Assembly: GCF_003236175.1 (NCBI RefSeq)
Contig: NZ_QKTW01000022.1
Location: 340,579 to 404,578 of the forward strand
Length of the DNA: 64,000 bases
Direction: 5' to 3'
Source of the DNA: Taibaiella soli
GTDB taxonomy: Bacteria > Bacteroidota > Bacteroidia > Chitinophagales > Chitinophagaceae
In this document: positions 1 through 64,000 of the stretch, one piece after another
Position numbering within the stretch: the first letter of the stretch is position 1
How the letters are laid out: each line of letters begins with the position of its first letter
Notes under the pieces: model-generated
Seen by the model: the letters and a program-made list of their open reading frames with translations, nothing else
What the model was told of the DNA's origin: nothing
Database searches by the model: none
Made by a program: the position numbers and the translations under genes

Positions 1-16
1 GCCGCGAGAAAATTCA

Positions 17-667
17 CTACTTTTTCAGCCGGATAGAATAAGCGCAACGACGATCACCATCGGTAATATGCTCCACACGCTCAATTTTTACATCGCGACC
101 CATGAGATTTTTAAACGTCTTGAATTCAGATTCGCAGAACCCATTACATTTTTTAGCGCCGGAATAAATAGGGCAGTGATTCTCGAAAAACATATAGCCA
201 TCTTCCGTTTCCTTCATTTCGGCCATATAACCTTCCTCATTTCGAATTTTTGTAAACTGACGCAGCTTTTCGCCAATTGGCTGATTTTGATCAATCTGAG
301 CGTGGTAGCGTTCTTTTGCTTTTTGCTCGCGTGTATCAATCACCTTTTCAAGCATTTCAGGGCCGAGCGCCTCAATAATCACATCAAGCAACTGATCGCT
401 GAGGTCTGTTTTAGGGAAATGTTCCCAGCCCTTTTGTGTCAGTTTCCATACAAGGCTTGGTCGGCCAACGCCGCTGGATTGGTTTTCGGCGGTTACGAAA
501 CCGGCATCCTGGAGTTTATTCAATTGGAAACGGGCTCCCTCGTTGCTGATCTCCAGCTCGCTTGCTATAGCGTTGGTAGACAGCGCACCTTTGGTCTTCA
601 GCAAGATTAAAAATCTTTCAAAAGCCATAGAGGAAACTGATTGTCCGATTGAGTTTTTATTTTCCAA
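17..667 (-). CDS. SufR-like winged-helix transcriptional regulator with cysteine cluster
   Basis: Probably senses Fe-S cluster status and controls the divergent suf operon. Residues about 15-75 form a helix-turn-helix of the DeoR/ArsR-like kind (GALSTNAIASELEISNEGAR, then GVGRPSLVWKLT as the wing). The C-terminal half carries four cysteines (165, 174, 178, 208) in HCPIYS, CNGFC and RCAYS contexts, which could ligate a cluster as in cyanobacterial SufR-type proteins. The start is uncertain. TTG at 667 has an AAGGGA ribosome-binding-like stretch at 671-676 and a TACATTTG -7-like box at 687-694 on the minus strand. The first ATG is at 628 and would give MAFERFL. The suf link rests on position plus the cysteine pattern; DNA targets are inferred. 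Confidence 0.8.
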   Translation of the reverse strand: MENKNSIGQSVSSMAFERFLILLKTKGALSTNAIASELEISNEGARFQLNKLQDAGFVTAENQSSGVGRPSLVWKLTQKGWEHFPKTDLSDQLLDVIIEALGPEMLEKVIDTREQKAKERYHAQIDQNQPIGEKLRQFTKIRNEEGYMAEMKETEDGYMFFENHCPIYSGAKKCNGFCESEFKTFKNLMGRDVKIERVEHITDGDRRCAYSIRLKK

Positions 668-675
668 GTAATCCC

Positions 676-703
676 TTGTTTAATTGCAAATGTACTAATT
701 TTG
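676..703 (+). promoter_or_regulatory. Candidate suf operon promoter, overlapping a divergent promoter
   Basis: TTG at 676-678, 17 nt, then TAATTTTG at 696-703 resembles the Bacteroidota TTG / TAnnTTTG promoter. On the opposite strand TACATTTG (687-694) is a -7-like box for the regulator gene, so the two promoters overlap. Spacing is slightly shorter than usual. Confidence 0.5.
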
Positions 704-715
704 TAGCGTAATTAA

Positions 716-757
716 ATTATCAGATCATTCAATCGGGACATCTGATTATCTGATAAA
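716..757. promoter_or_regulatory. Candidate operator (ATTATCAGAT inverted repeat) in the suf leader
   Basis: ATTATCAGAT at 716-725 is an inverted match to two adjacent half-sites, ATCTGATTAT (740-749) and ATCTGATAAA (748-757). The sites lie just downstream of the putative suf -7 box and upstream of sufB, where a repressor would block initiation or early elongation. Binding by the neighbouring regulator is inferred. Confidence 0.45.
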
Positions 758-791
758 AGGCTGGTCTCTGGCCATTCTACAATTAAAGATC

Positions 792-2237
792 ATGAGCGAC
801 AGCAATCAAATACTGGAAGAATTCAAAGACAAGGAATACGAGTTTGGTTTTGTGACGGATATCGAAATGGATATCGCGCCGAAGGGGTTGAATGAAGATA
901 CCATCCGCTTTATTTCTGCAAAAAAAGGAGAGCCGGAATGGCTGCTCGAATGGCGCCTCAAAGGTTATCAGTCTTTCCTGAAACAACCGGAACCGCATTG
1001 GCAGAATTTTGATTTGCCGGCTGTAGATTTTCAGGACATCTCTTATTATGCCGCACCGAAAAATCAGAAGAAATATGAAAGTCTGGATGAAGTAGATCCG
1101 GAACTGCTGGCTACTTTCGAGAAGCTGGGTATTCCGCTGAATGAACAGAAAATGCTCGCGGGCGTGGCTGTAGATGCTGTGTTCGACAGCGTTTCAGTTG
1201 CTACTACTTACAAACAGACATTAAAGGATCAGGGCATTATTTTCTGCTCGATCAGCGAAGCGGTTCGTGAACATCCGGAACTGGTGAAGAAGTATCTTGG
1301 TTCTGTAGTACCACATTCTGATAATATTTATGCTTCTCTGAACACCGCTGTTTTCTCAGATGGTTCGTTCGTATATATTCCAAAAGGCGTTCGTTGCCCG
1401 ATGGAACTTTCTACTTATTTCCGCATCAATGCTGAGAATACCGGGCAGTTTGAGCGTACGCTGATTATTGCCGATGAAGGCAGTTATGTAAGCTATCTCG
1501 AAGGTTGTACCGCTCCGCGCCGTGATGAAAACCAACTGCACGCTGCCGTGGTAGAACTCGTAGCATTAGGCGATGCAGAGATCAAATATAGCACGGTGCA
1601 AAACTGGTATCCGGGCGATAAAGATGGTAAGGGGGGTATTTACAACTTCGTTACCAAACGTGGTATTTGTAAAGGCGCACATTCCAAAATTTCCTGGACG
1701 CAAGTAGAGACTGGTTCTTCCATCACCTGGAAATATCCGAGTGTGATTCTGCAAGGCGATTATTCTTCTGGTGAATTTTACTCTGTAGCAGTAACCCGCA
1801 ATAAACAAATCGCTGATACTGGTACAAAAATGTTCCATATTGGTAAACACACGAAGAGCCGTATCATTTCTAAAGGTATTTCTGCTGGTGAAGGTCAGAA
1901 CAGTTACCGCGGCCTCGTTCAGGTAGGTGCTAAAGCTGAATTTGCCCGCAATTTTACACAGTGTGATTCACTGCTGATCGGTGATCGCTGTGGTGCGCAC
2001 ACATTCCCATACATCGAATCAAAAAATAGCACTGCCACACTGGAACACGAAGCAACGACTTCGAAAATCGGTGAAGACCAGATTTTCTATCTCAATCAAC
2101 GCGGTATTGATACGGAGAAAGCGGTTGCATTAATCGTAAATGGTTATGCCAAAGAAGTGCTGAATCAATTACCGATGGAATTCGCTGTAGAAGCGCAGAA
2201 GCTGCTGTCTATTTCGCTGGAAGGCTCGGTAGGATAA
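792..2237 (+). CDS. sufB: Fe-S cluster assembly scaffold protein SufB
   Basis: Core subunit of the cytoplasmic SufBC2D scaffold on which Fe-S clusters are built from sulfur delivered by SufS/SufE. The 481-residue product has the usual SufB length and the family's C-terminal signature: [18 protein letters not shown] followed by [18 protein letters not shown], which includes conserved Cys and His residues of the sulfur path and cluster site. It is first in a six-gene operon. The TAA stop lies inside a CCTCCTCTAACTCC-type repeat, and 123 nt of repeats separate it from sufC, unlike the tight spacing in the rest of the operon. The start is ATG at 792, after the candidate operator. Confidence 0.97.
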
Positions 2238-2356
2238 AGCCTCCTCTAACTCCTACGAAGGAGGAGAACTCCAAACGCGTCCTTCGGAAAACGAGACAAA
2301 TTGACGTTTCACCAACTTAGAACGTACTACTTACAACTTAGAACTTAGAACTTAAA
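2236..2356. repeat. Repeat cluster inside the suf operon
   Basis: 2236-2272 is a copy of an intergenic repeat (AAAGCCTCCTCTAACTCC then GAAGGAGGAGAA) found inverted at 21061-21098. 2301-2356 holds TTGACGTTTCACC followed by an array of the word AACTTAG/AACTTA reading towards sufC. Nothing here looks coding. Confidence 0.7.
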
Positions 2357-2360
2357 AGAA

Positions 2361-3122
2361 ATGCTTACAATAAATAATTTACAGGCATCAGTTGAGGATA
2401 AACAGATTTTGAAGGGAATTAATCTGCAGGTAAATGCAGGTGAAGTGCATGCCATTATGGGTCCGAACGGTTCGGGCAAAAGCTCGCTCGCATCAGTACT
2501 TACAGGCAGAAGCCAATATGAAGTAAACGGCGGCGAAGTTACATTCGAAGGCAAAGATCTTTTAGATATGTCGCCGGAAGACAGAGCACGTGAGGGCGTG
2601 TTTTTGGCGTTCCAATATCCGGTAGAAATTCCTGGTGTTTCCAACATCAACTTTTTGCGTACCGCGATGAATGAAATCAGAGCGTATCGCAATTTGCCAC
2701 CGTTAGATGCAAAAGAATTTCTGAAACTTTCGAGAGAAAGACAAAAACTCGTCGAGTTTGATGCGCAATTGGTGAATCGTTCTTTGAATGAAGGTTTCTC
2801 TGGCGGTGAGAAAAAACGCAATGAGATTTTTCAACTGGCGATGCTGGAGCCGAAATTGTCTATCCTTGATGAAACCGATTCTGGGCTTGATATTGACGCG
2901 TTGCGGATCGTTTCAAACGGCGTAAATAAATTACGTTCTAAGGACAATGCCTTTATCGTCATTACACACTACCAAAGACTATTAGAATATATCGTTCCGG
3001 ATTTTGTACATGTTTTGTACAACGGTCGTATCGTAAAATCAGGCACTAAAGAACTGGCGCTGGAACTGGAAGAAAGAGGATACGACTGGCTGAAAGAACC
3101 ATTTGAAAGTGAATCTATTTAA
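2361..3122 (+). CDS. sufC: Fe-S cluster assembly ATPase SufC
   Basis: ABC-type ATPase of the SufBC2D scaffold; ATP binding remodels SufB/SufD during cluster assembly. It shows Walker A GPNGSGKSS (residues 34-42), the signature FSGGEKKR (146-153) and Walker B LSILDE (166-171) followed by TDSGLD, the SufC-typical form. The 253-aa length is normal. It has no membrane segments, so it is a soluble ABC protein and not a transporter subunit. It starts at ATG 2361 after an AACTTAG repeat array and ends 10 nt before the sufD ATG. Confidence 0.97.
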   Translation: MLTINNLQASVEDKQILKGINLQVNAGEVHAIMGPNGSGKSSLASVLTGRSQYEVNGGEVTFEGKDLLDMSPEDRAREGVFLAFQYPVEIPGVSNINFLRTAMNEIRAYRNLPPLDAKEFLKLSRERQKLVEFDAQLVNRSLNEGFSGGEKKRNEIFQLAMLEPKLSILDETDSGLDIDALRIVSNGVNKLRSKDNAFIVITHYQRLLEYIVPDFVHVLYNGRIVKSGTKELALELEERGYDWLKEPFESESI

Positions 3123-3132
3123 AGAACCATTC

Positions 3133-4425
3133 ATGACTGATACAGTATCATTATATGACCAATTTCAGGCTTTGCATGCAGAGCGGAACAGTGGTCGCGA
3201 AGGCTGGCTGAAAGATATTCGTGAAGCGGCTTTCAATACATTTACCGAGCTTGGATTTCCGACGATCAAAAGAGAAGACTGGAAATACACCAATGTACTT
3301 CCATTTCTGAAAGAAGAATTTCAGGTGGAACAATTACATAGCGTTGCTTTTCCAGCAACGATCAGCGATGAAAGTATTGCCGGGCTGGATGCACATATTA
3401 TAGTGCTGCAAAACGGCAGACTGACAAATGCACCGAAAATCAAGGGCGTAAAAATCGCGACGATCAACGATGCTGTAGATCTCGGAGGAGCGGAGGAATA
3501 TCTTGCTAAAAGTATTCCGGTTGAAAAACATCCGTTTGCCGCATTGAATACAGCGCTGTTTGAAGATGGCATTGTTATTGAAATTGAAAAGAATGTGCAG
3601 GTGGATAAACCGCTGCATATCATTCATACCTATAATAGTCTGGAAGCAGCATTTGTGCAGCCACGTATTTTGGTCATCAGCCACAAACACAGTCATGCGG
3701 ATATTATCGAGACAACAAAAGTGCTGAGCAATTACACGTTATTTTCAAATAGTGTGACAGAGGTGTATGTGAAAGAAAATGCACAGCTTAATCATTATGT
3801 GTTGCAGTCAGAACCGGCGACCAGTCGTTTTGTAAGCTTCCGTCAGGCGACGCAGGAAAAAGACAGTTTATACAATAATTATACGTTTACGATGCCGGGC
3901 GCAGCTTTGGTTCGTAACAATCTCATTGCTGCACTGAAAGGAACAAACGTCGAAACGCATATGTTCGGTTTGTATCTGGCCAGCGATAATCAACTGATCG
4001 ATAATCATACTTCAGTAGAACACCAGCAGCCGAATTGTTTCAGCAACGAATTGTATAAAGGTGTCCTGAAAGATACGTCTAAAGCTATTTTCAGCGGTCG
4101 CATCCATGTGTTTCAAGATGCACAGAAGACCAATGCTTTTCAGCAGAACAACAATCTTTTGCTGAGCGATAAAGCGACTGTTGATTCGAAACCACAATTG
4201 GAAATTTATGCAGACGATGTGAAGTGCAGCCACGGTTCTACGGCTGGTAGTTTCAACAAAGAATCGCTTTTTTATTTGCAATCGAGAGGTATTGGTGAGG
4301 CCACTGCGAGAAATATGCTCGTAGCCGCTTTCGCATTTGACGTGACCAGTAAAGTAAAAATTCCGGCTTTGAGAGCACATATCGAACATCTGATTGAACA
4401 CAATCTTACAGAAAATTATGACTAG
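3133..4425 (+). CDS. sufD: Fe-S cluster assembly protein SufD
   Basis: SufB paralogue that completes the SufBC2D scaffold and helps iron entry. The 430-residue product has the SufD beta-helix core and ends with the family-typical region KCSHGSTAGSFNKESLFYLQSRGIGEATARNML (divided here only by reading), in which the Cys-Ser-His motif is conserved. ATG at 3133 is preferred over an in-frame TTG at 3103 that would overlap sufC. The stop codon overlaps the sufS start (ATG at 4418), implying translational coupling. Confidence 0.95.
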   Translation: MTDTVSLYDQFQALHAERNSGREGWLKDIREAAFNTFTELGFPTIKREDWKYTNVLPFLKEEFQVEQLHSVAFPATISDESIAGLDAHIIVLQNGRLTNAPKIKGVKIATINDAVDLGGAEEYLAKSIPVEKHPFAALNTALFEDGIVIEIEKNVQVDKPLHIIHTYNSLEAAFVQPRILVISHKHSHADIIETTKVLSNYTLFSNSVTEVYVKENAQLNHYVLQSEPATSRFVSFRQATQEKDSLYNNYTFTMPGAALVRNNLIAALKGTNVETHMFGLYLASDNQLIDNHTSVEHQQPNCFSNELYKGVLKDTSKAIFSGRIHVFQDAQKTNAFQQNNNLLLSDKATVDSKPQLEIYADDVKCSHGSTAGSFNKESLFYLQSRGIGEATARNMLVAAFAFDVTSKVKIPALRAHIEHLIEHNLTENYD

Positions 4426-5668
4426 TAATCACACCATACCGGTTGCAGGTACACTGGATATTTTACGTGCAAGAATAGATTTTCCGCTTTTGCAGGAGCT
4501 GGTGTATGGCAAACCGTTGGTGTATCTCGATAATGCTGCAACCACGCAAAAGCCGCTACAGGTGATAGAGGCGTTGGAGCATTACTATAAAACATACAAC
4601 AGCAATGTGCACCGCGGGGTGCATTTCCTGAGCCAGATAGCAACGGAAGCTTATGAAATAGCACGTCGTAAGATTGCAAAATTCATCAATGCGGCACATG
4701 AATACGAAGTGATTTTTACTAAAGGCACAACCAATGGTATCAATCTCGTAGCGTCTTCATTCGGTCGTCATTTCCTGAAAGAAGGCGATGAGGTATTGAT
4801 CTCTGCGATGGAGCACCATTCCAATATCGTTCCGTGGCAAATGATCTGCGAAGAAAAAGGTGCCCAACTGAAGGTAATTCCAATTGATCAGGACGGGGTT
4901 CTGAAAATGGAATTGCTCGATGAATTGTTGACTGATAAAGTGAAGATCGTAGCAGTCACTTATGTTTCCAATACGCTTGGAACTGTGAATCCGATTCGAG
5001 AAATCATTCAGAAAGCACACGCAAAAAGCATTCCTGTATTGATTGATGGGGCACAGGCTATTCAGCACATGCCCGTCGATATGCAAGAATTGGACGCGGA
5101 CTTTTTCGTGTGTTCGGGTCATAAGATGTATGGTCCTACAGGGATCGGATTTTTATACGGCAAAGAAAAATGGCTGAATGCAATGCCTCCTTTTGAAGGC
5201 GGCGGCGATATGATCAAAACGGTGACGTTTGAAAAAACGGTTTACAACGAATTGCCATTCAAATTTGAAGCAGGAACACCAGATATTTCCGGCGCAATCG
5301 GTTTAGGCGCGGCGGTAGATTATATCAATCAAACGGGAATCAGGAATATAGAAACAGCAGAGCATGAACTGATGCAATACGCATTGGATAAGCTTTCTGG
5401 TATCGAAGGACTGCGTTTTGTAGGTAATGCAAAAGAAAGAGCGGGCGGAATTTCTTTTCTCGTCGGTGATATTCATCCCTACGATTTAGGTGAATTGTTA
5501 GATAAACAATCAATCGCGGTACGTACCGGACATCACTGCACGCAGCCGCTCATGGACTTTTTCGGCATTCCTGGAACAGTGCGCGCTTCGTTTGCGTTTT
5601 ACAATACGAAAGAAGAGATTGACGCATTGGTGAAAGGAATTGAATTTGCTAAACGAATGTTGGCTTAA
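4418..5668 (+). CDS. sufS: Cysteine desulfurase SufS
   Basis: PLP-dependent group II desulfurase that converts cysteine to alanine and passes persulfide sulfur to SufE. The PLP lysine is in SGHKMYGPTG (Lys236 from this start) and the persulfide cysteine in RTGHHCTQP (Cys374). The 416-residue length is typical. ATG 4418 sits inside the last codons of sufD (8-nt overlap), which fits operon coupling and is preferred over an in-frame TTG at 4394. sufE follows 3 nt after the stop. Confidence 0.96.
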   Translation: MTSNHTIPVAGTLDILRARIDFPLLQELVYGKPLVYLDNAATTQKPLQVIEALEHYYKTYNSNVHRGVHFLSQIATEAYEIARRKIAKFINAAHEYEVIFTKGTTNGINLVASSFGRHFLKEGDEVLISAMEHHSNIVPWQMICEEKGAQLKVIPIDQDGVLKMELLDELLTDKVKIVAVTYVSNTLGTVNPIREIIQKAHAKSIPVLIDGAQAIQHMPVDMQELDADFFVCSGHKMYGPTGIGFLYGKEKWLNAMPPFEGGGDMIKTVTFEKTVYNELPFKFEAGTPDISGAIGLGAAVDYINQTGIRNIETAEHELMQYALDKLSGIEGLRFVGNAKERAGGISFLVGDIHPYDLGELLDKQSIAVRTGHHCTQPLMDFFGIPGTVRASFAFYNTKEEIDALVKGIEFAKRMLA

Positions 5669-5671
5669 GCT

Positions 5672-6094
5672 ATGACAATTAACGAACAACAAGATCAGAT
5701 CATTGAAGACTTTAGTTTCTTCTCCGACTGGACGGATAAATATGAATATATTATTCAGCTGGGAAAAGATTTGCCGCTGATCGATGAACAATATAAAACA
5801 GACGATAACCTGATTAGAGGCTGCCAGTCGAAAGTGTGGCTGCACGCGGATTTAAAGGATGGTAAAATCTATTTTACTGCTGATAGTGATGCGTTGATTA
5901 CAAAAGGACTGGTGAGTATGATGGTTTCGGTTTTGTCTGGATACACACCTAAAGAAATTGCCGATTCTGATATTTATTTTATTGACAAAGTTGGCCTGAG
6001 CAGTCATTTATCACCCACACGTTCCAATGGTTTACTTTCTATGCTGAAGCAAATGAAAATGTATGGCGTGGCTTTTCAGGCAAAACAAAACTAA
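5672..6094 (+). CDS. sufE: Sulfur acceptor protein SufE
   Basis: Small cytoplasmic protein that takes sulfur from SufS and enhances its activity, then hands it to SufB. The 140-residue product carries the acceptor cysteine in RGCQSKVW (Cys51), the SufE/CsdE signature. It starts 3 nt after sufS and ends 5 nt before the SufT-like gene. Confidence 0.94.
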   Translation: MTINEQQDQIIEDFSFFSDWTDKYEYIIQLGKDLPLIDEQYKTDDNLIRGCQSKVWLHADLKDGKIYFTADSDALITKGLVSMMVSVLSGYTPKEIADSDIYFIDKVGLSSHLSPTRSNGLLSMLKQMKMYGVAFQAKQN

Positions 6095-6099
6095 CAATC

Positions 6100-6408
6100 A
6101 TGGAAGCAACACTGCGCGATAAAATTGAAGAGGTTTTAAAGACCGTCTACGATCCGGAAATTCCGGTGAATATTTGGGAGCTTGGATTGATTTACGAACT
6201 GAAGATAGAAGAGGATAATGCAGTTAAAGTAACGATGACACTGACTGCCCCTGGCTGTCCGGTAGCGGGTGATATAGTTGCGGAAGTGCAACAGAAAGTG
6301 GAAGGAATTGAGGGTGTGAAATCGGTTCATGTTCATCTCACTTTTGAACCGCAATGGGATAAAAGTATGATGAGTGAAGAGGCAATGCTGGAGCTGGGAT
6401 TTCTGTAG
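6100..6408 (+). CDS. SufT-like MIP18/DUF59 Fe-S assembly factor
   Basis: A 102-residue single-domain DUF59 (MIP18 family) protein, a family linked to Fe-S cluster maturation. The conserved segment TAPGCPVAGDI contains the family cysteine (Cys53), and DPEIPVNIWELGLIYEL is the classic N-terminal DUF59 motif. As the last gene of the suf operon it probably helps late transfer of clusters to target proteins; that role is from family knowledge. Transcription probably ends at the hairpin at 6608-6639. Confidence 0.9.
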   Translation: MEATLRDKIEEVLKTVYDPEIPVNIWELGLIYELKIEEDNAVKVTMTLTAPGCPVAGDIVAEVQQKVEGIEGVKSVHVHLTFEPQWDKSMMSEEAMLELGFL

Positions 6409-6781
6409 CTTAAAGCCTAACGCACAAAGCTGAAAGCTTGCTTGTGTTGTCACCCTGGGCGGAGTCGAAGAGTTCTCGCTCGGAATAAAGACGCAAAACA
6501 CGGGAATGACACACCACGCGGGTCGTCCCGATGACGAGGCACGAGGAAGTGGGGATCTGATTTCGCGCCGGATAAAACATAACGTTTAGCGCCACGTTAC
6601 TGCACAAAAAAAGACCGACAGGAATCTGTCGGTCTTTTTGATTATTTGAGTGCCCACTATAAACTGCAATTTGCATGCTTCGTTGCAATGACACGAGAAA
6701 GCAGTTTAATGCGAGGGAAACATCTGATGTTTGACAAGGGTGACTGTCAATTGTCAACTGTTCATTGTCAATTGAAAAGAA
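6409..6781. repeat. Gene-free stretch with several intergenic repeats
   Basis: It contains AGCTTAAAGC..AACGC..CAAAGCTG words just after the suf operon (also after 20928), a CACCCTGGGCGGAGTCGAAG repeat (6451-6470), a GTCGTCCCGATGACGAGG segment (about 6522-6545), the terminator at 6608-6639, and a GTCAATTGTCAACTG array (about 6742-6775) at the 3' end of the minus-strand gene. No coding signal was seen. Confidence 0.65.
6608..6639. terminator. Intrinsic terminator after the suf operon (bidirectional)
   Basis: A perfect stem AAAAAGACCGACAG / CTGTCGGTCTTTTT with a GAAT loop. The A and T tracts on both sides allow termination of the suf operon and possibly of the convergent DUF2911 gene. Confidence 0.9.
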
Positions 6782-7636
6782 TTATTTCGCGTCCGCGATC
6801 AGCTTTTCAGCCATGCGTACATAATCATCATTCTTCGCTTCTTTTGCCAGTTCAATGGTTTTGTTAGCGCTTGCAACCGCTGCTTTTTTATCACCCATTT
6901 TCATTTCAATCTTCGCTTTCAGCATTACCATGTAAAAAGCTTTCGGGTTCTGTTCGATTGCTTTATTTGCCCATTCCAGCGCTTGTTTCTGATCTTTGTT
7001 CGTATCATAATAATAGCTTGCAGCCTGGAAATACGGACGAGTATCAGCCGCTAAAGCAGACTGAATATTTTTGGTAATGCGCGTATCGATCTCTTCTGTA
7101 ACGCTGATCGGAACGCGTGTTTTATCCCACATCAGTTCGATTGTTGCAGCCGTTGAAGTCATGTCAGCAATATCGATTGTGAAGGTTTCTACTTTGGTTG
7201 CGAGTGCAGTTGGTTTTACTTTGAAACGCAATACTTCGTTTTCCGGTTTGTAATCTGCAACGTTGCCACCGAGTGTAAGATCTTTGTACAGCATGATTTC
7301 CCAGCTGTCTTTATTTGGGATAGTATAAACACCGTAAGTGCCTGCTGCTACTGCATTTCCTTCAAGTTTCACATCATCAGTAAAAGTGATTTTGGTAGTA
7401 GCATTAGCACCTGTACGCCAGATTTTTCCGAAAGGAACAACATCGCCGAAGATAACGCGGTTCTTTACGCCCGGACGAGAATAATCTATAGTGATGCTGC
7501 CGAGTGCAAAATCCTGTTTCATAGATTGAGTAGGACTTGGAGCCGGAACTTTCAATTGTTGTGCGTTCAGGTTGCTCACAGACAAGAATGCCAGCGCGAG
7601 TGCGCCTGCATAAGAGGTAAATTTGTTGATCTTCAT
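6782..7636 (-). CDS. Secreted DUF2911 protein with TPR-like C-terminus
   Basis: Starts at ATG 7636 (MKINKFTSYAGALALAFL, a clear signal peptide ending near SNLNA/QQ). Residues about 30-180 match the DUF2911 pattern (SITIDYSRPGVKNR, FGKIWRTGANATTKITF, GTYGVYTIPN, WEIMLYKD), a beta-rich domain common in Bacteroidota whose function is unknown to me. The C-terminal third (TRPYFQAASYYYDTNKDQKQA onwards) has helical TPR-like repeats. It is 284 aa, likely periplasmic, monocistronic and convergent with the suf operon. Confidence 0.85.
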   Translation of the reverse strand: MKINKFTSYAGALALAFLSVSNLNAQQLKVPAPSPTQSMKQDFALGSITIDYSRPGVKNRVIFGDVVPFGKIWRTGANATTKITFTDDVKLEGNAVAAGTYGVYTIPNKDSWEIMLYKDLTLGGNVADYKPENEVLRFKVKPTALATKVETFTIDIADMTSTAATIELMWDKTRVPISVTEEIDTRITKNIQSALAADTRPYFQAASYYYDTNKDQKQALEWANKAIEQNPKAFYMVMLKAKIEMKMGDKKAAVASANKTIELAKEAKNDDYVRMAEKLIADAK

Positions 7637-8030
7637 GAGTTCTGCATTATGATTTGTGGCCGCTAATTTAGGGAAAAACAATGGTGAATGGTCAATGGTG
7701 AATTTTTGCGAGTGGTCAATTGTGAGTGGGGAGCGGGTGAAACGTGAAACGTCAAATGTGAAATGTCAAAAACGTAGAGACGTTGCATGCAACGTCTCTA
7801 GACCACACAATTGTATAATAACATGGTCATGTCGACGAAGGAGACATCCCGCTATAAGGATCAGGTTTTCGTGTCCCCCTGCCGAAGGAAGGGGGACAAA
7901 CGCGGGCTAACATGAGTAATTGACGTTTCACGTTTCACCATTGACCATTCACCATTCACCACTGCTTCAGTCTCAGCGCGTTGTTCTCTTCAAATTTCCT
8001 TCAAAAACTCCTGCTTACCTTTGTAACCGT
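7637..8030. repeat. Composite intergenic element: inverted word arrays around a palindrome
   Basis: The left arm (about 7681-7773) carries GTGAATGGTCAATGG and GTGAAACGTGAAACGTCAA words. The right arm (7920-7962) carries their reverse complement (TTGACGTTTCACG, CCATTGACCATTCACC). Between them is a perfect 26-nt palindrome (7775-7800, half-site TAGAGACGTTGCA) and a CCCCCTGCCGAAGG / GGGGGAC segment. Each arm reads in the sense direction of the gene next to it. No coding signal. Confidence 0.75.
8016..8023 (+). promoter_or_regulatory. Candidate -7 box of the two-component/efflux operon
   Basis: TACCTTTG matches TAnnTTTG and lies 7 nt before the ATG at 8031, implying a very short or absent leader. 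No clear -33 element was seen. Confidence 0.4.
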
Positions 8031-8714
8031 ATGAAAGTGTTGTTAATTGAAGATAACAAGGAACTGGCGGCCAGTGTCCATGATTATCTGGCGAGAGAAG
8101 GGTATATATGTGAGGTGAGCTATACGGTAAATGATGCGCAGGAAAAGTTGCATCTTTTTCAATACGATTGCATTTTATTAGACATCATGTTGCCCGATGG
8201 CAACGGGTTAGCGCTATTGGAATTTGTCAGAAGCGAGAATATTCAGAGCGGCATCCTGATCATCTCTGCAAAAAATGCGCTTGACGACCGTATCAATGGT
8301 CTCGAGAGCGGCGCCGATGATTATTTGACCAAACCATTCCATTTATCCGAGTTGCATGCACGGCTTAGGGCTATCTTTAGAAGGAAGAAACTGGACGGTA
8401 CCAATATTGTTACTTTCAATGAGTTTATACTTAATACTGATACGCTTGAAGCTTCGGTAAACGGTACTGTGTTGGATATTACCCGCAAAGAGTTCGATCT
8501 GCTGTTGTACTTCCTGGTCAATAAAAACAGAGTGCTGTCACGCCAGTCGATTGCTGCGCACTTATGGGGCGATTATACCGACGATCTTTCTAACTTTGAC
8601 TTTGTATATCAGCACGTCAAGAATCTCAGGAAAAAAATCAGCGCAGCAGAAGGGACGGATTATATAGATACGGTGTATGGGTTGGGCTACAAATTTAATT
8701 CCGCCAAAGAATGA
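8031..8714 (+). CDS. OmpR-family response regulator
   Basis: A 227-aa two-domain regulator. The receiver has acidic Glu7/Asp8 (LLIEDN), phospho-acceptor Asp51 (ILLDIMLPDG) and Lys101 (LTKPF). The C-terminal winged helix (about 130-225) includes ITRKEFDLLLYFLVNKNRV and YVxHVKNLRKKI-type motifs of OmpR/PhoB proteins. ATG at 8031 gives the canonical MKVLLIED start. The stop overlaps the kinase start by 4 nt (ATGA), so the two are cotranslated. Downstream RND efflux genes suggest it controls them; the signal is unknown. Confidence 0.93.
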   Translation: MKVLLIEDNKELAASVHDYLAREGYICEVSYTVNDAQEKLHLFQYDCILLDIMLPDGNGLALLEFVRSENIQSGILIISAKNALDDRINGLESGADDYLTKPFHLSELHARLRAIFRRKKLDGTNIVTFNEFILNTDTLEASVNGTVLDITRKEFDLLLYFLVNKNRVLSRQSIAAHLWGDYTDDLSNFDFVYQHVKNLRKKISAAEGTDYIDTVYGLGYKFNSAKE

Positions 8715-10036
8715 AAATCGTAAGTAAGTTTACTATGTGGTATCTCTGTATCAGCCTTATTGCAATGCTGATCGGAGGTGTTTTTGCATATTATCAGGTG
8801 AGGAATGGCATCAATAACGCGGAGACCGAGCGGTTGAAGAATTATAACGATATCATCGCGGAGCAGATCAGAACCGGTAACGCGCCGGATAAATATATGC
8901 GCGGACGTCCGGTAGAAATTAAGATACTTGGCAAAGATGCGCCGATTACTACTGCAGAAGTTCACCAGTATACTTATTACAATCCCGATATCAAACACCG
9001 TGAATGTTGGCTTTCAGTAAAGTCTTTTTACAAGATCAATGACGAAACGTACAGTATTTCCTCTTACAACTACGTTACTAAAGCCAATGAAATTCTGATG
9101 GGGCTTTTAAGTTCTTTCATCTGCATTGTTGCGTTGTCGCTTTTGTTCGTCATTATTTCAGGCAGTGTTATTTCCAAATTAATTCTCGCGCCGTTTTACC
9201 ATACGGTAAAAACAATTCAAACATTCAGCATTAAGAGCAAGCAAAAGATACAATTGCCAAAAACCGGTACCAAAGAGCTGAATGAGCTGAACGTATTTTT
9301 GAAGAAGATGACTGATAAAGCGGTTGATGAGTACGCCGCGCTGAAAGAATTCAGTGAAAATGCTTCACATGAATTGCAAACACCATTGGCGATCATTCGC
9401 AGTAAAATGGAATTGCTTGTAGAATCTGACATTACTGAGGAACAAGCCGCATTGATTGCTGATATGCAGAATGCGATTGAGAAATTATCCAAGATTAACC
9501 GATCACTGACTTTACTGACAAAGTTGGAGAATGAAGAATATGATGCAACAAAAGACATCAAATTCTGTCGTAGTGCCAAAGATTCGTTGAGTGCGTTTAG
9601 TGATCTGATGGAAGTGAAAGGTATTTGCCTGCATCGACAGATCGATTCAAATGTCACTGTGATGCTAAATCCGGCGCTTGCAGACATTTTATTGAACAAC
9701 CTGCTGAGTAATGCCATTCGCCATAATCTGCCTGAAAACGGGCAAATAGATGTGCTTTTGACGAAAGATAAATTTTGTATTAAAAACACAGGGAACCCAC
9801 CAAATATTCCTACCGAAGATTTGTTCCGCCGTTTCAAAAAAGTGAATCAATCGGGTGAGTCAATTGGTATCGGGTTGGCAATTGTGAAGCAGATCTGTGA
9901 TTTAAACAAGTTCAAAATCCGCTATACTTTTGAGGAAGGATGGCACATTATAGAAATTAATTTTCGCCCTATTTCCTCTTCTTCAAAATTACTTCAAAAT
10001 GATGAACGCACTTTGCATCCGGAAATCCAACTGTAA
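8711..10036 (+). CDS. Membrane sensor histidine kinase
   Basis: Partner of the upstream regulator. It has TM1 at about residues 8-27, a periplasmic sensor region of about 100 residues, TM2 at about 127-150, then a HAMP-like linker. The phospho-accepting His220 is in SENASHELQTPLAI (HisKA). The ATPase domain has an N box (LLNNLLSNAIRHN), a G1-like motif (FCIKNTGNPP) and a G2 motif (GIGLAIVKQ). The periplasmic region has no motif I recognise. 441 aa, overlapping the regulator gene by 4 nt and followed 30 nt later by a TolC-family gene. Confidence 0.92.
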   Translation: MKIVSKFTMWYLCISLIAMLIGGVFAYYQVRNGINNAETERLKNYNDIIAEQIRTGNAPDKYMRGRPVEIKILGKDAPITTAEVHQYTYYNPDIKHRECWLSVKSFYKINDETYSISSYNYVTKANEILMGLLSSFICIVALSLLFVIISGSVISKLILAPFYHTVKTIQTFSIKSKQKIQLPKTGTKELNELNVFLKKMTDKAVDEYAALKEFSENASHELQTPLAIIRSKMELLVESDITEEQAALIADMQNAIEKLSKINRSLTLLTKLENEEYDATKDIKFCRSAKDSLSAFSDLMEVKGICLHRQIDSNVTVMLNPALADILLNNLLSNAIRHNLPENGQIDVLLTKDKFCIKNTGNPPNIPTEDLFRRFKKVNQSGESIGIGLAIVKQICDLNKFKIRYTFEEGWHIIEINFRPISSSSKLLQNDERTLHPEIQL

Positions 10037-10066
10037 TGGTTGTGATGCAAAAAGGTTCATCATTAT

Positions 10067-11473
10067 ATGAGGTCAGGAATTACAACGAGGCGTTTATTTT
10101 TTCTTCTTTTCCTGCTGACAACATTGGCCCAAACAAATTCCAATGGACAGGCATTATCGCTGAAAGACGCAATACAGACCGCACTCGACAATTATGGTAC
10201 CGTCAGGGCCAAAGCCAATTACGCTAAAGCATCTAAGGCATCTGTAAGCCAGGCGCAACGCGATTATCTCCCTAACTTAAATGTTTCCGCACAACAAGAT
10301 TATGGAACTGTCAATGGTCAGACAGGACCACAGTACGCCCTTGCTTTAGGAACGTCATCATCTGGTCCGGCACTGGCGGATCAAAATTGGAACGCAGCAT
10401 TTGGCGCACTTTATCTCGCCAATTTAAACTGGGATTTCTTTGCCTTCGGTCGTGCTAAAGACAAAGTGAGAGCAGCACAGGCTGTAGCTTACAGAGACGA
10501 AAACGATTATCAGCAAGAACGTTTTCAGCAAGAAGTAAGAGTTGCTTCTGCTTATTTGAATTTACTTGCTGCGCAACGCATTACTATTTCCTGGCAAAAA
10601 AATCTGCAACGTGCCGATACATTCCGGTCTGTTGTGATTACGCGTACAAAGAACGGTTTGATAGCAGGTGTGGATTCATCTATGGCCAATGCCGAAGTGT
10701 CCAATGCGCGTATCGCACTCACCAAAGCAGTTGATTTTGAACAGGAACAAGCTAATAAATTAGCGCAACTGATGGGCGTTACGCCAACTGATTTTGCACT
10801 TGATTCGGTGTTTGTTTCCCGCGTTCCGTCTACTTTGGCAGTACCTGCCACTGCAAATGTTGAAGAGCATCCATTATTGCAATACTATAAAAGCAAAGTA
10901 GCACTGAGTAAAGAACAAACTAAATATATCCGCAGTCTGCAATATCCTGCGTTTACCTTATTCAGTAGTTATCAGACACGCGGTTCTGGTTTCAATTATA
11001 ATTACGGCGGTGGTGATCTGAATGCCTATTCCGGCGCTTACGGCGATGGTGTGAATCCAACACGCAGCAACTATCTGTTTGGCGTTGGTCTTACCTGGAA
11101 TCTGACAAGTACACTGCGCGTAAGCAAACAAGTAAAGTCTCAAAGCTTTATTACAAAAGGATTGCAGGATGAATATACATTGGCTGACCAACAAATCAGA
11201 GCGCAACAAATACTCGCCGATACCAAGATTAAAAACGCACTGGATAATTACAAAGAAGCGCCGATACAAGTGAAAGCCGCGTCGGATGCTTATTTGCAAA
11301 AAACAGTGATGTACCGGAATGGACTCAGCAATATCGTAGATGTAACACAAGCCTTATATGCGCTCAATCGTGCCGAAACCGACCGGGACATTATCTACAA
11401 CAACGTTTGGCAGGCCTTACTTCTTAAGGCAGCAGCCAGCGGTGATTTCGGAATTTTTATCAATGAATTTTAG
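10067..11473 (+). CDS. TolC-family outer membrane efflux protein (system 1)
   Basis: The outer membrane channel of a tripartite RND efflux system. The N-terminal signal peptide (FFLLFLLTTLAQTNSNG) precedes ALSLKDAIQTALDNYG, the first OEP helix pair; long alternating helical stretches follow, ending with NGLSNIVDVTQALYALNRAETDRD, a classic TolC-family tail. 468 aa. It starts 30 nt after the kinase and ends 17 nt before the pump gene. The gene order is channel, pump, adaptor. Confidence 0.92.
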   Translation: MRSGITTRRLFFLLFLLTTLAQTNSNGQALSLKDAIQTALDNYGTVRAKANYAKASKASVSQAQRDYLPNLNVSAQQDYGTVNGQTGPQYALALGTSSSGPALADQNWNAAFGALYLANLNWDFFAFGRAKDKVRAAQAVAYRDENDYQQERFQQEVRVASAYLNLLAAQRITISWQKNLQRADTFRSVVITRTKNGLIAGVDSSMANAEVSNARIALTKAVDFEQEQANKLAQLMGVTPTDFALDSVFVSRVPSTLAVPATANVEEHPLLQYYKSKVALSKEQTKYIRSLQYPAFTLFSSYQTRGSGFNYNYGGGDLNAYSGAYGDGVNPTRSNYLFGVGLTWNLTSTLRVSKQVKSQSFITKGLQDEYTLADQQIRAQQILADTKIKNALDNYKEAPIQVKAASDAYLQKTVMYRNGLSNIVDVTQALYALNRAETDRDIIYNNVWQALLLKAAASGDFGIFINEF

Positions 11474-11490
11474 AGGCACAGAACAAGTAT

Positions 11491-14400
11491 ATGAATTTAA
11501 TTAGATTAGCATTAAGAAAACCGATAACGATTCTTGTTATCGTGGCTGGTTTGTTTTTCTTCGGAGTCAACGCCGTGAGGAAAATCAAAATTGACATCTT
11601 TCCTAAACTTGATTTGCCGGTAATCTATGTGTCGCATCCATTTGGCGGTTATACACCAAACCAGATGGAGTCTTATTTTGCCAAGCAATATGTAAATATC
11701 ATGCTTCTGGTCAACGGTGTAAAAAGCATCGAGACTAAGAATATACAAGGTCTGACCTTGATGAAGATCAGTTTCTATCCTGGTACAAACATGGCCCAGG
11801 CAGCAGCTGAACTGACTGCATTTACAAACCGTGCACAGGCCATCTTTCCGCCAGGTTCGCAACCGCCGTTTATCATCCGCTTTGATGCGTCAACGCTGCC
11901 AGTTGGTGAGTTGGTTTTGAGCAGTGATAAACGAAGCAATAATGAGTTGGCCGATCTTGCCAACGTATATGTGCGTGCATCGTTCACTTCCATTCCGGGG
12001 CTGGTAGCTCCGCCGCCATTTGGTGGTAACGTGCGTACCATTGTGATCAAGGCCGATCCTGAATTATTGCGGTCACATAATCTTACGCCGGACCAGCTAG
12101 TGGAAGCCCTGCGTGTAAACAACCAGACGGCGCCGGCAGGTAACGTTCGTATCGGTGATCAGAACTATCTCACGCCGACGAATAATACGATTAAGACAGT
12201 TAAAGAATTTGAAAGTATTCCAATTTTTAAAGGTGGGGCGCAGAATTTATATCTCCGCGATGTAGCCACAGTAGAAGATGGAGCGGACGTAACAACAGGT
12301 TATGCGCTGGTAAATGGTAAACGTTCAGTGTATATCAACGTGGCAAAATCTGCCGATGCTTCTACCTGGGAAGTGGTGCAAAATCTGAAGAAAGCATTGC
12401 CTCGTTTGCAGGCGCAATTGCCGGAAGATGTAAAGCTCTCTTATGAGTTTGATCAGTCAACTTATGTAATCAATTCCGTAAAAAGTTTGCTGAGTGAGGG
12501 TGCTATTGGTGCGATTCTTACGGGTTTGATGGTATTGATGTTCCTTGGCGATGCCCGTGGTGCATTAATTGTAATTCTTACGATTCCGACTTCCATTGTA
12601 TCTGCTGTTTTGTTCCTGAGTTTATTCGGGCAAACGATCAATATCATGACGTTGAGCGGGCTCGCGCTTGCCATTGGTATTCTTGTGGATGAGAGTACAG
12701 TAACGATTGAGAATATACACCAGCACCTAGATATGGGGAAACCCAAGGCGCTGGCGATATGGGATGCGTGTAAGGAGATTGCGTTTCCGAAATTGCTGAT
12801 CCTGTTCTGTATTCTCGCCGTGTTTGCGCCTTCGTTTACTATGGAAGGTATCCCGGGCTCACTGTTTATGCCGCTGGCACTGGCGATCGGCTTTTCTATG
12901 ATCGTTTCTTATTTTCTGGCGCAAACATTTGTGCCAATCATGGCAAACTGGTTGATGAAAGAACATCATCCTAAAAACATGACAGATGCGGAGGCTTTCG
13001 AAAAAGCGGGTTTGCAGGGTAGTGGCGAACATGATACATGGGATCAGAAAAAAGCATTGGTGGAAAGAGATGATAGCAATCGTGATGGAAAAATAAGCCG
13101 TTTCGAAAAGTTGAGATTGCGTTTTCTTCGTTTCATGGACCGGATGATGCCGCATCGAAAAGCGGTCACACTTGGTTATATAGTGGTGGCGGGTTTGATT
13201 GCGGTGGTATTGCTGCGTACGATAGGTCGTGATGTATTGCCTAAAGTAAATGGTTCCCAATTCCAGGTGCGTCTTCGGACCCCGGATGGTACACGTGTGG
13301 AACGTACGGAAGAAAAAACAATTGGCTTACTTAATGCTATTAAGGATATCGTTGGCAAAGACAACGTAGAAATATCCTCGGCCTATGTTGGTCAGCACCC
13401 TGGTATGTTCTCCATCAGTCCGATCTACCTGTTTATGGCTGGTCCGCACGAAGCGGTGATGCAGGTGGCTTTAAAAGAAAGCTATAAAGTAAACATGGAT
13501 GACCTGAAAGAAAAAATCCGTAACCGTGTGAAGGAAACGATGCCGGATGTGAAACTTTCTTTCGAGCCGATTGAACTGACGGATAAGATTTTGAGTCAGG
13601 GGTCGCCAACGCCAATAGAGGTGCGGGTTACAGGCCGTCAGAAGAAATTGAATGAGGAATATGCCTATAAGATTATTGACAAGCTGAAACAGATTCCATA
13701 CCTCCGCGATATTCAGATTGGTCAGGCGATCAAGTATCCGTCTATCAATATCGATATTGATCGTCAACGTGCATCACAATTAGGTGTGGACGTGGGTGAC
13801 GTTTCGCGTTCGCTGATTGCGTCTACGTCTTCTTCCCGTTATACGGAGAAAAATGTTTGGGTAGATGAAAAAATGGGCTTGAGTTATAGCGTACAGGTGC
13901 AGGTTCCGGAGAATAGAATCACAACACTTAATGACGTGAAAGAAATTCCAGTGTTGAAAAATTCAGCTCGACCGATATTGAATGACGTGGCTGACATTAC
14001 GCCAGATACAACGTACGGTGAGAATGATAACGTTGGTGCGATGCCTACACTTTCTGTAACAGCCAATGTCAATGACAGAGACCTTGGTACGGCAGCTGCA
14101 GATGTACAAAAAGCAATTGCGTCATTGGGTACATTACCACGCGGTCTTACTGTGGAAACAAAAGGTATGACGAATACATTGACTGATACTTTGGATAGTT
14201 TGCAATCAGGTTTGATCGTTGCCATCGTGGTGATCTTCCTGATGCTCGCGGCCAACTTCCAGTCGTTTAAAGTATCGCTGGTAGTACTGGCAACCGTTCC
14301 AGCAGTAATCTTAGGTTCGCTTTTGTTACTGATCATTACAGGCTCTACACTGAATCTGCAATCGTACATGGGTATCATCATGTCAGTTGGCGTATCGATT

Positions 14401-14760
14401 TCCAATTCCGTATTGCTGATTACAAATGCAGAACAATTACGCAAGCATAATGGTGATGCACTTAAATCCGCGCGAGAAGCAGCCGTATTGCGTTTGCGTC
14501 CGATCCTCATGACCAGTCTTGCGATGGTGGTTGGTATGATTCCGATGGCCAGCGGTCTTGGAGAGGCCGGAGATCAGACATCGCCGCTGGGCCGTGCCGT
14601 AATTGGTGGCCTTGTAGCCTCAACTTTTGCTGCTTTGTTTATACTGCCGCTTGTGTTTGCATGGGTGCAGGGCAAGGCTACCACGCAATCCGTTTCACTT
14701 GATCCGGAAGACGAAGAAAGCATTCATTACATTCCTGAACTGTCCGTTAATCACAAATAG
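11491..14760 (+). CDS. RND efflux pump, inner membrane permease (system 1)
   Basis: A proton-driven inner membrane pump with the usual 12-TM, two-half layout: TM1 near residues 12-30, porter domains, then repeated TM bundles (IGAILTGLMVLMFLGDARGALIV; VAIVVIFLMLAANFQSFKVSLVV). In TM4 the proton-relay pair is Asp400-Glu401 (GILVDESTVTIEN) rather than the AcrB-type Asp-Asp. The cytoplasmic linker between halves contains an EF-hand-like loop, DSNRDGKISRFE (528-539), followed by a basic helix. 1089 aa. The substrate cannot be told from sequence; the family includes drug and metal exporters. The adaptor follows 3 nt later. Confidence 0.93.
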   Translation: MNLIRLALRKPITILVIVAGLFFFGVNAVRKIKIDIFPKLDLPVIYVSHPFGGYTPNQMESYFAKQYVNIMLLVNGVKSIETKNIQGLTLMKISFYPGTNMAQAAAELTAFTNRAQAIFPPGSQPPFIIRFDASTLPVGELVLSSDKRSNNELADLANVYVRASFTSIPGLVAPPPFGGNVRTIVIKADPELLRSHNLTPDQLVEALRVNNQTAPAGNVRIGDQNYLTPTNNTIKTVKEFESIPIFKGGAQNLYLRDVATVEDGADVTTGYALVNGKRSVYINVAKSADASTWEVVQNLKKALPRLQAQLPEDVKLSYEFDQSTYVINSVKSLLSEGAIGAILTGLMVLMFLGDARGALIVILTIPTSIVSAVLFLSLFGQTINIMTLSGLALAIGILVDESTVTIENIHQHLDMGKPKALAIWDACKEIAFPKLLILFCILAVFAPSFTMEGIPGSLFMPLALAIGFSMIVSYFLAQTFVPIMANWLMKEHHPKNMTDAEAFEKAGLQGSGEHDTWDQKKALVERDDSNRDGKISRFEKLRLRFLRFMDRMMPHRKAVTLGYIVVAGLIAVVLLRTIGRDVLPKVNGSQFQVRLRTPDGTRVERTEEKTIGLLNAIKDIVGKDNVEISSAYVGQHPGMFSISPIYLFMAGPHEAVMQVALKESYKVNMDDLKEKIRNRVKETMPDVKLSFEPIELTDKILSQGSPTPIEVRVTGRQKKLNEEYAYKIIDKLKQIPYLRDIQIGQAIKYPSINIDIDRQRASQLGVDVGDVSRSLIASTSSSRYTEKNVWVDEKMGLSYSVQVQVPENRITTLNDVKEIPVLKNSARPILNDVADITPDTTYGENDNVGAMPTLSVTANVNDRDLGTAAADVQKAIASLGTLPRGLTVETKGMTNTLTDTLDSLQSGLIVAIVVIFLMLAANFQSFKVSLVVLATVPAVILGSLLLLIITGSTLNLQSYMGIIMSVGVSISNSVLLITNAEQLRKHNGDALKSAREAAVLRLRPILMTSLAMVVGMIPMASGLGEAGDQTSPLGRAVIGGLVASTFAALFILPLVFAWVQGKATTQSVSLDPEDEESIHYIPELSVNHK

Positions 14761-14763
14761 TAT

Positions 14764-15888
14764 ATGCGCAGAATCATATTAAATCAGAAAATTACAGCAT
14801 TATCCGTAGCGGGTTTCTTAGCGCTCGCCGCATTGCAAAGTTGTACAAGCTCACAGGCAAAAGAAGAAGTTCATACCGCGCCTGCTCCGCCAACGGACGC
14901 ATTTCAACTACACAAAGGTCAACTGTCTACTTCGTTGCAGATTCCTGGTGAGCTCATTGCCTTTCAGCAGGTAGATTTGTATGCTAAAGTAAATAGCTTT
15001 GTGAAGAAACTCAATGTGGACGTAGGTTCTGAAGTTACTGAAGGCCAGGTACTGGCAACGATGGAAGCTCCGGAAATCAGTTCGCAGATGTCTGGCGCTG
15101 AGTCAAAACTGAAATCGCAAGAAGCAATTTATCTTTCGAGTAAAGCAACCTATGATCGTTTGCTCGAAACCAGCAAAACACCGGGAACCGTTTCTCAGAA
15201 TGATCTCGATGTAGCGTTGGCAAAACAAAAATCAGACTATGCGCAATTGCAGGCAGCGCGTGCTACCTACAATGAGATCGGCGACAATAAAAATTATCTG
15301 GTGATCAAGGCGCCATTCTCTGGTATTATTACTGCGAGAAATGTAAGCGCCGGTGCCTATGTCGGTCCATCTGGTAAGGGCTCTGAATTGCCGATCTTCA
15401 CCTTGCAGGAACAGAAGAAGCTACGTCTTGTAATTTCCGTTCCGGAAGCTTACAGCAGTTATCTGAATGGTAAAAGTGAAGTAAACTTTACTGTAAAATC
15501 ATTCCCGGATGAACATTTCACCGCTAAAGTGACACGCCTTGCCGGTGCATTGGATACACGTCTGCGTTCGCAACGCATTGAAATGGATATTGAAAACAAC
15601 AGCAAAAAATTGTTGCCTGGCATGATCGCGGAAGCGACTATTCCGATGGGAAATAGCGATAGCACGTTTGTCGTGCCTAAAACAGCGGTCGTTAATTCTA
15701 CGGAACGTGTATTCGTGATACGTATTGTCAACGGCAAAGCCGAATGGGTAAATGTGAAAGCAAGTCGCGAAGCCGATGGTAAAATGGAAGTATACGGCGC
15801 CCTCAATCAAGGTGATGTACTCGTAAAGATTGGCAGCGAAGAAATTCGCAATGGTTCTGCAGTAGCAAATGTGAAGACCGCGCAGTAG
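14764..15888 (+). CDS. RND periplasmic adaptor lipoprotein (system 1)
   Basis: Membrane fusion protein that bridges pump and channel. The signal peptide ends in a lipobox (AALQSC, Cys27), so it is likely lipid-anchored. The order is barrel-sandwich N-half (GELIAFQQVDLYAKVNSFVKKLNVDVGSEVTEGQVLA), helical hairpin (about 115-175), lipoyl return (IKAPFSGIITARNVSAGAYV), then beta-barrel and membrane-proximal domain. 374 aa. It is the last gene of the two-component/efflux operon. Confidence 0.92.
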   Translation: MRRIILNQKITALSVAGFLALAALQSCTSSQAKEEVHTAPAPPTDAFQLHKGQLSTSLQIPGELIAFQQVDLYAKVNSFVKKLNVDVGSEVTEGQVLATMEAPEISSQMSGAESKLKSQEAIYLSSKATYDRLLETSKTPGTVSQNDLDVALAKQKSDYAQLQAARATYNEIGDNKNYLVIKAPFSGIITARNVSAGAYVGPSGKGSELPIFTLQEQKKLRLVISVPEAYSSYLNGKSEVNFTVKSFPDEHFTAKVTRLAGALDTRLRSQRIEMDIENNSKKLLPGMIAEATIPMGNSDSTFVVPKTAVVNSTERVFVIRIVNGKAEWVNVKASREADGKMEVYGALNQGDVLVKIGSEEIRNGSAVANVKTAQ

Positions 15889-16265
15889 GTGTTTGCTCGC
15901 GGCAGCACAGCGGGCACTACGCTGGAATTGTGCATCCTTTAGTCACCTCCGACGAGGAGGGGTCTCACACAGTGATACAGACCAAAATTACGCGAGACAT
16001 CTCCTTGCGTCGATGTGACAAAAGCGAGTAACATTTATGCTGTGCCGTCGCGCCGCCGTGAGAGAAAACAATTACTTAAAAATATTTTCCGCGGGGACGC
16101 GTAAGAGGCAAAAGGGGCATAAGTTTACATTTTATATAGCTTTGCGACCTTTGCTTTTTTGCGTCTTTGCGGGAAACCAACTTAACAAATATCCAACTTT
16201 ACAACTTTGCTGTAAATGCTGATATTTGTATCCGTTCATTTCACATCAGAAAAAATCAAAAAACT
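15889..16265. repeat. Gene-free stretch with degenerate repeats
   Basis: It holds GTCACCTCCGACGAGGAGGGG (about 15942-15963, divided by a 1-nt variation from other copies), a CGCGAGACATCTCC..GATGTGACAAAAGCG segment, and CGCCGTGAGAGAAAA / TTTGCGTCTTTGCGGGAAACC words (16051-16179) shared with 37.3-37.8 kb. A short ORF here (16037-16222) lacks support. Confidence 0.6.
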
Positions 16266-17309
16266 ATGTCAACAGCAAAATCATACGCTGCCCAAAATGT
16301 AACCACACCGCTCGCACCATGGAGCTTTGAACGCAGAGAACCAGGTCCGCACGATGTGGAATTTGATATTTTATACTGTGGTGTTTGTCACTCGGATCTG
16401 CACCAGATTCGCAACGAATGGGGTAATTCCATTTTTCCGATGGTGCCAGGTCATGAGATCGTAGGTCGTGTTACCAAAGTAGGTGCGCACGTAACCAAAT
16501 TTAAAGAAGGTGATCTCGTTGGTGTAGGCTGCCTCGTAGATTCTTGTCGCGAATGCGATGAGTGTAAAAAAGGTTTAGAGCAGTTTTGTTCCAATGGCTC
16601 GGTTGGTACGTACAATTCGTTGGAGCGTGATGGTAAAACCCCGACTTATGGTGGTTATTCCAACCATATCGTGACCAATGAAGATTTCGTACTGCGTGTT
16701 TCTGAAAAATTGCCGCTGGAAGGTGTTGCACCATTGCTTTGCGCTGGCATCACTACCTATTCTCCATTACGCCACTGGAAAGTTGGCAAAGGGCATAAAG
16801 TAGCAGTACTTGGTTTGGGCGGCTTAGGTCACATGGCGGTGAAATTCGCTGCATCATTCGGCGCAGAAGTAACGATGTTAAGTACTTCGCCATCTAAAGA
16901 AGCAGATGCGAAACGCCTGGGTGCGCACAAATTCGTGCTGACTTCAGATCCTGAACAAGTGAAAGCGGTGAAGGGTTATTTTGATTTTATTATCGATACC
17001 GTTTCTGCTCCGCATGATTATAACATGTATCTCCAGCTGTTGGCTGTAGATGGCGTACAAATCTGCGTAGGTGTTCCGCCAACACCAACTGAAATTCTTG
17101 GCTTCAATCTGATTGGTGGCCGTCGCAGTATTGCTGGTTCTCTGATTGGTGGTTTGCCGGAAACGCAAGAAATGCTGGACTATTGTGCGGAACACAATAT
17201 CGTTTCTGACGTTGAGGTAATCGATATGAAATACATCAACGAAGCTTACGATCGCATGCTGAAAGGTGATGTACGTTACCGTTTCGTGATCGATATGGCT
17301 ACACTTTAA
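16266..17309 (+). CDS. Zinc-dependent NAD(P)-alcohol dehydrogenase (YahK/CAD type)
   Basis: Medium-chain dehydrogenase reducing aldehydes or oxidising alcohols with NAD(P)H. Catalytic zinc ligands are visible in YCGVCHSDLH (Cys41) and PGHEIVGRV (His63-Glu64). Structural zinc ligands lie in CRECDECKKGLEQFC (Cys94, 97, 100, 108). The Rossmann motif is GLGGLGHMAVKFA. ATG 16266 (MSTAKSYAAQ) is chosen; upstream in-frame codons run into repeat DNA. 347 aa, like E. coli YahK. A second dehydrogenase follows 12 nt later, suggesting a reactive-aldehyde or quinone detoxification operon (inference). Confidence 0.93.
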   Translation: MSTAKSYAAQNVTTPLAPWSFERREPGPHDVEFDILYCGVCHSDLHQIRNEWGNSIFPMVPGHEIVGRVTKVGAHVTKFKEGDLVGVGCLVDSCRECDECKKGLEQFCSNGSVGTYNSLERDGKTPTYGGYSNHIVTNEDFVLRVSEKLPLEGVAPLLCAGITTYSPLRHWKVGKGHKVAVLGLGGLGHMAVKFAASFGAEVTMLSTSPSKEADAKRLGAHKFVLTSDPEQVKAVKGYFDFIIDTVSAPHDYNMYLQLLAVDGVQICVGVPPTPTEILGFNLIGGRRSIAGSLIGGLPETQEMLDYCAEHNIVSDVEVIDMKYINEAYDRMLKGDVRYRFVIDMATL

Positions 17310-17321
17310 AACATCTGACGA

Positions 17322-18323
17322 ATGAAAGCAATTGTTTTAGAGGGAATCAACGAGCCTTTGCAGTTAAAGGATGTAAATGATCCGATAGCCGCTCCGGGTG
17401 AAGTGATTGTAAAACTGAAAGCTGCGGCATTTAACCGTAGAGACTGGTGGATTCAACATGGTCAGTATGCCGGTTTGAAATTTCCGATCATTCTCGGTTC
17501 TGATGGTTGTGGGGTGGTTGCTGCAGTCGGAGAGGGGGTAGACGCTTCCTGGATTGGCAAAGAAGTGATCATTGATCCTTCGCTGAACTGGGGCGATTCT
17601 GAAGACTTTCAGCAAAAATCTTATAATATATTAGGCTTGCCGCATGATGGTACTTTTGCGGAATTGGTAAATGTGCCTGCAGCCAATCTTCATTTGAAGC
17701 CTGCTTATCTCACAGCTGAAGAAGCTGCTGCTTTTCCATTGGCGGGTGTTACTGCATTTCGTGCCTTGTTCACCAAAGGGAAATGTAAAGCGGGTGATAA
17801 AGTACTGATCGTTGGCGTAGGTGGTGGCGCAGCTATGTTTGCACTTCAATTTGCAGTTGCAGCAGGTGCTGAAGTATACGTTACATCCAGCTCACAGGAG
17901 AAAATTGATATGGCTGTAGAAATGGGCGCAAAGGGTGGTGTTAACTATAAAGATGCTGACTGGGCTGCACAACTAAAAGCAATGGCGGGCAGTATCAATG
18001 TTGCGGTTGATAGCGCGCTGGGTGAAGGTTTTGCCAAACTCACTGATCTGGCAGCTCCCGGTGGACGGATTGTGTTCTTCGGAGGTACCGCCGGTGATGT
18101 GCCTGCATTGAATGGACGGCATATATTCTGGAAACAGCTGACGATTTTAGGTTCTACGATGGGCACTGCAAAAGATTTTCAGGCAATGCTGGATTTTATC
18201 AACGAACATCAGCTTCGACCGGTCATTGATGAGATTTTCCCAATGGAGGACGCGGATCAGGCGCTGCACCGGATGGATACCGGCAGCAGCAAGTCCGGAA
18301 AAATTGTTTTGACGATTGATTGA
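17322..18323 (+). CDS. Zinc-free medium-chain dehydrogenase, quinone oxidoreductase-like
   Basis: A 333-aa MDR-superfamily enzyme without the structural zinc cysteines. The N-terminal GroES-like fold has AAAFNRRDWWIQHGQY and GSDGCGVVAAVGEGV; the nucleotide-binding motif is VGVGGGAAMFALQFA. Family members reduce quinones or activated alkenes using NADPH. It is cotranscribed with the upstream alcohol dehydrogenase (12-nt gap) and ends just before an intrinsic terminator. Confidence 0.9.
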   Translation: MKAIVLEGINEPLQLKDVNDPIAAPGEVIVKLKAAAFNRRDWWIQHGQYAGLKFPIILGSDGCGVVAAVGEGVDASWIGKEVIIDPSLNWGDSEDFQQKSYNILGLPHDGTFAELVNVPAANLHLKPAYLTAEEAAAFPLAGVTAFRALFTKGKCKAGDKVLIVGVGGGAAMFALQFAVAAGAEVYVTSSSQEKIDMAVEMGAKGGVNYKDADWAAQLKAMAGSINVAVDSALGEGFAKLTDLAAPGGRIVFFGGTAGDVPALNGRHIFWKQLTILGSTMGTAKDFQAMLDFINEHQLRPVIDEIFPMEDADQALHRMDTGSSKSGKIVLTID

Positions 18324-18334
18324 TAACTATAGAG

Positions 18335-18361
18335 AAGGCCACCGGAAGGTGGTCTTTTTTT
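18335..18361 (+). terminator. Intrinsic terminator of the dehydrogenase operon
   Basis: Stem AAGGCCACC / GGTGGTCTT with a GGAA loop and a T7 tract. Confidence 0.9.
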
Positions 18362-18566
18362 GGGGCGCAGAAGTTAGCGAAGCGCTCCTGTGCCCGGTTT
18401 TTATCAGCCATCATTATTTTAACGCCTCCCCTCAATAGCGTGATTTTTCCTTTCACATCGATAAACTGAAAATTTAAAATAGTCTCTGAAACCACTGCCA
18501 TCATTGGTTTCATGTATTTACACATGATTATTTTGATAGCCCATTAGTTATTATCAATGTGTAAAA

Positions 18567-18599
18567 TTGCCTTTATCTCAAACGATTTGTTGTAGTTTG
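18567..18599 (+). promoter_or_regulatory. Candidate promoter of the AraC-type regulator
   Basis: TTG (18567-18569), 21 nt, then TGTAGTTTG (18591-18599), one base short of a perfect TAnnTTTG box. It precedes the GTG start at 18623 by about 24 nt. Confidence 0.35.
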
Positions 18600-18622
18600 C
18601 ACGGCCTTTTACGTTTACGATT

Positions 18623-19489
18623 GTGAAGACTGAAGCAATTATTCCTGTTTTTGATGCCAGAAGCAACAGCGGTAACACTGATTTTATTATCAGCAGTAAC
18701 CTCTGTGATGAAGTGGTGATGCATCTTGACGAGCCGCACCGGCACGCCAACTACACCATCGACTTGCTGGTTTCAGGAGAGATAATGCATCAGCTCGATT
18801 TTGTAAAATACCCGGTACAAGCCCCGGCCATTTTGCTCATTTCACCTGAACAGGTGCATGTGCACGATACAGATAAAATGCACGAAGTCATCAGTATTTC
18901 TTTTAGTAAAGATTACATTATGCACGAAACAGAAGGTATGCTGGCCTGCTGGGAATGCATGTTTGACAGCGGCTCTGTAGAGGTAACACGCGAGCAGATG
19001 GACGAACTGGTGACGTATGCCAAACTCATGTTTAAGGAATACGCAAGTAAGAAACCCAAAAAAGAAGCAATCATCCGTAGTTTGCTTTCGGCGTTTATTA
19101 TTTGCTGTGCACGCACTTTGCGTAATGATCATGAAAATGTTCGTTTCGATGCTACGCAAAATAATATGGTGCGCACCTTCCGTGGGTTGGTAGACATGCA
19201 CTTCGCAGAAAAGACCCAGGTGATGCATTACGCAGAGATGCTATTTGTAACGCCGGGACATCTGAATGATACCATTAAGGCCATAACCGGGAAAACTGCA
19301 AAACAGTTGATAGACGCCAAAAGGATTATGGAAGCCAAACGGCTTTTATTCTGGGGAAAGCACTCCGTAAAGGAGATCGCGTGGGAATTGAACTTCGAGG
19401 ATGATGCCTATTTTAATCGTTTTTTCAAAAAACATACCGGTAGCACACCGGCGCATTTTCAAAGAGGCATCCTGAATAAGTACAATTAA
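18623..19489 (+). CDS. AraC-family transcriptional regulator
   Basis: A 288-aa protein with an N-terminal cupin-like sensor domain (DEPHRHANYTIDLLVSGEIMHQ; LLISPEQVHVH) and a C-terminal double HTH (FVTPGHLNDTIKAITGKTAKQLIDAKR; VKEIAWELNFEDDAYFNRFFKKHTGSTPAHF). It starts at GTG 18623; no better ATG lies upstream in frame. It lies 251 nt ahead of the second efflux operon, in the same direction, and is the likely local regulator; the inducer is unknown. Confidence 0.9.
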   Translation: MKTEAIIPVFDARSNSGNTDFIISSNLCDEVVMHLDEPHRHANYTIDLLVSGEIMHQLDFVKYPVQAPAILLISPEQVHVHDTDKMHEVISISFSKDYIMHETEGMLACWECMFDSGSVEVTREQMDELVTYAKLMFKEYASKKPKKEAIIRSLLSAFIICCARTLRNDHENVRFDATQNNMVRTFRGLVDMHFAEKTQVMHYAEMLFVTPGHLNDTIKAITGKTAKQLIDAKRIMEAKRLLFWGKHSVKEIAWELNFEDDAYFNRFFKKHTGSTPAHFQRGILNKYN

Positions 19490-19740
19490 TCCCTGAATAA
19501 GGTAAATCCGCGGGAAAAATACCATCTGTATTTTTGCGGTGTAAATTTGAACTCCATGATAATCTAATTTTTAGGGCGGCACGTGTATTTTCATTCCGCT
19601 GTACGCCTAATGTTCCGTTGAGTTGCGGGACCATTCAATCTCTGTTTTTTTAAAATTTTTTAATCACCGTATAGGGGATAAGTGATCCTTGTTGTCTATA
19701 CCGTCGTATGCCTGCAAAGGCGTATTAAAAGTTTATTGTT
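19490..19740. other. Intergenic leader of efflux operon 2
   Basis: No gene. Two TAnnTTTG-like boxes (19529-19536 and 19542-19549) could be -7 elements but lack clear -33 partners. The rest is AT-rich without a strong hairpin. Confidence 0.4.
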
Positions 19741-20928
19741 ATGCAAGAGCCAAAATTGTACTATTTAAGGAAGGTAAAGAACAACGGACCATTATTGATT
19801 GCAGCACTGCTGATTATACTGAGCAGTTGTCATTCTGCGGCAGATCAACAAATGCAGCAAGCACAAGGCCCGGTGCCAGTGCCGGTTGTAAAGATCAACG
19901 AAGTGCCAGCTACTACTTATCGTGAATATACTGCGACTGTGGAAGGAAAGGTGAATGTGGAAATAAGGGCGCAGGTAGATGGCTATCTTGAGGAAATTTT
20001 TGTGGACGAAGGGGCTTATGTAAAGGCTGGCCAGCCATTGTTTCGCATCAATGCACAACGATACAGCGAGCTGTTGAACAACGCCAATTCAAACTTGTCT
20101 GCGGCAAAAGCGGCAATGAATAAAGCGAAAATTGAAATGGAACGATTGCAGCCACTCGTTGAAAATAACATAGTTTCGGATGTGCAATTGAAAACCGCAC
20201 AGTCTGCCTATGAAGCTGCGAAGGCCAATGTGGCACAGGCTCAGGCGATGTCGCAAAATGCGGGAATTAATGTAGGCTATACATTGATCAAGGCGCCGGT
20301 AAACGGTTATGTAGGTCGCATTCCTTACAAAAAAGGAAGTCTTGTAGGTCGTACCGAACCACAAGCGCTGACTGTAATTTCTGATGTGAGCGAAGTCTAC
20401 GCTTATTTCTCAATGAGTGAAGCAGATTACTTGAAATTCGAAAACCATTATCCTGGTGCAACTGTTGAAGACAAGATCAAGCAACTCCCGCCAGTAGCGT
20501 TGAAGCTCGCGGATAACAGCATTTATTCCGAAAGGGGAAAGATTGAAATAGTGCAGGGCCAGTTTGATAAAACAATGGGCGCAATCACATTCCGTGCGGC
20601 TTTCCCGAATGCGAAAGGCTTGCTGAGAACGGGTAGTACGGGTAAAGTTCAACTACCGGAAACGCACAATGCTGTATTGGCGGTGCCACAGGAAGCAACA
20701 TTCGAAATTCAGGATAAAGTGTTTGTGTTTACTGTTACCAATGATAATAAAGTAATGAGTCAGCCGATACAAATCGCGGATAAAAACAGCAAATACTATT
20801 TCGTAGAATCAGGAATCAAGGCAGGCGATAAGATTGCCTACAGCGGCCTCGATCACCTGAAAGACAGCACGGTTATTGCACCGCAGCTGCTTTCTATGGA
20901 TAGCTTGATGCTGGTAAATCCGATTTAA
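19741..20928 (+). CDS. RND periplasmic adaptor lipoprotein (system 2, AcrA-like)
   Basis: Membrane fusion protein of the second tripartite pump. The signal peptide ends in lipobox LSSC (Cys30). The barrel-sandwich N-part is YTATVEGKVNVEIRAQVDGYLEEIFVDEGAYVKAGQPL; a helical hairpin follows (about 105-165), then YTLIKAPVNGYVGRIPYKKGSLVG and barrel domains. 395 aa, AcrA/MexA-like. It is first in the order adaptor, pump, channel. A 193-nt repeat cluster separates it from the pump gene. Confidence 0.92.
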   Translation: MQEPKLYYLRKVKNNGPLLIAALLIILSSCHSAADQQMQQAQGPVPVPVVKINEVPATTYREYTATVEGKVNVEIRAQVDGYLEEIFVDEGAYVKAGQPLFRINAQRYSELLNNANSNLSAAKAAMNKAKIEMERLQPLVENNIVSDVQLKTAQSAYEAAKANVAQAQAMSQNAGINVGYTLIKAPVNGYVGRIPYKKGSLVGRTEPQALTVISDVSEVYAYFSMSEADYLKFENHYPGATVEDKIKQLPPVALKLADNSIYSERGKIEIVQGQFDKTMGAITFRAAFPNAKGLLRTGSTGKVQLPETHNAVLAVPQEATFEIQDKVFVFTVTNDNKVMSQPIQIADKNSKYYFVESGIKAGDKIAYSGLDHLKDSTVIAPQLLSMDSLMLVNPI

Positions 20929-21121
20929 GCTTAAAGCAGAACGCTCAAAGCTGCTCACATTTGTCATGCTGAGCGGAGTCGAAGCATAATGCAATTACTC
21001 GTGTTTGTCATCCCGACGATAGGAGGGATCCCGCTAAAACATGGGGTAATTACTCACGCTGGAAATTCTCCTCCTTTGGAGGAGTTAGAGGAGGCTTTTA
21101 CCCAAACTAAAAAAAGAAACA
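20929..21121. repeat. Repeat cluster inside efflux operon 2
   Basis: In order: AGCTTAAAGC..AACGCTCAAAGCTG words, a CTGAGCGGAGTCGAAG repeat (20969-20984), a GTCATCCCGACGATAGGAGG segment (about 21008-21027), and an inverted copy (21061-21098) of the CCTCC/GGAGG repeat seen after sufB. It lies between adaptor and pump genes that should be cotranscribed. Confidence 0.7.
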
Positions 21122-24100
21122 ATGCTAAGAAGATTTATAGAAAGGCCCGTACTGGCTACCGTGGTATCAGTGATACTCGTGTTGCTCGGCGGACTCTCAT
21201 TGACGACTTTGCCAGTCACACAATTTCCTGATATCGCACCGCCAAGTGTGCAGGTGCAGGCTAGCTATCCCGGCGCGAACGCCGAAGTGGTAGCGCGTTC
21301 AGTAGCCACTCCGATCGAAGAAGCCGTGAACGGTGTGGAGAACATGACGTACATGACGTCTAACTCCAACAACGACGGCACGATGACGCTCACCGTTTAT
21401 TTCAAGCTCGGTACCAATCCGGATTTGGCTGCGGTTAACGTACAGAACCGTGTATCTAAAGCGCTCAACCAATTGCCGGCAGAGGCAGTGCAGGCTGGTA
21501 TTACCACGCAGAAACAGCAGAGCAGTATGATCATGGTGACCAACATGTACAGTGATGATGAAAAAACATACGACGAAACTTTTCTGCAGAACTACGCGAA
21601 AATTAATATCATTCCGGAGATACAACGTGTGCCCGGGGTTGGTCAGGCAATGGTTTTCGGTGCGAAGGATTATGCGATGCGTATCTGGTTAAATCCTGAT
21701 CGTCTGGCGGCGAATAATATGGCGCCACAGGAAGTGTTGGGTGCTATTCAAAAACAAAATATTGAAGCGGCTCCGGGTCGTTTTGGTGAGCGCAGCGATG
21801 CGGTACACGAATATGTGATCAAATATCAGGGTAAGCGCAACACGAATGAACAATATGAAAACATAATTCTGAAAGCAAATCCAGACGGTACGATCATTCG
21901 TTTGAAAGATGTTGCCAGAGTGGAATTTGGATCATTAAGTTATGCGAGTGATACCAAGATCGATGGTAAGCAAGGTATCGGTATTGCGGTATATCAGACT
22001 GCCGGTTCCAACGCCAATGATATCCAGATTGCGATTAATAAATTGATGGAAAAGGCTTCAAAGTCGTTTCCGCGCGGCGTGAAGTACTTCAGTATTTATA
22101 GTACCAAACAATACTTAGATGAATCGATCGATCAGGTGAAACATACGCTGATTGAGGCTTTCATTCTGGTGTTTATTGTGGTGTTTATCTTCCTGCAGGA
22201 TTTTCGTTCTACATTAATTCCTGCGATTGCCGTTCCGGTAGCGATTATCGGTACATTCTTCTTCATGCAGCTGTTCGGTTTTACGATCAACCTGCTGACC
22301 TTGTTTGCATTGGTACTTGCGATCGGTATCGTAGTGGATGATGCCATTGTGGTTGTGGAAGCGGTACACCAAAAGATGGAACAGACACGGGCTGGCGCGC
22401 GTGAAGCGACCATCCGATCGATGAGTGAAATCTCCGGTGCGATTGTTTCCATCACATTGGTGATGGCTGCAGTGTTTATTCCGGTTGGTTTCATGCAAGG
22501 TCCTGCCGGTGTATTCTATCGCCAGTTTGCCTTTACATTGGCGATTGCGATTGTGATCTCTGCGGTAAATGCGTTGACATTGAGTCCCGCGCTTTGTGCG
22601 TTGTTGCTTAAAAATAGCCACGATCATGAACCAGACAGAAAAGGTATCCGCAAATACACGGGTCGTTTCTTTGATGCATTCAATGCTGGGTTCGACAGAA
22701 CAACGGATAAGTACAAGCGTAGTCTTCAGTTTCTCATTAAAAACAAATGGGTCGCCATCACAGGACTGGTAACGGTTACGCTGGCAACGGTGTATATGAT
22801 TCGTACCACACCAACAGGTTTTATTCCTTCGGAAGATCAGAGCTTTGTTGTGTATTCATTGAACACACCTCCCGGTACTGCTTTGCTGCAGACGCAGAAA
22901 CTGGTGAATAAAGTAGATAGCGTGCTGAGCCATAATCCTGCGGTGAAAGACTTTGTAGGTATTCGTGGTATGAACCTGATGACAGGCTCCCTGAGTCCTT
23001 CTTATTCCGTAGCATTCATGAAGCTGAAAGAATACAAGGATCGCGGTCAGGTGAAAAATATCCAACAGGTGATTGGTGCAATGAATCAATCGTTGGGCAG
23101 CATAAAGGGCGCGAATATCTTCCTGTTTACGTTGCCTACGGTTCCTGGTTTTAGTAATATGGATGGTATTGAATTCATGCTGCAAGACCGTACAGGCGGT
23201 GCTCTGGATAAGATGAATAAAACCGCCGGTGAATTTATCGGCGAACTGATGCAGCAGAAAGAAATTGCTTTTGCGTTCACCACATTCAATACGGGCAATC
23301 CTCAGTTCATGATTGATCTGGATGAAGCAAAAGCAGAGCAGCTGGGTATTTCCGTATCTGACGTGATGCAGACAATGCAGTTGTATTATGGTAGCGCTTT
23401 CGCTTCTGACTTCAATCGTTTCGGTAAATTCTATCGCGTCGTTGCCCAGGCGGATGTTCCGTTTCGCGCTGATCCGGCTTCGCTGGCAAACATCTTCGTG
23501 AAAAATAAACTTGGTCAGATGGTTCCGATTGATGCGGTGGTGACATTGAAGCGTGTATATGGTCCGGAAACGGTAACGCGTAACAACCTCTTCAATGCGG
23601 TGATGATTAACGCACAACCAAAACCCGGATATAGTACCGGTGATGCCATCAAAGCGGTAGACCGTGTAGCTGCACAGCATTTGCCACGTGGTTATTCTTA
23701 CGAATGGACCGGTATGAGTAAAGAAGAGATCGCTGCGGGTGGACAAGCTGGTATAATCTTCGCACTCTGTCTGATCTTCGTGTATTTCTTGCTGGCTGCG
23801 CAGTATGAAAGTTACATTCTGCCATTGGCGATCGTGCTTTCTGTACCACTCGGTATTTTCGGTGTGTTTGTGTCCATCAAAATGGCTGGGATCGATAATA
23901 ATATCTATGTACAGGTAGGATTGATTATGCTCATTGGTTTGCTGGCGAAAAATGCGATTCTGATTGTAGAGTATGCGGTACAACGCCGTAAACGCGGAAT
24001 GGGATTGTTAGCGTCAGCACTGGAAGCCTCGCGTCTTCGTCTTCGTCCGATTCTGATGACCTCCTTCGCATTTATCGCAGGTTTGTTGCCTTTGATGCGT

Positions 24101-24301
24101 GCTACAGGTTCGTCGGCTATGGGTAATAAATCCATCAGTTCTGGTGCCGCAGGTGGTATGCTTACAGGTGTACTTTTCGGATTGTTTATTATTCCTGTGC
24201 TGTACGTGATTTTCCAATCACTGCAGGAAAAACTGAGTAGCAAAAGAAAGCAGATTCAGGTACAGGAACTGGTATTCGAAGAGGAAGAAGAAACCGTTTA
24301 A
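21122..24301 (+). CDS. RND efflux pump, HAE1/AcrB-type permease (system 2)
   Basis: Inner membrane drug/proton antiporter of the hydrophobe/amphiphile family: the start MLRRFIERPVLATVVSVILVLLG (written here as one TM1 call) is AcrB-like, and TM4 has the Asp406-Asp407 relay (GIVVDDAIVVVEAVHQ). The second half repeats the fold (LCLIFVYFLLAAQYESY; LIMLIGLLAKNAILIVEYA), with GSSAMGNKSISSGAAGGM near the end. 1059 aa, normal for the family. The channel gene follows 24 nt later. Substrates are not predictable. Confidence 0.94.
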   Translation: MLRRFIERPVLATVVSVILVLLGGLSLTTLPVTQFPDIAPPSVQVQASYPGANAEVVARSVATPIEEAVNGVENMTYMTSNSNNDGTMTLTVYFKLGTNPDLAAVNVQNRVSKALNQLPAEAVQAGITTQKQQSSMIMVTNMYSDDEKTYDETFLQNYAKINIIPEIQRVPGVGQAMVFGAKDYAMRIWLNPDRLAANNMAPQEVLGAIQKQNIEAAPGRFGERSDAVHEYVIKYQGKRNTNEQYENIILKANPDGTIIRLKDVARVEFGSLSYASDTKIDGKQGIGIAVYQTAGSNANDIQIAINKLMEKASKSFPRGVKYFSIYSTKQYLDESIDQVKHTLIEAFILVFIVVFIFLQDFRSTLIPAIAVPVAIIGTFFFMQLFGFTINLLTLFALVLAIGIVVDDAIVVVEAVHQKMEQTRAGAREATIRSMSEISGAIVSITLVMAAVFIPVGFMQGPAGVFYRQFAFTLAIAIVISAVNALTLSPALCALLLKNSHDHEPDRKGIRKYTGRFFDAFNAGFDRTTDKYKRSLQFLIKNKWVAITGLVTVTLATVYMIRTTPTGFIPSEDQSFVVYSLNTPPGTALLQTQKLVNKVDSVLSHNPAVKDFVGIRGMNLMTGSLSPSYSVAFMKLKEYKDRGQVKNIQQVIGAMNQSLGSIKGANIFLFTLPTVPGFSNMDGIEFMLQDRTGGALDKMNKTAGEFIGELMQQKEIAFAFTTFNTGNPQFMIDLDEAKAEQLGISVSDVMQTMQLYYGSAFASDFNRFGKFYRVVAQADVPFRADPASLANIFVKNKLGQMVPIDAVVTLKRVYGPETVTRNNLFNAVMINAQPKPGYSTGDAIKAVDRVAAQHLPRGYSYEWTGMSKEEIAAGGQAGIIFALCLIFVYFLLAAQYESYILPLAIVLSVPLGIFGVFVSIKMAGIDNNIYVQVGLIMLIGLLAKNAILIVEYAVQRRKRGMGLLASALEASRLRLRPILMTSFAFIAGLLPLMRATGSSAMGNKSISSGAAGGMLTGVLFGLFIIPVLYVIFQSLQEKLSSKRKQIQVQELVFEEEEETV

Positions 24302-24325
24302 TTCAGCCAATTGAAAAGGAGTTTT

Positions 24326-25744
24326 ATGAAAAGAAAAAAATCAAATCACAGATATATACTGTTGGCGCTTTCGCTGGTGTTTTTATCGGCCTGTAAAGTA
24401 GGAAAGATGTACGAGCGGCCTGAGATGCCTTTGCCAACGCAGTTTGCCAAGGCGCCGGCTACAGACAGCAGCGTGGCCGATCTGCAATGGAATCATTTTT
24501 TTACTGATGCCAATCTCGTGGCGCTGATTGATAAGGCGCTGCATGATAACTTTGACTTGCAGGTGGCGATCAGAAGAATGGAAGTCTCTAAAGAGTACGT
24601 AAAGCAAGCAAAGGTTTCTTTATTGCCAACGTTGAATCTGCAGGCGACTGCTGCTACAACTATTCCTTCAAAAAATAGTTTGAATGGGTTGAGTCTCGAA
24701 AATTTCCTTGGGACGAACCATATCGAAGATTTTAATTTCAGCGCCGGACTTTCATGGGAGATAGATGTATGGGGAAAGATTCGTCGCCAGAAAGAAGCAA
24801 CGGTAGCGGATTATCTGCAGAGCTATGAAGGGATGAAAGCCGTGCAGACGGCTTTGGTTGCGAATATCGCGCAAGGTTATTTTAATCTGCTGATGCTCGA
24901 CGCACAACTCAACATAGCGCAAAACAATCTGTCGCTCAGCGATACGATTGTGCACATGATGCGTTTGCAAAAAACTGCCGGTGAAGTAACAGAACTTGCT
25001 GTACAGCAAGCGACCGCACAACAACAAACCGCAGCGGTTTTGGTACCGCAGTTGAAACAGGCAATTATAGTACAAGAACATGCTTTGAATCTATTGGTTG
25101 GTGATATGCCTGGAACCATTGTTCGTGCTGAAAATACGGATATAAAAGGGACTGTTGATAATTTTGACGCGGGTGTTCCTGTTTCATTGTTGAGTCGCCG
25201 TCCGGATGTTCGTGCCAGCGAAATGGCACTGATGGCTGCAAACGCAAGAGTAGGCGTAGCACAGGCACAGCGTTATCCTACATTAAGCATTACAGCGCAG
25301 GGCGGATTGAATGCATTTAAGGCAAGCACCTGGTTTAATATCCCGGCCTCGCTTTTTGGTACGGCTGCCGGAAGCCTTTTGCAGCCCGTCTTTCAGCAAC
25401 GCCGATTGAAAACACAATTTGAGGTAGCGAAGAAAGAACGCGAAATAGCTGTAGCGCAATTCCGTCAGTCTACTTACAATGCAGTGCGTGAAGTATCTGA
25501 TGCACTTTCTGGTGTGGAACAACTGAATCAGCAACAGGAGCTCGCTTTAGCAAAGGTCGATACGCTGAATCATGCAATCAGAAATGCACAGTTGCTTTTC
25601 AAATCAGGTATGGCAAATTATCTGGAAGTCATTGCCGTACAAAGCACTTCCCTTCAGGCTCAGCTGGATCTGGCCAGTATCAAACGCCAGCAGCGGGGCA
25701 GTGTAGTAGAATTGTACCGCTCGCTCGGCGGCGGCTGGAAATAG
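24326..25744 (+). CDS. Outer membrane efflux lipoprotein, NodT/OprM type (system 2)
   Basis: The outer membrane channel of system 2. Lipobox FLSAC gives Cys23 as the lipid-modified residue, then KVGKMYERPEMPLP, a NodT-family N-terminus. Two OEP halves follow, with LLSRRPDVRASEMALMAANARVG and FKSGMANYLEVIAVQSTSLQAQ as typical motifs. ATG at 24326 is chosen over TTG at 24311 because AAAAGGAG lies just upstream. 472 aa. Confidence 0.93.
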   Translation: MKRKKSNHRYILLALSLVFLSACKVGKMYERPEMPLPTQFAKAPATDSSVADLQWNHFFTDANLVALIDKALHDNFDLQVAIRRMEVSKEYVKQAKVSLLPTLNLQATAATTIPSKNSLNGLSLENFLGTNHIEDFNFSAGLSWEIDVWGKIRRQKEATVADYLQSYEGMKAVQTALVANIAQGYFNLLMLDAQLNIAQNNLSLSDTIVHMMRLQKTAGEVTELAVQQATAQQQTAAVLVPQLKQAIIVQEHALNLLVGDMPGTIVRAENTDIKGTVDNFDAGVPVSLLSRRPDVRASEMALMAANARVGVAQAQRYPTLSITAQGGLNAFKASTWFNIPASLFGTAAGSLLQPVFQQRRLKTQFEVAKKEREIAVAQFRQSTYNAVREVSDALSGVEQLNQQQELALAKVDTLNHAIRNAQLLFKSGMANYLEVIAVQSTSLQAQLDLASIKRQQRGSVVELYRSLGGGWK

Positions 25745-26118
25745 TTTTTTTGATTGATAATAAAGATGAACAGAGCTAGATGACCGGATTTAGATTTTAG
25801 CGGGTTAGGATATAACGTTAGCAGTGTTTCCCAAACGTCCCTTTCGACAATATTGTCGGGAGGGATTTTTTTGCCCTGTTGTTGAAGGAAATCAGAGGCT
25901 TCGTTCAACTAAGTACAAGCTTTCTGCTTTGCCTCTATTGTCAAATAATTATTTATTAATATATCGTAATCCTGACGGCCTTATTTTTGTGACGGTTTTC
26001 AGATTTAATAAGCAGCGTCCGGAAGTTATTGCCGGATTTGAAAGGACATTCACTGTGCTTCTAAATGAAATGGATGGGTTGAAATTCTTTATTCTTTACC
26101 GTTAAAAACTGCTTTAAC
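25745..26118. other. Gene-free stretch
   Basis: No ORF with support. A weak CGACAATATTGTCG inverted repeat occurs at about 25848-25861, and a TATTTTTG box at 25982-25989 could be a -7 element for the hydrolase gene. Confidence 0.4.
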
Positions 26119-27117
26119 ATGGAAAATGCAACCATGGAACAAACGATTACCCAGGTAGCCAATTGGGCTACAGATCCGCATCTCGACCGCGGAACTAAGG
26201 CATTCTTAAGTCTGCTCAATACTGGTGGCGCACCAGTCGAAAGTCTTTCGAAAGAAGACGCCCGCAACGTACTGGTAAATGCACAGGCCAGTGTCAATGT
26301 TGATATTTCAGGCATTGAAGAATCGGAGAAAACCATTGAAGCCGACGGTTTTACGATTAAACTGAACATCGTACGTCCGCAAGGTGCAACAGAAGTGTTG
26401 CCTGTATTTATGTTCATTCATGGAGGTGGCTGGATTCTTGGCGATTATCCAACGCACAAACGTCTGGTTCGCGACTTAGTAGTGCTGAGTGGAATGGCTG
26501 CAGTATTTGTAAACTACACGCCATCACCTGAAGCGCAATATCCGCAGGCGATCGACGAAATTTATGCTGCTACGAAATGGGTAGCTGAAAACGGCAAAGA
26601 AATCAATGTGGATGGCAGTAATATGGCGATCGTCGGTAACAGTGTCGGCGGAAATATGACCACTGTCACTTCACTGAAAGCCTTGGAAAACAACGGTCCG
26701 AAGATCAAATTGCAGATCATGATGTGGCCTGTTACAGATGCGTCTTTTGATTGGGAGTCTTATGCGAAATTTGGTGAAGACCGTTTTTTGACTAGTTCAC
26801 TCATGAAATGGATGTTTGATCAGTATACAAGCAATCCTGACGACCGCGATGAAATTTATTTATCACCGCTTCGTGCTTCGTTAGATCAGTTAAAAGGTCT
26901 TCCGCCAACGCTGATCCAAGTCGCTGAAAACGATATTTTGCGTGATCAGGGCGAAGCTTATGGCCGCAAACTTGATGAAGCCGGAGTGACCGCAACGACT
27001 ATCCGCTACAACGGTATGATTCACGATTTCGGTATGTTGAATGGTTTGGCGGAATTGCCTGCTACAAGATCTCTGGTGTTGCATGCAGCAGCAGAATTGA
27101 AAAAATATCTTGGTTAA
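26119..27117 (+). CDS. HSL-family alpha/beta hydrolase (esterase/lipase)
   Basis: Carboxylic ester hydrolase of the hormone-sensitive lipase group. The oxyanion motif HGGGW (residues 101-105) and nucleophile motif GNSVGG (Ser175) are clear. An acidic residue near NDILRDQG and the histidine in GMIHDFGML complete the triad. 332 aa with no signal peptide, so probably cytoplasmic. ATG 26119 is used; ATG 26134 is an alternative. It stands alone between two pump genes and an AlkC-like gene. Confidence 0.9.
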   Translation: MENATMEQTITQVANWATDPHLDRGTKAFLSLLNTGGAPVESLSKEDARNVLVNAQASVNVDISGIEESEKTIEADGFTIKLNIVRPQGATEVLPVFMFIHGGGWILGDYPTHKRLVRDLVVLSGMAAVFVNYTPSPEAQYPQAIDEIYAATKWVAENGKEINVDGSNMAIVGNSVGGNMTTVTSLKALENNGPKIKLQIMMWPVTDASFDWESYAKFGEDRFLTSSLMKWMFDQYTSNPDDRDEIYLSPLRASLDQLKGLPPTLIQVAENDILRDQGEAYGRKLDEAGVTATTIRYNGMIHDFGMLNGLAELPATRSLVLHAAAELKKYLG

Positions 27118-27438
27118 GATGAAACGCAATATGAAACTCATATCATCACTGAAACGCTTTATTATAAGTAAGCTCGACTCGTTTATTTATTACGCCAGAT
27201 AAGTATGCTATGTAGCGTACCGGAGCAGAGTCGAACGATCTTATCATCCGATAAAACAGGAATCTCGCGACACTCGCGCGGGTCATCCAAGGTGGCATCG
27301 AAGGATAAGCAATAAATCTTGTTAATTTTCAGAACTCATAAAGAGCTTGTGCCAGTGCGGCATGAGCTCTTTAATATTATCCTAAAATTGAAGCTGTCGG
27401 CCGGAGTATGTTAGATCATTGCGTAGCTTTATTTTGTG
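27118..27438. repeat. Gene-free stretch with degenerate repeats and hairpin
   Basis: It holds a weak CGGAGCAGAGTCGAACG repeat (about 27222-27238), a CTCGCGACACTCGCGCGGGTC segment interrupted by variation, and the hairpin at 27340-27372. Confidence 0.5.
27340..27372 (+). terminator. Terminator-like hairpin
   Basis: A 14-bp stem (AAAGAGCTTGTGCC pairing with GGCATGAGCTCTTT, two G-U pairs) with a 5-nt loop. There is no long T tract after it, so termination strength is uncertain. Confidence 0.55.
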
Positions 27439-27858
27439 ATGAGTTATGTTATAAGACATCGTGGCTGGGGGTATTGGATTTACTTGCTGGTTTTGGTTTT
27501 CTGGGCAATCTTTTTTACCAATACAATGCTGGAGCCTGCGCACGGTAGTATCGTTTCCGGCAAAGAAATTGCTTATTTTGTTATTGTACAATGGTTTCAG
27601 CTTGATCTGATTCTCTTCCTTGTCTACGCAGTCAATTTTCTACATGATCTCAAACAAGGCGATATATCCTGGGTACATTTTCCAATATTGCTCATCAACT
27701 GTTTTCTCAGCTCTGTATATGCCTGCCAATACTGTAATGACGACGATCTCGGTTTCTGGCAGTTCTTGCTAATAGGAAAACTCCTCCTCATTTCATTAGC
27801 GTGTCTTATTTTATTGGCTTGGACGGCCGTAAAATTTGCCACGTCTGACGATGTCTAA
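27439..27858 (+). CDS. Small multi-pass membrane protein of unknown function
   Basis: 139 aa from ATG 27439 (an in-frame GTG lies just before, at 27436). Four hydrophobic segments are visible: YWIYLLVLVFWAIFF, IAYFVIVQWFQLDLILFLVYAV, WVHFPILLINCFLSSVYAC and FLLIGKLLLISLACLILLAW. No family is recognised. It is preceded by a terminator-like hairpin, so it is probably monocistronic. Confidence 0.65.
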   Translation: MSYVIRHRGWGYWIYLLVLVFWAIFFTNTMLEPAHGSIVSGKEIAYFVIVQWFQLDLILFLVYAVNFLHDLKQGDISWVHFPILLINCFLSSVYACQYCNDDDLGFWQFLLIGKLLLISLACLILLAWTAVKFATSDDV

Positions 27859-28022
27859 AATAAAGTGCAACGCTTGAGTCAGTGATCAAAAAATCAGATC
27901 TCGCAATCCTGCTGACATACTGTTGTCATTCGCTATTCGTTATTTTGTTCTGATCGTGTTATTGTGACCGTATTTACAACTCACAATTCGGGTTTTGACT
28001 TTTGAATTTTTACTTTTGAATT

Positions 28023-29117
28023 ATGCTGCTCAAGGATATTTACTCCAAACAATTCTATAATCGCATTAGCGATGTTTTTGAAACAACGATCCCAAGCTTC
28101 AAGAAAGCGTCGTTTCTAAAGAAAATATTCACGCCTGATTTTGAAAGCAAAGAATTGAAAGCGCGAATGCGTCATACTTCTGTTGTGTTGCACGAATTTT
28201 TACCGAAAGACTATAAACAAACAGTCAGCATTTTTGAGCGATCAATTCAGTCTTTTCGGGAAAATGGCATCGGTGAAGACGGTCTGGCTTTCATGTTTCT
28301 ACCGGATTATGTGGAGCATTTCGGTGTAGATGATTATGAAACTTCGGTGCGTGCTATTGAATTTATCACCCAATTTGTGAGCTGTGAATTTGCGGTGCGC
28401 CCGTTTTTGCTTCGTTACGAAGATAAAATGATGGAGCAAATGCTACGCTGGGCAAGTCATGAAAATCATAAAGTACGCCGGTTGGCCAGTGAAGGTTGTC
28501 GTTCGCGATTACCATGGGCAATGGCTGTTCCTGCCTTGAAAAAAGATCCGGCGAAAATATTGTTGGTGTTGGAACAGTTGAAGAACGATCCTTCCGAATG
28601 GGTACGTCGCAGTGTGGCTAATAGCTTAAACGATATTGCGAAAGATCACCCGCAGATTGTGTTGGATATCGCAAAAAAATGGTCGGGCATTGGTAAAGAA
28701 ACAGATGCTATTATTAAACATGGCAGTCGTACATTATTAAAACAAGGTCATGTTGAAATTCTGAAACACTACGGTCTTGATAGCAAGCATATCCTCGTCG
28801 ATCATTTCAAAATCATTCGTTCCAAAATCAAAGTGGGAGCGTATCTGGAGTTTTCTTTCGATGTAACCAATAAAAGCAGAACGAAACAAAAAGTGCGATT
28901 GGAATACGCCGTTTATTTTCAAAAACAGAACGGGCAACTTTCGAAGAAGGTTTTCAAGATCAGCGAAAAAGATTACGCGCCAAAAGCGACAGAACCTGTA
29001 ACACGCAAGCAAAGTTTCGCACCAATTACCACACGCAAATACTATCCGGGATTACATAAGCTTTCTATTATCGTTAATGGCGAAGAAAAAGCAATCGGGG
29101 ATTTTGAACTGGCATAA
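28023..29117 (+). CDS. AlkC-like DNA alkylation repair glycosylase
   Basis: A 364-aa protein of the AlkC/AlkD HEAT-like repeat family that excises alkylated bases. The helical core covers about residues 1-250 (MRHTSVVLHEFLPKDYKQTV; WASHENHKVRRLASEGCRSRLPWA; DPSEWVRRSVANSLNDIAKDHP). The C-terminal 100 residues look like a beta Ig-like domain (VGAYLEFSFDVTNKS, KQKVRLEYAVYFQKQNG), which is the feature that separates AlkC from AlkD. ATG 28023 directly follows a TTTTGACTTTTGAA word array. Confidence 0.88.
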   Translation: MLLKDIYSKQFYNRISDVFETTIPSFKKASFLKKIFTPDFESKELKARMRHTSVVLHEFLPKDYKQTVSIFERSIQSFRENGIGEDGLAFMFLPDYVEHFGVDDYETSVRAIEFITQFVSCEFAVRPFLLRYEDKMMEQMLRWASHENHKVRRLASEGCRSRLPWAMAVPALKKDPAKILLVLEQLKNDPSEWVRRSVANSLNDIAKDHPQIVLDIAKKWSGIGKETDAIIKHGSRTLLKQGHVEILKHYGLDSKHILVDHFKIIRSKIKVGAYLEFSFDVTNKSRTKQKVRLEYAVYFQKQNGQLSKKVFKISEKDYAPKATEPVTRKQSFAPITTRKYYPGLHKLSIIVNGEEKAIGDFELA

Positions 29118-29196
29118 ATCGCTGATGGCTGACGTCTGATGTTTGATTTGTTATGGTTTAATTATGCGGTAAATCAGAGATCATGAAATTCGCGAC

Positions 29197-30753
29197 CTAA
29201 TCGTTCACCGGGAAATAGCAATAAAAGACACTGCCTACGCCCGGGTTGCTGTCGGCCGCTATAAAGCCGTGGTGCAGCGCTACAATTTTTTTGCTCATCG
29301 CCAGGCCAATTCCCGCGCCGGGAAAAGTGTCCGGCTGTAATACCGTAAACATCATAAAGATTTTCTCCGCTACTTTTTCTTCGAAGCCAATTCCGTTGTC
29401 GGCGATGCTAATACATAGATACTGCGCTGCTGCAAGAGCTTCCGGATGCTGAATTTCGCTTCCGGGCAGATATTGACTGCTAATGCTGATACGTGGTTGA
29501 TTACCCGGTTTCTGAAATTTAATTGCGTTGCTGATAATATTGTAGAGTAGCGTAGTGAGCAATAATCGTTGCCCGTTGATGACCGGTAGTTTTTCCGACT
29601 CAATAACGGCATGGGTTTGCTCTACGATATTCCACAAGCGGTGTTTGGCAGAAAGCAGCACATGGTTCAGATTCACTTCGCCAACTTCTTTTTCGTCATT
29701 CCCGAGATTGATAAAGGACAGCATATCATCCGTCAGCGCGGCGATATGAGAGATCGATTTTTCAATGCGTTTCAGATAAGAAATATTAGTTTCGGAAATA
29801 TTGTCTTCACTGTTGACAATCATATTCACGAACGAATGCACTTTTCGCACCGGATTTTTAATATCATGGCTCGCGATGTGCATGAGCGAAGTCAATTCGA
29901 TATTTTTTTGTTTTAATTCATTGTTCTTTATTGCCAGTTCCTTATTCAGATTTTTCAGTTCATTTTCCGCTTTTACGCGATGGGCTACGTCGTGAATCAC
30001 ATTGAGTACCCCCACAATATCATCGTTTTTATCCCGCAGCGGAATAAAATGATTTTCGTAATAGCCGCCGGTATAAGGCGAATGATCGGCAGGCAAAAAG
30101 GTTTTAAATCCCTTTAACGTTTGCAGCAGCAGTGGGCGCAGGCTTTTTTTTATTTGATCGTCGGGAAACAGATTCAGAAAATTAGTGCCAATTGCTTTTT
30201 CACGTGGAATACCCGAAACCAATTCGCACATTCTATTCCAGGCAATGATATTAAAGTCTGCATCCAGTGCGAGAACTCTGTCGATGCTCGCGTCATTGAC
30301 CATTGCTGCTAAATGCAGTTGCTGGTTTTTTTCCTGCATTGCGCCTGGCGCAAACTCATCGCTTTTTTCAACGGAAAGAAAACCCGCAAGGTACGGCTCA
30401 CCCTCCGAGTCCACTTTGCTGGTACCCCATTGTTTCAGTTTTAGTTTTTTATTTCCCAACACAGCATGATAGAGGGCCATTGGTATTTCTTGATTTTCCT
30501 CCATGCTAAGGATCGTTTCCCGAAGTGCTTCTTGTCCTTTTTCATCTAAGAGCGGCAGCAGATCAGTTAGTCCTTCCATATGTTCGGCGGGCAAGCCGAA
30601 TAATCTGGGGAAATTGGCGGAAAAAGATATGGCGTGTGAGTTAATGTAATAAATCCAACTGGCGGTTTGTGTGGCCTGCTCCAGTTCATCAAATAATCCA
30701 CTATAGATCGTATCGTCGGTGTCGTTCGACAGACGGAGATTGTTGATGATCAT
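29197..30753 (-). CDS. PAS-domain sensor histidine kinase
   Basis: A 518-aa cytoplasmic kinase without obvious TM segments. Two PAS-like regions cover about residues 25-130 and 150-260 (ALDADFNIIAWNRMCELVSG is a PAS core), then a coiled coil (KNLNKELAIKNNELKQKN). The phospho-accepting His296 is in MHIASHDIKNP. The ATPase domain has LLYNIISNAIKFQ, IADNGIGFEE and GAGIGLAMSKKI. It is divergent from a stand-alone receiver gene, its probable phosphorelay partner. Confidence 0.92.
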   Translation of the reverse strand: MIINNLRLSNDTDDTIYSGLFDELEQATQTASWIYYINSHAISFSANFPRLFGLPAEHMEGLTDLLPLLDEKGQEALRETILSMEENQEIPMALYHAVLGNKKLKLKQWGTSKVDSEGEPYLAGFLSVEKSDEFAPGAMQEKNQQLHLAAMVNDASIDRVLALDADFNIIAWNRMCELVSGIPREKAIGTNFLNLFPDDQIKKSLRPLLLQTLKGFKTFLPADHSPYTGGYYENHFIPLRDKNDDIVGVLNVIHDVAHRVKAENELKNLNKELAIKNNELKQKNIELTSLMHIASHDIKNPVRKVHSFVNMIVNSEDNISETNISYLKRIEKSISHIAALTDDMLSFINLGNDEKEVGEVNLNHVLLSAKHRLWNIVEQTHAVIESEKLPVINGQRLLLTTLLYNIISNAIKFQKPGNQPRISISSQYLPGSEIQHPEALAAAQYLCISIADNGIGFEEKVAEKIFMMFTVLQPDTFPGAGIGLAMSKKIVALHHGFIAADSNPGVGSVFYCYFPVND

Positions 30754-30919
30754 GGTGCGAGGTGTTATAAAAGAAAAGTTAAAAAATCATGCCAGTTTTT
30801 TTAACCGAAAATGGATGCGAGTGCTAACTAAATTAATGATTTTCGTCCAAAAATAAAGAGTGATTTTTATCTTGTGTTGATAGTGGTGCGATTTTAGTGT
30901 AGCAATCACAAAGCGTTTC

Positions 30920-31276
30920 ATGAAAAGAATTATCATTGTTGACGACGACCCTGGGCTCAGGGATGCATACGGGGCCATATTAAATGAAAATGAGTACCAG
31001 CTTGTTTTCTACAGTGATGCAATGCCAGTACTCAACCATGAATTCGAGCGCCCTGATCTTTTTTTATTGGATAAGCAATTATCTGGTGTAGATGGTCTTG
31101 ATGTGTGCCGGTTCCTCAAAAACGATAAGGAAACCAGCGATATTCCGATAATTATGTTGTCTGCAAGTCCGGCTATAGAGCGACTTGCCGCAGATGCGGG
31201 CGCCGATTTTGCGTTGGAGAAACCATTTAACATCAATGCATTGAGGGAAATGGTAAACAATTGCTTACCGAAATAG
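30920..31276 (+). CDS. Single-domain response regulator (CheY-like)
   Basis: A 118-aa receiver without an output domain. Acidic pocket residues are IIIVDDDPG (Asp8-Asp10), the phosphorylation site is Asp51 in LFLLDKQLSG, with Ser81 (MLSAS) and Lys101 (LEKPF). It is divergent from the PAS kinase (166 nt apart). It probably acts through protein contacts or as a phosphorelay intermediate. Confidence 0.92.
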   Translation: MKRIIIVDDDPGLRDAYGAILNENEYQLVFYSDAMPVLNHEFERPDLFLLDKQLSGVDGLDVCRFLKNDKETSDIPIIMLSASPAIERLAADAGADFALEKPFNINALREMVNNCLPK

Positions 31277-31292
31277 CTTAAAGTTTAGCGTT

Positions 31293-31961
31293 TTATCGTA
31301 CTATAAAATTTACAACGTTAGATGGATTATTGTGGATATACAACTGCAGGCTATAACGGCCCGGCGGTAGTTTTCCTTTTTTTAACTGAGCTTCATCAAA
31401 AACGGCTAATGTATTGACTGGATAACCTTTCATAATCCATTCTCCCGGCCCCAGATTATAATAATAACGCTCCAGGTCTTTAACGGGTTGCTTTGGAATT
31501 TCCGGGGAATTATTTTTCGTGACGGTGCGGTTCTGCGCATTTGTAATGACACATTGCTCCGCCCAGATACCGCCGGATGCGGGAATAGGCCGGTCAAACA
31601 GGAAACGCTGCGCGTGGTAGCTTTTGTTGGTAATGGTAATATACAAACGCAGATCTGCAATGTCGTAGACTACATTTTTGGCGCAGGAAATCTTTATCTG
31701 CAGTGGCACACCGCCGGGTTGACTGGTTCCGGAAACCAATACCAGCGATCGTTTTACAGAATCAGCTTTTGCCGCGCGCATATGGTATATACGCGTGCTG
31801 TCATAAGTAATTTTAAGGTGTTTGTACTTTGTGCTGTTTTTGCTGACGGGGATATAAGTGGTGTCGGTTTTGAGCAGGTAGTTGTTCGTGGTGTGACTTT
31901 GGGCAAAATTGAGGTAAGAGATACACAAAAAGAAAAGTAAACACGCAATCAGTCTTGTCAT
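31293..31961 (-). CDS. Secreted protein of unknown function
   Basis: 222 aa with a signal peptide (LIACLLFFLCISYLNFAQ) and then a beta-rich sequence: VPLQIKISCAKNVVYDIADLRLYITITNKS resembles an immunoglobulin-like or intracellular-proteinase-inhibitor-like fold, and LPPGRYSLQLYIHNNPSNVVNFIVR is a typical closing strand pair. Two cysteines in the mature part. No family assigned. It is convergent with the receiver gene, only 16 nt away, and preceded by an AACTTA-type word array. Confidence 0.7.
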   Translation of the reverse strand: MTRLIACLLFFLCISYLNFAQSHTTNNYLLKTDTTYIPVSKNSTKYKHLKITYDSTRIYHMRAAKADSVKRSLVLVSGTSQPGGVPLQIKISCAKNVVYDIADLRLYITITNKSYHAQRFLFDRPIPASGGIWAEQCVITNAQNRTVTKNNSPEIPKQPVKDLERYYYNLGPGEWIMKGYPVNTLAVFDEAQLKKGKLPPGRYSLQLYIHNNPSNVVNFIVR

Positions 31962-32197
31962 ATATCGGGTTATTGCAAATACCGCGCCACCGGTCTTTCG
32001 CGGTTGTAAGTTATAAGTTTTAAGTTATTAGTTGTACGCATTAAGGTATAAGTTCAAAGCGTAAACCTCAGGCTCAAAACCAAAAGCCAGCGAGTTTGGG
32101 CTAAGAGCAGAAAAAAGAAGAGACGCTGCGTATGCAACGTCTCTATGCTTTTATAGTCGTACAACTTAAAACGTACAACTTCGAACTTGTAATTTCA
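31962..32197. repeat. Second composite element: inverted AACTTA arrays around a palindrome
   Basis: The left arm (about 31998-32060) holds GTTATAAGTTTTAAGTTATT words, i.e. AACTTA in minus-strand sense. The right arm (32158-32190) holds ACAACTTAAAACGTACAACTT. Between them a 26-nt imperfect palindrome (32119-32144, AGAGACG .. CGTCTCT) matches the one at 7775-7800. Confidence 0.75.
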
Positions 32198-33139
32198 TTA
32201 ATGCAAGCCCATTTCACCCAGATAGCGTTCTGCATCCAGCGCAGCCATACAACCGCTGCCGGCAGCAGTTACCGCCTGACGATAGATTTTATCCTGAACA
32301 TCGCCGCAGGCAAATACACCTTCAAGATTTGTTTTGGATGAACCTGGCTTAGTAATCAGATAACCTTGATCGTCCATGTCCAGCAACCCTTTAAATAAAT
32401 CTGAATTTGGCTGGTGACCGATTGCCACGAAAAATGCTTTTACCGGAACTGTAGTTTCTTCACCGGTTTGAATATTGCGGATGCGTACTGCTTCCACCAT
32501 TTTATCACCCAGTACTTCAGCAGTTTCAGAATGCCAGTAAACCGTAATGTTTTCAGTTGCCAGTACACGATCCTGCATTACTTTGCTGGCGCGCATTTCG
32601 CCGCGGCGAACGAGCATGTGTACTGATTTACACAGTTTAGAAAGATAAAGTGCTTCTTCGCAAGCTGTATCACCTGCACCTACGATTGCCACATCTTGTC
32701 CTTTAAAGAAAAAGCCATCACAAACCGCGCAGGCAGAGACACCGTGGCCGTTCAGACGTTGTTCTGATTCCAGACCGAGCCATTTAGCAGAAGCGCCGGT
32801 TGCAATGATAACAGAATCAGCTTCGATCCATTTTTCTTCATCAATTTCCACTTTATAAGGACGTTGGGAGAAATCAACTTTGGTAGCCATTCCCCAGCGG
32901 ATATCCGCACCCATACGTTGTGCTTGTTTTTCAAAATCGATCATCATCTGCGGACCCATAATCCCTTCCGGATAGCCGGGATAGTTTTCTACTTCGGTAG
33001 TGATGGTCAGCTGTCCACCCGGTTGCAGACCCTGGTACAATACAGGTTTTAAATTCGCGCGTGATGCATAAATTGCTGCAGTGTATCCAGCCGGTCCAGA
33101 GCCTATGATGAGGCAGTGGACTTTTTCAGTTTCAGCCAT
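32198..33139 (-). CDS. trxB: Thioredoxin-disulfide reductase
   Basis: An FAD/NADPH enzyme that keeps thioredoxin reduced in the cytoplasm. The FAD motif GSGPAGYTAAIYASRA is at the N-terminus, the redox CAVC pair is Cys137/Cys140 (SACAVCDGFFF), the NADPH motif is VGAGDTACEEA, and the C-terminal FAD site includes GVFACGDVQDKIYRQAVTAAGSGCMAA (described in pieces). 313 aa, normal length. Just upstream lies the 21-bp repeat ORF. Confidence 0.97.
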   Translation of the reverse strand: MAETEKVHCLIIGSGPAGYTAAIYASRANLKPVLYQGLQPGGQLTITTEVENYPGYPEGIMGPQMMIDFEKQAQRMGADIRWGMATKVDFSQRPYKVEIDEEKWIEADSVIIATGASAKWLGLESEQRLNGHGVSACAVCDGFFFKGQDVAIVGAGDTACEEALYLSKLCKSVHMLVRRGEMRASKVMQDRVLATENITVYWHSETAEVLGDKMVEAVRIRNIQTGEETTVPVKAFFVAIGHQPNSDLFKGLLDMDDQGYLITKPGSSKTNLEGVFACGDVQDKIYRQAVTAAGSGCMAALDAERYLGEMGLH

Positions 33140-33183
33140 GTTTCTTACAAAAGTTTATTTAATCCGGTAAAAATGCGAAAGAA

Positions 33184-33696
33184 TTACCGATGCAGCAAAT
33201 CCTCCGGGAAAGAATCTCTTGATAGCGGTATGTCGTTTCTTTGTTTTTTGGGAGAAACAAGTGTAGAAGCTTTCTGTTTTTTATAGGCTGTCAAATTGAC
33301 TCTTTTAGTATCAACGTCGATGCTAAAAGAGTCGAGCTCCATGCTCTGAGCTTCAATGTTTATGTTCAGAGCATCAATGTCGGGGTTTTTAGTGTCGACG
33401 TCCATGCTCAGAGCATCAGCGTTCATGCTAAAAGGATCAGCGTTCGCTCTTTTAGCTTCGACGTCGAAGTTCCGGGCATCAATGTTGATGCTTTTAGTGT
33501 CAATGTCGACTCTTTTAGTACCAACGTTCATGTTTGAAACCTCAACGTCCGAGTTCGGAGGTTCAACATCGGAGTTCAGAACCTCAACGTCGGAGTTTGG
33601 AGGTTCAACGTCGGAGTTCGGAACTTCAACGTCCGCATTCGGAGGTTCAACGTCGGAGTTCAGCACATCGATATAGAAGTTCTGTGCAGCGCACAA
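33184..33696 (-). CDS. Heptapeptide-repeat ORF over a 21-bp minisatellite
   Basis: 170 codons from a TTG at 33696, or 116 from ATG 33531. Eighteen 21-bp units encode heptads with the pattern x-[DN]-[VIA]-[DE]-x-x-[NSR], e.g. SDVEPPN, INIDARN, FDVEAKR, MDVDTKN, then a non-repeat tail (KKQKASTLVSPKKQRNDIPLSRDS). The fourth heptad position is Asp or Glu in all but one unit (Gly) and uses GAA, GAG, GAC and GAT, so codons vary while acidity is kept; this favours coding on this strand. Against it: no ATG at the upstream end, the TTG abuts the purD terminator, and a 21-bp period keeps several other frames open. No known family recognised. Confidence 0.4.
   Translation of the reverse strand: MCAAQNFYIDVLNSDVEPPNADVEVPNSDVEPPNSDVEVLNSDVEPPNSDVEVSNMNVGTKRVDIDTKSINIDARNFDVEAKRANADPFSMNADALSMDVDTKNPDIDALNINIEAQSMELDSFSIDVDTKRVNLTAYKKQKASTLVSPKKQRNDIPLSRDSFPEDLLHR
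33301..33678. repeat. 21-bp minisatellite, 18 tandem units
   Basis: Exact 21-nt periodicity across 378 bp. The conserved core is TCAACGTC (minus-strand sense GACGTTGA) in the second half of each unit. Units near the right end are closest to each other (GTTCGGAGGTTCAACGTCGG-like); left units are more diverged, suggesting recent expansion at the purD side. Confidence 0.9.
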
Positions 33697-33727
33697 TAAA
33701 AAAGGTTCGCAAAGCGAACCTTTTTTA
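33697..33727. terminator. Intrinsic terminator of purD
   Basis: A perfect 14-bp stem TAAAAAAGGTTCGC / GCGAACCTTTTTTA with an AAA loop, 45 nt past the purD stop. It sits directly against the start of the heptapeptide-repeat ORF. Confidence 0.92.
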
Positions 33728-33772
33728 TATTAAGTTATAATAAGATCATTGTCAACTGTCCATTGTCAACTG

Positions 33773-35047
33773 TTAATTGAACTCGTATCCAATATCTCTT
33801 CTGAAGTATTTTCCTTCGTAGTTGATCTTGTCGGCGTTTTCGTAAGATTGTGCCAGCGCATCCTGGATAGTATTACCATAAGAAGTAATCGCAATTACAC
33901 GGCCACCGCTTGTTACGACTTCATTATCCTTCATCGCCGTGCCGGCATGGAAGAGAATACTGTTTTCAACATCGTCAAAACCGCGGATTTCACGGCCTTT
34001 TGGATAATCGCCCGGGTAACCTTCTGATACGAGCATTACTGTACACGCGGCTTTTGCGCTGTGTTTTACCGTCACCTCATTGAGTTCGTTGTCGTTCATT
34101 TTCAGAATCAGTGCAACCAGATCGTTTTCCAGACGTGGCATTACCACTTCTGTTTCCGGATCACCCATACGGCAGTTGTATTCGATCACATATGGATCAT
34201 TGCCTACTTTAATCAGACCGAAGAAAATGAAACCCTGATAGATGATGTTTTCCGCTTTCAGGCCATTTACCGTAGGCGTTACAATGCGGTCAATGACTTT
34301 CTGCATGAATTCGCCTTGTGCAAACGGAACAGGAGAGATGGCTCCCATGCCGCCTGTATTCGGACCCTGATCGCCTTCGCCGATGCGTTTGTAATCTTTC
34401 GCTTCTGGTAATATAATATAATTGGTACCGTCGCTCATCGCAAAAACGGATAATTCGATACCATCAAGGAATTGTTCAACGACTACTTTTTTACTTGCAT
34501 CGCCAAACTGCGCTTCCTTAATCATGGAATTGAAAGTCTCCAGCGCTTCTTCGGTGCTTTGCGCAATTACTACACCTTTACCTGCAGCCAGGCCATCCGC
34601 TTTCAGTACGATTGGCAGGCTGTGTTGTTTCAGATAAGCCACACCTTCGTCGAAATTAGCGTCATTAAATTCGCGATAAGCCGCTGTTGGAATATTGTGA
34701 CGCTCCATGAATTTTTTGGAGAACGCTTTGCTGCCTTCCAGTTGCGCGCCTTCTTTCGAAGGACCGGCAACAATAATATGTTTTATTTGTTCGTCGTTTT
34801 TTACGAAATCGTAAATGCCATTTACCAGCGGATCTTCAGAACCCGGGAAAAGAATATCGATTTTGTTCTCAAGACAAAAAGTCTTGATGGCTTCAAAATC
34901 ATTTACAGATATAGAAATATTAGTGCCATAAGAAGCGGTGCCTGCGTTGCCGGGAGCGATGTAAAGCTCTTTGCAGAGCGGACTTTGTTTCAGTTTCCAT
35001 GCCAGCGTACACTCGCGGCCACCCGAACCAAGAAGGAGGATATTCAT
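33773..35047 (-). CDS. purD: Phosphoribosylamine-glycine ligase
   Basis: GARS: ATP-dependent ligation of glycine to phosphoribosylamine in purine synthesis. The N-terminal MNILLLGSGGRECTLAWKL is the PurD signature; the ATP-grasp core has LKADGLAAGKGVVIA, the metal/ADP region QGPNTGGMGAISP, and GFIFFGLI..YVIEYNCRMGDPETEVVMPRL. ATG 35047 is chosen because the signature starts there (upstream in-frame codons at 35059 and 35080 are less likely). 424 aa. Divergent from the POT transporter. Confidence 0.96.
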   Translation of the reverse strand: MNILLLGSGGRECTLAWKLKQSPLCKELYIAPGNAGTASYGTNISISVNDFEAIKTFCLENKIDILFPGSEDPLVNGIYDFVKNDEQIKHIIVAGPSKEGAQLEGSKAFSKKFMERHNIPTAAYREFNDANFDEGVAYLKQHSLPIVLKADGLAAGKGVVIAQSTEEALETFNSMIKEAQFGDASKKVVVEQFLDGIELSVFAMSDGTNYIILPEAKDYKRIGEGDQGPNTGGMGAISPVPFAQGEFMQKVIDRIVTPTVNGLKAENIIYQGFIFFGLIKVGNDPYVIEYNCRMGDPETEVVMPRLENDLVALILKMNDNELNEVTVKHSAKAACTVMLVSEGYPGDYPKGREIRGFDDVENSILFHAGTAMKDNEVVTSGGRVIAITSYGNTIQDALAQSYENADKINYEGKYFRRDIGYEFN

Positions 35048-35150
35048 ACTGTTTGCCATTGAGCCTGCAAAGAACGACAAATTTTGCCCCTTTTGGGGTA
35101 AAAATTTTTAGCTATCTTTCGCAATTCAACAAAAACGAATTTTTATTCCA

Positions 35151-37061
35151 ATGTCGATTCAAAATGCAAAAGAAGCGGAACTGACGCTCGATCAACCGAT
35201 CGATGTGGCAGCGGCACCAGCGAAGTCAGGCCACCCGAAGGGCCTTTGGGTTTTATTCGGGACGGAAATGTGGGAGCGGTTCAACTTTTACGGGATGCGT
35301 GCTTTGCTCACGTTGTTCCTGATCAACTCGCTCCGTTTTCAGGAATCTGATTCTTCTATCATTTATGGTGGTTTTCTCGCGCTGTGTTACCTGACTCCGA
35401 TGCTCGGTGGTTTCATCGCCGATAAATTTCTGGGTAACCGTAACTGTATTATGCTCGGTGGTAGCTTAATGGCACTCGGTCAATTCCTTCTTTTCTTTAG
35501 TGCTTCTACATTCGATAATAATGTCGGTACTGCCACTACTATTATGTGGACAGGTCTCGGCGTAATCATTTTCGGTAACGGGTTCTTCAAGCCAAACATC
35601 TCTTCAATGGTGGGCAGCTTGTATCCGAAACAAGAAAAAACCAAGCTCGATTCGGCATTTACCATTTTCTATATGGGTATCAACCTCGGCGCATTCTTCG
35701 GTCAGTTTATTTGTCCGATTATTGGCGACGTAAAAGATGCTAACGGCGTTCGTGATATCCACGCGTTCAAATGGGGCTTCCTTGCAGCGTCTATGGCAAT
35801 GGTACTGGGTACGGTTCTGTTCGCTATTCTGAAAAACAAATATGTAGTAACACCTGAAGGTCGTCCGATTGGTGGCTTGCCTAAAAACAATTCTAAAGAA
35901 GACTTCGAAGAAGGTGAAGCTCAATCTACGCATTTTACAGGCCGTGCACTGATTGGCGCTGTAGTTGCATTTGTGGCTTTGGTTGCTGTTTTCAAAATGG
36001 CATTCGGACAAAACGTTATCTATTCATTGGTATACTCAAGCGGTATTACACTGGCAGGTTTGATTCTTTCTGATAAATCGCTCACAAGCGTAGAAAGAAG
36101 CCGTATCCTGGTAATCTATATCGTATCCTTCTTTATTATCTTCTTCTGGGCTGCATTTGAGCAGGCTGGTTCTTCACTTACATTTATCGCGGACAATCAG
36201 ACAGACCGTCACTTCTTCGGCTGGTTGATGCCTGCGTCAATGGTGCAGATCTTTAACGGTGTATTCGTAGTTGTACTGGCGGTTCCGTTCAGTATCATAT
36301 GGGACAAACTGCGTGCAAAAGGCAAAGAACCGGTATCTCCATTTAAACAGGCAATGGGTCTGATGCTGATCGCTATCAGCTATTTTATCATCGCTAACAA
36401 TGTAAAAAGCCTCGGCACCAGTGGTATGCTGGGTGTAAAATGGTTGATTCTCCTGTACTTCATTCAGACTTGTGGTGAACTGTGTCTGTCTCCAATTGGT
36501 CTGTCGCTGGTAGGTAAACTGGCTCCTAAGCGTTTTGCTTCTCTGTTGTACGGTGTGTTCTTTATCTCGAACGCTGCTGGTTACGCATTGGCTGGTACGC
36601 TGGGTTCAATCCTTCCGCCAACAACTGATAAATACAAAACTGCAGAAACACAAGGTGTAAACCTTGGTGATGTTCTCGATGAAAAAGTACAGCCAACTGG
36701 TAAAGACCTCTTCCTGCTCGCACAATTCAATATTGCGAAGATCGATGGTGAAAAAGCGAAAGCAAATAATGTTGAGCTGCAAAAAGTGATTGATGCGAAC
36801 AATAAAACAATTGACGAGCTGAAGAAAGCAGATAAAAATGCAGTAGTGAAACCAGAACAACTGACATTGCCTGCACAAGCTGACCTCGACAAAATCGCTT
36901 CAAATAAAATAGTACATATCGAGTATCCGAAATTTGCAGGATTTACGATCCACAGCCTGTTTGAATTCTTTATGGTATTCGTAGTGCTTTGTGGTATTGC
37001 GTCTGTAATCCTTGCAGCTATTTCTCCGATCCTGAAGAAAATGATGCACGGCGTACGCTAG
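35151..37061 (+). CDS. POT/PTR family proton-coupled oligopeptide transporter
   Basis: Inner membrane H+/di-tripeptide symporter of the MFS. The POT motif ExxER is in GTEMWERFNFYGMRALLTLF; the PTR2 signature region includes GNGFFKPNISSMVGSLYP and FTIFYMGINLGAFFGQ. Unusual: a soluble insert at about residues 490-595, lysine-rich and helical (NIAKIDGEKAKANNVELQKV, IDELKKADKN), between late TM segments, giving 636 aa instead of about 500. A TATCTTTC box at 35113-35120 with TTTG 17 nt upstream may be its promoter. The triplicated repeat block follows. Confidence 0.93.
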   Translation: MSIQNAKEAELTLDQPIDVAAAPAKSGHPKGLWVLFGTEMWERFNFYGMRALLTLFLINSLRFQESDSSIIYGGFLALCYLTPMLGGFIADKFLGNRNCIMLGGSLMALGQFLLFFSASTFDNNVGTATTIMWTGLGVIIFGNGFFKPNISSMVGSLYPKQEKTKLDSAFTIFYMGINLGAFFGQFICPIIGDVKDANGVRDIHAFKWGFLAASMAMVLGTVLFAILKNKYVVTPEGRPIGGLPKNNSKEDFEEGEAQSTHFTGRALIGAVVAFVALVAVFKMAFGQNVIYSLVYSSGITLAGLILSDKSLTSVERSRILVIYIVSFFIIFFWAAFEQAGSSLTFIADNQTDRHFFGWLMPASMVQIFNGVFVVVLAVPFSIIWDKLRAKGKEPVSPFKQAMGLMLIAISYFIIANNVKSLGTSGMLGVKWLILLYFIQTCGELCLSPIGLSLVGKLAPKRFASLLYGVFFISNAAGYALAGTLGSILPPTTDKYKTAETQGVNLGDVLDEKVQPTGKDLFLLAQFNIAKIDGEKAKANNVELQKVIDANNKTIDELKKADKNAVVKPEQLTLPAQADLDKIASNKIVHIEYPKFAGFTIHSLFEFFMVFVVLCGIASVILAAISPILKKMMHGVR

Positions 37062-37918
37062 TAAATAAATTAAATACAGTCAGACGACTTAAAGTCTTCC
37101 GACTGATTATAGAAAAAGGTTGCCTCTCGCGAGGTAACCTTTTTTTGTCACCCCGAGCGGAGTCGAAGGCCAATCGCTGGCGCGGATGTTCCGAAGGGCC
37201 ATCCGTGTCTGCACAATTCCGTCCGATTGCATCGGGATCTTTCTCGCAAAGGAGCATATGGTCTCTCGCGGCGATCTCAACGGCGCTATGTTTGTGTTTT
37301 AAACATTGGCGGGGCGGTTCTTTGTGCCGCTAATACAGTCAGGGATTTGAAGTCTTCGGACTAATTATAGAAGAAGATTGTCTCGCAAGAGGCGACCTTT
37401 TTTGTCACCCTGAGCGGAGTCGAAGGGCTGAAAATGTTGGTTTCACGCAAAGGCGCAAATACCTCTCACGGCGGCGCTAAGACGCAAAGGCGATAATCAA
37501 TATTCAGCGTGAAAACCTATTGCTCATAACTCAAGCTTTGTGCCGCTGCGAGCGCCGTGAGAGAAAAACTTTGCGCCGCTAATACAGTCCGACGACGTAA
37601 AGTCTTCCGACTGATTATAGAAAAAGGTTGCCTCTCGCGAGGTAACCTTTTTTTGTCACCCTGAGCGGAGTCGAAGGACTGAAAATGTTGGTTTCACGCA
37701 AAGGCGCAAATACCTCTCACGGCGGCACTAAGACGCAGAGGCGATAATCAATATTCAGCGTGAAAACCTATTGCTCATAACTCAAGCTTTGTGCCGCTGC
37801 GAGCGCCGTGAGAGAAAAACTTTGCGCCTTTGCGTGAAATTTAAACGGCGTGAAAAAATGGGGGGTACAGAAATAGCGAGTAAATTGTAAATTGGCCATT
37901 CGAAATCAAAAGCAATCA
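37062..37918. repeat. Triplicated about 250-bp repeat block with terminators
   Basis: Three tandem units begin with AATACAGTC at 37073, 37332 and 37581. Each has a CAGTC..GACTT/AAAGTC..GACTG palindrome, a GGTTGCCTC / GAGGTAACC-type hairpin with T tract, a CTGAGCGGAGTCGAAGG repeat, and (units 2 and 3, nearly identical) a long GGTTTCACGCAAAGGCGCAAA .. GAGCGCCGTGAGAGAAAAAC block. No coding signal. The block fills the gap between two paralogous transporters. Confidence 0.85.
37113..37144 (+). terminator. Intrinsic terminator of POT transporter 1 (repeat unit 1)
   Basis: Stem AAAAAGGTTGCCTC / GAGGTAACCTTTTT with a TCGC loop (one G-U pair). A copy recurs at 37621-37652; unit 2 carries a diverged, weaker version (about 37368-37403). 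Confidence 0.88.
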
Positions 37919-39472
37919 ATGCAAAAAGAGACAGACATACTCATGCACGAGACCGATCGTGCCGATATCGTTCCTTCCATTAAAGACATTCAAAGCTTCG
38001 AAGGGAAATATCCGAAACAGATCTGGTCGTTGTTTTTCGTGGAAATGTGGGAACGTTTCTGCTTTTATGGAAACCGCGGCATGCTCACCGTCTTCATTTC
38101 CGAGATCCTGTTGCAAAAAATACAACACATCGGAAAATCAGAAGCGGAAGCACATGCCAATCTGCAATATGGTGCCATTCAGGCATTTGTTTACGCCTTT
38201 ACGTTCATTGGCGGTTTGTTTGCCGATAAAATTCTCGGCTTCCGGAAATCCCTTTTCTGGGGCGGTATGCTGATGATTGTTGGTAGTTTCATCTTAGGTT
38301 TTGATCCGGAGAAGTTCTTCTATTTCGGTATTTGCTTTATAATTATTGGTACCGGTTTCTTTAAGCCGAACATTAGTACGATGGTCGGACAGTTATATCG
38401 TTCGGGTGACGAACGGCGTGATGCAGGGTTCGGACTTTTCTATTCGGGTATCAATATCGGTGCGTTGTTTGGCGGTGGTCTCTGCGTTTGGGTTGGTAAA
38501 TACCATTCGTGGCATTGGGCATTTGCGCTTTCCGGCATTTTTATGATTGTAGGATTGGTTACGTTCCTGCTTACAAAAAAACAGCTGGGTCCAATTGGAT
38601 TACAACCAGAAGCTGTGGCGAAGAAAAAGAATGGTAAGCTCTACGAATGGATGGTATATGGTGGTTCTTTACTGACAATCCCTGCTATTCTGGCGATGGT
38701 TTCTAATACGCAGTACACGGATTATTTCATGTACATTATCGGGCCGGCAACGTTGATCTACGTGTTTTATGAAATGAGTAAATATTCTGCAGCAGAGCGT
38801 AAAAACCTTGCGGCGGCACTGGTCTTTATCATTTTCTCTATTTTGTTCTGGGCATTCTTCGAACAAAGCGGTGGATCGCTGAGTTTATTTGCTGCGGATA
38901 ACCTGCACCATAAACTGCTGGGTATTAACATTGATCCAAACGTCGTTAATAACGCAGTGAACTCGCTGTTCGTGATTTCGCTCAGTCCAATCGTTGGTTT
39001 GTTGTGGTTGCGTATGGCGAAGAAGAAATCAGAACCGAATGCAGTAGTTAAATTTGGTATCGGCTTTTTATTCCTCGCGGCGGCGTTTTACATTTTCTAT
39101 TACAACCGCTTCTTTGCTGATGCAAATGGTGTAACCTCGCTCAATGTTTTCGCGATGGCAACTTTGGTGATGACGATAGCCGAATTGTGTTTATCACCAA
39201 TTGGTTTGTCGCTGATGACTAAATTATCTCCGAAACCAATGCAGGGTGTTATGATGGGTATGTGGTTTCTTGCGAGCGCCTATGGACAGTATGCTGCGGG
39301 TATTCTCGGTGCCGGTATGGCTGCTACTAAAGAAGGTGGCACGCTTACTGAAAAACTGATTTCTTACACAACGGGTTACAAGCAACTGGCAATTTATGCG
39401 TTGATTGCGGCAGTATTGTTGTTGGCGATTTCGCCGATAGTTCGGAAGTTGATGTCTGAAGTGAAAGAATAG
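37919..39472 (+). CDS. POT/PTR family oligopeptide transporter, paralogue 2
   Basis: Second H+/peptide symporter, 517 aa from ATG 37919 (ATG 37943 and TTG 37892 are alternatives). The ExxER motif is in FVEMWERFCFYGNRGMLTVF; GTGFFKPNISTMVGQLY and LFYSGINIGALFGG are the PTR2 signature region; AELCLSPIGLSLMTKLSPK is shared with paralogue 1. It lacks the long soluble insert of paralogue 1. The bidirectional terminator at 39504-39541 ends it. Confidence 0.92.
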   Translation: MQKETDILMHETDRADIVPSIKDIQSFEGKYPKQIWSLFFVEMWERFCFYGNRGMLTVFISEILLQKIQHIGKSEAEAHANLQYGAIQAFVYAFTFIGGLFADKILGFRKSLFWGGMLMIVGSFILGFDPEKFFYFGICFIIIGTGFFKPNISTMVGQLYRSGDERRDAGFGLFYSGINIGALFGGGLCVWVGKYHSWHWAFALSGIFMIVGLVTFLLTKKQLGPIGLQPEAVAKKKNGKLYEWMVYGGSLLTIPAILAMVSNTQYTDYFMYIIGPATLIYVFYEMSKYSAAERKNLAAALVFIIFSILFWAFFEQSGGSLSLFAADNLHHKLLGINIDPNVVNNAVNSLFVISLSPIVGLLWLRMAKKKSEPNAVVKFGIGFLFLAAAFYIFYYNRFFADANGVTSLNVFAMATLVMTIAELCLSPIGLSLMTKLSPKPMQGVMMGMWFLASAYGQYAAGILGAGMAATKEGGTLTEKLISYTTGYKQLAIYALIAAVLLLAISPIVRKLMSEVKE

Positions 39473-39503
39473 ATGTAAATCGTCAATGGTCAAAAGCCAT
39501 GCT

Positions 39504-39541
39504 ATAATAAAAGGTCTTCCCGAGGGAAGACCTTTTATTAT
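39504..39541. terminator. Bidirectional intrinsic terminator
   Basis: A perfect 17-bp stem (ATAATAAAAGGTCTTCC with its complement) and a CGAG loop between convergent genes. Confidence 0.92.
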
Positions 39542-39569
39542 GCAAAGTAGTTTTTGTTTGGTTTACCAT

Positions 39570-40535
39570 TTATGGACGGTCATTCGTCTGCTTCGAATGT
39601 TCGGTCCTGAATGCAAACTTTTGTTTCGGACGTTTATCTCTTGCTTCTTTTTCTTTTTTCCAGATCGTTTGTAGCTGTTTGCTCGTCATGGTAGAACCAT
39701 CGTGGCTCCAGCCCGGTGGATGGAAGAGATATCTGAGTTTATTTCCAAAAGACATCGGCTTTTTCAGATCCTGGCCCAATGCCTGCCATTCGTGGAAAAT
39801 GATCTTTATCGGATGATTCGCGTTTTCCAGTGGTTTGGTGAGTCCATAATGTGGCGGCTCTTCTGGAAGTTCGTTGATGAAAGTGCCAAATATTCTATCC
39901 CAAATGATGAGGACCATGCCCATATTCTTATCGAGATAAGGAATATTGCTGGCGTGATGTACTCTGTGGTGCGACGGTGTTACGAAAATGTATTCCACCC
40001 ATTTCGGGAATTTGCGCAAAGCCTGTGTATGCACCAGAATGCCGTAAGTCTGCGTAAGCGCGTACATGAAAATGATATCAATCGGTTTGAAGCCGATCAG
40101 GGCCAGCGGAATAAAATACAGATAACGATAAAACGGCATCAATACCGACGAACGAAAACCGGTAGTCAGATTGTATTCTTCGGAAGAGTGATGTGTCACG
40201 TGTACTGCCCAGAAGAAACGCACGCGGTGATCTACAAAATGTTCCAACCAGAAAAGTACGTCTTCGCAAAGGAAAAGCATACCCCAATAAACAACTGGGT
40301 TCCAGTCTGAAACGATGTGAAACTTAAAGAAAAACAATAACACACCAAGGGCAAATGCGCGCAGCAGCAGATCGATACCGGCATTTACCAGATTCAGATA
40401 GACATTCATGGCTGTTTCTTTCCAGCCATAAAATTTCCATCCATGCAAATGACTGAGTAGCAATTCTAATGGGATCAGTATTGCATAGATAGGAATAGAT
40501 AAAATGAGCAGAATATTTTTTTGGAGCTCGTTCAT
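39570..40535 (-). CDS. Fatty acid hydroxylase / sterol desaturase family membrane protein
   Basis: Di-iron membrane oxygenase of the FA_hydroxylase superfamily. The histidine clusters HFVDH, HVTHHSSE and HRVHHASN match the family's HxxxH / HxxHH pattern. Several TM segments flank them (ILLILSIPIYAILIPLELLL; LLLRAFALGVLLFFF). 321 aa, with a charged C-terminal tail. The substrate is unknown; family members act on sterols, carotenoids or alkylglycerols. Confidence 0.88.
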   Translation of the reverse strand: MNELQKNILLILSIPIYAILIPLELLLSHLHGWKFYGWKETAMNVYLNLVNAGIDLLLRAFALGVLLFFFKFHIVSDWNPVVYWGMLFLCEDVLFWLEHFVDHRVRFFWAVHVTHHSSEEYNLTTGFRSSVLMPFYRYLYFIPLALIGFKPIDIIFMYALTQTYGILVHTQALRKFPKWVEYIFVTPSHHRVHHASNIPYLDKNMGMVLIIWDRIFGTFINELPEEPPHYGLTKPLENANHPIKIIFHEWQALGQDLKKPMSFGNKLRYLFHPPGWSHDGSTMTSKQLQTIWKKEKEARDKRPKQKFAFRTEHSKQTNDRP

Positions 40536-40584
40536 TAGCGGGTAGAGCTAATTTATATCAGTTACAAATTACGATAAAAATAAA

Positions 40585-40606
40585 AAAGCCCACTTTTCGG
40601 TGGGCT
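40585..40606 (-). terminator. Intrinsic terminator of frr
   Basis: In minus-strand sense: stem AGCCCAC / GTGGGCT with a CGAAAA loop, then TTTTTTATTTTT. It begins a few bases after the frr stop. Confidence 0.88.
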
Positions 40607-40612
40607 GTTCTG

Positions 40613-41176
40613 TTATACAGTCATGATTTCTTTTTCTTTCTCTTTACAGTGCTCGTCCACCAGGGCAATGTATTTGTCGGTTAAGCCCTGAACCCGGGCT
40701 TCGCCGCCTTTTGCCACATCTTCGCTCAGTCCGTCTTTCTGCAATTTTTTGATCTGTTCGATCGCATCGCGGCGGAGGTTACGCACGGTGATTTTGCCTT
40801 GTTCGCCTTCTCCGTTCACTTTTTTCACCAGTTCCTTACGGCGCTCTTCTGTAAGCGGCGGCAGGTACAGGCGGATAATCTGACCATCATTTTGAGGGTT
40901 CAGACCGATGTTGGAGGCGATGATTGCTTTTTCGATCGGGCCGAGCATATTTTTTTCCCATGGCTGGATGGAGAAAGTACGTGGATCGGGGATGGTAACG
41001 TTCGCTACCTGCTGAAGCGGGGTAGGAGCGCCATAATATTCTACATAAATGCCATCCAGGATTTGCGGATTGGCTTTGCCGGCACGGATTCTCGTCAGTT
41101 CTACTTCAAGGTGGCCAATGGCCTTCTTCATCGCTTTTCCGGCGTCGTCAATTAAACTTTCTAATGCCTCGGTCAT
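40613..41176 (-). CDS. frr: Ribosome recycling factor
   Basis: Splits post-termination ribosomes together with EF-G. 187 aa, the standard length, with the motifs LTRIRAGKANPQILDGIYVEYYG (domain I), NVTIPDPRTFSIQPW and RIRL/PPLTEERRKELVKKV (domain II to I return). The start is ATG 41176. Monocistronic here, with its own terminator. Confidence 0.97.
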   Translation of the reverse strand: MTEALESLIDDAGKAMKKAIGHLEVELTRIRAGKANPQILDGIYVEYYGAPTPLQQVANVTIPDPRTFSIQPWEKNMLGPIEKAIIASNIGLNPQNDGQIIRLYLPPLTEERRKELVKKVNGEGEQGKITVRNLRRDAIEQIKKLQKDGLSEDVAKGGEARVQGLTDKYIALVDEHCKEKEKEIMTV

Positions 41177-41670
41177 AACGTATGTTATTTTGCAGTTGGC
41201 AAATGTAAAAAATGTTCTGTAATAGAGGAATGTATTAAAAAATTGAATTTCTGTTTCAATTCAAAATTAAATATTCGAAAGTCAAAACGGTGGGTATAAT
41301 TTAAATGAAGTCTCCCGGTGGTCAGAATAGATGCCTGATAGTATTACTGTCGATGAACGGAGCGACGCAACGATGTTTAAACGGAGCGAAGTCGCCGGTA
41401 ACAAAAAATTAAAACAGATGACAAAGGACAGTTGACCTCCTGTGAATAAATCAATATAACGTGGGATGCCTCCTCCGCCGGCATGACAAACATAAGTAAT
41501 TGTCGTTCGGTGTTCGCGTTTGCCCAAACATGAACATTCATCATAGCCTTTTCATGTTTAATCCGGGCATTGACCGTTCCTCATTGACCATTCACCTTTT
41601 AACTTTTGATTTTTGCATTTCATTTAGTGAATAGAAAAACTATTTTTGTTTCGCTAAACAGCAACAAAGT
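41177..41670. repeat. Gene-free stretch with degenerate repeats and a promoter box
   Basis: It contains ACGGAGCGACGCAACG / ACGGAGCGAAGTCGC words (41355-41395), a GCCTCCTCCGCCGGCATGACA segment broken by variation, and a CATTGACCATTCACC..AACTTTTGATTTTTG array (about 41580-41615) reading towards the YfhO gene. TATTTTTG at 41641-41648 is a likely -7 box. No coding signal. Confidence 0.55.
41641..41648 (+). promoter_or_regulatory. Candidate -7 box of the envelope cluster
   Basis: TATTTTTG matches TAnnTTTG 22 nt before the ATG of the YfhO-like gene. The -33 region is not clear. Confidence 0.4.
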
Positions 41671-44112
41671 ATGCAATCATTTGACTTTAAGAAGATTTTA
41701 CCGCACTTGCTTATCGTGCTGGGATTTCTTGTCTTAGCCTTTATCTATTGTTATCCTGCACTTGAAGGAAAAGTATTATCTCAGGGCGACGTATCCAGCT
41801 GGAAAGGTATGTCTGAAGAAGCCAGAGCCTGGCATGAAAAAACAGGTGAGAATACGCTTTGGACCAACAGCATGTTTGGTGGTATGCCAACGTATACGTT
41901 TTACGTTCCTGATGGGCACAACTATGTGGGACGTATATATAATGTGGTAACAAATCTCATAGCAAAGCCAGTCAATTTCTTTTTCCTGGCGATGCTGGGT
42001 TTTTACATACTGATGTCTACGCTGCGTGTGAACCGTTGGCTGGGCGCCATTGGTGCAATCGCTTTTGCGTTTGCCTCGTTTAACGCCGTGAGTATTGTGG
42101 CGGGCCATGATACGAAGCTTTTTGCCATGATGTTTACGCCGATCGCATTGAGCGGTATGATTATGGTGTATCGGAATAAATATCTTCAGGGGGCAGTGTT
42201 GATGGCGTTTGGACTCAGTCTGATGTTGTGTTCGGGGCACTACCAGATTATCTATTATCTCCTGATGGTGATGTTTGTGGCTGGTATCGGATTCTTTGTG
42301 GACGCGATCAAAAAAGGTACGATCAAAAACTTTGTCATAGCGACAATAGTTTGTGTGGTAGCGGGTTTACTCGCGGTAGCTCCTGCTTCTGGTACTTTGA
42401 TGAGTACGCGCGAATATGCAAAACAAACAATGCGTGGTGGTCAGAGCGAACTGACTTTTAACCATGATCAAGGTAAAAAAACGGGTGGTCTTGATAAAGA
42501 CTACGCGTTCCAATGGAGCAATGGGATAGGTGAAACATTCTGTATCATGATCCCTTATCTGTATGGTGGTTCTTCTGACGAGCCGCTGGATAAAGGTCCG
42601 AAAGCAGGCGAAATCATGTCGAATGCCGGTTATCAGATGGTGCCTTTGTATTGGGGCGATCAGCCATTTTTGTCTGGTCCGGTGTATTTCGGTGCGATTA
42701 TCTGTTTCTTGTTTGTGTTGGGGCTGATGGTGGTTCGCAGTAATTATAAATGGTGGATTCTTGCGGCTGCGATTCTTAGCATTTTCATGTCACTGGGACA
42801 TAATTTCTCTTCGTTTAATAATTTCCTGTTTGATCACTTACCATTATATAACACGTTCCGTACGCCGACAATGGCTTTGTCTATAGCGCAGCTGATGTTC
42901 CCGATGCTTGGTATCTGGGGCCTTGCAGAAGTATTGCGATCTGATGCGAATAAAGAGGAGCTCTGGAAAAAAACAAGAATCGCACTGGGTATTACTGCTG
43001 GCCTTTGCGTATTGATCGGTTTATGTGGTGGTATGTTCTTCGATTACACCTCTACGCGCGACAGTAGCTTTCCGCCAGAACTGGTAAAAGCACTGAAAGA
43101 AGACCGTGCGAGTTTGGCCATGAAAAGTGCATTCCAAAGTGCATTGTTCATTTTGCTCGCTGGTGGTGTTATCTGGGCTTATCTGAAAAATAAAATCAAG
43201 CCAAATATTGTGATCATTGGTCTGGGCGTTTTAATTGCGCTGGATATGATTCCGGTTGCGGCAAACTACCTCGGCGAAAAGAATTTTACAGAAGATAACG
43301 AATCGGCTGCGTTCCAACCGCGTCCGGTTGATCAGCAGATTCTGCAGGATAAAGATCCTTACTATCGTGTGCTGGATGTGACCCGCAATGTGTTTAACGA
43401 TGCAATACAATGTTATTTCCACAAATGTATCGGCGGTTACTCTCCGGCTAAACTGGAATTGTACCAGGATCTGATTGATGTACACATGAGCAAAGGCTTT
43501 ACGAAACCGGTGCTGGACATGCTGAACACGAAATATCTCATCTTCAACGGTCCGCAAAACCAGGCGGTGGCACAACCGAATCCTGATGCACTGGGTAATG
43601 CATGGTTTGTAAACGAAGTGAAATGGGCAAAAACTGCGGATGAAGAAATCCTCGACATGAAAGGTCCGGTATTGGGCGATACAGCTGCTGCAACTGGTAG
43701 CTTCGATCCAAAACATACGGCGATCATGCGCGAAACATTCCAGAAGGACCTTAACGGTTTCAATTTTGGAAAGGATAGCACAGCGAAAATTGCCCTGACT
43801 AAATATGGCCTGAACGATCTGAGCTTCACATCGCATAATAGTCAGGCTGGTCTTGCGGTGTTCTCCGATATCTATTATCCATATGGCTGGAGAGCTTATG
43901 TAGATGGTAACGAAGTGCCGATTCTGAAAGCAAACTACCTGTTGCGTGCTATTAAAGTTCCGGCAGGCGATCATAAAATTGAATTCCGCTTCCATCCGGA
44001 TTCATTCTACAACGGCGATAAAATCTCTTTGATCAGCAGTGTTGTGTTGATTATTCTGATGCTCGTTGCACTGGGAATGGTTTTCAAAGGCAAAAAAGAA
44101 GCACAGGCATAA
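41671..44112 (+). CDS. YfhO-family polytopic membrane protein
   Basis: An 813-aa membrane protein of the YfhO family (GT-C-like fold), thought to take part in glycosylation of envelope polymers in Firmicutes. Residues 1-500 have about 12 hydrophobic segments (LLIVLGFLVLAFIYCYPAL onwards). The first outer loop has SQGDVSSWKG and NSMFGGMPTY, typical for the family. The C-terminal part (about 540-780) is a soluble domain (YYRVLDVTRNVFNDA; VFSDIYYPYGWRAYVDGNEV) followed by a last TM. First gene of the cluster; 2 nt before the acyltransferase start. Confidence 0.87.
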   Translation: MQSFDFKKILPHLLIVLGFLVLAFIYCYPALEGKVLSQGDVSSWKGMSEEARAWHEKTGENTLWTNSMFGGMPTYTFYVPDGHNYVGRIYNVVTNLIAKPVNFFFLAMLGFYILMSTLRVNRWLGAIGAIAFAFASFNAVSIVAGHDTKLFAMMFTPIALSGMIMVYRNKYLQGAVLMAFGLSLMLCSGHYQIIYYLLMVMFVAGIGFFVDAIKKGTIKNFVIATIVCVVAGLLAVAPASGTLMSTREYAKQTMRGGQSELTFNHDQGKKTGGLDKDYAFQWSNGIGETFCIMIPYLYGGSSDEPLDKGPKAGEIMSNAGYQMVPLYWGDQPFLSGPVYFGAIICFLFVLGLMVVRSNYKWWILAAAILSIFMSLGHNFSSFNNFLFDHLPLYNTFRTPTMALSIAQLMFPMLGIWGLAEVLRSDANKEELWKKTRIALGITAGLCVLIGLCGGMFFDYTSTRDSSFPPELVKALKEDRASLAMKSAFQSALFILLAGGVIWAYLKNKIKPNIVIIGLGVLIALDMIPVAANYLGEKNFTEDNESAAFQPRPVDQQILQDKDPYYRVLDVTRNVFNDAIQCYFHKCIGGYSPAKLELYQDLIDVHMSKGFTKPVLDMLNTKYLIFNGPQNQAVAQPNPDALGNAWFVNEVKWAKTADEEILDMKGPVLGDTAAATGSFDPKHTAIMRETFQKDLNGFNFGKDSTAKIALTKYGLNDLSFTSHNSQAGLAVFSDIYYPYGWRAYVDGNEVPILKANYLLRAIKVPAGDHKIEFRFHPDSFYNGDKISLISSVVLIILMLVALGMVFKGKKEAQA

Positions 44113-44114
44113 AT

Positions 44115-44654
44115 ATGAGTAAAGGCCCGTCACACCTGGTTCGCAAAATCTTTGGACTGAGGCCGGAAATGAGTATCAGTTTTTACATGACTGATTTTCT
44201 TTTCCGGAAGATACTCCGTCAGAACGCAGGTGTGACCTGGGCTATTCATCATACCAGTACCATTCACAGTCCTGAAAAGCTGAAACGTGGTACCGGCTGT
44301 TTTCCCGGAGATTCACCGGGTGTCTACATCGATGCCAATAACGGTGTAAGCGTGGGTGCTTATACCAACCTTGGTCCGAATGTGGGTCTTATTTCATCCA
44401 ATCACGATTTCGTCGACAACGATGTCATTACGCCGGCAGCGCCTATTCAGATTGGTAATTTTTGCTGGTTTGGAAAAGGTGCCACTGTATTGCCAGGTGT
44501 AACCCTTGGTGATTTTACCATTATCGGTGCAGGAGCTATTGTGACTAAAAGCTTTCCCGAAGGGTATTGTGTGATCGCAGGAAATCCTGCCAGGGTTATT
44601 AAACAACTAAACAAGACAGAATGTGACGCCTACGCAGCCAGCAAAACGACATAG
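44115..44654 (+). CDS. Left-handed beta-helix (hexapeptide) acyltransferase
   Basis: 179 aa, with hexapeptide repeats NNGVSVGAYTNLGPNVGLIS, PIQIGNFCWFGKGATVLPG, VTLGDFTIIGAGAIVTKSFPEGYCV and the closing AGNPARVIKQL. This is the CoA-dependent O-acetyltransferase pattern of envelope-polymer modifying enzymes. An His in SSNHDFVDNDV could be catalytic. It starts 3 nt after the YfhO stop, and its 3' end overlaps the flippase gene by 32 nt. Confidence 0.85.
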   Translation: MSKGPSHLVRKIFGLRPEMSISFYMTDFLFRKILRQNAGVTWAIHHTSTIHSPEKLKRGTGCFPGDSPGVYIDANNGVSVGAYTNLGPNVGLISSNHDFVDNDVITPAAPIQIGNFCWFGKGATVLPGVTLGDFTIIGAGAIVTKSFPEGYCVIAGNPARVIKQLNKTECDAYAASKTT

Positions 44655-46053
44655 CTTTTTCGGTAATTCGGTTTATATCTTCCTGATCCGATTTTTTCCG
44701 GTGCTGGCCAGTCTCATTGTGACCATTGTTTTTTCCCGCCGGCTCGATGCCGATATTTACGGTGATTACCAAAATTTCTGGATTCAATATTTTGTGCTCA
44801 GCGCGGTAGCGTGCATGGGAACACATGTTTTTCTGCTCACGTATTCACCTGCGTATCTAAAACGGCTGTTGCAGCAATTGCCCAAACGGGTATATTGGTT
44901 ACTCGCGGGTTGGATTGTAATATCCGCTTTCGTTTTAGGTTGGTTACAACAAGCAAATATTGGCTTTGCGATAGCTGCTGCCATATTAATCGTGTATTGC
45001 GTCGGGACGATCGTTGAAGCTTTTTTGATGGCTGGCAAACGGTTTCAGCTCTTGTCGATGGTGAATGTTGTTTTCTCTTTTGCTTTTCTTTGGATGCATT
45101 GGGTTTTTCTCGATGGCATTCAGTCATTAGCCAGTTTATTTTCGCAGGTATTATTATTAGCGGCTTTACGATTGATCGTTTATATCGTTGCCGCATTTCT
45201 TTTTTCAAAGAAAATAGAAACCGAAACATCAGATGAATTGATTCATTGGAAAACGGTTCGTTCGTTGTGGCTGCACATGGGGTTGTTTGATATTCTGCAG
45301 ATTCTTTTTCGGTGGGCGGATAAGTTTTTTATCTCCTTACTGCTGGTTGCTTCTGTTTCGGCCATCTATTTCAATGGTTCCAATGAAATTCCTTTTCTGC
45401 CGCTGATTCTGGGTGCCGTCGGCAGCGCTGGATTAATTCAACTTGCTACTGTTTCGGGCGATAATAAATTGAATGAAGTGATTCAGCTGCAGCATATTTC
45501 CGGTCGTATTTTATCTGCAATAGTATTTCCTTTGTTCTTCTTTTTACTATTCTTTTCCGGTGAGTTATTTGGTGTGGTGTTCAAACATAAGTACGATTTA
45601 TCGGTGCCTGTTTTCCTGGTGACGGTACTCGCAATTCCCGTCAGGGCCTATAATTTTACCACTGTTTTGCAGCATTATCACAAGGGGCGCATCATTAATA
45701 TTGGCGCAGTGCTGGATATTTCGCTGGCCTGCCTGCTGATGTATCCGTTGTACCTGTGCTTTCAGTTGCCGGGTGTGGCGCTTGCTTTTGTGATCACAAC
45801 TTATTTACAGGCTGCATTTTACCTTTACCATAGTGGTCGTGTGTTGCAGGTTTCCTGGCTGCAGTTATTGCCCCTGCGCAACTGGGTGATCAAGGCTATT
45901 GTTTTTTTCTCATTGTTCATAGTCCTTCATTATGTGCTCGTACGCTTTTTAAGCGAACAAATGGTCTTAACTTGTGGATGTATTGCGCTGGCGACCACCG
46001 GTCTGGCGGCGTTATTACTCGAGTTAAAATCATACAGAGCACAGAATGGCTAA
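44623..46053 (+). CDS. Polysaccharide flippase-like (MOP superfamily) membrane protein
   Basis: 476 aa with about 12-14 hydrophobic segments and the MOP/Wzx-like start (FFGNSVYIFLIRFFPVLASLIVTIVFSRRLDADIYGDYQNF, read in pieces). It probably flips lipid-linked saccharides across the inner membrane. GTG 44623 is the likely start, since no suitable ATG occurs before the first TM, and overlaps the acyltransferase by 32 nt. Its stop overlaps the Kir channel start by 8 nt. Confidence 0.82.
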   Translation: MTPTQPAKRHSFFGNSVYIFLIRFFPVLASLIVTIVFSRRLDADIYGDYQNFWIQYFVLSAVACMGTHVFLLTYSPAYLKRLLQQLPKRVYWLLAGWIVISAFVLGWLQQANIGFAIAAAILIVYCVGTIVEAFLMAGKRFQLLSMVNVVFSFAFLWMHWVFLDGIQSLASLFSQVLLLAALRLIVYIVAAFLFSKKIETETSDELIHWKTVRSLWLHMGLFDILQILFRWADKFFISLLLVASVSAIYFNGSNEIPFLPLILGAVGSAGLIQLATVSGDNKLNEVIQLQHISGRILSAIVFPLFFFLLFFSGELFGVVFKHKYDLSVPVFLVTVLAIPVRAYNFTTVLQHYHKGRIINIGAVLDISLACLLMYPLYLCFQLPGVALAFVITTYLQAAFYLYHSGRVLQVSWLQLLPLRNWVIKAIVFFSLFIVLHYVLVRFLSEQMVLTCGCIALATTGLAALLLELKSYRAQNG

Positions 46054-47056
46054 ACAGTTTAAAGCACATTTTAAGAACGTTGATAATACCGGTTTCGGAC
46101 CGAACAGCAGCGTAGAAGGTGGCAGGCTGACGAATAAAGACGGCAGCTACAACCTGAGGAAAAGTGGTCTGCGGTTTTATGAACGCATTAGTATCTATCA
46201 CACGTTGCTGCGGATGTCGCGCACACGGTTTTTCCTATTCATTTTTCTCGCGTATTCCAGCATCAATATCTTTTTCGCCTGTATTTATCTCGCGGTTGGC
46301 GTTGATAAATTACAAGGCTCCGAACAAGCGCATACTCTAGTCGATAAATATCTGACTGCATTTTTTTTTAGCTCACAAACGCTTACCACAGTCGGTTACG
46401 GGCATATCAGTCCGTTGGGTTTCTGGACCAATGCCATTGCGTCGATCGAGTCATTGATGGGTATCATGATCTTTGCTTTGGTGACCGGTATGTTTTATGC
46501 GCGCTTTTCCAGACCAAGAGCCTATATCCGTTTTAGCGAAAACTTGCTGGTATCGCCGTACAAGGGTGGAAAAGCATTAATGTTCCGTATTGCGACTTAT
46601 AAGAATAATCATCTCACCGATGCAGAAGCACAGGTAACGATTGCCATCCATGAACATACTGCAGGCGGTAATGTGACCACTAGGTTCTTCCAGCTACCAC
46701 TTGAATTTAGTCGTATCAATTCACTCGCATTAAGTTGGACGATTGTACATCCGCTCGATGAGCACAGTCCGATTTCGCATTTCACCGAACGTGAATTCAA
46801 AGAACTGAAAATAGAATTGATGGTTACGATCAAAGCATTTGACGACCATTTCTCTAACACCGTGATGCAGCGTACCTCTTATACAGCAGATGAATTAGTG
46901 TATGGTGCCAAATTTCTGCCGATGTTTGAACGTTCGGTAGACGGCTATCAGACCAATCTGCAATTGAATAAGGTAAACGAACATGAAATCGTGCAGTTGG
47001 AAAATGTAGTGAATGTCGACAATGTGCTGGATGTGATCGATGCGGAGGAGAATTGA
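46046..47056 (+). CDS. Kir-type inward rectifier potassium channel
   Basis: 336 aa. An amphipathic N-terminal slide helix region is followed by TM1 (FFLFIFLAYSSINIFFACIYLAV), pore helix and selectivity filter TVGYG (residues 115-119), then TM2 (ASIESLMGIMIFALVTGMFYARF). The C-terminal half is the Kir cytoplasmic Ig-like domain (ARFSRPRAYIRFSENLLVSPYKGG and MFRIATYKNN are KirBac-typical). It is translationally coupled to the flippase gene (8-nt overlap), an unusual partner for a potassium channel. Confidence 0.92.
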   Translation: MAKQFKAHFKNVDNTGFGPNSSVEGGRLTNKDGSYNLRKSGLRFYERISIYHTLLRMSRTRFFLFIFLAYSSINIFFACIYLAVGVDKLQGSEQAHTLVDKYLTAFFFSSQTLTTVGYGHISPLGFWTNAIASIESLMGIMIFALVTGMFYARFSRPRAYIRFSENLLVSPYKGGKALMFRIATYKNNHLTDAEAQVTIAIHEHTAGGNVTTRFFQLPLEFSRINSLALSWTIVHPLDEHSPISHFTEREFKELKIELMVTIKAFDDHFSNTVMQRTSYTADELVYGAKFLPMFERSVDGYQTNLQLNKVNEHEIVQLENVVNVDNVLDVIDAEEN

Positions 47057-47365
47057 CACCCCTAGCCGCTAAAGGGCATCCCGCCGCATCCTTCGCATAC
47101 ATATCGCGGGATATCTTTTCAATTGACAATGCTTGTGTTATTGCGTAATGTCTTTGCGCCTTTGTGACGTTGTGAGAGAAAAAACCTTACGTCTTACGCA
47201 CACTGTCTTGAGCCAAGCGCGAGGATGCGAGAAATATTTCCAGTACAATGCTTCGACCGCGCTCAACATGACAATGCGCGGTTTTTTTGACGTTTCACCT
47301 TTGACGTTCACTGTTTTTGACTTTTGAATTAATCGGACATCAGCCAGAAAATGTTAAATTTGCGG
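47057..47365. repeat. Gene-free stretch with repeats and rocD promoter
   Basis: It has GGGCATCCCGCCGCATCC, then CTTTGCGCCTTTGTGACG..GTGAGAGAAAAAACC words (47150-47188), and a TTGACGTTTCACCTTTGACG / TTTTTGACTTTTGAA array (47288-47330) reading towards rocD. No coding signal. Confidence 0.55.
47355..47362 (+). promoter_or_regulatory. Candidate -7 box that decides the rocD start
   Basis: TAAATTTG matches TAnnTTTG and overlaps the upstream ATG at 47351, pointing to the ATG at 47366 as a leaderless or near-leaderless start. Confidence 0.4.
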
Positions 47366-48604
47366 ATGCTTATTACGAATACACTGTCCGAAAGATCTCA
47401 GGAATTTTTAGAGAAAGAAGAAATGTATGGCGCGCACAATTACCATCCTTTACCGGTGGTTTTGAGCAAGGGTAGCGGCGTATTTGTATGGGATGTTGAC
47501 GATAAACGCTATTATGATTTTCTGTCTGGCTATTCCGCTGTAAACCAGGGCCATTGCCATCCGCGTATTATTAATGTACTCATAGAACAGGCACAACGGC
47601 TTACGCTTACTTCCCGCGCTTTCCACAGCGATCTTATGGGAGAATACTGCGAATTTATTACCCGTTATTTCGGTTACGATAAAGTATTGCCGATGAACAC
47701 CGGCGTAGAAGCAGTAGAAACTGCTTTAAAACTCGCGCGCAAATGGGCTTATGAAGTCAAAGGTGTTGCAGGTAATAAAGCCAAAATCATTGTTTGCGAA
47801 AACAATTTTCACGGCCGTACACTCAATGTAATTTCCTTCAGTACCGATCCTAGTGCCAAACGCAATTTCGGTCCGTTCATGCCAGGTTATGAAGTGATTC
47901 CTTTCAACGATACAGTAGCGCTGGAAAAAGCATTGCGTGCCGATGAAAATATTGCTGCATTTCTCGTAGAGCCAATTCAGGGCGAAGCGGGTGTAATGGT
48001 GCCAGATGAAGGGTATTTGAGCAAAGTTGCTGCGCTGTGTAAAGAACATAATGTACTGTTCATCGCCGATGAAATCCAAACAGGGTTGGCGCGCACCGGT
48101 AAGATGCTCGCTTGCGATCATGAAGATGTACGTCCGGATATACTGATCCTCGGTAAAGCACTGTCGGGTGGTACAATGCCGATATCTGCAGTATTGGCTG
48201 ATGACGAAATCATGCTGACGATCAAACCAGGTGAACATGGTTCTACATATGGAGGAAATCCGTTGGCTTGTCGCGTAGCAATAGAATCACTCAAAGTTTT
48301 AAAAGAAGAAAAAATGGCGGAGAATGCAGCTTTGCAGGGTGAATACCTGCGCAAAAAACTGGCTGATCTCAACCATCCTCATATTGGTATAATCCGTGGT
48401 AAAGGTTTGCTGAACGCAATCGTGATTGATCATCCAAACAAAGAATCTGCATGGGATCTTTGCGTGAAAATGAAAGACCTCGGCTTACTGGCGAAACCAA
48501 CGCATGGTGATAAAATCCGCTTCGCACCGCCGCTGCTCATTACTTCTGAGCAGATCGACGAATGCGTGGATATCATTTACCAAAGTCTCCAAAGCATTTT
48601 TTAA
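47366..48604 (+). CDS. rocD: Ornithine aminotransferase
   Basis: PLP enzyme converting ornithine and 2-oxoglutarate to glutamate semialdehyde in arginine/proline metabolism. Signature stretches: [46 protein letters not shown], and the PLP lysine in [13 protein letters not shown] 47366 gives an N-terminus close in length to RocD homologues; ATG 47351 is an alternative. 412 aa. Its stop overlaps the next gene's start (TAATG). Confidence 0.94.
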
Positions 48605-49293
48605 TGGCAGACGTCCATAAGGAAGAGCATTTGCGGAGTTCAGACCTGATCACAGATATTGTGATCGGGATGTCTGATGGCTTAACGGTGCCGTTTGCCC
48701 TCGCTGCAGGGCTGAGCGGCGCCGTTTCAAGCACCGCTATTATTCTCACTGCGGGCATTGCCGAAATCGCGGCTGGTTCCATTGCTATGGGACTCGGCGG
48801 TTATCTCGCCGGAAAAACCGAGCAAGACCATTATCGCTCCGAACTCAAACGGGAACAAGACGAGGTAGAAGCCGTTCCTGAAGTAGAAAAAGCAGAAGTG
48901 CGGGATGTGTTTGCTGAAATGGGTTTGAGTGAGGAAACACAACACCTCATTGCAGATGAAATCGCCAAAGACAAAGAAAAATGGGTCGATTTCATGATGA
49001 AATACGAGCTCGGTCTTGAAAAGCCAAATCCGAAGCGGGCACGGAATAGTGCATTGAACATAGGTATTTCCTACATCGTGGGTGGCATAGTGCCGCTGTC
49101 GCCTTATATGTTTGCGGCAACACCGCTTGAAGGCCTCAAATGGTCTTGCGTGGTCACCCTGATCTGTTTATTCGTCTTCGGATTTTTCAAAGCAAAAGTC
49201 ACCGGCCAAAATCCATGGGGCGGGGCAGTACGTGTAACCGTCATCGGTAGCGTAGCCGCAGCGGCGGCGTTTGGAATAGCAAAGCTGTTTTAA
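48604..49293 (+). CDS. VIT1/CCC1-family divalent metal transporter
   Basis: 229 aa. TM1 and TM2 carry the family motif IGMSDGLTVPFALAAGLSG and IAEIAAGSIAMGLGGYLAGKTE. A soluble, Glu-rich middle region (about residues 75-145, metal-binding domain in plant VIT1) follows, then three more TM segments (LNIGISYIVGGIVPLSPYMF; WSCVVTLICLFVFGFF; VTVIGSVAAAAAFGIAKLF). Family members export Fe2+ or Mn2+ from the cytoplasm or into compartments. The ATG overlaps the rocD stop, giving translational coupling. Confidence 0.9.
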   Translation: MADVHKEEHLRSSDLITDIVIGMSDGLTVPFALAAGLSGAVSSTAIILTAGIAEIAAGSIAMGLGGYLAGKTEQDHYRSELKREQDEVEAVPEVEKAEVRDVFAEMGLSEETQHLIADEIAKDKEKWVDFMMKYELGLEKPNPKRARNSALNIGISYIVGGIVPLSPYMFAATPLEGLKWSCVVTLICLFVFGFFKAKVTGQNPWGGAVRVTVIGSVAAAAAFGIAKLF

Positions 49294-49574
49294 ATTCAAA
49301 AGGCAAAAGTCAAAATTCAAAACCTTCTGTCATACTAGGCGAAGTCGAAGGGCAAAATTCAACACCTCAGAGGAGTCGTTCTCGCAAAGTCGCTAATGTC
49401 TCTCGCGGCGACACAAAGGCGCAGATTATGTTTTGACACAAACCTTGCGTGTGTTTGTCATGTCGACGATAAGAGACAACCCACGCCGAGATCCCCCTTC
49501 AGGGGCTAGGGGTGTCAACTGATTTGGCTTAATGGCTCTTTTTTGTTAGGTTTGAAGGAAACGATTTCAACGGA
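49294..49574. repeat. Intergenic repeats and promoter
   Basis: TTCAAAAGGCAAAAGTCAAA words at the 3' end of the VIT gene (inverted relative to the gene), a TACTAGGCGAAGTCGAAGGG repeat (49332-49351), CGCAAAGTCGC..AAAGGCGCAG words, GTCATGTCGACGATAAGAGAC, and a CCCCCTTCAGGGGCTAGGGG hairpin (49494-49513). Confidence 0.6.
49523..49554 (+). promoter_or_regulatory. Bacteroidota-type promoter
   Basis: TTTG at 49523-49526, 20 nt, TAGGTTTG at 49547-49554: the best match to the TTTG / TAnnTTTG consensus in the window. It precedes the secreted protein gene (ATG 49575) with a leader of about 15 nt. Confidence 0.65.
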
Positions 49575-50486
49575 ATGATGAAAAAGATCTCTTTACTCCT
49601 GGTTTTTGTATGTAGTCTGGTTTTCAGCTATCAGTCGCAGGCGCAGGGGCAAATTTCTCCTTCAGATTTAAAAGAACTCACCGCATTGGAAGACGATCTG
49701 GTATTGGCCACCGATTCCATGTATTATGCACCGATTCCCGATACCCGTGCCGATTATTGCGCGCAGTTTGTGAAGCTGCTGGTGCGTACGTTGAAGATTC
49801 CGAATTCGTATTATTATCCATTCACAAAGCTGGGTGATAAAATCAGTATCATGTCGCCCGATGATAAAAGCTTCCGTTTGTTTAACTGGAATATCGCACC
49901 CACCAATCTGACGCGCCGTTATTTCGGAGCTATTCAGATGCCGGCAGAACAACTGAAACTGTTCCCACTCATCGATTATTCCAACGAACTCGCGAAAACC
50001 TCTATGGACACCGTTTTGACCAGCGATAAATGGTTTGGATGTCTCTACTATAATATCATGACGACCGAGGTGAACGGTGAAAAAGTATACACTATGTTTG
50101 GTGTGAACTCAGAAAGTTCCGTAAGTACCAAGAAACTCCTCGATCCGATGGTATTAACTCCGCAAGGTCCGCTGTTTGGTAAACCGATCTTCCGCGTACC
50201 GGCAGAGATCAGTCGTACCGGTGTGCTGAACCGTTTTATTCTCGAGTACAAACGCGGTGTGCAGGCGTCTATGAATTTCGACAAGGACATGAATGCAATC
50301 TTCTTTGATCGTCTGATTTCGGAAGTGAATGACCCTAACCGCAAGTATACTTACGTGCCAAGCGGTCAGTATGATGGCTTTCGCTGGGATGTAGATCACT
50401 GGACATATGTAGAAGACCTTATACCTGTGGAGATTAGAAAAGACGGCGATGTGCCTAATTTACAACAGCCGACTCCGAAAAAATAA
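49575..50486 (+). CDS. Secreted conserved protein of unknown function
   Basis: 303 aa with a signal peptide (KKISLLLVFVCSLVFSYQSQAQ). The mature part has no metal or catalytic motif I recognise. Notable segments: RADYCAQFVKLLVRTLKIPNSYYYPF, RLFNWNIAP, ARWF-free stretch KWFGCLYYNIM, and TPQGPLFGKPIFRVP. The C-terminus is not a T9SS sorting domain. It looks like a typical Bacteroidota periplasmic protein of unknown role. ATG ATG at 49575/49578 leaves the start ambiguous by one residue. Confidence 0.75.
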   Translation: MMKKISLLLVFVCSLVFSYQSQAQGQISPSDLKELTALEDDLVLATDSMYYAPIPDTRADYCAQFVKLLVRTLKIPNSYYYPFTKLGDKISIMSPDDKSFRLFNWNIAPTNLTRRYFGAIQMPAEQLKLFPLIDYSNELAKTSMDTVLTSDKWFGCLYYNIMTTEVNGEKVYTMFGVNSESSVSTKKLLDPMVLTPQGPLFGKPIFRVPAEISRTGVLNRFILEYKRGVQASMNFDKDMNAIFFDRLISEVNDPNRKYTYVPSGQYDGFRWDVDHWTYVEDLIPVEIRKDGDVPNLQQPTPKK

Positions 50487-50535
50487 AAAAGCGCTTCCTT
50501 TTTTAATTGATTTTATATAATTTCGCAGCCGTTCC

Positions 50536-50609
<74 letters not shown>

Positions 50610-50614
50610 CATTC

Positions 50615-50642
50615 ATAAGGATTACAGCAATGTAATCCTTAT
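50615..50642 (+). terminator. Terminator of the tRNA gene
   Basis: A perfect 11-bp stem ATAAGGATTAC / GTAATCCTTAT with an AGCAAT loop, followed by TTAGTTTT. Confidence 0.75.
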
Positions 50643-50765
50643 TTAGTTTTACTCAACTTTACTTCTATTTCTCTGATTTTCAGAAATCTCTAACGCCGCT
50701 CAAACGCAAGCCCGTCTTACCTTTATTTAGCTTGGCACATCCTAATAGAGTAAATGATAGAGTAA

Positions 50766-52111
50766 ATGTTTCTGCCATTAAAACCGATTTGTGAGGAGAA
50801 AAACGTGCGTAAGGACGGTAAAAGTGTAGTGTTCATACAGTACTGTTTCTCATCTAAAAAACGCACCTTACTAAACACTGAGATCGTGATTCCACCGGCG
50901 TTTTGGGGGATCACAAAACGTTAATTAAAGAGAGCTTGCCCGACACTTATGGTGATGTGGCGCTTTTTAACAAAGAGATCAAGAGGCTTTACAGGCTAGC
51001 TGAAGATCTTGTAGAATATGCATGTTCTATGGGAATTAAAGACAAACTATCTTATGTAAAACAACATTTTAAAGTTGATCTGGATATCGAAGTTCTTAAA
51101 GAGAAAGAATCCGCAGCGGTAATAGCACAACAAATGGCTATCGAAAAAAAATTGGATATCTATGAGCAATTTGACGCCTTCATAGAATCGAAAAGAAAGA
51201 AAGTTAGCAAAGGGATGTTGCGTATTTACGGCTATGTCCGTGAACGGCTCAAGGTATATGAAGTGTTCCGTGGTAACAAAGTGATGTTTGAAAATATCGA
51301 CTATAACTTTTACGAAAATTGGTTGGAGTTTCTTACCTATGATTATGTGCAAATTGGAAGGTCGGTTGATTATCGAGGTTTAAAGTTGAACACCATCGGT
51401 CTTACTGTAAAACATTTTCGTGGTTTTATCAAAGATCGTGTACGTAGAAAAATAATAGAACCGATTGATTTGACAGATTTCAAAATTCCGGAAGAGGAAG
51501 TAGATGCAATTTACTTAAGTAATGATGAAATAGCGGCAATATATAAAGCGGATTTGTCGGGACAATCGTATTTGGAACCGTATCGAGATCTGTTTGTATT
51601 TGCCTGTTTAACAGGTCTTCGTTTTTCTGATTTTTTGGAAGTTGAATTGGAGGATTTCCAACAAGGCTTCTTATATAAGAAGCAAGAGAAGTCAGAGCAT
51701 TGGGTTGTAATTCCTTTGCGAAAAGAAGCAATGGAGATTATTAATAATCGATTTGTTGCGGGCATTCCAAAGTTGAGCAACGCGAAATTCAATTCCTATG
51801 TTAAGATAATCGGACTTGCCGCAGGTATTAAGAATATGGTTAAGTTTTCCGACAAGAAAGGCAATAAGACAGTCACAGAGAACAAAGCAAAATGTGATTG
51901 GATTACCACGCATACGGCTCGACGTTCTTTTTGTACGAACGAATTTCTGGCAGGTACACCTGTGAAGCTCATTATGAAAATCAACGGCCATAAAACCGAG
52001 AAAGACTTTTACAAATACATCCGTGTCGCACCGGAAGAAGCGGCGAGGGTTATTCAGGAGCTGTGGTTGCAAAGAAACGCCATGGCAGCGTTTACAACGT
52101 CAGCTGTATGA
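50766..52111 (+). pseudogene. Tyrosine recombinase (integrase), frameshifted near its N-terminus
   Basis: The frame opening at ATG 50766 encodes the typical N-terminus of Bacteroidota integrases (MFLPLKPICEEKNVRKDGKS, then FIQYCFSSKKRTLLNTE, IPPAFWG) and stops at 50922-50924. The rest continues in another frame from about 50907 (DHKTLIKESLPDTYG) to 52111. One extra G in the run at 50905-50909 would join them. The catalytic domain is intact: Arg in TGLRFSD, HTAR in THTARRSF, the His in INGHKTEKDF, and Tyr in FYKYIRV. It lies 157 nt after tRNA-Arg, the usual place for an island integrase. It could be a real pseudogene, a slippage-regulated gene or a sequencing error. Confidence 0.8.
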
Positions 52112-52183
52112 TGCATCGTAATCATCAAAAACAAATGCCGCTTTACATTTAGATACAGGCCTGAATTAACAATTGCGTCGGAA

Positions 52184-52585
52184 ATGCCTGAACCGAAAGA
52201 GGAAACACCGATAGACGAGGAATTGCAGAAAAGAATAAAAGCTGGCAGAGATGTATCGCAATATACGTTCAATGGCAGATCATTTGGAAAAGGTCCGTTG
52301 GTGAGAGCCGTGGTTGCTCAGTATGTATTGGATCATCAAGAGATCACTTACGAAGAACTGAAGGAAGTTTTTCCTGATGATCTGTTGAAACGATTCGGCA
52401 TTTTTCAGGATCAGAAGACGGCGAAGGAGATTGCGCCGAAAGGAAACAGGTATTTCACCAAACCCGATCAGATCATTAATGTGAAGGATAAGGAAGTGGT
52501 CGTGTGTAGTCAGTTTACTTTGGAAAACCTGCAACCGTTTTTGAAAGTGGCAAGAGGATTGGGTTATGATATTGTTGAATCATGA
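52184..52585 (+). CDS. Small protein of unknown function downstream of the integrase
   Basis: 133 aa, soluble, charged: starts MPEPKEETPIDEELQKRIKAG; later FNGRSFGKGPLVRAVVAQYV and ITYEELKEVFPDDLLKRFGI form a compact helical domain, and VKDKEVVVCSQFTLENLQPF a closing part. It gives me the impression of a small domain seen next to restriction or nuclease proteins, but I cannot name a family. It may belong to the integrated element. Confidence 0.6.
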   Translation: MPEPKEETPIDEELQKRIKAGRDVSQYTFNGRSFGKGPLVRAVVAQYVLDHQEITYEELKEVFPDDLLKRFGIFQDQKTAKEIAPKGNRYFTKPDQIINVKDKEVVVCSQFTLENLQPFLKVARGLGYDIVES

Positions 52586-52731
52586 TCATTCAAATTGAGA
52601 TTTAATGTATGGGACTGTCGAAAAAAGGCAGTCCTTTTTTAGTGATTTAGCTCAAATGATCCAAATCTTGTTTAATTCTCCCCAGAATCTGTGAGAAAAG
52701 ATATTTGTTCGTGTAATATCTTTATGTTCAA

Positions 52732-55700
52732 ATGACGGCCATGTTTCCAAAACTATCCTTAACTCTATTGTTCTGCTGCATGCTCTTTAATTGTGTAGTT
52801 GCTCAGCAGGTTCCTTTTAACCTTGAAAATGGCAATCCACGAGAGCTTTATTTTGGTAGCTACGTTAGTCAAGGTGCATTCGATTCGATGAACTTACCCG
52901 GATGTCGGCGGGACGTAGCGATGTGGGAATGTGGCGGCAAGATATATACCTATGGAGGTAGTGGGTATTCGACTAATCCTGCGGGTGCAGTTGCGCAAAG
53001 CGATTTTTGGAAATATGATCCACAACTTAACGCCTGGAATTGGCTGAATGGTAGCGATACGCCGGGACAACAACCGGTATATGGTGTCAAAGGTGTTGCA
53101 ACAACCAGCAACTATCCCGGTGTAAGACAAGTCCCTTTAAGCTGGAGTTTAAATGGGAAACTTTACTTGTATGGCGGCAATGGCACCGATGAGCTTTGGA
53201 CTTACGACACTCTATCGGGATATTGGACCTGGATCAAAGGAAATAATGCAGTTCAAACACCAACACCGGTTTATGGCACAAGGGGCGTTGCGGATACGGC
53301 TAATACGCCCGGCGCCCGGACTGCGTCTACGACATGGGTTTATAATAATAAACTGTACTTACTCGGCGGAGCTTCCGGCAGTGTGGTAAAATGCGACTTG
53401 TGGGAATATAATCCGCAGAATAATTCCTGGAGATGGATTAAAGGTCCGTCCGGTTCTATCTCAATACCCGTGTACGGCATTCAAGGAATGCCAGACTCCG
53501 CAAATACACCGGCCGCGGTTTGGTATAATCCCGGACAGATAATAGGCGATAAATTCTACCTTTTTGGTGGTGGCGTATTTCGTCACTGGCTTTGGGAATA
53601 TAACATGATTACGAACAACTGGACCTGGGTTAAAGGATCTTTATATAATCACAGTCCGGTTTATGGAACAAAGAACGTTGCATCCACCGCAAATATACCG
53701 CCACCCATATGGGGCTCTACAACGTATACCGCCAATAATATGCTGTATCTGTTCGGAGGCATGAGCTCAGACGTTGGCCCCAATCCCTATTATTATGGCA
53801 CCCTTTGGGAGTATAATCCCTCGACGAATAATTGGGCCTGGATAAGTGGAGATACGCTTGTTAGCAAAAATGGAGTTTATCAGGATGACGGCATTGTAGC
53901 AATTGACAGCAACGTTCGTCCCGGCAGTCGTGCATTCTCTGCCGGAGTGATGTGCGGCGGAAAATTCTATGCGTTTGCGGGACATGGACTTGGCATTGCA
54001 GGTTCAGATACCTGGCTTAACGACCTATGGGCTTTCGACCCTGGTTCCGCGAATTGGCGTTTCCTGAAAGGGTATGCTAATCCAGATGGTTATCGCTATT
54101 ATCCGAAGAAAGGCGTTTACAGTAAATATGCAACGCCGGGGCCTAAGGAGCAGCCTGTAACATGGGTTTGCAATGGGAAATTATACTTGTATGGCAGCCA
54201 TTCTACCAACCTTTACGAAACTGAAAAATACGGAGCAGACGTATGGGATTATGATCCTGCAAATCATCAGTGGCGGTTACTCAGGAGTCACGAAAATGTT
54301 GCTATCTACAATCCTCCTGCTGTATGCGGTACGAAGGGCGTAGAGGATTCTTTAAATAATCCGGGCATACGAGCAGCGGCGACTGGCTTTACTTATGATA
54401 ATCGTTTATTTCTTTTTGGAGGATATGGTTTTGACGCAGTGGGAAACTATGGTTATCTGAATGACATATGGGAGTATAATGTTTTTACCAATAATTGGGA
54501 ATGGGTGAGTGGTGACAGTATTGTGAATACGTCCCAGGTGACAGGTCCGTCTGGTGTTTTTTCTTCTTCCGCTAAACCTGCAGGAAGAACTGATGCGGTG
54601 TCATTTTACGTCAATAATTTATTTTACATTTTTGGCGGGCAGACTAATATTGACAGAGCCAATGATTTGTGGGCATACAATCCAGCCACTAATGAATGGT
54701 GTTGGTTTAAAGGAGGGCTCAACGCACAACATGGTTCCTATGGAATCAAGGGCGTAGCAAGTAGCACCAACTGGCCAGGCTCACGATATGGCGGAATGGG
54801 TTGGGGGCTGAATGGTAAGTTGTACATGTTGGGTGGATATGGTGATGATGGAGATCCTCAATTGGGTTCCTATGGACTGTTGGATGATCTTTGGGAATAT
54901 GATCTTAGCAGCGGTCTTTGGAAGTGGTTGAAAGGAGATTTGGAATTTCCATTCACACAGGCTGGTGCGGGTTTTCCGAGTATTTATGGAACTATGGGTA
55001 TTGGTAGCGGGTCAACTTCTCCCGGCGGAATTGAATACGCTGCCCGTTGGACAGACGATAATAAACTTTTTTTGCTGGGTGGGAGTGGATATAACACCGA
55101 CAACTATAATCCGGAAGAACTGAACACACAATGGTCATATGATCCTGCGGCAAACAAATGGACCTGGGTTGGCGGAAGCCAAGCTAAATCACCGCCCGGA
55201 ATTCTTCCATTAAATCTGGGAAGTTCCTCTCAAAATTATATCGGCGCGCGAATGCACCCGGGAGTATGGAACTATAACGGTACGGTATATTTCTATGGAG
55301 GATATGGAACATGTATCACACCGTACAATAATTATCACTACGTCGTTGAAAGATCCGACATGTGGCGTAGAAACGGCGTTTGTTCCAGCTTTGGCATGGC
55401 TCCATCAGGTAGTTCCGATACACATGATGCCAATAGCGCGACGATCTATTCGGATACTGCATGTGGTATCATTGCAACTGTTATACCATCCGGAAATAAT
55501 CCGCTGCATGGAAACGTAACAGCAAAAGTTACTCAGGATAATTCATCGGGTTCCTTTAACGGCTATGGTTATGCACGCAGACATTACGATCTAAATACAA
55601 CAAGTAACGATTCGATGTTGACGGAGACGATGACACTTTATTTTACACAACAAGATTTCGACGACTTCAATAATTCAAATCCGACAGGACCGTTACTTCC

Positions 55701-56181
55701 CACAAATAGTACCGATCTCACAGGTATCAGCAATATCCGAGTTGGTCTTTTCTCCGCACCCAACAATCCGCAAAACAGTTCGCTTGCCGACTATCTGGTT
55801 AATCCTTCAGACAGCAACATTATTTGGAATGTTGCAGCTGGTCGATGGGAAGTGAGTTTCGATGATACCAGCACAGGTGGTTTGTATGTTTTCTCCGAAG
55901 ACCTTCCTGTTCAGGTTCATGTGCCAAACGCGGTCTATCAGCCGCTGTACAAAATCGGCGACTGGAAAATATGGCCAAATCCTGCCGCAAAACAGCTCAA
56001 TATTGTTTTCCGGGGATACAACCAAAATAACACGATCGGTATTTACGACGCACTGGGCAGGTTGTTACTTAATGCTACACAAGAAGGTAATTTGACAAGT
56101 ATTGACGTAAGTATGTTAAGCCCCGGCATCTATGTTGTTAAGACAGGAACGGGAGACGCAAAGCTATTTATTAAAGAATAG
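52732..56181 (+). CDS. Large secreted kelch-repeat protein with T9SS sorting domain
   Basis: 1149 aa with a signal peptide (FPKLSLTLLFCCMLFNCVVAQ). About 12 kelch-like blades cover residues 40-890, each with GKLYLYGG/LFGG and WEYNPxTNxW cores separated by a VYGTKGVAxTxNxPG linker, enough for two propellers. A beta domain follows (about 910-1060), then a type IX secretion C-terminal domain (WKIWPNPAAKQLNIVF, then GIYDALGRLLLN, and LSPGIYVVKTGTGDAKLFIKE). It is probably exported across the outer membrane and anchored on the surface. ATG 52732 or 52741 may start it. Function unknown; kelch propellers bind carbohydrates or proteins. Confidence 0.88.
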   Translation: MTAMFPKLSLTLLFCCMLFNCVVAQQVPFNLENGNPRELYFGSYVSQGAFDSMNLPGCRRDVAMWECGGKIYTYGGSGYSTNPAGAVAQSDFWKYDPQLNAWNWLNGSDTPGQQPVYGVKGVATTSNYPGVRQVPLSWSLNGKLYLYGGNGTDELWTYDTLSGYWTWIKGNNAVQTPTPVYGTRGVADTANTPGARTASTTWVYNNKLYLLGGASGSVVKCDLWEYNPQNNSWRWIKGPSGSISIPVYGIQGMPDSANTPAAVWYNPGQIIGDKFYLFGGGVFRHWLWEYNMITNNWTWVKGSLYNHSPVYGTKNVASTANIPPPIWGSTTYTANNMLYLFGGMSSDVGPNPYYYGTLWEYNPSTNNWAWISGDTLVSKNGVYQDDGIVAIDSNVRPGSRAFSAGVMCGGKFYAFAGHGLGIAGSDTWLNDLWAFDPGSANWRFLKGYANPDGYRYYPKKGVYSKYATPGPKEQPVTWVCNGKLYLYGSHSTNLYETEKYGADVWDYDPANHQWRLLRSHENVAIYNPPAVCGTKGVEDSLNNPGIRAAATGFTYDNRLFLFGGYGFDAVGNYGYLNDIWEYNVFTNNWEWVSGDSIVNTSQVTGPSGVFSSSAKPAGRTDAVSFYVNNLFYIFGGQTNIDRANDLWAYNPATNEWCWFKGGLNAQHGSYGIKGVASSTNWPGSRYGGMGWGLNGKLYMLGGYGDDGDPQLGSYGLLDDLWEYDLSSGLWKWLKGDLEFPFTQAGAGFPSIYGTMGIGSGSTSPGGIEYAARWTDDNKLFLLGGSGYNTDNYNPEELNTQWSYDPAANKWTWVGGSQAKSPPGILPLNLGSSSQNYIGARMHPGVWNYNGTVYFYGGYGTCITPYNNYHYVVERSDMWRRNGVCSSFGMAPSGSSDTHDANSATIYSDTACGIIATVIPSGNNPLHGNVTAKVTQDNSSGSFNGYGYARRHYDLNTTSNDSMLTETMTLYFTQQDFDDFNNSNPTGPLLPTNSTDLTGISNIRVGLFSAPNNPQNSSLADYLVNPSDSNIIWNVAAGRWEVSFDDTSTGGLYVFSEDLPVQVHVPNAVYQPLYKIGDWKIWPNPAAKQLNIVFRGYNQNNTIGIYDALGRLLLNATQEGNLTSIDVSMLSPGIYVVKTGTGDAKLFIKE

Positions 56182-56555
56182 TTTCGTACACTCTTTGTTT
56201 GCATTTGTCGATGGGTGTGGGATACCTGTGCAGTAGGGAGTAGTAAAAATTCGTGAGTCAATGATAGCTGTCATGCCCGGTCGGGGCGCCTTTTAAAGAA
56301 TGTGACGGTTTTCTGTACCGAATAGAAAACGAAAAACAGGCAGGCAGCCTTCAAAATCGTGAATGGAAATTGATGAAAAACTTGAAGTGTTTACGCGCTT
56401 TAATGTAGATGCAAGTTGATTAAATTCTGAACTATTCCTTTGCTTGACAAACGCAGAGAAGCCTTCCAATTTTTTGAAGGCTTCTCTGCAGTGTCTGTTT
56501 ATTAGATATTCTCACGAATGCACTTCCAACCAGCTTCTTTGTAGACATATCCCTC
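56182..56555. other. Gene-free stretch with two hairpins
   Basis: Contains GTTTTCT..AGAAAAC (about 56310-56332) and a perfect 14-bp hairpin (56453-56489). No repeat families of the left half of the window appear here. Confidence 0.5.
56453..56489. other. Perfect 14-bp hairpin of unclear role
   Basis: GCAGAGAAGCCTTC pairs with GAAGGCTTCTCTGC around a T-rich 9-nt loop. It lies near the 3' end of the minus-strand gene, but neither side has a long T tract after the stem, so it is not a standard terminator. Confidence 0.55.
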
Positions 56556-57038
56556 TCATCCGAAATTTGCTTCAGATCCAAAAATTAGGAAACTTTCGGA
56601 ATCCGACAACATCTTTTGGTTGTGAGTTCCTTGTATAATCTCGTGTAAATACTTCATTTCAGTTTTGGTAGGTTCTTCGTGCATCTCATAATCCGGATAA
56701 GTTACCAATACCTTTAAGTCGGAATTTATGAGAAGCAGATGGGCGACTTCTTTATAAAGCCCGCTTTTGAAATAATTTTCATGTTCGAAGGCTACTCTGA
56801 TCTGACGGAACCAGTATTGATTCTCGGGTATGCCTGGCACCAGATCGAACTTGTCGTACAATAAACCGTCGAGGAAATAGTAGTCGTTAGCATAGGACTT
56901 CAAACCAAGCTTGTCTCCGACGTGTTTCAGGACAGAATCATTATTTGATTTGATAAGACTCGTAAATACCGGGGCGTTCCGCCATTTCTGCAATAGTGCT
57001 TCTTTTCGCTCCTCAACGCATCTAATCCAAGTGTTCAT
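56556..57038 (-). CDS. Unknown soluble protein, possibly nuclease-like
   Basis: 160 aa from ATG 57038, no signal peptide or TM segment. The central part (LYDKFDLVPGIPENQYWFRQ, then VAFEHENYFKSGLYKEVAHL and LINSDLKVLVTYPDYEMHEE) has the alternating hydrophobic strand/acidic pattern (E-x-E .. strand) seen in some PD-(D/E)xK nuclease-like proteins; this is only a resemblance. Neighbouring sequence is gene-poor. Confidence 0.55.
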   Translation of the reverse strand: MNTWIRCVEERKEALLQKWRNAPVFTSLIKSNNDSVLKHVGDKLGLKSYANDYYFLDGLLYDKFDLVPGIPENQYWFRQIRVAFEHENYFKSGLYKEVAHLLLINSDLKVLVTYPDYEMHEEPTKTEMKYLHEIIQGTHNQKMLSDSESFLIFGSEANFG

Positions 57039-57557
57039 AAAATCAGCTGACGTTACTTTCAGGATATCTTTTACACAATTTACACGTTGCAGACAATAAA
57101 GCTACACCAAGAGATTTGTCACTTTTGTATAAAATACACAAGCCGGTTCACGTTATTGCTTGTGGCGTTAGCGGTTCTGTAAACCCTGCACTACTCGACA
57201 TAGCATTCAAAACAGGCGGAAACCGATCGGATAAATAGTTTGGTGGATGTTGAGTATTACACGCGTAGTACATAATACCACTGACGCCGATCGGGTTAAG
57301 TTCCTCCGCCCATCCAATTCAAAAAGGAATCGCATAACAGGTCGGGTGCACTTAAATCAGAACATATATACCGACGATGCACGGTAAGATATTGCCGAAT
57401 ATACTTCTCGCTGCGGGAGGAGTATTTATCCAATGTGAGAAGAATATCAGGCAAGAGCACATGCTTTCAACAATTCCTTGATGTAAGATAAAGTGCAACA
57501 TTGCTGGTGCACGTCGTTTAAATTGAAGCAATCTTTGCTTCGTCTTAAAAACAGTAC
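57039..57557. other. Gene-free stretch without recognised content
   Basis: About 520 bp with no ORF of note, no hairpin with T tract and none of the repeat families. It may be decayed sequence at the edge of an accessory region. Confidence 0.5.
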
Positions 57558-59018
57558 CTATTCAATGATTACACCAGCGCCAGCAGCCATCAGTGGTTGC
57601 ATGGGCGCTTTCATAAAGGCATCCAGGTAATTGGTTCCTCCTGCAGAATAACCGGCGCCGTGGCCTTTGTCATGCAGGATCAGTAATTGTGCATTCGGCA
57701 TCCCCAGCTTGATCAGTCGGTTATAACCCGGCCGGCACCATGGATCAACGTCGCCCGCCGAGATCAGTGCAGGCACTCCGGAACGCACAGGTTCCCTTAG
57801 CGTCTTTTGCATCGGTCGAACCTGCCAGCAATCGCAGATCGTGTGGCTCACATTGTTGAAGACATAACCCGCCAGCCATGGAAAACGCTTTTCCTGCAAT
57901 GCCATCTTTGACTTGTCGGCAAAAGCAATCTGCCCGCCGCAATACACCGAGTAACGCATGGCTAAGCTTACCGAGGAGTTGCCCGCAAAATAATCGTCCA
58001 GTACTTCACGCACATAGGGTTCCGCATGCCCGTCTATAATCGCAGCGATCACCATCGGCACTGATTTTACCTGTGCGGTGTTCAATCTGTTTACAATTGC
58101 ATCCACCAACTCCTGTTTGCCGTAGTGAACGGTAATACTATCTAATACTTTTTTTTCGAGATACCGCATCGACATCCGTTGATTGCCGAGGCCCGTAAAG
58201 TAGCTATGAAACCGCGTTTTCAGGTCTTTGTAAGCCGCCGATGAGTCCGCTATGCAGTTGGCAAATACTTGATCCAGCGCTTCGTTTATATTGCTCAGTG
58301 CATCTTCTTCGTAGGTCACAAAGGCCGGGAGCGGCGAATTCAGCAGTAGCAGATGCACTCCTTCAGGATGAATCGCGGCCATTGACAGCATCAGCCCGCC
58401 ACTGTAAGAAATGCCCACGAGATTCAGCGAGTCCAAACCCAGCGCCAGTCGCAGATCATTAATATCCTCCACACTTTCTTCGGTATTATAGGAGGAGAGA
58501 TCAACACCCTCAGCTAATAATCGGTCGCGCGCTTGTTTAACCGCCAACATTGTCAGGCTATCTTTGTTGCGACCTTCCCGATAACTTTGTTTGATCGCCT
58601 CATACACCTCATCCGCTTCCAGATTTGGTATTGTCCGTCGGGTGCCTCGCTGGTCAAACGCAATAAAACCGCCGTACTTTAAAAAGCCTGAATTATATCC
58701 GATACTATCGATACCGATCGTGGTACTATAGCCAGGTCCGCCGGTCATATACAGCGAGACATTTTTACGAGCATCCTGATCCGGTCGCCGAACAAAGAAA
58801 AAAGGCAGTTTCACCTTGCGGCCGTTTGGCTTCATGCGGTTTTCCGGGACCATGAGGTATCCTGTCTTCAGTATCAGCCCGGGAGCGGCTTTAACGAGTG
58901 CGGGATAAGGCTCTGTACTAACCTGGTATTTTTGAGAAAAGACAGGCATGGCGAACAAGAGCAGTAAGCCGGCAACAACAAAGGATACATATAGATGAAT
59001 AGAGATACAGCGTTTCAT
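57558..59018 (-). CDS. Secreted S33-type alpha/beta hydrolase (TAP-like)
   Basis: 486 aa from ATG 59018, with a signal peptide (HLYVSFVVAGLLLLFAMPVFSQ). It has the oxyanion loop YMTGGPGYSTT, the nucleophile motif VGISYSGG, and a C-terminal TAP-like part with the acid in SAGDVDPWCRP and the histidine in LLILHDKGHGAG. Such enzymes are prolyl or tripeptidyl aminopeptidases or esterases in the periplasm or outside. It lies 61 nt downstream of an AraC-type regulator, same strand, probably one operon. Confidence 0.85.
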   Translation of the reverse strand: MKRCISIHLYVSFVVAGLLLLFAMPVFSQKYQVSTEPYPALVKAAPGLILKTGYLMVPENRMKPNGRKVKLPFFFVRRPDQDARKNVSLYMTGGPGYSTTIGIDSIGYNSGFLKYGGFIAFDQRGTRRTIPNLEADEVYEAIKQSYREGRNKDSLTMLAVKQARDRLLAEGVDLSSYNTEESVEDINDLRLALGLDSLNLVGISYSGGLMLSMAAIHPEGVHLLLLNSPLPAFVTYEEDALSNINEALDQVFANCIADSSAAYKDLKTRFHSYFTGLGNQRMSMRYLEKKVLDSITVHYGKQELVDAIVNRLNTAQVKSVPMVIAAIIDGHAEPYVREVLDDYFAGNSSVSLAMRYSVYCGGQIAFADKSKMALQEKRFPWLAGYVFNNVSHTICDCWQVRPMQKTLREPVRSGVPALISAGDVDPWCRPGYNRLIKLGMPNAQLLILHDKGHGAGYSAGGTNYLDAFMKAPMQPLMAAGAGVIIE

Positions 59019-59079
59019 AGCTGCAAAATAACCCGGATCCGCTAACGGCTTATAGTAAAAAACGGACAATCTGCAGTGA

Positions 59080-59883
59080 CTAAAAACCGTCGCTGATCTT
59101 CCGCCCTGTGAACTTAAAAATATCTTTATAAAAATGTGCGGGATCATAATAACCATAGTCCACCGGACTGAAGCTATTGCTGCCGGCAACCATAGCTGTC
59201 AACGCCGTTCTGGCACGAAGCGCGGAGAAGTAGCTTTTGGGTGCAATTCCAACCACCCGGTTAAAGTAGCGGTTGATGCTTTTGGAGGAAATAAACAGCC
59301 GCTCTGCAATCTCCGAAGTATTCAGCTGCATACCCGAATTGGTATATTCACCGATCGCAGCGCCGACCATTTGAGAATAATGGTCCGAAACCTTGCCGGG
59401 CATCACTGTCAGCAAGTAATTTTCCATGAGGCGTACCCGTTCGATAAAACACGAAGCGTCCTTTAACAAGGATAACAACCTGGCGGGCAAAAGCCCGTTA
59501 AGCGTTATCACCCGGTTGCTCATCCCTGCCTGGTTCAACCCCAGAACAGCCTCCAGGCCGCCCGGATAAAATTTGACTGTAAATATCCGGTCTTCTGGCC
59601 GATTATACCGAGTCACAGTGCCGTTTCGCAGAATCAGAATGTCCCGGTCTTGCTCAACCGTAAATCGTTTACCACCTACATCGATGGTATAGTTCCCGGT
59701 CAGGTTGATATAGAAAGTCGGCGTCCAGCTTTCGAACATCGTTACGCTGTCATGCCCCGCGTCGAAATACCGCTCACACTTTTCAGCAGAGGATTCCGAA
59801 AAGAACTCAATGAATGGCAACAATTCACCGCAGGGTACAGTAAAGTCATAGATTTCCCGAATATTCCCAAATATTTCGACCAT
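59080..59883 (-). CDS. AraC-family regulator
   Basis: 267 aa from ATG 59883. The N-terminal half is a cupin-like region (FTVEQDRDILILRNGTVTRY), the C-terminal half an AraC HTH pair (LNTSEIAERLFISSKSINRYFNRVVG; FSPVDYGYYDPAHFYKDIFKF). A TTG at 59907 could extend it. It is divergent from the TonB-dependent receptor, and palindromes lie between them. It may control both the hydrolase and the receptor (inference). Confidence 0.87.
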   Translation of the reverse strand: MVEIFGNIREIYDFTVPCGELLPFIEFFSESSAEKCERYFDAGHDSVTMFESWTPTFYINLTGNYTIDVGGKRFTVEQDRDILILRNGTVTRYNRPEDRIFTVKFYPGGLEAVLGLNQAGMSNRVITLNGLLPARLLSLLKDASCFIERVRLMENYLLTVMPGKVSDHYSQMVGAAIGEYTNSGMQLNTSEIAERLFISSKSINRYFNRVVGIAPKSYFSALRARTALTAMVAGSNSFSPVDYGYYDPAHFYKDIFKFTGRKISDGF

Positions 59884-60030
59884 AACGAGGTGTCTATAAG
59901 ACGACAATTTAACTAAAAAGTGTTTACGTTTTTAAGTCCCTCAGCTCTTCACACCGGTCCTTTTTTGTCTGAAATTTCAAGATTGTCTTCGATTTTATCA
60001 ATGTCAGGAACATAACATAAAGGAAATGTG

Positions 60031-60051
60031 TTGTTTAATATTAGTAAACAT
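60031..60051. promoter_or_regulatory. Candidate operator 1 (TTGTTTA-N7-TAAACAT)
   Basis: Dyad TTGTTTA, 7 nt, TAAACAT. The same layout recurs 84 bp downstream. Confidence 0.5.
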
Positions 60052-60114
60052 AGTTTGCCGACACTACGCCGTTTTCTACTTTTTACAGTTCGAAATGGGC
60101 CTATTTTAACTAAA

Positions 60115-60135
60115 TTGTTTAGTATTATTAAACAA
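60115..60135. promoter_or_regulatory. Candidate operator 2 (TTGTTTA-N7-TAAACAA)
   Basis: A perfect dyad TTGTTTA, 7 nt, TAAACAA. It is 51-71 nt upstream of the putative -7 box of the receptor gene. Confidence 0.5.
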
Positions 60136-60205
60136 TCTTAACAATTTAGTAAACTTAAAGTATAGTAATACTAACCTTGGCGCTGCAATTTTGTGCCCAT
60201 AAAAA

Positions 60206-63172
60206 ATGTGTATGGGCAAACCTCTATATTATTTCGCTTTTGTAACAGCTTTGCTGCCGGCGACAATGCTTTTTGCGCAAAAGGGGAGTTTGAAAGGAAT
60301 TGTGATTGAAAAAAAGGGCAGACTGGCAGGAGTAGTAATTACGCTGGAAGATCTTAAAACCGGAACGGTTTCGGGTGTTGATGGTCAGTTCGAAATATCA
60401 GGGATTGATACCGGCAGGCATACATTGAAATGTTCGTTCGCTGGTTTTGCAGATTTTACGGTGCCTGTAGTTATCAAAGACGGTCAGACGGCAGATTTGG
60501 GTTCGCTTACTATGCACGATGCAGATAAACAACTGAACGAGGTGAAAGTGGTGGGCGCCATGAAGCATGGCAGTGATATGAAAGCGCAGTCGATGACGAA
60601 AAATGCCAACAAAATCATTACGGTCGTTTCCGCAGAGAGCATTGGCAAAATGCCCGATAAAAATGCAGCGGATGCGATGCAAAGGGTTGCTGGTGCTGCC
60701 GTTCAGAAAAGTAAAGGCGAAGGTAACATGGTGTCGTTGCGTGGTACACCAATTGACTGGACGGCTACTTTAGTGAATGGTAACCGTTTGCCTACGGCGA
60801 ATGAAAACGATGCCTCGCGTATTTTCGATTTCCAGGTTTTTCCATCAAGCCTGATCGACTTTATCGTTGTTGATCGTACGGTGACTCCGGATATGGAGGG
60901 GGATAACATTGGTGGCGCTATCAACTTTTTGACGCGTACCGGTGTGACCGAAAAAACACTAAACTTAGATGTAGCGGGCGGTTATAGTGCGCTGGCCCGA
61001 AAACCCTCGCTGCAGATCAATTTCACCGCAGGTAATATTACCAAAAACAAAAAGTTTTCTTATGTAGTGGATGGTTCTTATTACCAGCGTGCGTATGCGG
61101 CAGATGCGCCGGTGGTGGCTTATGGTACCAATTACAACCACAGCCTGGCTCGTCTGGAATTGAAGAAATATACTGGCGAACGTTATACGCTCGGCCTCAA
61201 CGCCGCTGCAGAATACAAGCCTAATGAACATTTCAAGGTAGGTGTCAAATTACTGGAAGGTCATATGACCGATGATAAATGGCAGACGAAAACCATGTAC
61301 AACTGGTCGGACGGATCTGGTGCGCGGATACGTTTGCAGAATATTCATGGTTTGCTGATCAACCAAATGTATGGCGGCGAACTGAACACAGAATGGAAAC
61401 CGGCTGCGGCCAACAATAAGCTGAAGATCGAAGCCAAATTAGCTTCCTATTACAATAGTTTTCATTACGGATCATTTCCTTACAACGGCAGCGATTCGCG
61501 CAACGGTTACACCACTGTAGAATATATTAGTCCGTTGCTGGAATACACAGATAAAATCAATACCAACTTTTTCGGAGAGAAATATGATCCGAACAATGTT
61601 AAAGATCCGAATCCGTACCCGTACAAAATGCTCGATATCGACAATCCTTACGGAACCGGTGGTGATCATTACACGAATATTCAGCCTAAATACCAGCAAC
61701 TCGGACAGCCAGGTGTGGGCGTATCGGCACAGGATTATTATCTGAGCGGTGCATTTTCCGACTTGAATGATACATGGGAGCGAGACCCGATTGTAGCGCA
61801 ATTGAACGGCAGTTATAAAATAAACGATCGCATTACGATTACGGCGGGTGGCAAATACCGCATGAAACAAGGTTCCAGAACGCTGAGCTATTATGAATAC
61901 CGGTTAAAACCGGGTGTCGGAAAAATCCCGCTCACAGATTTTCAAACGATGAATTCCGATCCGCATAGTGATTATCTGCAGGAATGGGGATCTCCATATA
62001 CTAACAGTTTTATGCCCTTCCTCACAAAGGATCAGATGAAGGGTTTTCTGACGCAATATAAGGATTCGTTGGTGGGCAAACCGATGGATACATCCAACAG
62101 TGATTATATGTACTGGTTAGGCTCGCATTACAAATACCAGGAAAATGTAGCTGCCGGTTTTATCATGGCCGATATGAAACTAGGTGATAAATTATCGCTG
62201 GTTGGCGGGTTGCGTATGGAGCACACGGATTTGACGGAATCATCAGATTCTTTAGCCGTTGATCCGAACGGAACTATTGGGGTGAAGGCCGTGGATGTGA
62301 CTATCCACCGTCAATACATTGCTATTCTTCCTGCGCTGAATGCTGTGTACAACGTAGATAACAACAACAATATCCGGGCTGCCGTTTCCCGCACCTTCCA
62401 TCGTCCGAATTTCGAAGAAACCAAACCCGGTGCGCCACTTTGGAAGCGGGAGGATTTTAACATCATTCAAGGTAATCCCGATTTGAAGCCGACTTATTCG
62501 CTCAATCTCGATCTGATGTATGAACACTATTGGGGCAAAAAAGGAATGTTTACCGTCGGTGGTTATTACAAGTATGTTACCGATCACATCTTTGAAACCA
62601 CGCAGGCCAATGAAAATCAGTTTTTGGGTGGGTGGGCGAACAAATCTTTCATGAATGCCGGCATTTCCTTTGTAGTGGGCTTTGAGGCCCAGATCGACCG
62701 TAAGTTTACTTTTCTTCCGGGTTTCTTAAGCGGATTCGGAATCAATGCGAATGTCACTTGCTCTTACTCGGAGATGCAGGTGCCGGGCCGTCCGAAAAAA
62801 CAAGCAATGACCGAGCAGGCGCCGTTGCTCTATAACATCGCATTGTACTACGAACGTAACAAACTGAACGCGCGTATCGGGCTAAACTATCGCGGAGCGT
62901 ATACCACAGATGTGAACATGGCTACTAATACTGATCCTGCTGCAAACAATGCGCCATTGCATCTCGATACTGACTACGACTGGTTTATGGGCGCTGCTTA
63001 TTCACTCGATTTCCAGTTGTCTTACAAGATCAACAAACATCTCAGTACTTATATAGAACTGAACAATCTCACCGATGCGCCCTACCGTACTTATATCGGC
63101 GTGCCGGAGCGTCCGTTGCGGACAGAATACTATCGCCAGAAGGGCATGATCGGATTCAAATTTGAGCTTTAA
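60206..63172 (+). CDS. TonB-dependent receptor with carboxypeptidase-like N-domain
   Basis: 988 aa outer membrane active transporter. The signal peptide (YYFAFVTALLPATMLFAQ) is followed by a CarboxypepD_reg-like domain (SLKGIVIEKKGRLAGVVITL, VDGQFEISGIDTGRHTL), a plug with IGKMPDKNAADAMQRVAGAA and VSLRGTPIDWTATLVNGNRLP, and a 22-strand barrel ending in MIGFKFEL with terminal aromatic (family-typical). The plug pattern is that of the TIGR01782-like receptor group. The next gene encodes a phosphatase-family protein 49 nt later, so imported ligands may be organophosphates (inference). Confidence 0.92.
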   Translation: MCMGKPLYYFAFVTALLPATMLFAQKGSLKGIVIEKKGRLAGVVITLEDLKTGTVSGVDGQFEISGIDTGRHTLKCSFAGFADFTVPVVIKDGQTADLGSLTMHDADKQLNEVKVVGAMKHGSDMKAQSMTKNANKIITVVSAESIGKMPDKNAADAMQRVAGAAVQKSKGEGNMVSLRGTPIDWTATLVNGNRLPTANENDASRIFDFQVFPSSLIDFIVVDRTVTPDMEGDNIGGAINFLTRTGVTEKTLNLDVAGGYSALARKPSLQINFTAGNITKNKKFSYVVDGSYYQRAYAADAPVVAYGTNYNHSLARLELKKYTGERYTLGLNAAAEYKPNEHFKVGVKLLEGHMTDDKWQTKTMYNWSDGSGARIRLQNIHGLLINQMYGGELNTEWKPAAANNKLKIEAKLASYYNSFHYGSFPYNGSDSRNGYTTVEYISPLLEYTDKINTNFFGEKYDPNNVKDPNPYPYKMLDIDNPYGTGGDHYTNIQPKYQQLGQPGVGVSAQDYYLSGAFSDLNDTWERDPIVAQLNGSYKINDRITITAGGKYRMKQGSRTLSYYEYRLKPGVGKIPLTDFQTMNSDPHSDYLQEWGSPYTNSFMPFLTKDQMKGFLTQYKDSLVGKPMDTSNSDYMYWLGSHYKYQENVAAGFIMADMKLGDKLSLVGGLRMEHTDLTESSDSLAVDPNGTIGVKAVDVTIHRQYIAILPALNAVYNVDNNNNIRAAVSRTFHRPNFEETKPGAPLWKREDFNIIQGNPDLKPTYSLNLDLMYEHYWGKKGMFTVGGYYKYVTDHIFETTQANENQFLGGWANKSFMNAGISFVVGFEAQIDRKFTFLPGFLSGFGINANVTCSYSEMQVPGRPKKQAMTEQAPLLYNIALYYERNKLNARIGLNYRGAYTTDVNMATNTDPAANNAPLHLDTDYDWFMGAAYSLDFQLSYKINKHLSTYIELNNLTDAPYRTYIGVPERPLRTEYYRQKGMIGFKFEL

Positions 63173-63221
63173 TCATCACAAATACTTTTCTGTTTTCAAC
63201 TAAATCAGTAAACAACCAAAC

Positions 63222-64000
63222 ATGAAAAAATCTACACTTTTCGCAGCATTGCTTGCAATGCTGACCTGCACAGCTTTTGCCTCGCAAAAACGCAAAGTGC
63301 TTATTCTCGGTCTCGACGGCGTACGCTCTGATGCGCTGCAGCAGGCTACAACACCGCATATCGACTCATTGATCGCGGGTGGATTTTATACCTACGATTC
63401 CTGGTGTCTGGGCATCACGGTTTCTGGCCCGTCATGGTCTACTATTTTTACTGGCGTATGGTATCCGAAACATGGTGTGACCGATAACAGTTTTGCAGGT
63501 AGTAACTATAATCAGTATCCTTATTTTCCGAAAAGGGCAAAAGAATTATTGCCCAATATTAATGCCGTGCAAATTGTAGACTGGTCGCCAATGAGTGATC
63601 AGGTGTACAATGAAGGATATGATCAGAAAATCGTTCGTACTACTAATGATCTGGCTGCAATGCTGGCTGCAACACAAGTACAGCTGCAAAATCCAAACCT
63701 CGATGTGCTGAATCTGCACGTAGACAATATTGATGCTGCGGGGCACGCTTCCGGTTTTAGTCCTTCAAATGCCGCTTATATGTCTGCAATTCAAAGCGTG
63801 GATACATGGGTAGGTCAGGTAATGGCTGCACTGAGAGCACGTCCCAATTATGCGAATGAAGACTGGTTGGTATTCGTTATTACCGATCACGGTGGTCTGG
63901 GTACGTCGCACGGTGGTAATTCAAACGAAGAGCGTCATATCTGGTGGATTGCCACTGGTGAAAATGTACAGCACAAACAAATTACAGCCGTAGATCCGGG
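63222..64000 (+). CDS. Type I phosphodiesterase / nucleotide pyrophosphatase family protein (partial)
   Basis: Alkaline-phosphatase-superfamily enzyme, cut by the window end (259 codons seen). The signal peptide is MKKSTLFAALLAMLTCTAFA. Metal-site residues: Asp in LILGLDGVRSDAL, the nucleophile region SGPSWSTIFTGVW, Asp/His in HVDNIDAAGHASG, and ITDHGGLGTSHGG. It probably hydrolyses phosphodiesters in the periplasm. It follows the TonB-dependent receptor by 49 nt and is likely cotranscribed with it. Confidence 0.88.
   Translation, partial: MKKSTLFAALLAMLTCTAFASQKRKVLILGLDGVRSDALQQATTPHIDSLIAGGFYTYDSWCLGITVSGPSWSTIFTGVWYPKHGVTDNSFAGSNYNQYPYFPKRAKELLPNINAVQIVDWSPMSDQVYNEGYDQKIVRTTNDLAAMLAATQVQLQNPNLDVLNLHVDNIDAAGHASGFSPSNAAYMSAIQSVDTWVGQVMAALRARPNYANEDWLVFVITDHGGLGTSHGGNSNEERHIWWIATGENVQHKQITAVDP

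Follow-up and report, generated by a model that had tools for sequence, protein, structure and literature searches.

The locus at 32 kb of the window (the whole stretch analysed, 64,000 nucleotides of Taibaiella soli) is a gap between two minus-strand genes, with an array of 7-base words at either edge and an imperfect palindrome between them (Table 1). The right arm lies behind the 3' end of a thioredoxin-reductase-like gene, which we take to be trxB, 5 bp from its stop codon, and the left arm lies upstream of the start of the 222-aa gene. The latter has no match in the 58 other genomes searched, and no orthologous gap was found for this locus, the genus being represented by one genome. Beyond the trxB-like gene, and before the gene at 33773-35080, an ORF (33184-33696) encodes a 7-residue repeat (PPNSDVE-like, 21-bp period); it has no Pfam match and is possibly a heptamer array that happens to stay open.

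Table 1. Coordinates of genes, arms and palindromes in the window.
Feature	Position	Strand	Basis
Left flanking gene, at most 222 aa, without Pfam match	31293-31961	-	ORF + Pfam
32 kb locus, left arm, seven heptamers TTGTAAG TTATAAG TTTTAAG TTATTAG TTGTACG CATTAAG GTATAAG	32004-32052	+	sequence reading, coordinates checked
TRF repeat, 14-nt unit, at left arm	32003-32036		TRF
Inward extension of left arm, other word type (CAAAGC, AAAGCC-like; family F)	about 32053-32088	+	by eye + word list
Imperfect palindrome AGAGACGCTGCGTATGCAACGTCTCT, 26 bp, diverged member of 30-copy set	32119-32144	.	sequence + pattern search
32 kb locus, right arm CGTACAACTTAAAACGTACAACTTCGAACTTGTAA; minus-strand reading TTACAAG TTCGAAG TTGTACG TTTTAAG TTGTACG	32158-32192	-	sequence reading
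Right flanking gene, thioredoxin-reductase-like, Pyr_redox_2	32198-33139	-	ORF + Pfam
7.7 kb locus, left arm, outer TGGTGAA/TGGTCAA words, then inner TGAAACG/TCAAATG words	7682-7770	+	
7.7 kb locus, palindrome AGAGACGTTGCATGCAACGTCTCT	7776-7799	.	
7.7 kb locus, right arm, reverse complement of left-arm word types	7919-7961	-	
Single right arm, AACTTAG words, TTGACGTTTCACC innermost, before gene start; without AGAGACG palindrome	2301-2354	-	
Right arm ending TTTTGACTTTTGAATTTTTACTTTTGAATT directly before ATG; without AGAGACG palindrome	27976-28022	-	
Right arm CATTGACCATTCACCTTTTAACTTTTGATTTTTGCATTT; without AGAGACG palindrome	41582-41620	-	
Left arm AAATTCAAAAGGCAAAAGTCAAAATTCAAAA beginning within TAA stop codon; without AGAGACG palindrome	49292-49322	+	

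Both arms of the 32 kb locus are built of degenerate TTNTAAG-type words in mutually inverted orientation, the left one being purine-first in the direction leading away from the left gene and changing to a different word type farther inward. Period 7 stands out in either arm (0.69 on the left vs. at most 0.40 at periods 3-6 and 8-11; 0.68 vs. at most 0.43 on the right). Compared with the reverse complement of the right arm, the left arm scored 19, against a mean of 9.0 (sd 1.8) for 1000 shuffles made to keep dinucleotides, none of which did as well, and the same comparison in direct orientation scored only 8. This bears out the preliminary description, which had read AACTTA-type words inverted around a diverged copy of an AGAGACG..CGTCTCT palindrome. 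The longest word common to both arms is 10 bases, a less exact correspondence than in other gaps, and the fold of 31998-32197 is modestly better than that of shuffled sequences (z -2.8; 2/200 as good). An Rfam search of 31200-33200 returned no match up to E 1, so no known structured RNA was recognised there.

Sequence reading of both loci shows one plan with different words at 32 kb and 7.7 kb, as had been proposed. At 7.7 kb two word types keep the same outer-to-inner order in both arms, which have an exact 21-base word in common, and the locus folds strongly (z -9.07; 0/200 shuffles as good). Elsewhere in the window, a 251-bp unit stands twice in tandem (91% matches) at 37320-37828, in a gap, and includes the string CACCCTGAGCGGAGTCGAAGG.

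A search of the 5.38 Mb genome (32 contigs) for AGAGACG-N2..20-CGTCTCT gave 30 matches (backward control 0), all of them intergenic by our own gene calls. By the word list, 16 of these copies lack an arm and two have both, the 32 kb locus being a third by eye; conversely, the palindrome is present in only 1 of 40 two-armed gaps, or 2 of 41 once the 32 kb locus, whose right arm the word list missed, is added. Arms that do adjoin palindromes obey one polarity without exception (8 purine-form and 0 pyrimidine-form on the left, 0 and 8 on the right), and arms are somewhat commoner in palindrome gaps than in others (7/12 vs. 154/529, p 0.049). Arm type looks independent of the palindrome, as had been suggested for checking: the core TAGCATGCTA adjoins words of families B, C/A and F. 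In a relative of the same family (G021), 23 array-bearing gaps have arms without this palindrome. The two-armed gaps, the armless copies and the G021 arms together lead us to reject the palindrome as a fixed core. The arms are the constant architecture, and the AGAGACG palindrome is one of several optional fillers.

Half of the copies (15/30) have GT before the palindrome and half AC after it, with both in 11/30, and this tag lies within the stem; 11 of the 30 copies read GTAGAGACG...CGTCTCTAC. In this reading, and in being intergenic throughout, the set may be akin to the GTAG-/CGTC-tagged REPs (PMC3733652), of which CGTC families are reported from Bacteroidetes, while the source passage reports no GTAG family from that phylum. 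It differs from RAYT-associated REPs as described there in that its tag sits inside the stem and in that it neighbours none of the transposase genes: the genome has four Y1 transposase matches, and no AGAGACG palindrome was found at any of their loci (L001-L004, 3.1-3.3 kb each, about 1.5 kb on each side), so that a palindrome belonging to a transposase unit can be set aside. We read the palindrome as a separate, REP-like filler.

Several loci in this genome deserve separate mention. At L001 (G000:C16:333409-336609), left of the window, a RAYT-like Y1 transposase gene stands between inverted copies of two other palindromes, one GGCGCGAGAGTTAGCGTAGCGCTCTCGTGT and one of ACAGTC..GACTGT type, and GGCGCGAGAGTTAGCGTAGCGCTCTCGTGT was also seen by eye inside a heptamer-armed gap (L044:17141). 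L026 (G000:C22:224600-235600) has three similar gene ends within 5 kb, each with a copy of one palindrome 8 bp behind it, and heptamer clusters follow two of them. AGAGACG..CGTCTCT hairpins whose cores differ, mostly preceded by A and followed by T, form a second group at L008, L016, L022, L025, L027 and L030; these look like ordinary terminators, unlike the GTAG..CTAC kind.

In 1.264 Mb of the genome, 767 gaps of at least 30 bp were scanned; they yielded 92 heptamer arrays with a score threshold of 11 and 78 with one of 12, and at this latter threshold lags 4-6 and 8-13 gave 0, 0, 3, 15, 15, 5, 0, 3 and 1 (2 of 24 lag-7 arrays of an early scan were runs of N, which later scans left out). As intergenic tandem 7-base units, these arrays qualify as STRRs, or long simple sequence repeats. 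Word clusters reach 1207 per Mb in gaps vs. 251 per Mb in genes, and those inside coding sequence are 127 in R (purine-rich) and 143 in Y (pyrimidine) form.

In gaps the arrays follow a polarity rule: on leaving a gene one meets the word in its purine-rich form first, no matter which way the gene points. The rule was first seen in the first 464 kb, where 37 of 38 arrays obey it; the subsequent 800 kb, scanned word-blind (score at least 11), are the cleaner and weaker test, the word families having been chosen after part of the data had been seen, and here 43 of 54 arrays are polar (p 2.3e-5). By the automatic measure 11/54 break the rule, of which some look like poor orientation scores (the purine score fails for words near 50% purine) and others are real exceptions. 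By the word list, polarity fades with distance from the gene, from 113/123 clusters within 30 bp to 52/70 at 30-100 bp and 19/41, i.e., none, farther out. Within 30 bp it holds alike in convergent (42/45), divergent (14/15) and codirectional gaps (57/63), the gene calls being those of our own script, with uncertain starts. A background purine bias at gene edges is ruled out because cluster-free gap edges are 51% purine.

The order of arms across gaps is as one-sided. In 173 gaps with clusters the order strings were 66 "R", 59 "Y", 31 "RY" and 1 "YR", so that loci with inverted arms of different words, the absence of which would have spoken against a modular element with variable arms, are in fact numerous. 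The preliminary description is partly supported in that its general modular architecture is right, and its fixed central palindrome finds no support.

The polarity by word family bears on two readings drawn from other bacteria. One, proposed for Xanthomonas and Nostoc, is that the repeats form G-quadruplexes and are placed to regulate genes; it would be attractive in that period, polarity and inverted pairs are alike there (PMC4692102). However, the word list of this genome contains no GGG, and polarity is strong in families B (p 4e-6) and D (p 6e-4), both without GG, as well as in F (p 1e-8; GG in 1/9 words). This refutes quadruplexes as the general cause in this genome, and we find this reading barely credible. 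It also seems highly improbable that the orientation reflects translation, with only those arrays surviving at gene edges that supply or avoid stop or start codons. In its favour, of the 39 arrays that lie no farther than 30 bp from a 3' end, 18 overlap the stop codon by one base or more, and only one of the two orientations of the TAACTGA repeat described elsewhere carries stops in every frame (PMC4679880). Against this, polarity is equally strong between convergent genes, and family B is polar (27/29 on the left, 11/14 on the right) with two words, AAAGTCA and AAATTCA, that are stop-free in all purine-strand frames; the remaining word, AAAGTTA, is not.

The two arms of a gap belong together. 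They share a word family in 26 of 40 gaps (15.1 expected, p 1e-4), whereas arms lying across one to three genes do so in 9/35 (12.7 expected), and those across a single gene in 4/19 (7.4 expected). Arms thus match within the gap and not across genes, and therefore the gap, not the gene, is the unit; a cassette reading in which arms belong to the genes they surround is ruled out. Exact shared words are longer within gaps than between them (p 7e-7 in this genome; p 0.035, just above chance, in G021). The inner sequence is free and independent of arm type: of 33 inner segments 20 match some other gap, and the 13 matching pairs among 528 share an arm family no more often than pairs at large (7/13 vs. 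348/528), so that no constant inner sequence within an arm family was found among these segments.

The plan recurs in relatives of the same family. In G021 long hairpins made of GGATGAC and GGATGTT words occupy many gaps (RY 12, YR 0; 28/36 arrays polar), and some gaps are a single hairpin between two stop codons and nothing else. Paired arms there contain exact inverted matches of 34 and 36 bases, and one 32-base arm string recurs in three gaps, as inverted pairs in L232 and L257 and once in L236. Over 80 kb shared with a congener, G346 (mean protein identity 69%), 7 of 40 syntenic G021 gaps carry arrays vs. 0 in G346. All seven are shorter in the congener (e.g., 171 vs. 23, 209 vs. 74 and 167 vs. 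51), the medians of all 40 gaps being 81 in G021 and 56.5 in G346.

These observations invite a reading as a mobile element with inverted ends (MITE- or REPIN-like), the arms being terminal repeats moved by a RAYT-like transposase. Since inverted ends read alike in either direction of insertion, such an element would explain the polarity at once and more simply, and the matching arms of a gap, the identical 32-base string of G021, the shorter array-free gaps of G346 and the four Y1 transposase matches would all be in keeping with it. An element should, however, have constant inner sequence and a tie between core and arm, of which there is little and none, respectively. Nor are the ends sharp: of the 39 arrays near 3' ends, 18 begin inside the stop codon and the others at other points. 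With, in addition, many single arms and no AGAGACG palindrome at the transposase loci, we consider an element unlikely.

One gap could be compared among three congeners. G009, G486 and G417 have the same gene pair around one convergent gap (the neighbouring protein is 95% identical between G009 and G486), in which both arms are of AAGTTGA type in G009 and of GAGTTGA type in G486, and G417 has 18 bp without arms. With arm limits set by hand, the two arms share 20 and 10 7-mers within the respective species and corresponding arms 0 and 1 between them; the adjoining gene is 87% identical over its last 300 bases and the whole gap 50%. Both arms therefore differ together between close congeners in the one pair of two-armed gaps compared, which, given the 50% gap identity, may also reflect two independent insertions. 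The words of this gap are common in their own genomes: triple GAGTTGA and triple AAGTTGA have 57+128 and 1+0 matches in G486, 16+1 and 17+11 in G009, and 0 and 3+3 in G417, the backward pattern here being the same repeat in another phase and thus no control. In another trio (G008, G551 and G537), an array-free gap is 88-95% conserved vs. 56-84% for two array gaps.

A function under selection, in the first place termination of transcription in both directions or an RNA hairpin where genes end, would account for several features. Word clusters are commonest between convergent genes (43/130, vs. 95/489 codirectional and 35/148 divergent gaps), the 32 kb and 7.7 kb loci both fold better than shuffles, and on the minus strand, i.e., that of the trxB-like gene, the palindrome AGAGACGCTGCGTATGCAACGTCTCT is followed by TCTTTTTTCT and so resembles a terminator. 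A terminator scan recovered this hairpin with its T-rich tail (32144-32119), in a stretch where it expects 0.5 such sites by chance. The 32 kb palindrome may also end transcription of the trxB-like gene, and a terminator role would fit it; such a role does not fit the divergent gaps, 24% of which carry clusters of the same polarity without any 3' gene end. Nor do the pyrimidine arms of G021, mainly GTCATCC and AACATCC words, have a T run, and the array gaps are less conserved between congeners than the array-free one. As a general cause, function is in our view quite unlikely.

We favour, with about even confidence, the reading of the locus as an "inverted heptamer hairpin" whose arms arise by slippage and fold-back template switching. 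The plan itself is that of gap edges carrying inverted 7-base words, with the purine-rich arm first on either strand and a slot between them that may be nearly empty or filled by one of several small repeats. The observations establish this anatomy, outward polarity at both kinds of gene end, arm matching per gap, independence of arm and core and, for one gap of close congeners, a joint difference of both arms. In such a scheme, arms would arise during DNA synthesis: slippage in steps of 7 would lengthen an array, and the nascent 3' end could then fold back and copy the existing arm, writing its reverse complement on the other side and keeping the arms alike. Occasional switching between dispersed arrays, needed in addition, could spread the prevailing words through the genome, and growth would halt at essential coding sequence, which might be why arms lie right against genes and frequently overlap the stop codon. 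Slippage by 7 with fold-back copying would likewise explain why arms match, why they can be exactly inverted over up to 36 bases and why they change jointly.

Hairpin stems are known to arise, and to be mended, through template switching of this fold-back kind (PMC8794818). The switching model does not by itself predict purine-first polarity; the purine-rich arm would be the older, template arm, and the asymmetry can only be named. The base-pair asymmetry published in the same source (G-C and U-A) does not match the A-rich 5' arms found here. Against the switching model also stand the many gaps with one detectable arm (66 R and 59 Y vs. 31 RY), and no mutational intermediate was caught. If both ends of a chromosome break were tailed with purine-rich heptamers by a terminal-transferase- or telomerase-like activity and then joined, one would expect purine-first order and matching words on either side of the gap, regardless of how the genes are directed, and all of this is seen. 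We regard such tailing as very unlikely, as two ends tailed independently would scarcely acquire identical irregular successions of words over 34-36 bases.

The polarity recurs to varying degrees elsewhere. Arrays were polar in G003 (6/6), G008 (1/1) and G009 (8/12), with RY 6 and YR 0, in 5/7 cases from four other genera of the family, and in 6/9 from G136, of another order (RY 4, YR 0; stretches chosen for pattern matches). Four tandem copies of GTSAANN were found in 105/244 genomes of the family vs. 59/296 of a phylum sample, and opposite-strand pairs within 600 bp, counted by eye among the matches listed, were at least 12 in R-then-Y and 0 in reverse order. Counts of overlapping pattern matches overstate array richness, as in G203, which is pattern-rich (113+88) yet has no array in the gaps of 160 kb. 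At 114 named loci chosen by word, with gene edges taken from the longest open frames, arrays within 40 bp of a gene fit the rule in 27/32 cases for cyanobacteria, 27/33 for other Bacteroidota, 16/22 for other phyla (p 0.09) and 26/35 for a mixed remainder; over all distances the figures are 39/51, 35/47, 20/31 (p 0.15) and 28/45, and the order is RY in 23 cases and YR in 2. The trend in other phyla is weak.

Heptamer repeats of bacteria have so far had no agreed cause, having been read as quadruplex or translation signals from single words in few genera. That the present rule applies to several unrelated words, at 5' and 3' gene ends alike, speaks against either reading. The rule offers a concrete prediction of how such repeats are made, and the recurrence of the arrangement points to a repeat-making process with testable rules; the rule also advises caution against taking each word family for a regulatory motif. 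Among the matches listed, no open-access title or abstract opening dealt with many-word paired heptamers in Bacteroidota, joint change of arms or the gap as unit.

Cyanobacteria provide one close parallel. In a Chamaesiphon MAG, L194:1927-2064 has a GGGACGC..GCGTCCC hairpin between a GGGGATA-type arm and a TATCCCC-type arm, which repeats the plan in another phylum, and L151 (Nostoc) contains an AGAGACG-type palindrome. SDR elements, as treated by Elhai in 2008, are said to sit often inside the STRR heptamers that Mazel described in 1990. Heterocystous cyanobacteria have intergenic heptamers such as ttgtcagttgtcagttgtca and an intergenic palindrome, csR2, agacgcgatt(c/a)atcgcgtct, in 34 copies (Nostoc hyp-operon, PMC2408588); paired inverted arms around a palindrome are absent from the source passages.

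TAACTGA direct repeats are known from Beggiatoaceae, cyanobacteria and five Bacteroidetes, mostly as single arrays, and have been read as a translational signal (MacGregor, 2015, PMC4679880). They resemble the present arrays in lying between genes, beside them, with a marked orientation: of 14 sets in Flexibacter litoralis, 12 point to a start codon and one follows a stop codon immediately in the reversed sense, which makes TCAGTTA, a word near the CAGTTGA words found here, the outward strand at both kinds of end (PMC4679880). The difference is that TAACTGA would, by purine count alone (4/7), run against the rule and fits it only by word likeness, and the Microcystis sample given in that source (6 sets forward, 8 reverse to the start codon) is not polar, also against the rule.

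Among the nearest known systems is that of Xanthomonas (GGGAATC) and Nostoc PCC 7120 (GGGGA(T/C)T), G-rich heptamers that have been read as quadruplexes (Rehm et al., 2015, PMC4692102). According to the passages of that source, inverted convergent pairs occur in Xanthomonas and few in Nostoc, with outward placement in both. The likeness to the Xanthomonas pairs is twofold, as opposite-strand arrays stand in convergent order here too (RY 31, YR 1; 12 and 0 in G021) and the array nearer the gene lies on its 5' side (113/123 clusters within 30 bp). It is tempting, if rather doubtful, to place all of these in one class across Bacteroidota, Cyanobacteria and Xanthomonas: self-renewing dispersed hairpins that would reach up to the last dispensable codon, purine-first, with one arm copied from the other and the vocabulary replaced genome-wide within a genus, made by a specific DNA-synthesis pathway and by neither a transposase nor gene regulation. 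The words set the systems apart, being quadruplex words in that source and here many word types without GGG. In T. soli and its relatives, moreover, arms match per gap, differ together between congeners and enclose an optional palindrome core, unlike what is described in those passages (PMC4692102). What is new relative to the Xanthomonas heptamers is the many, mostly non-quadruplex words.
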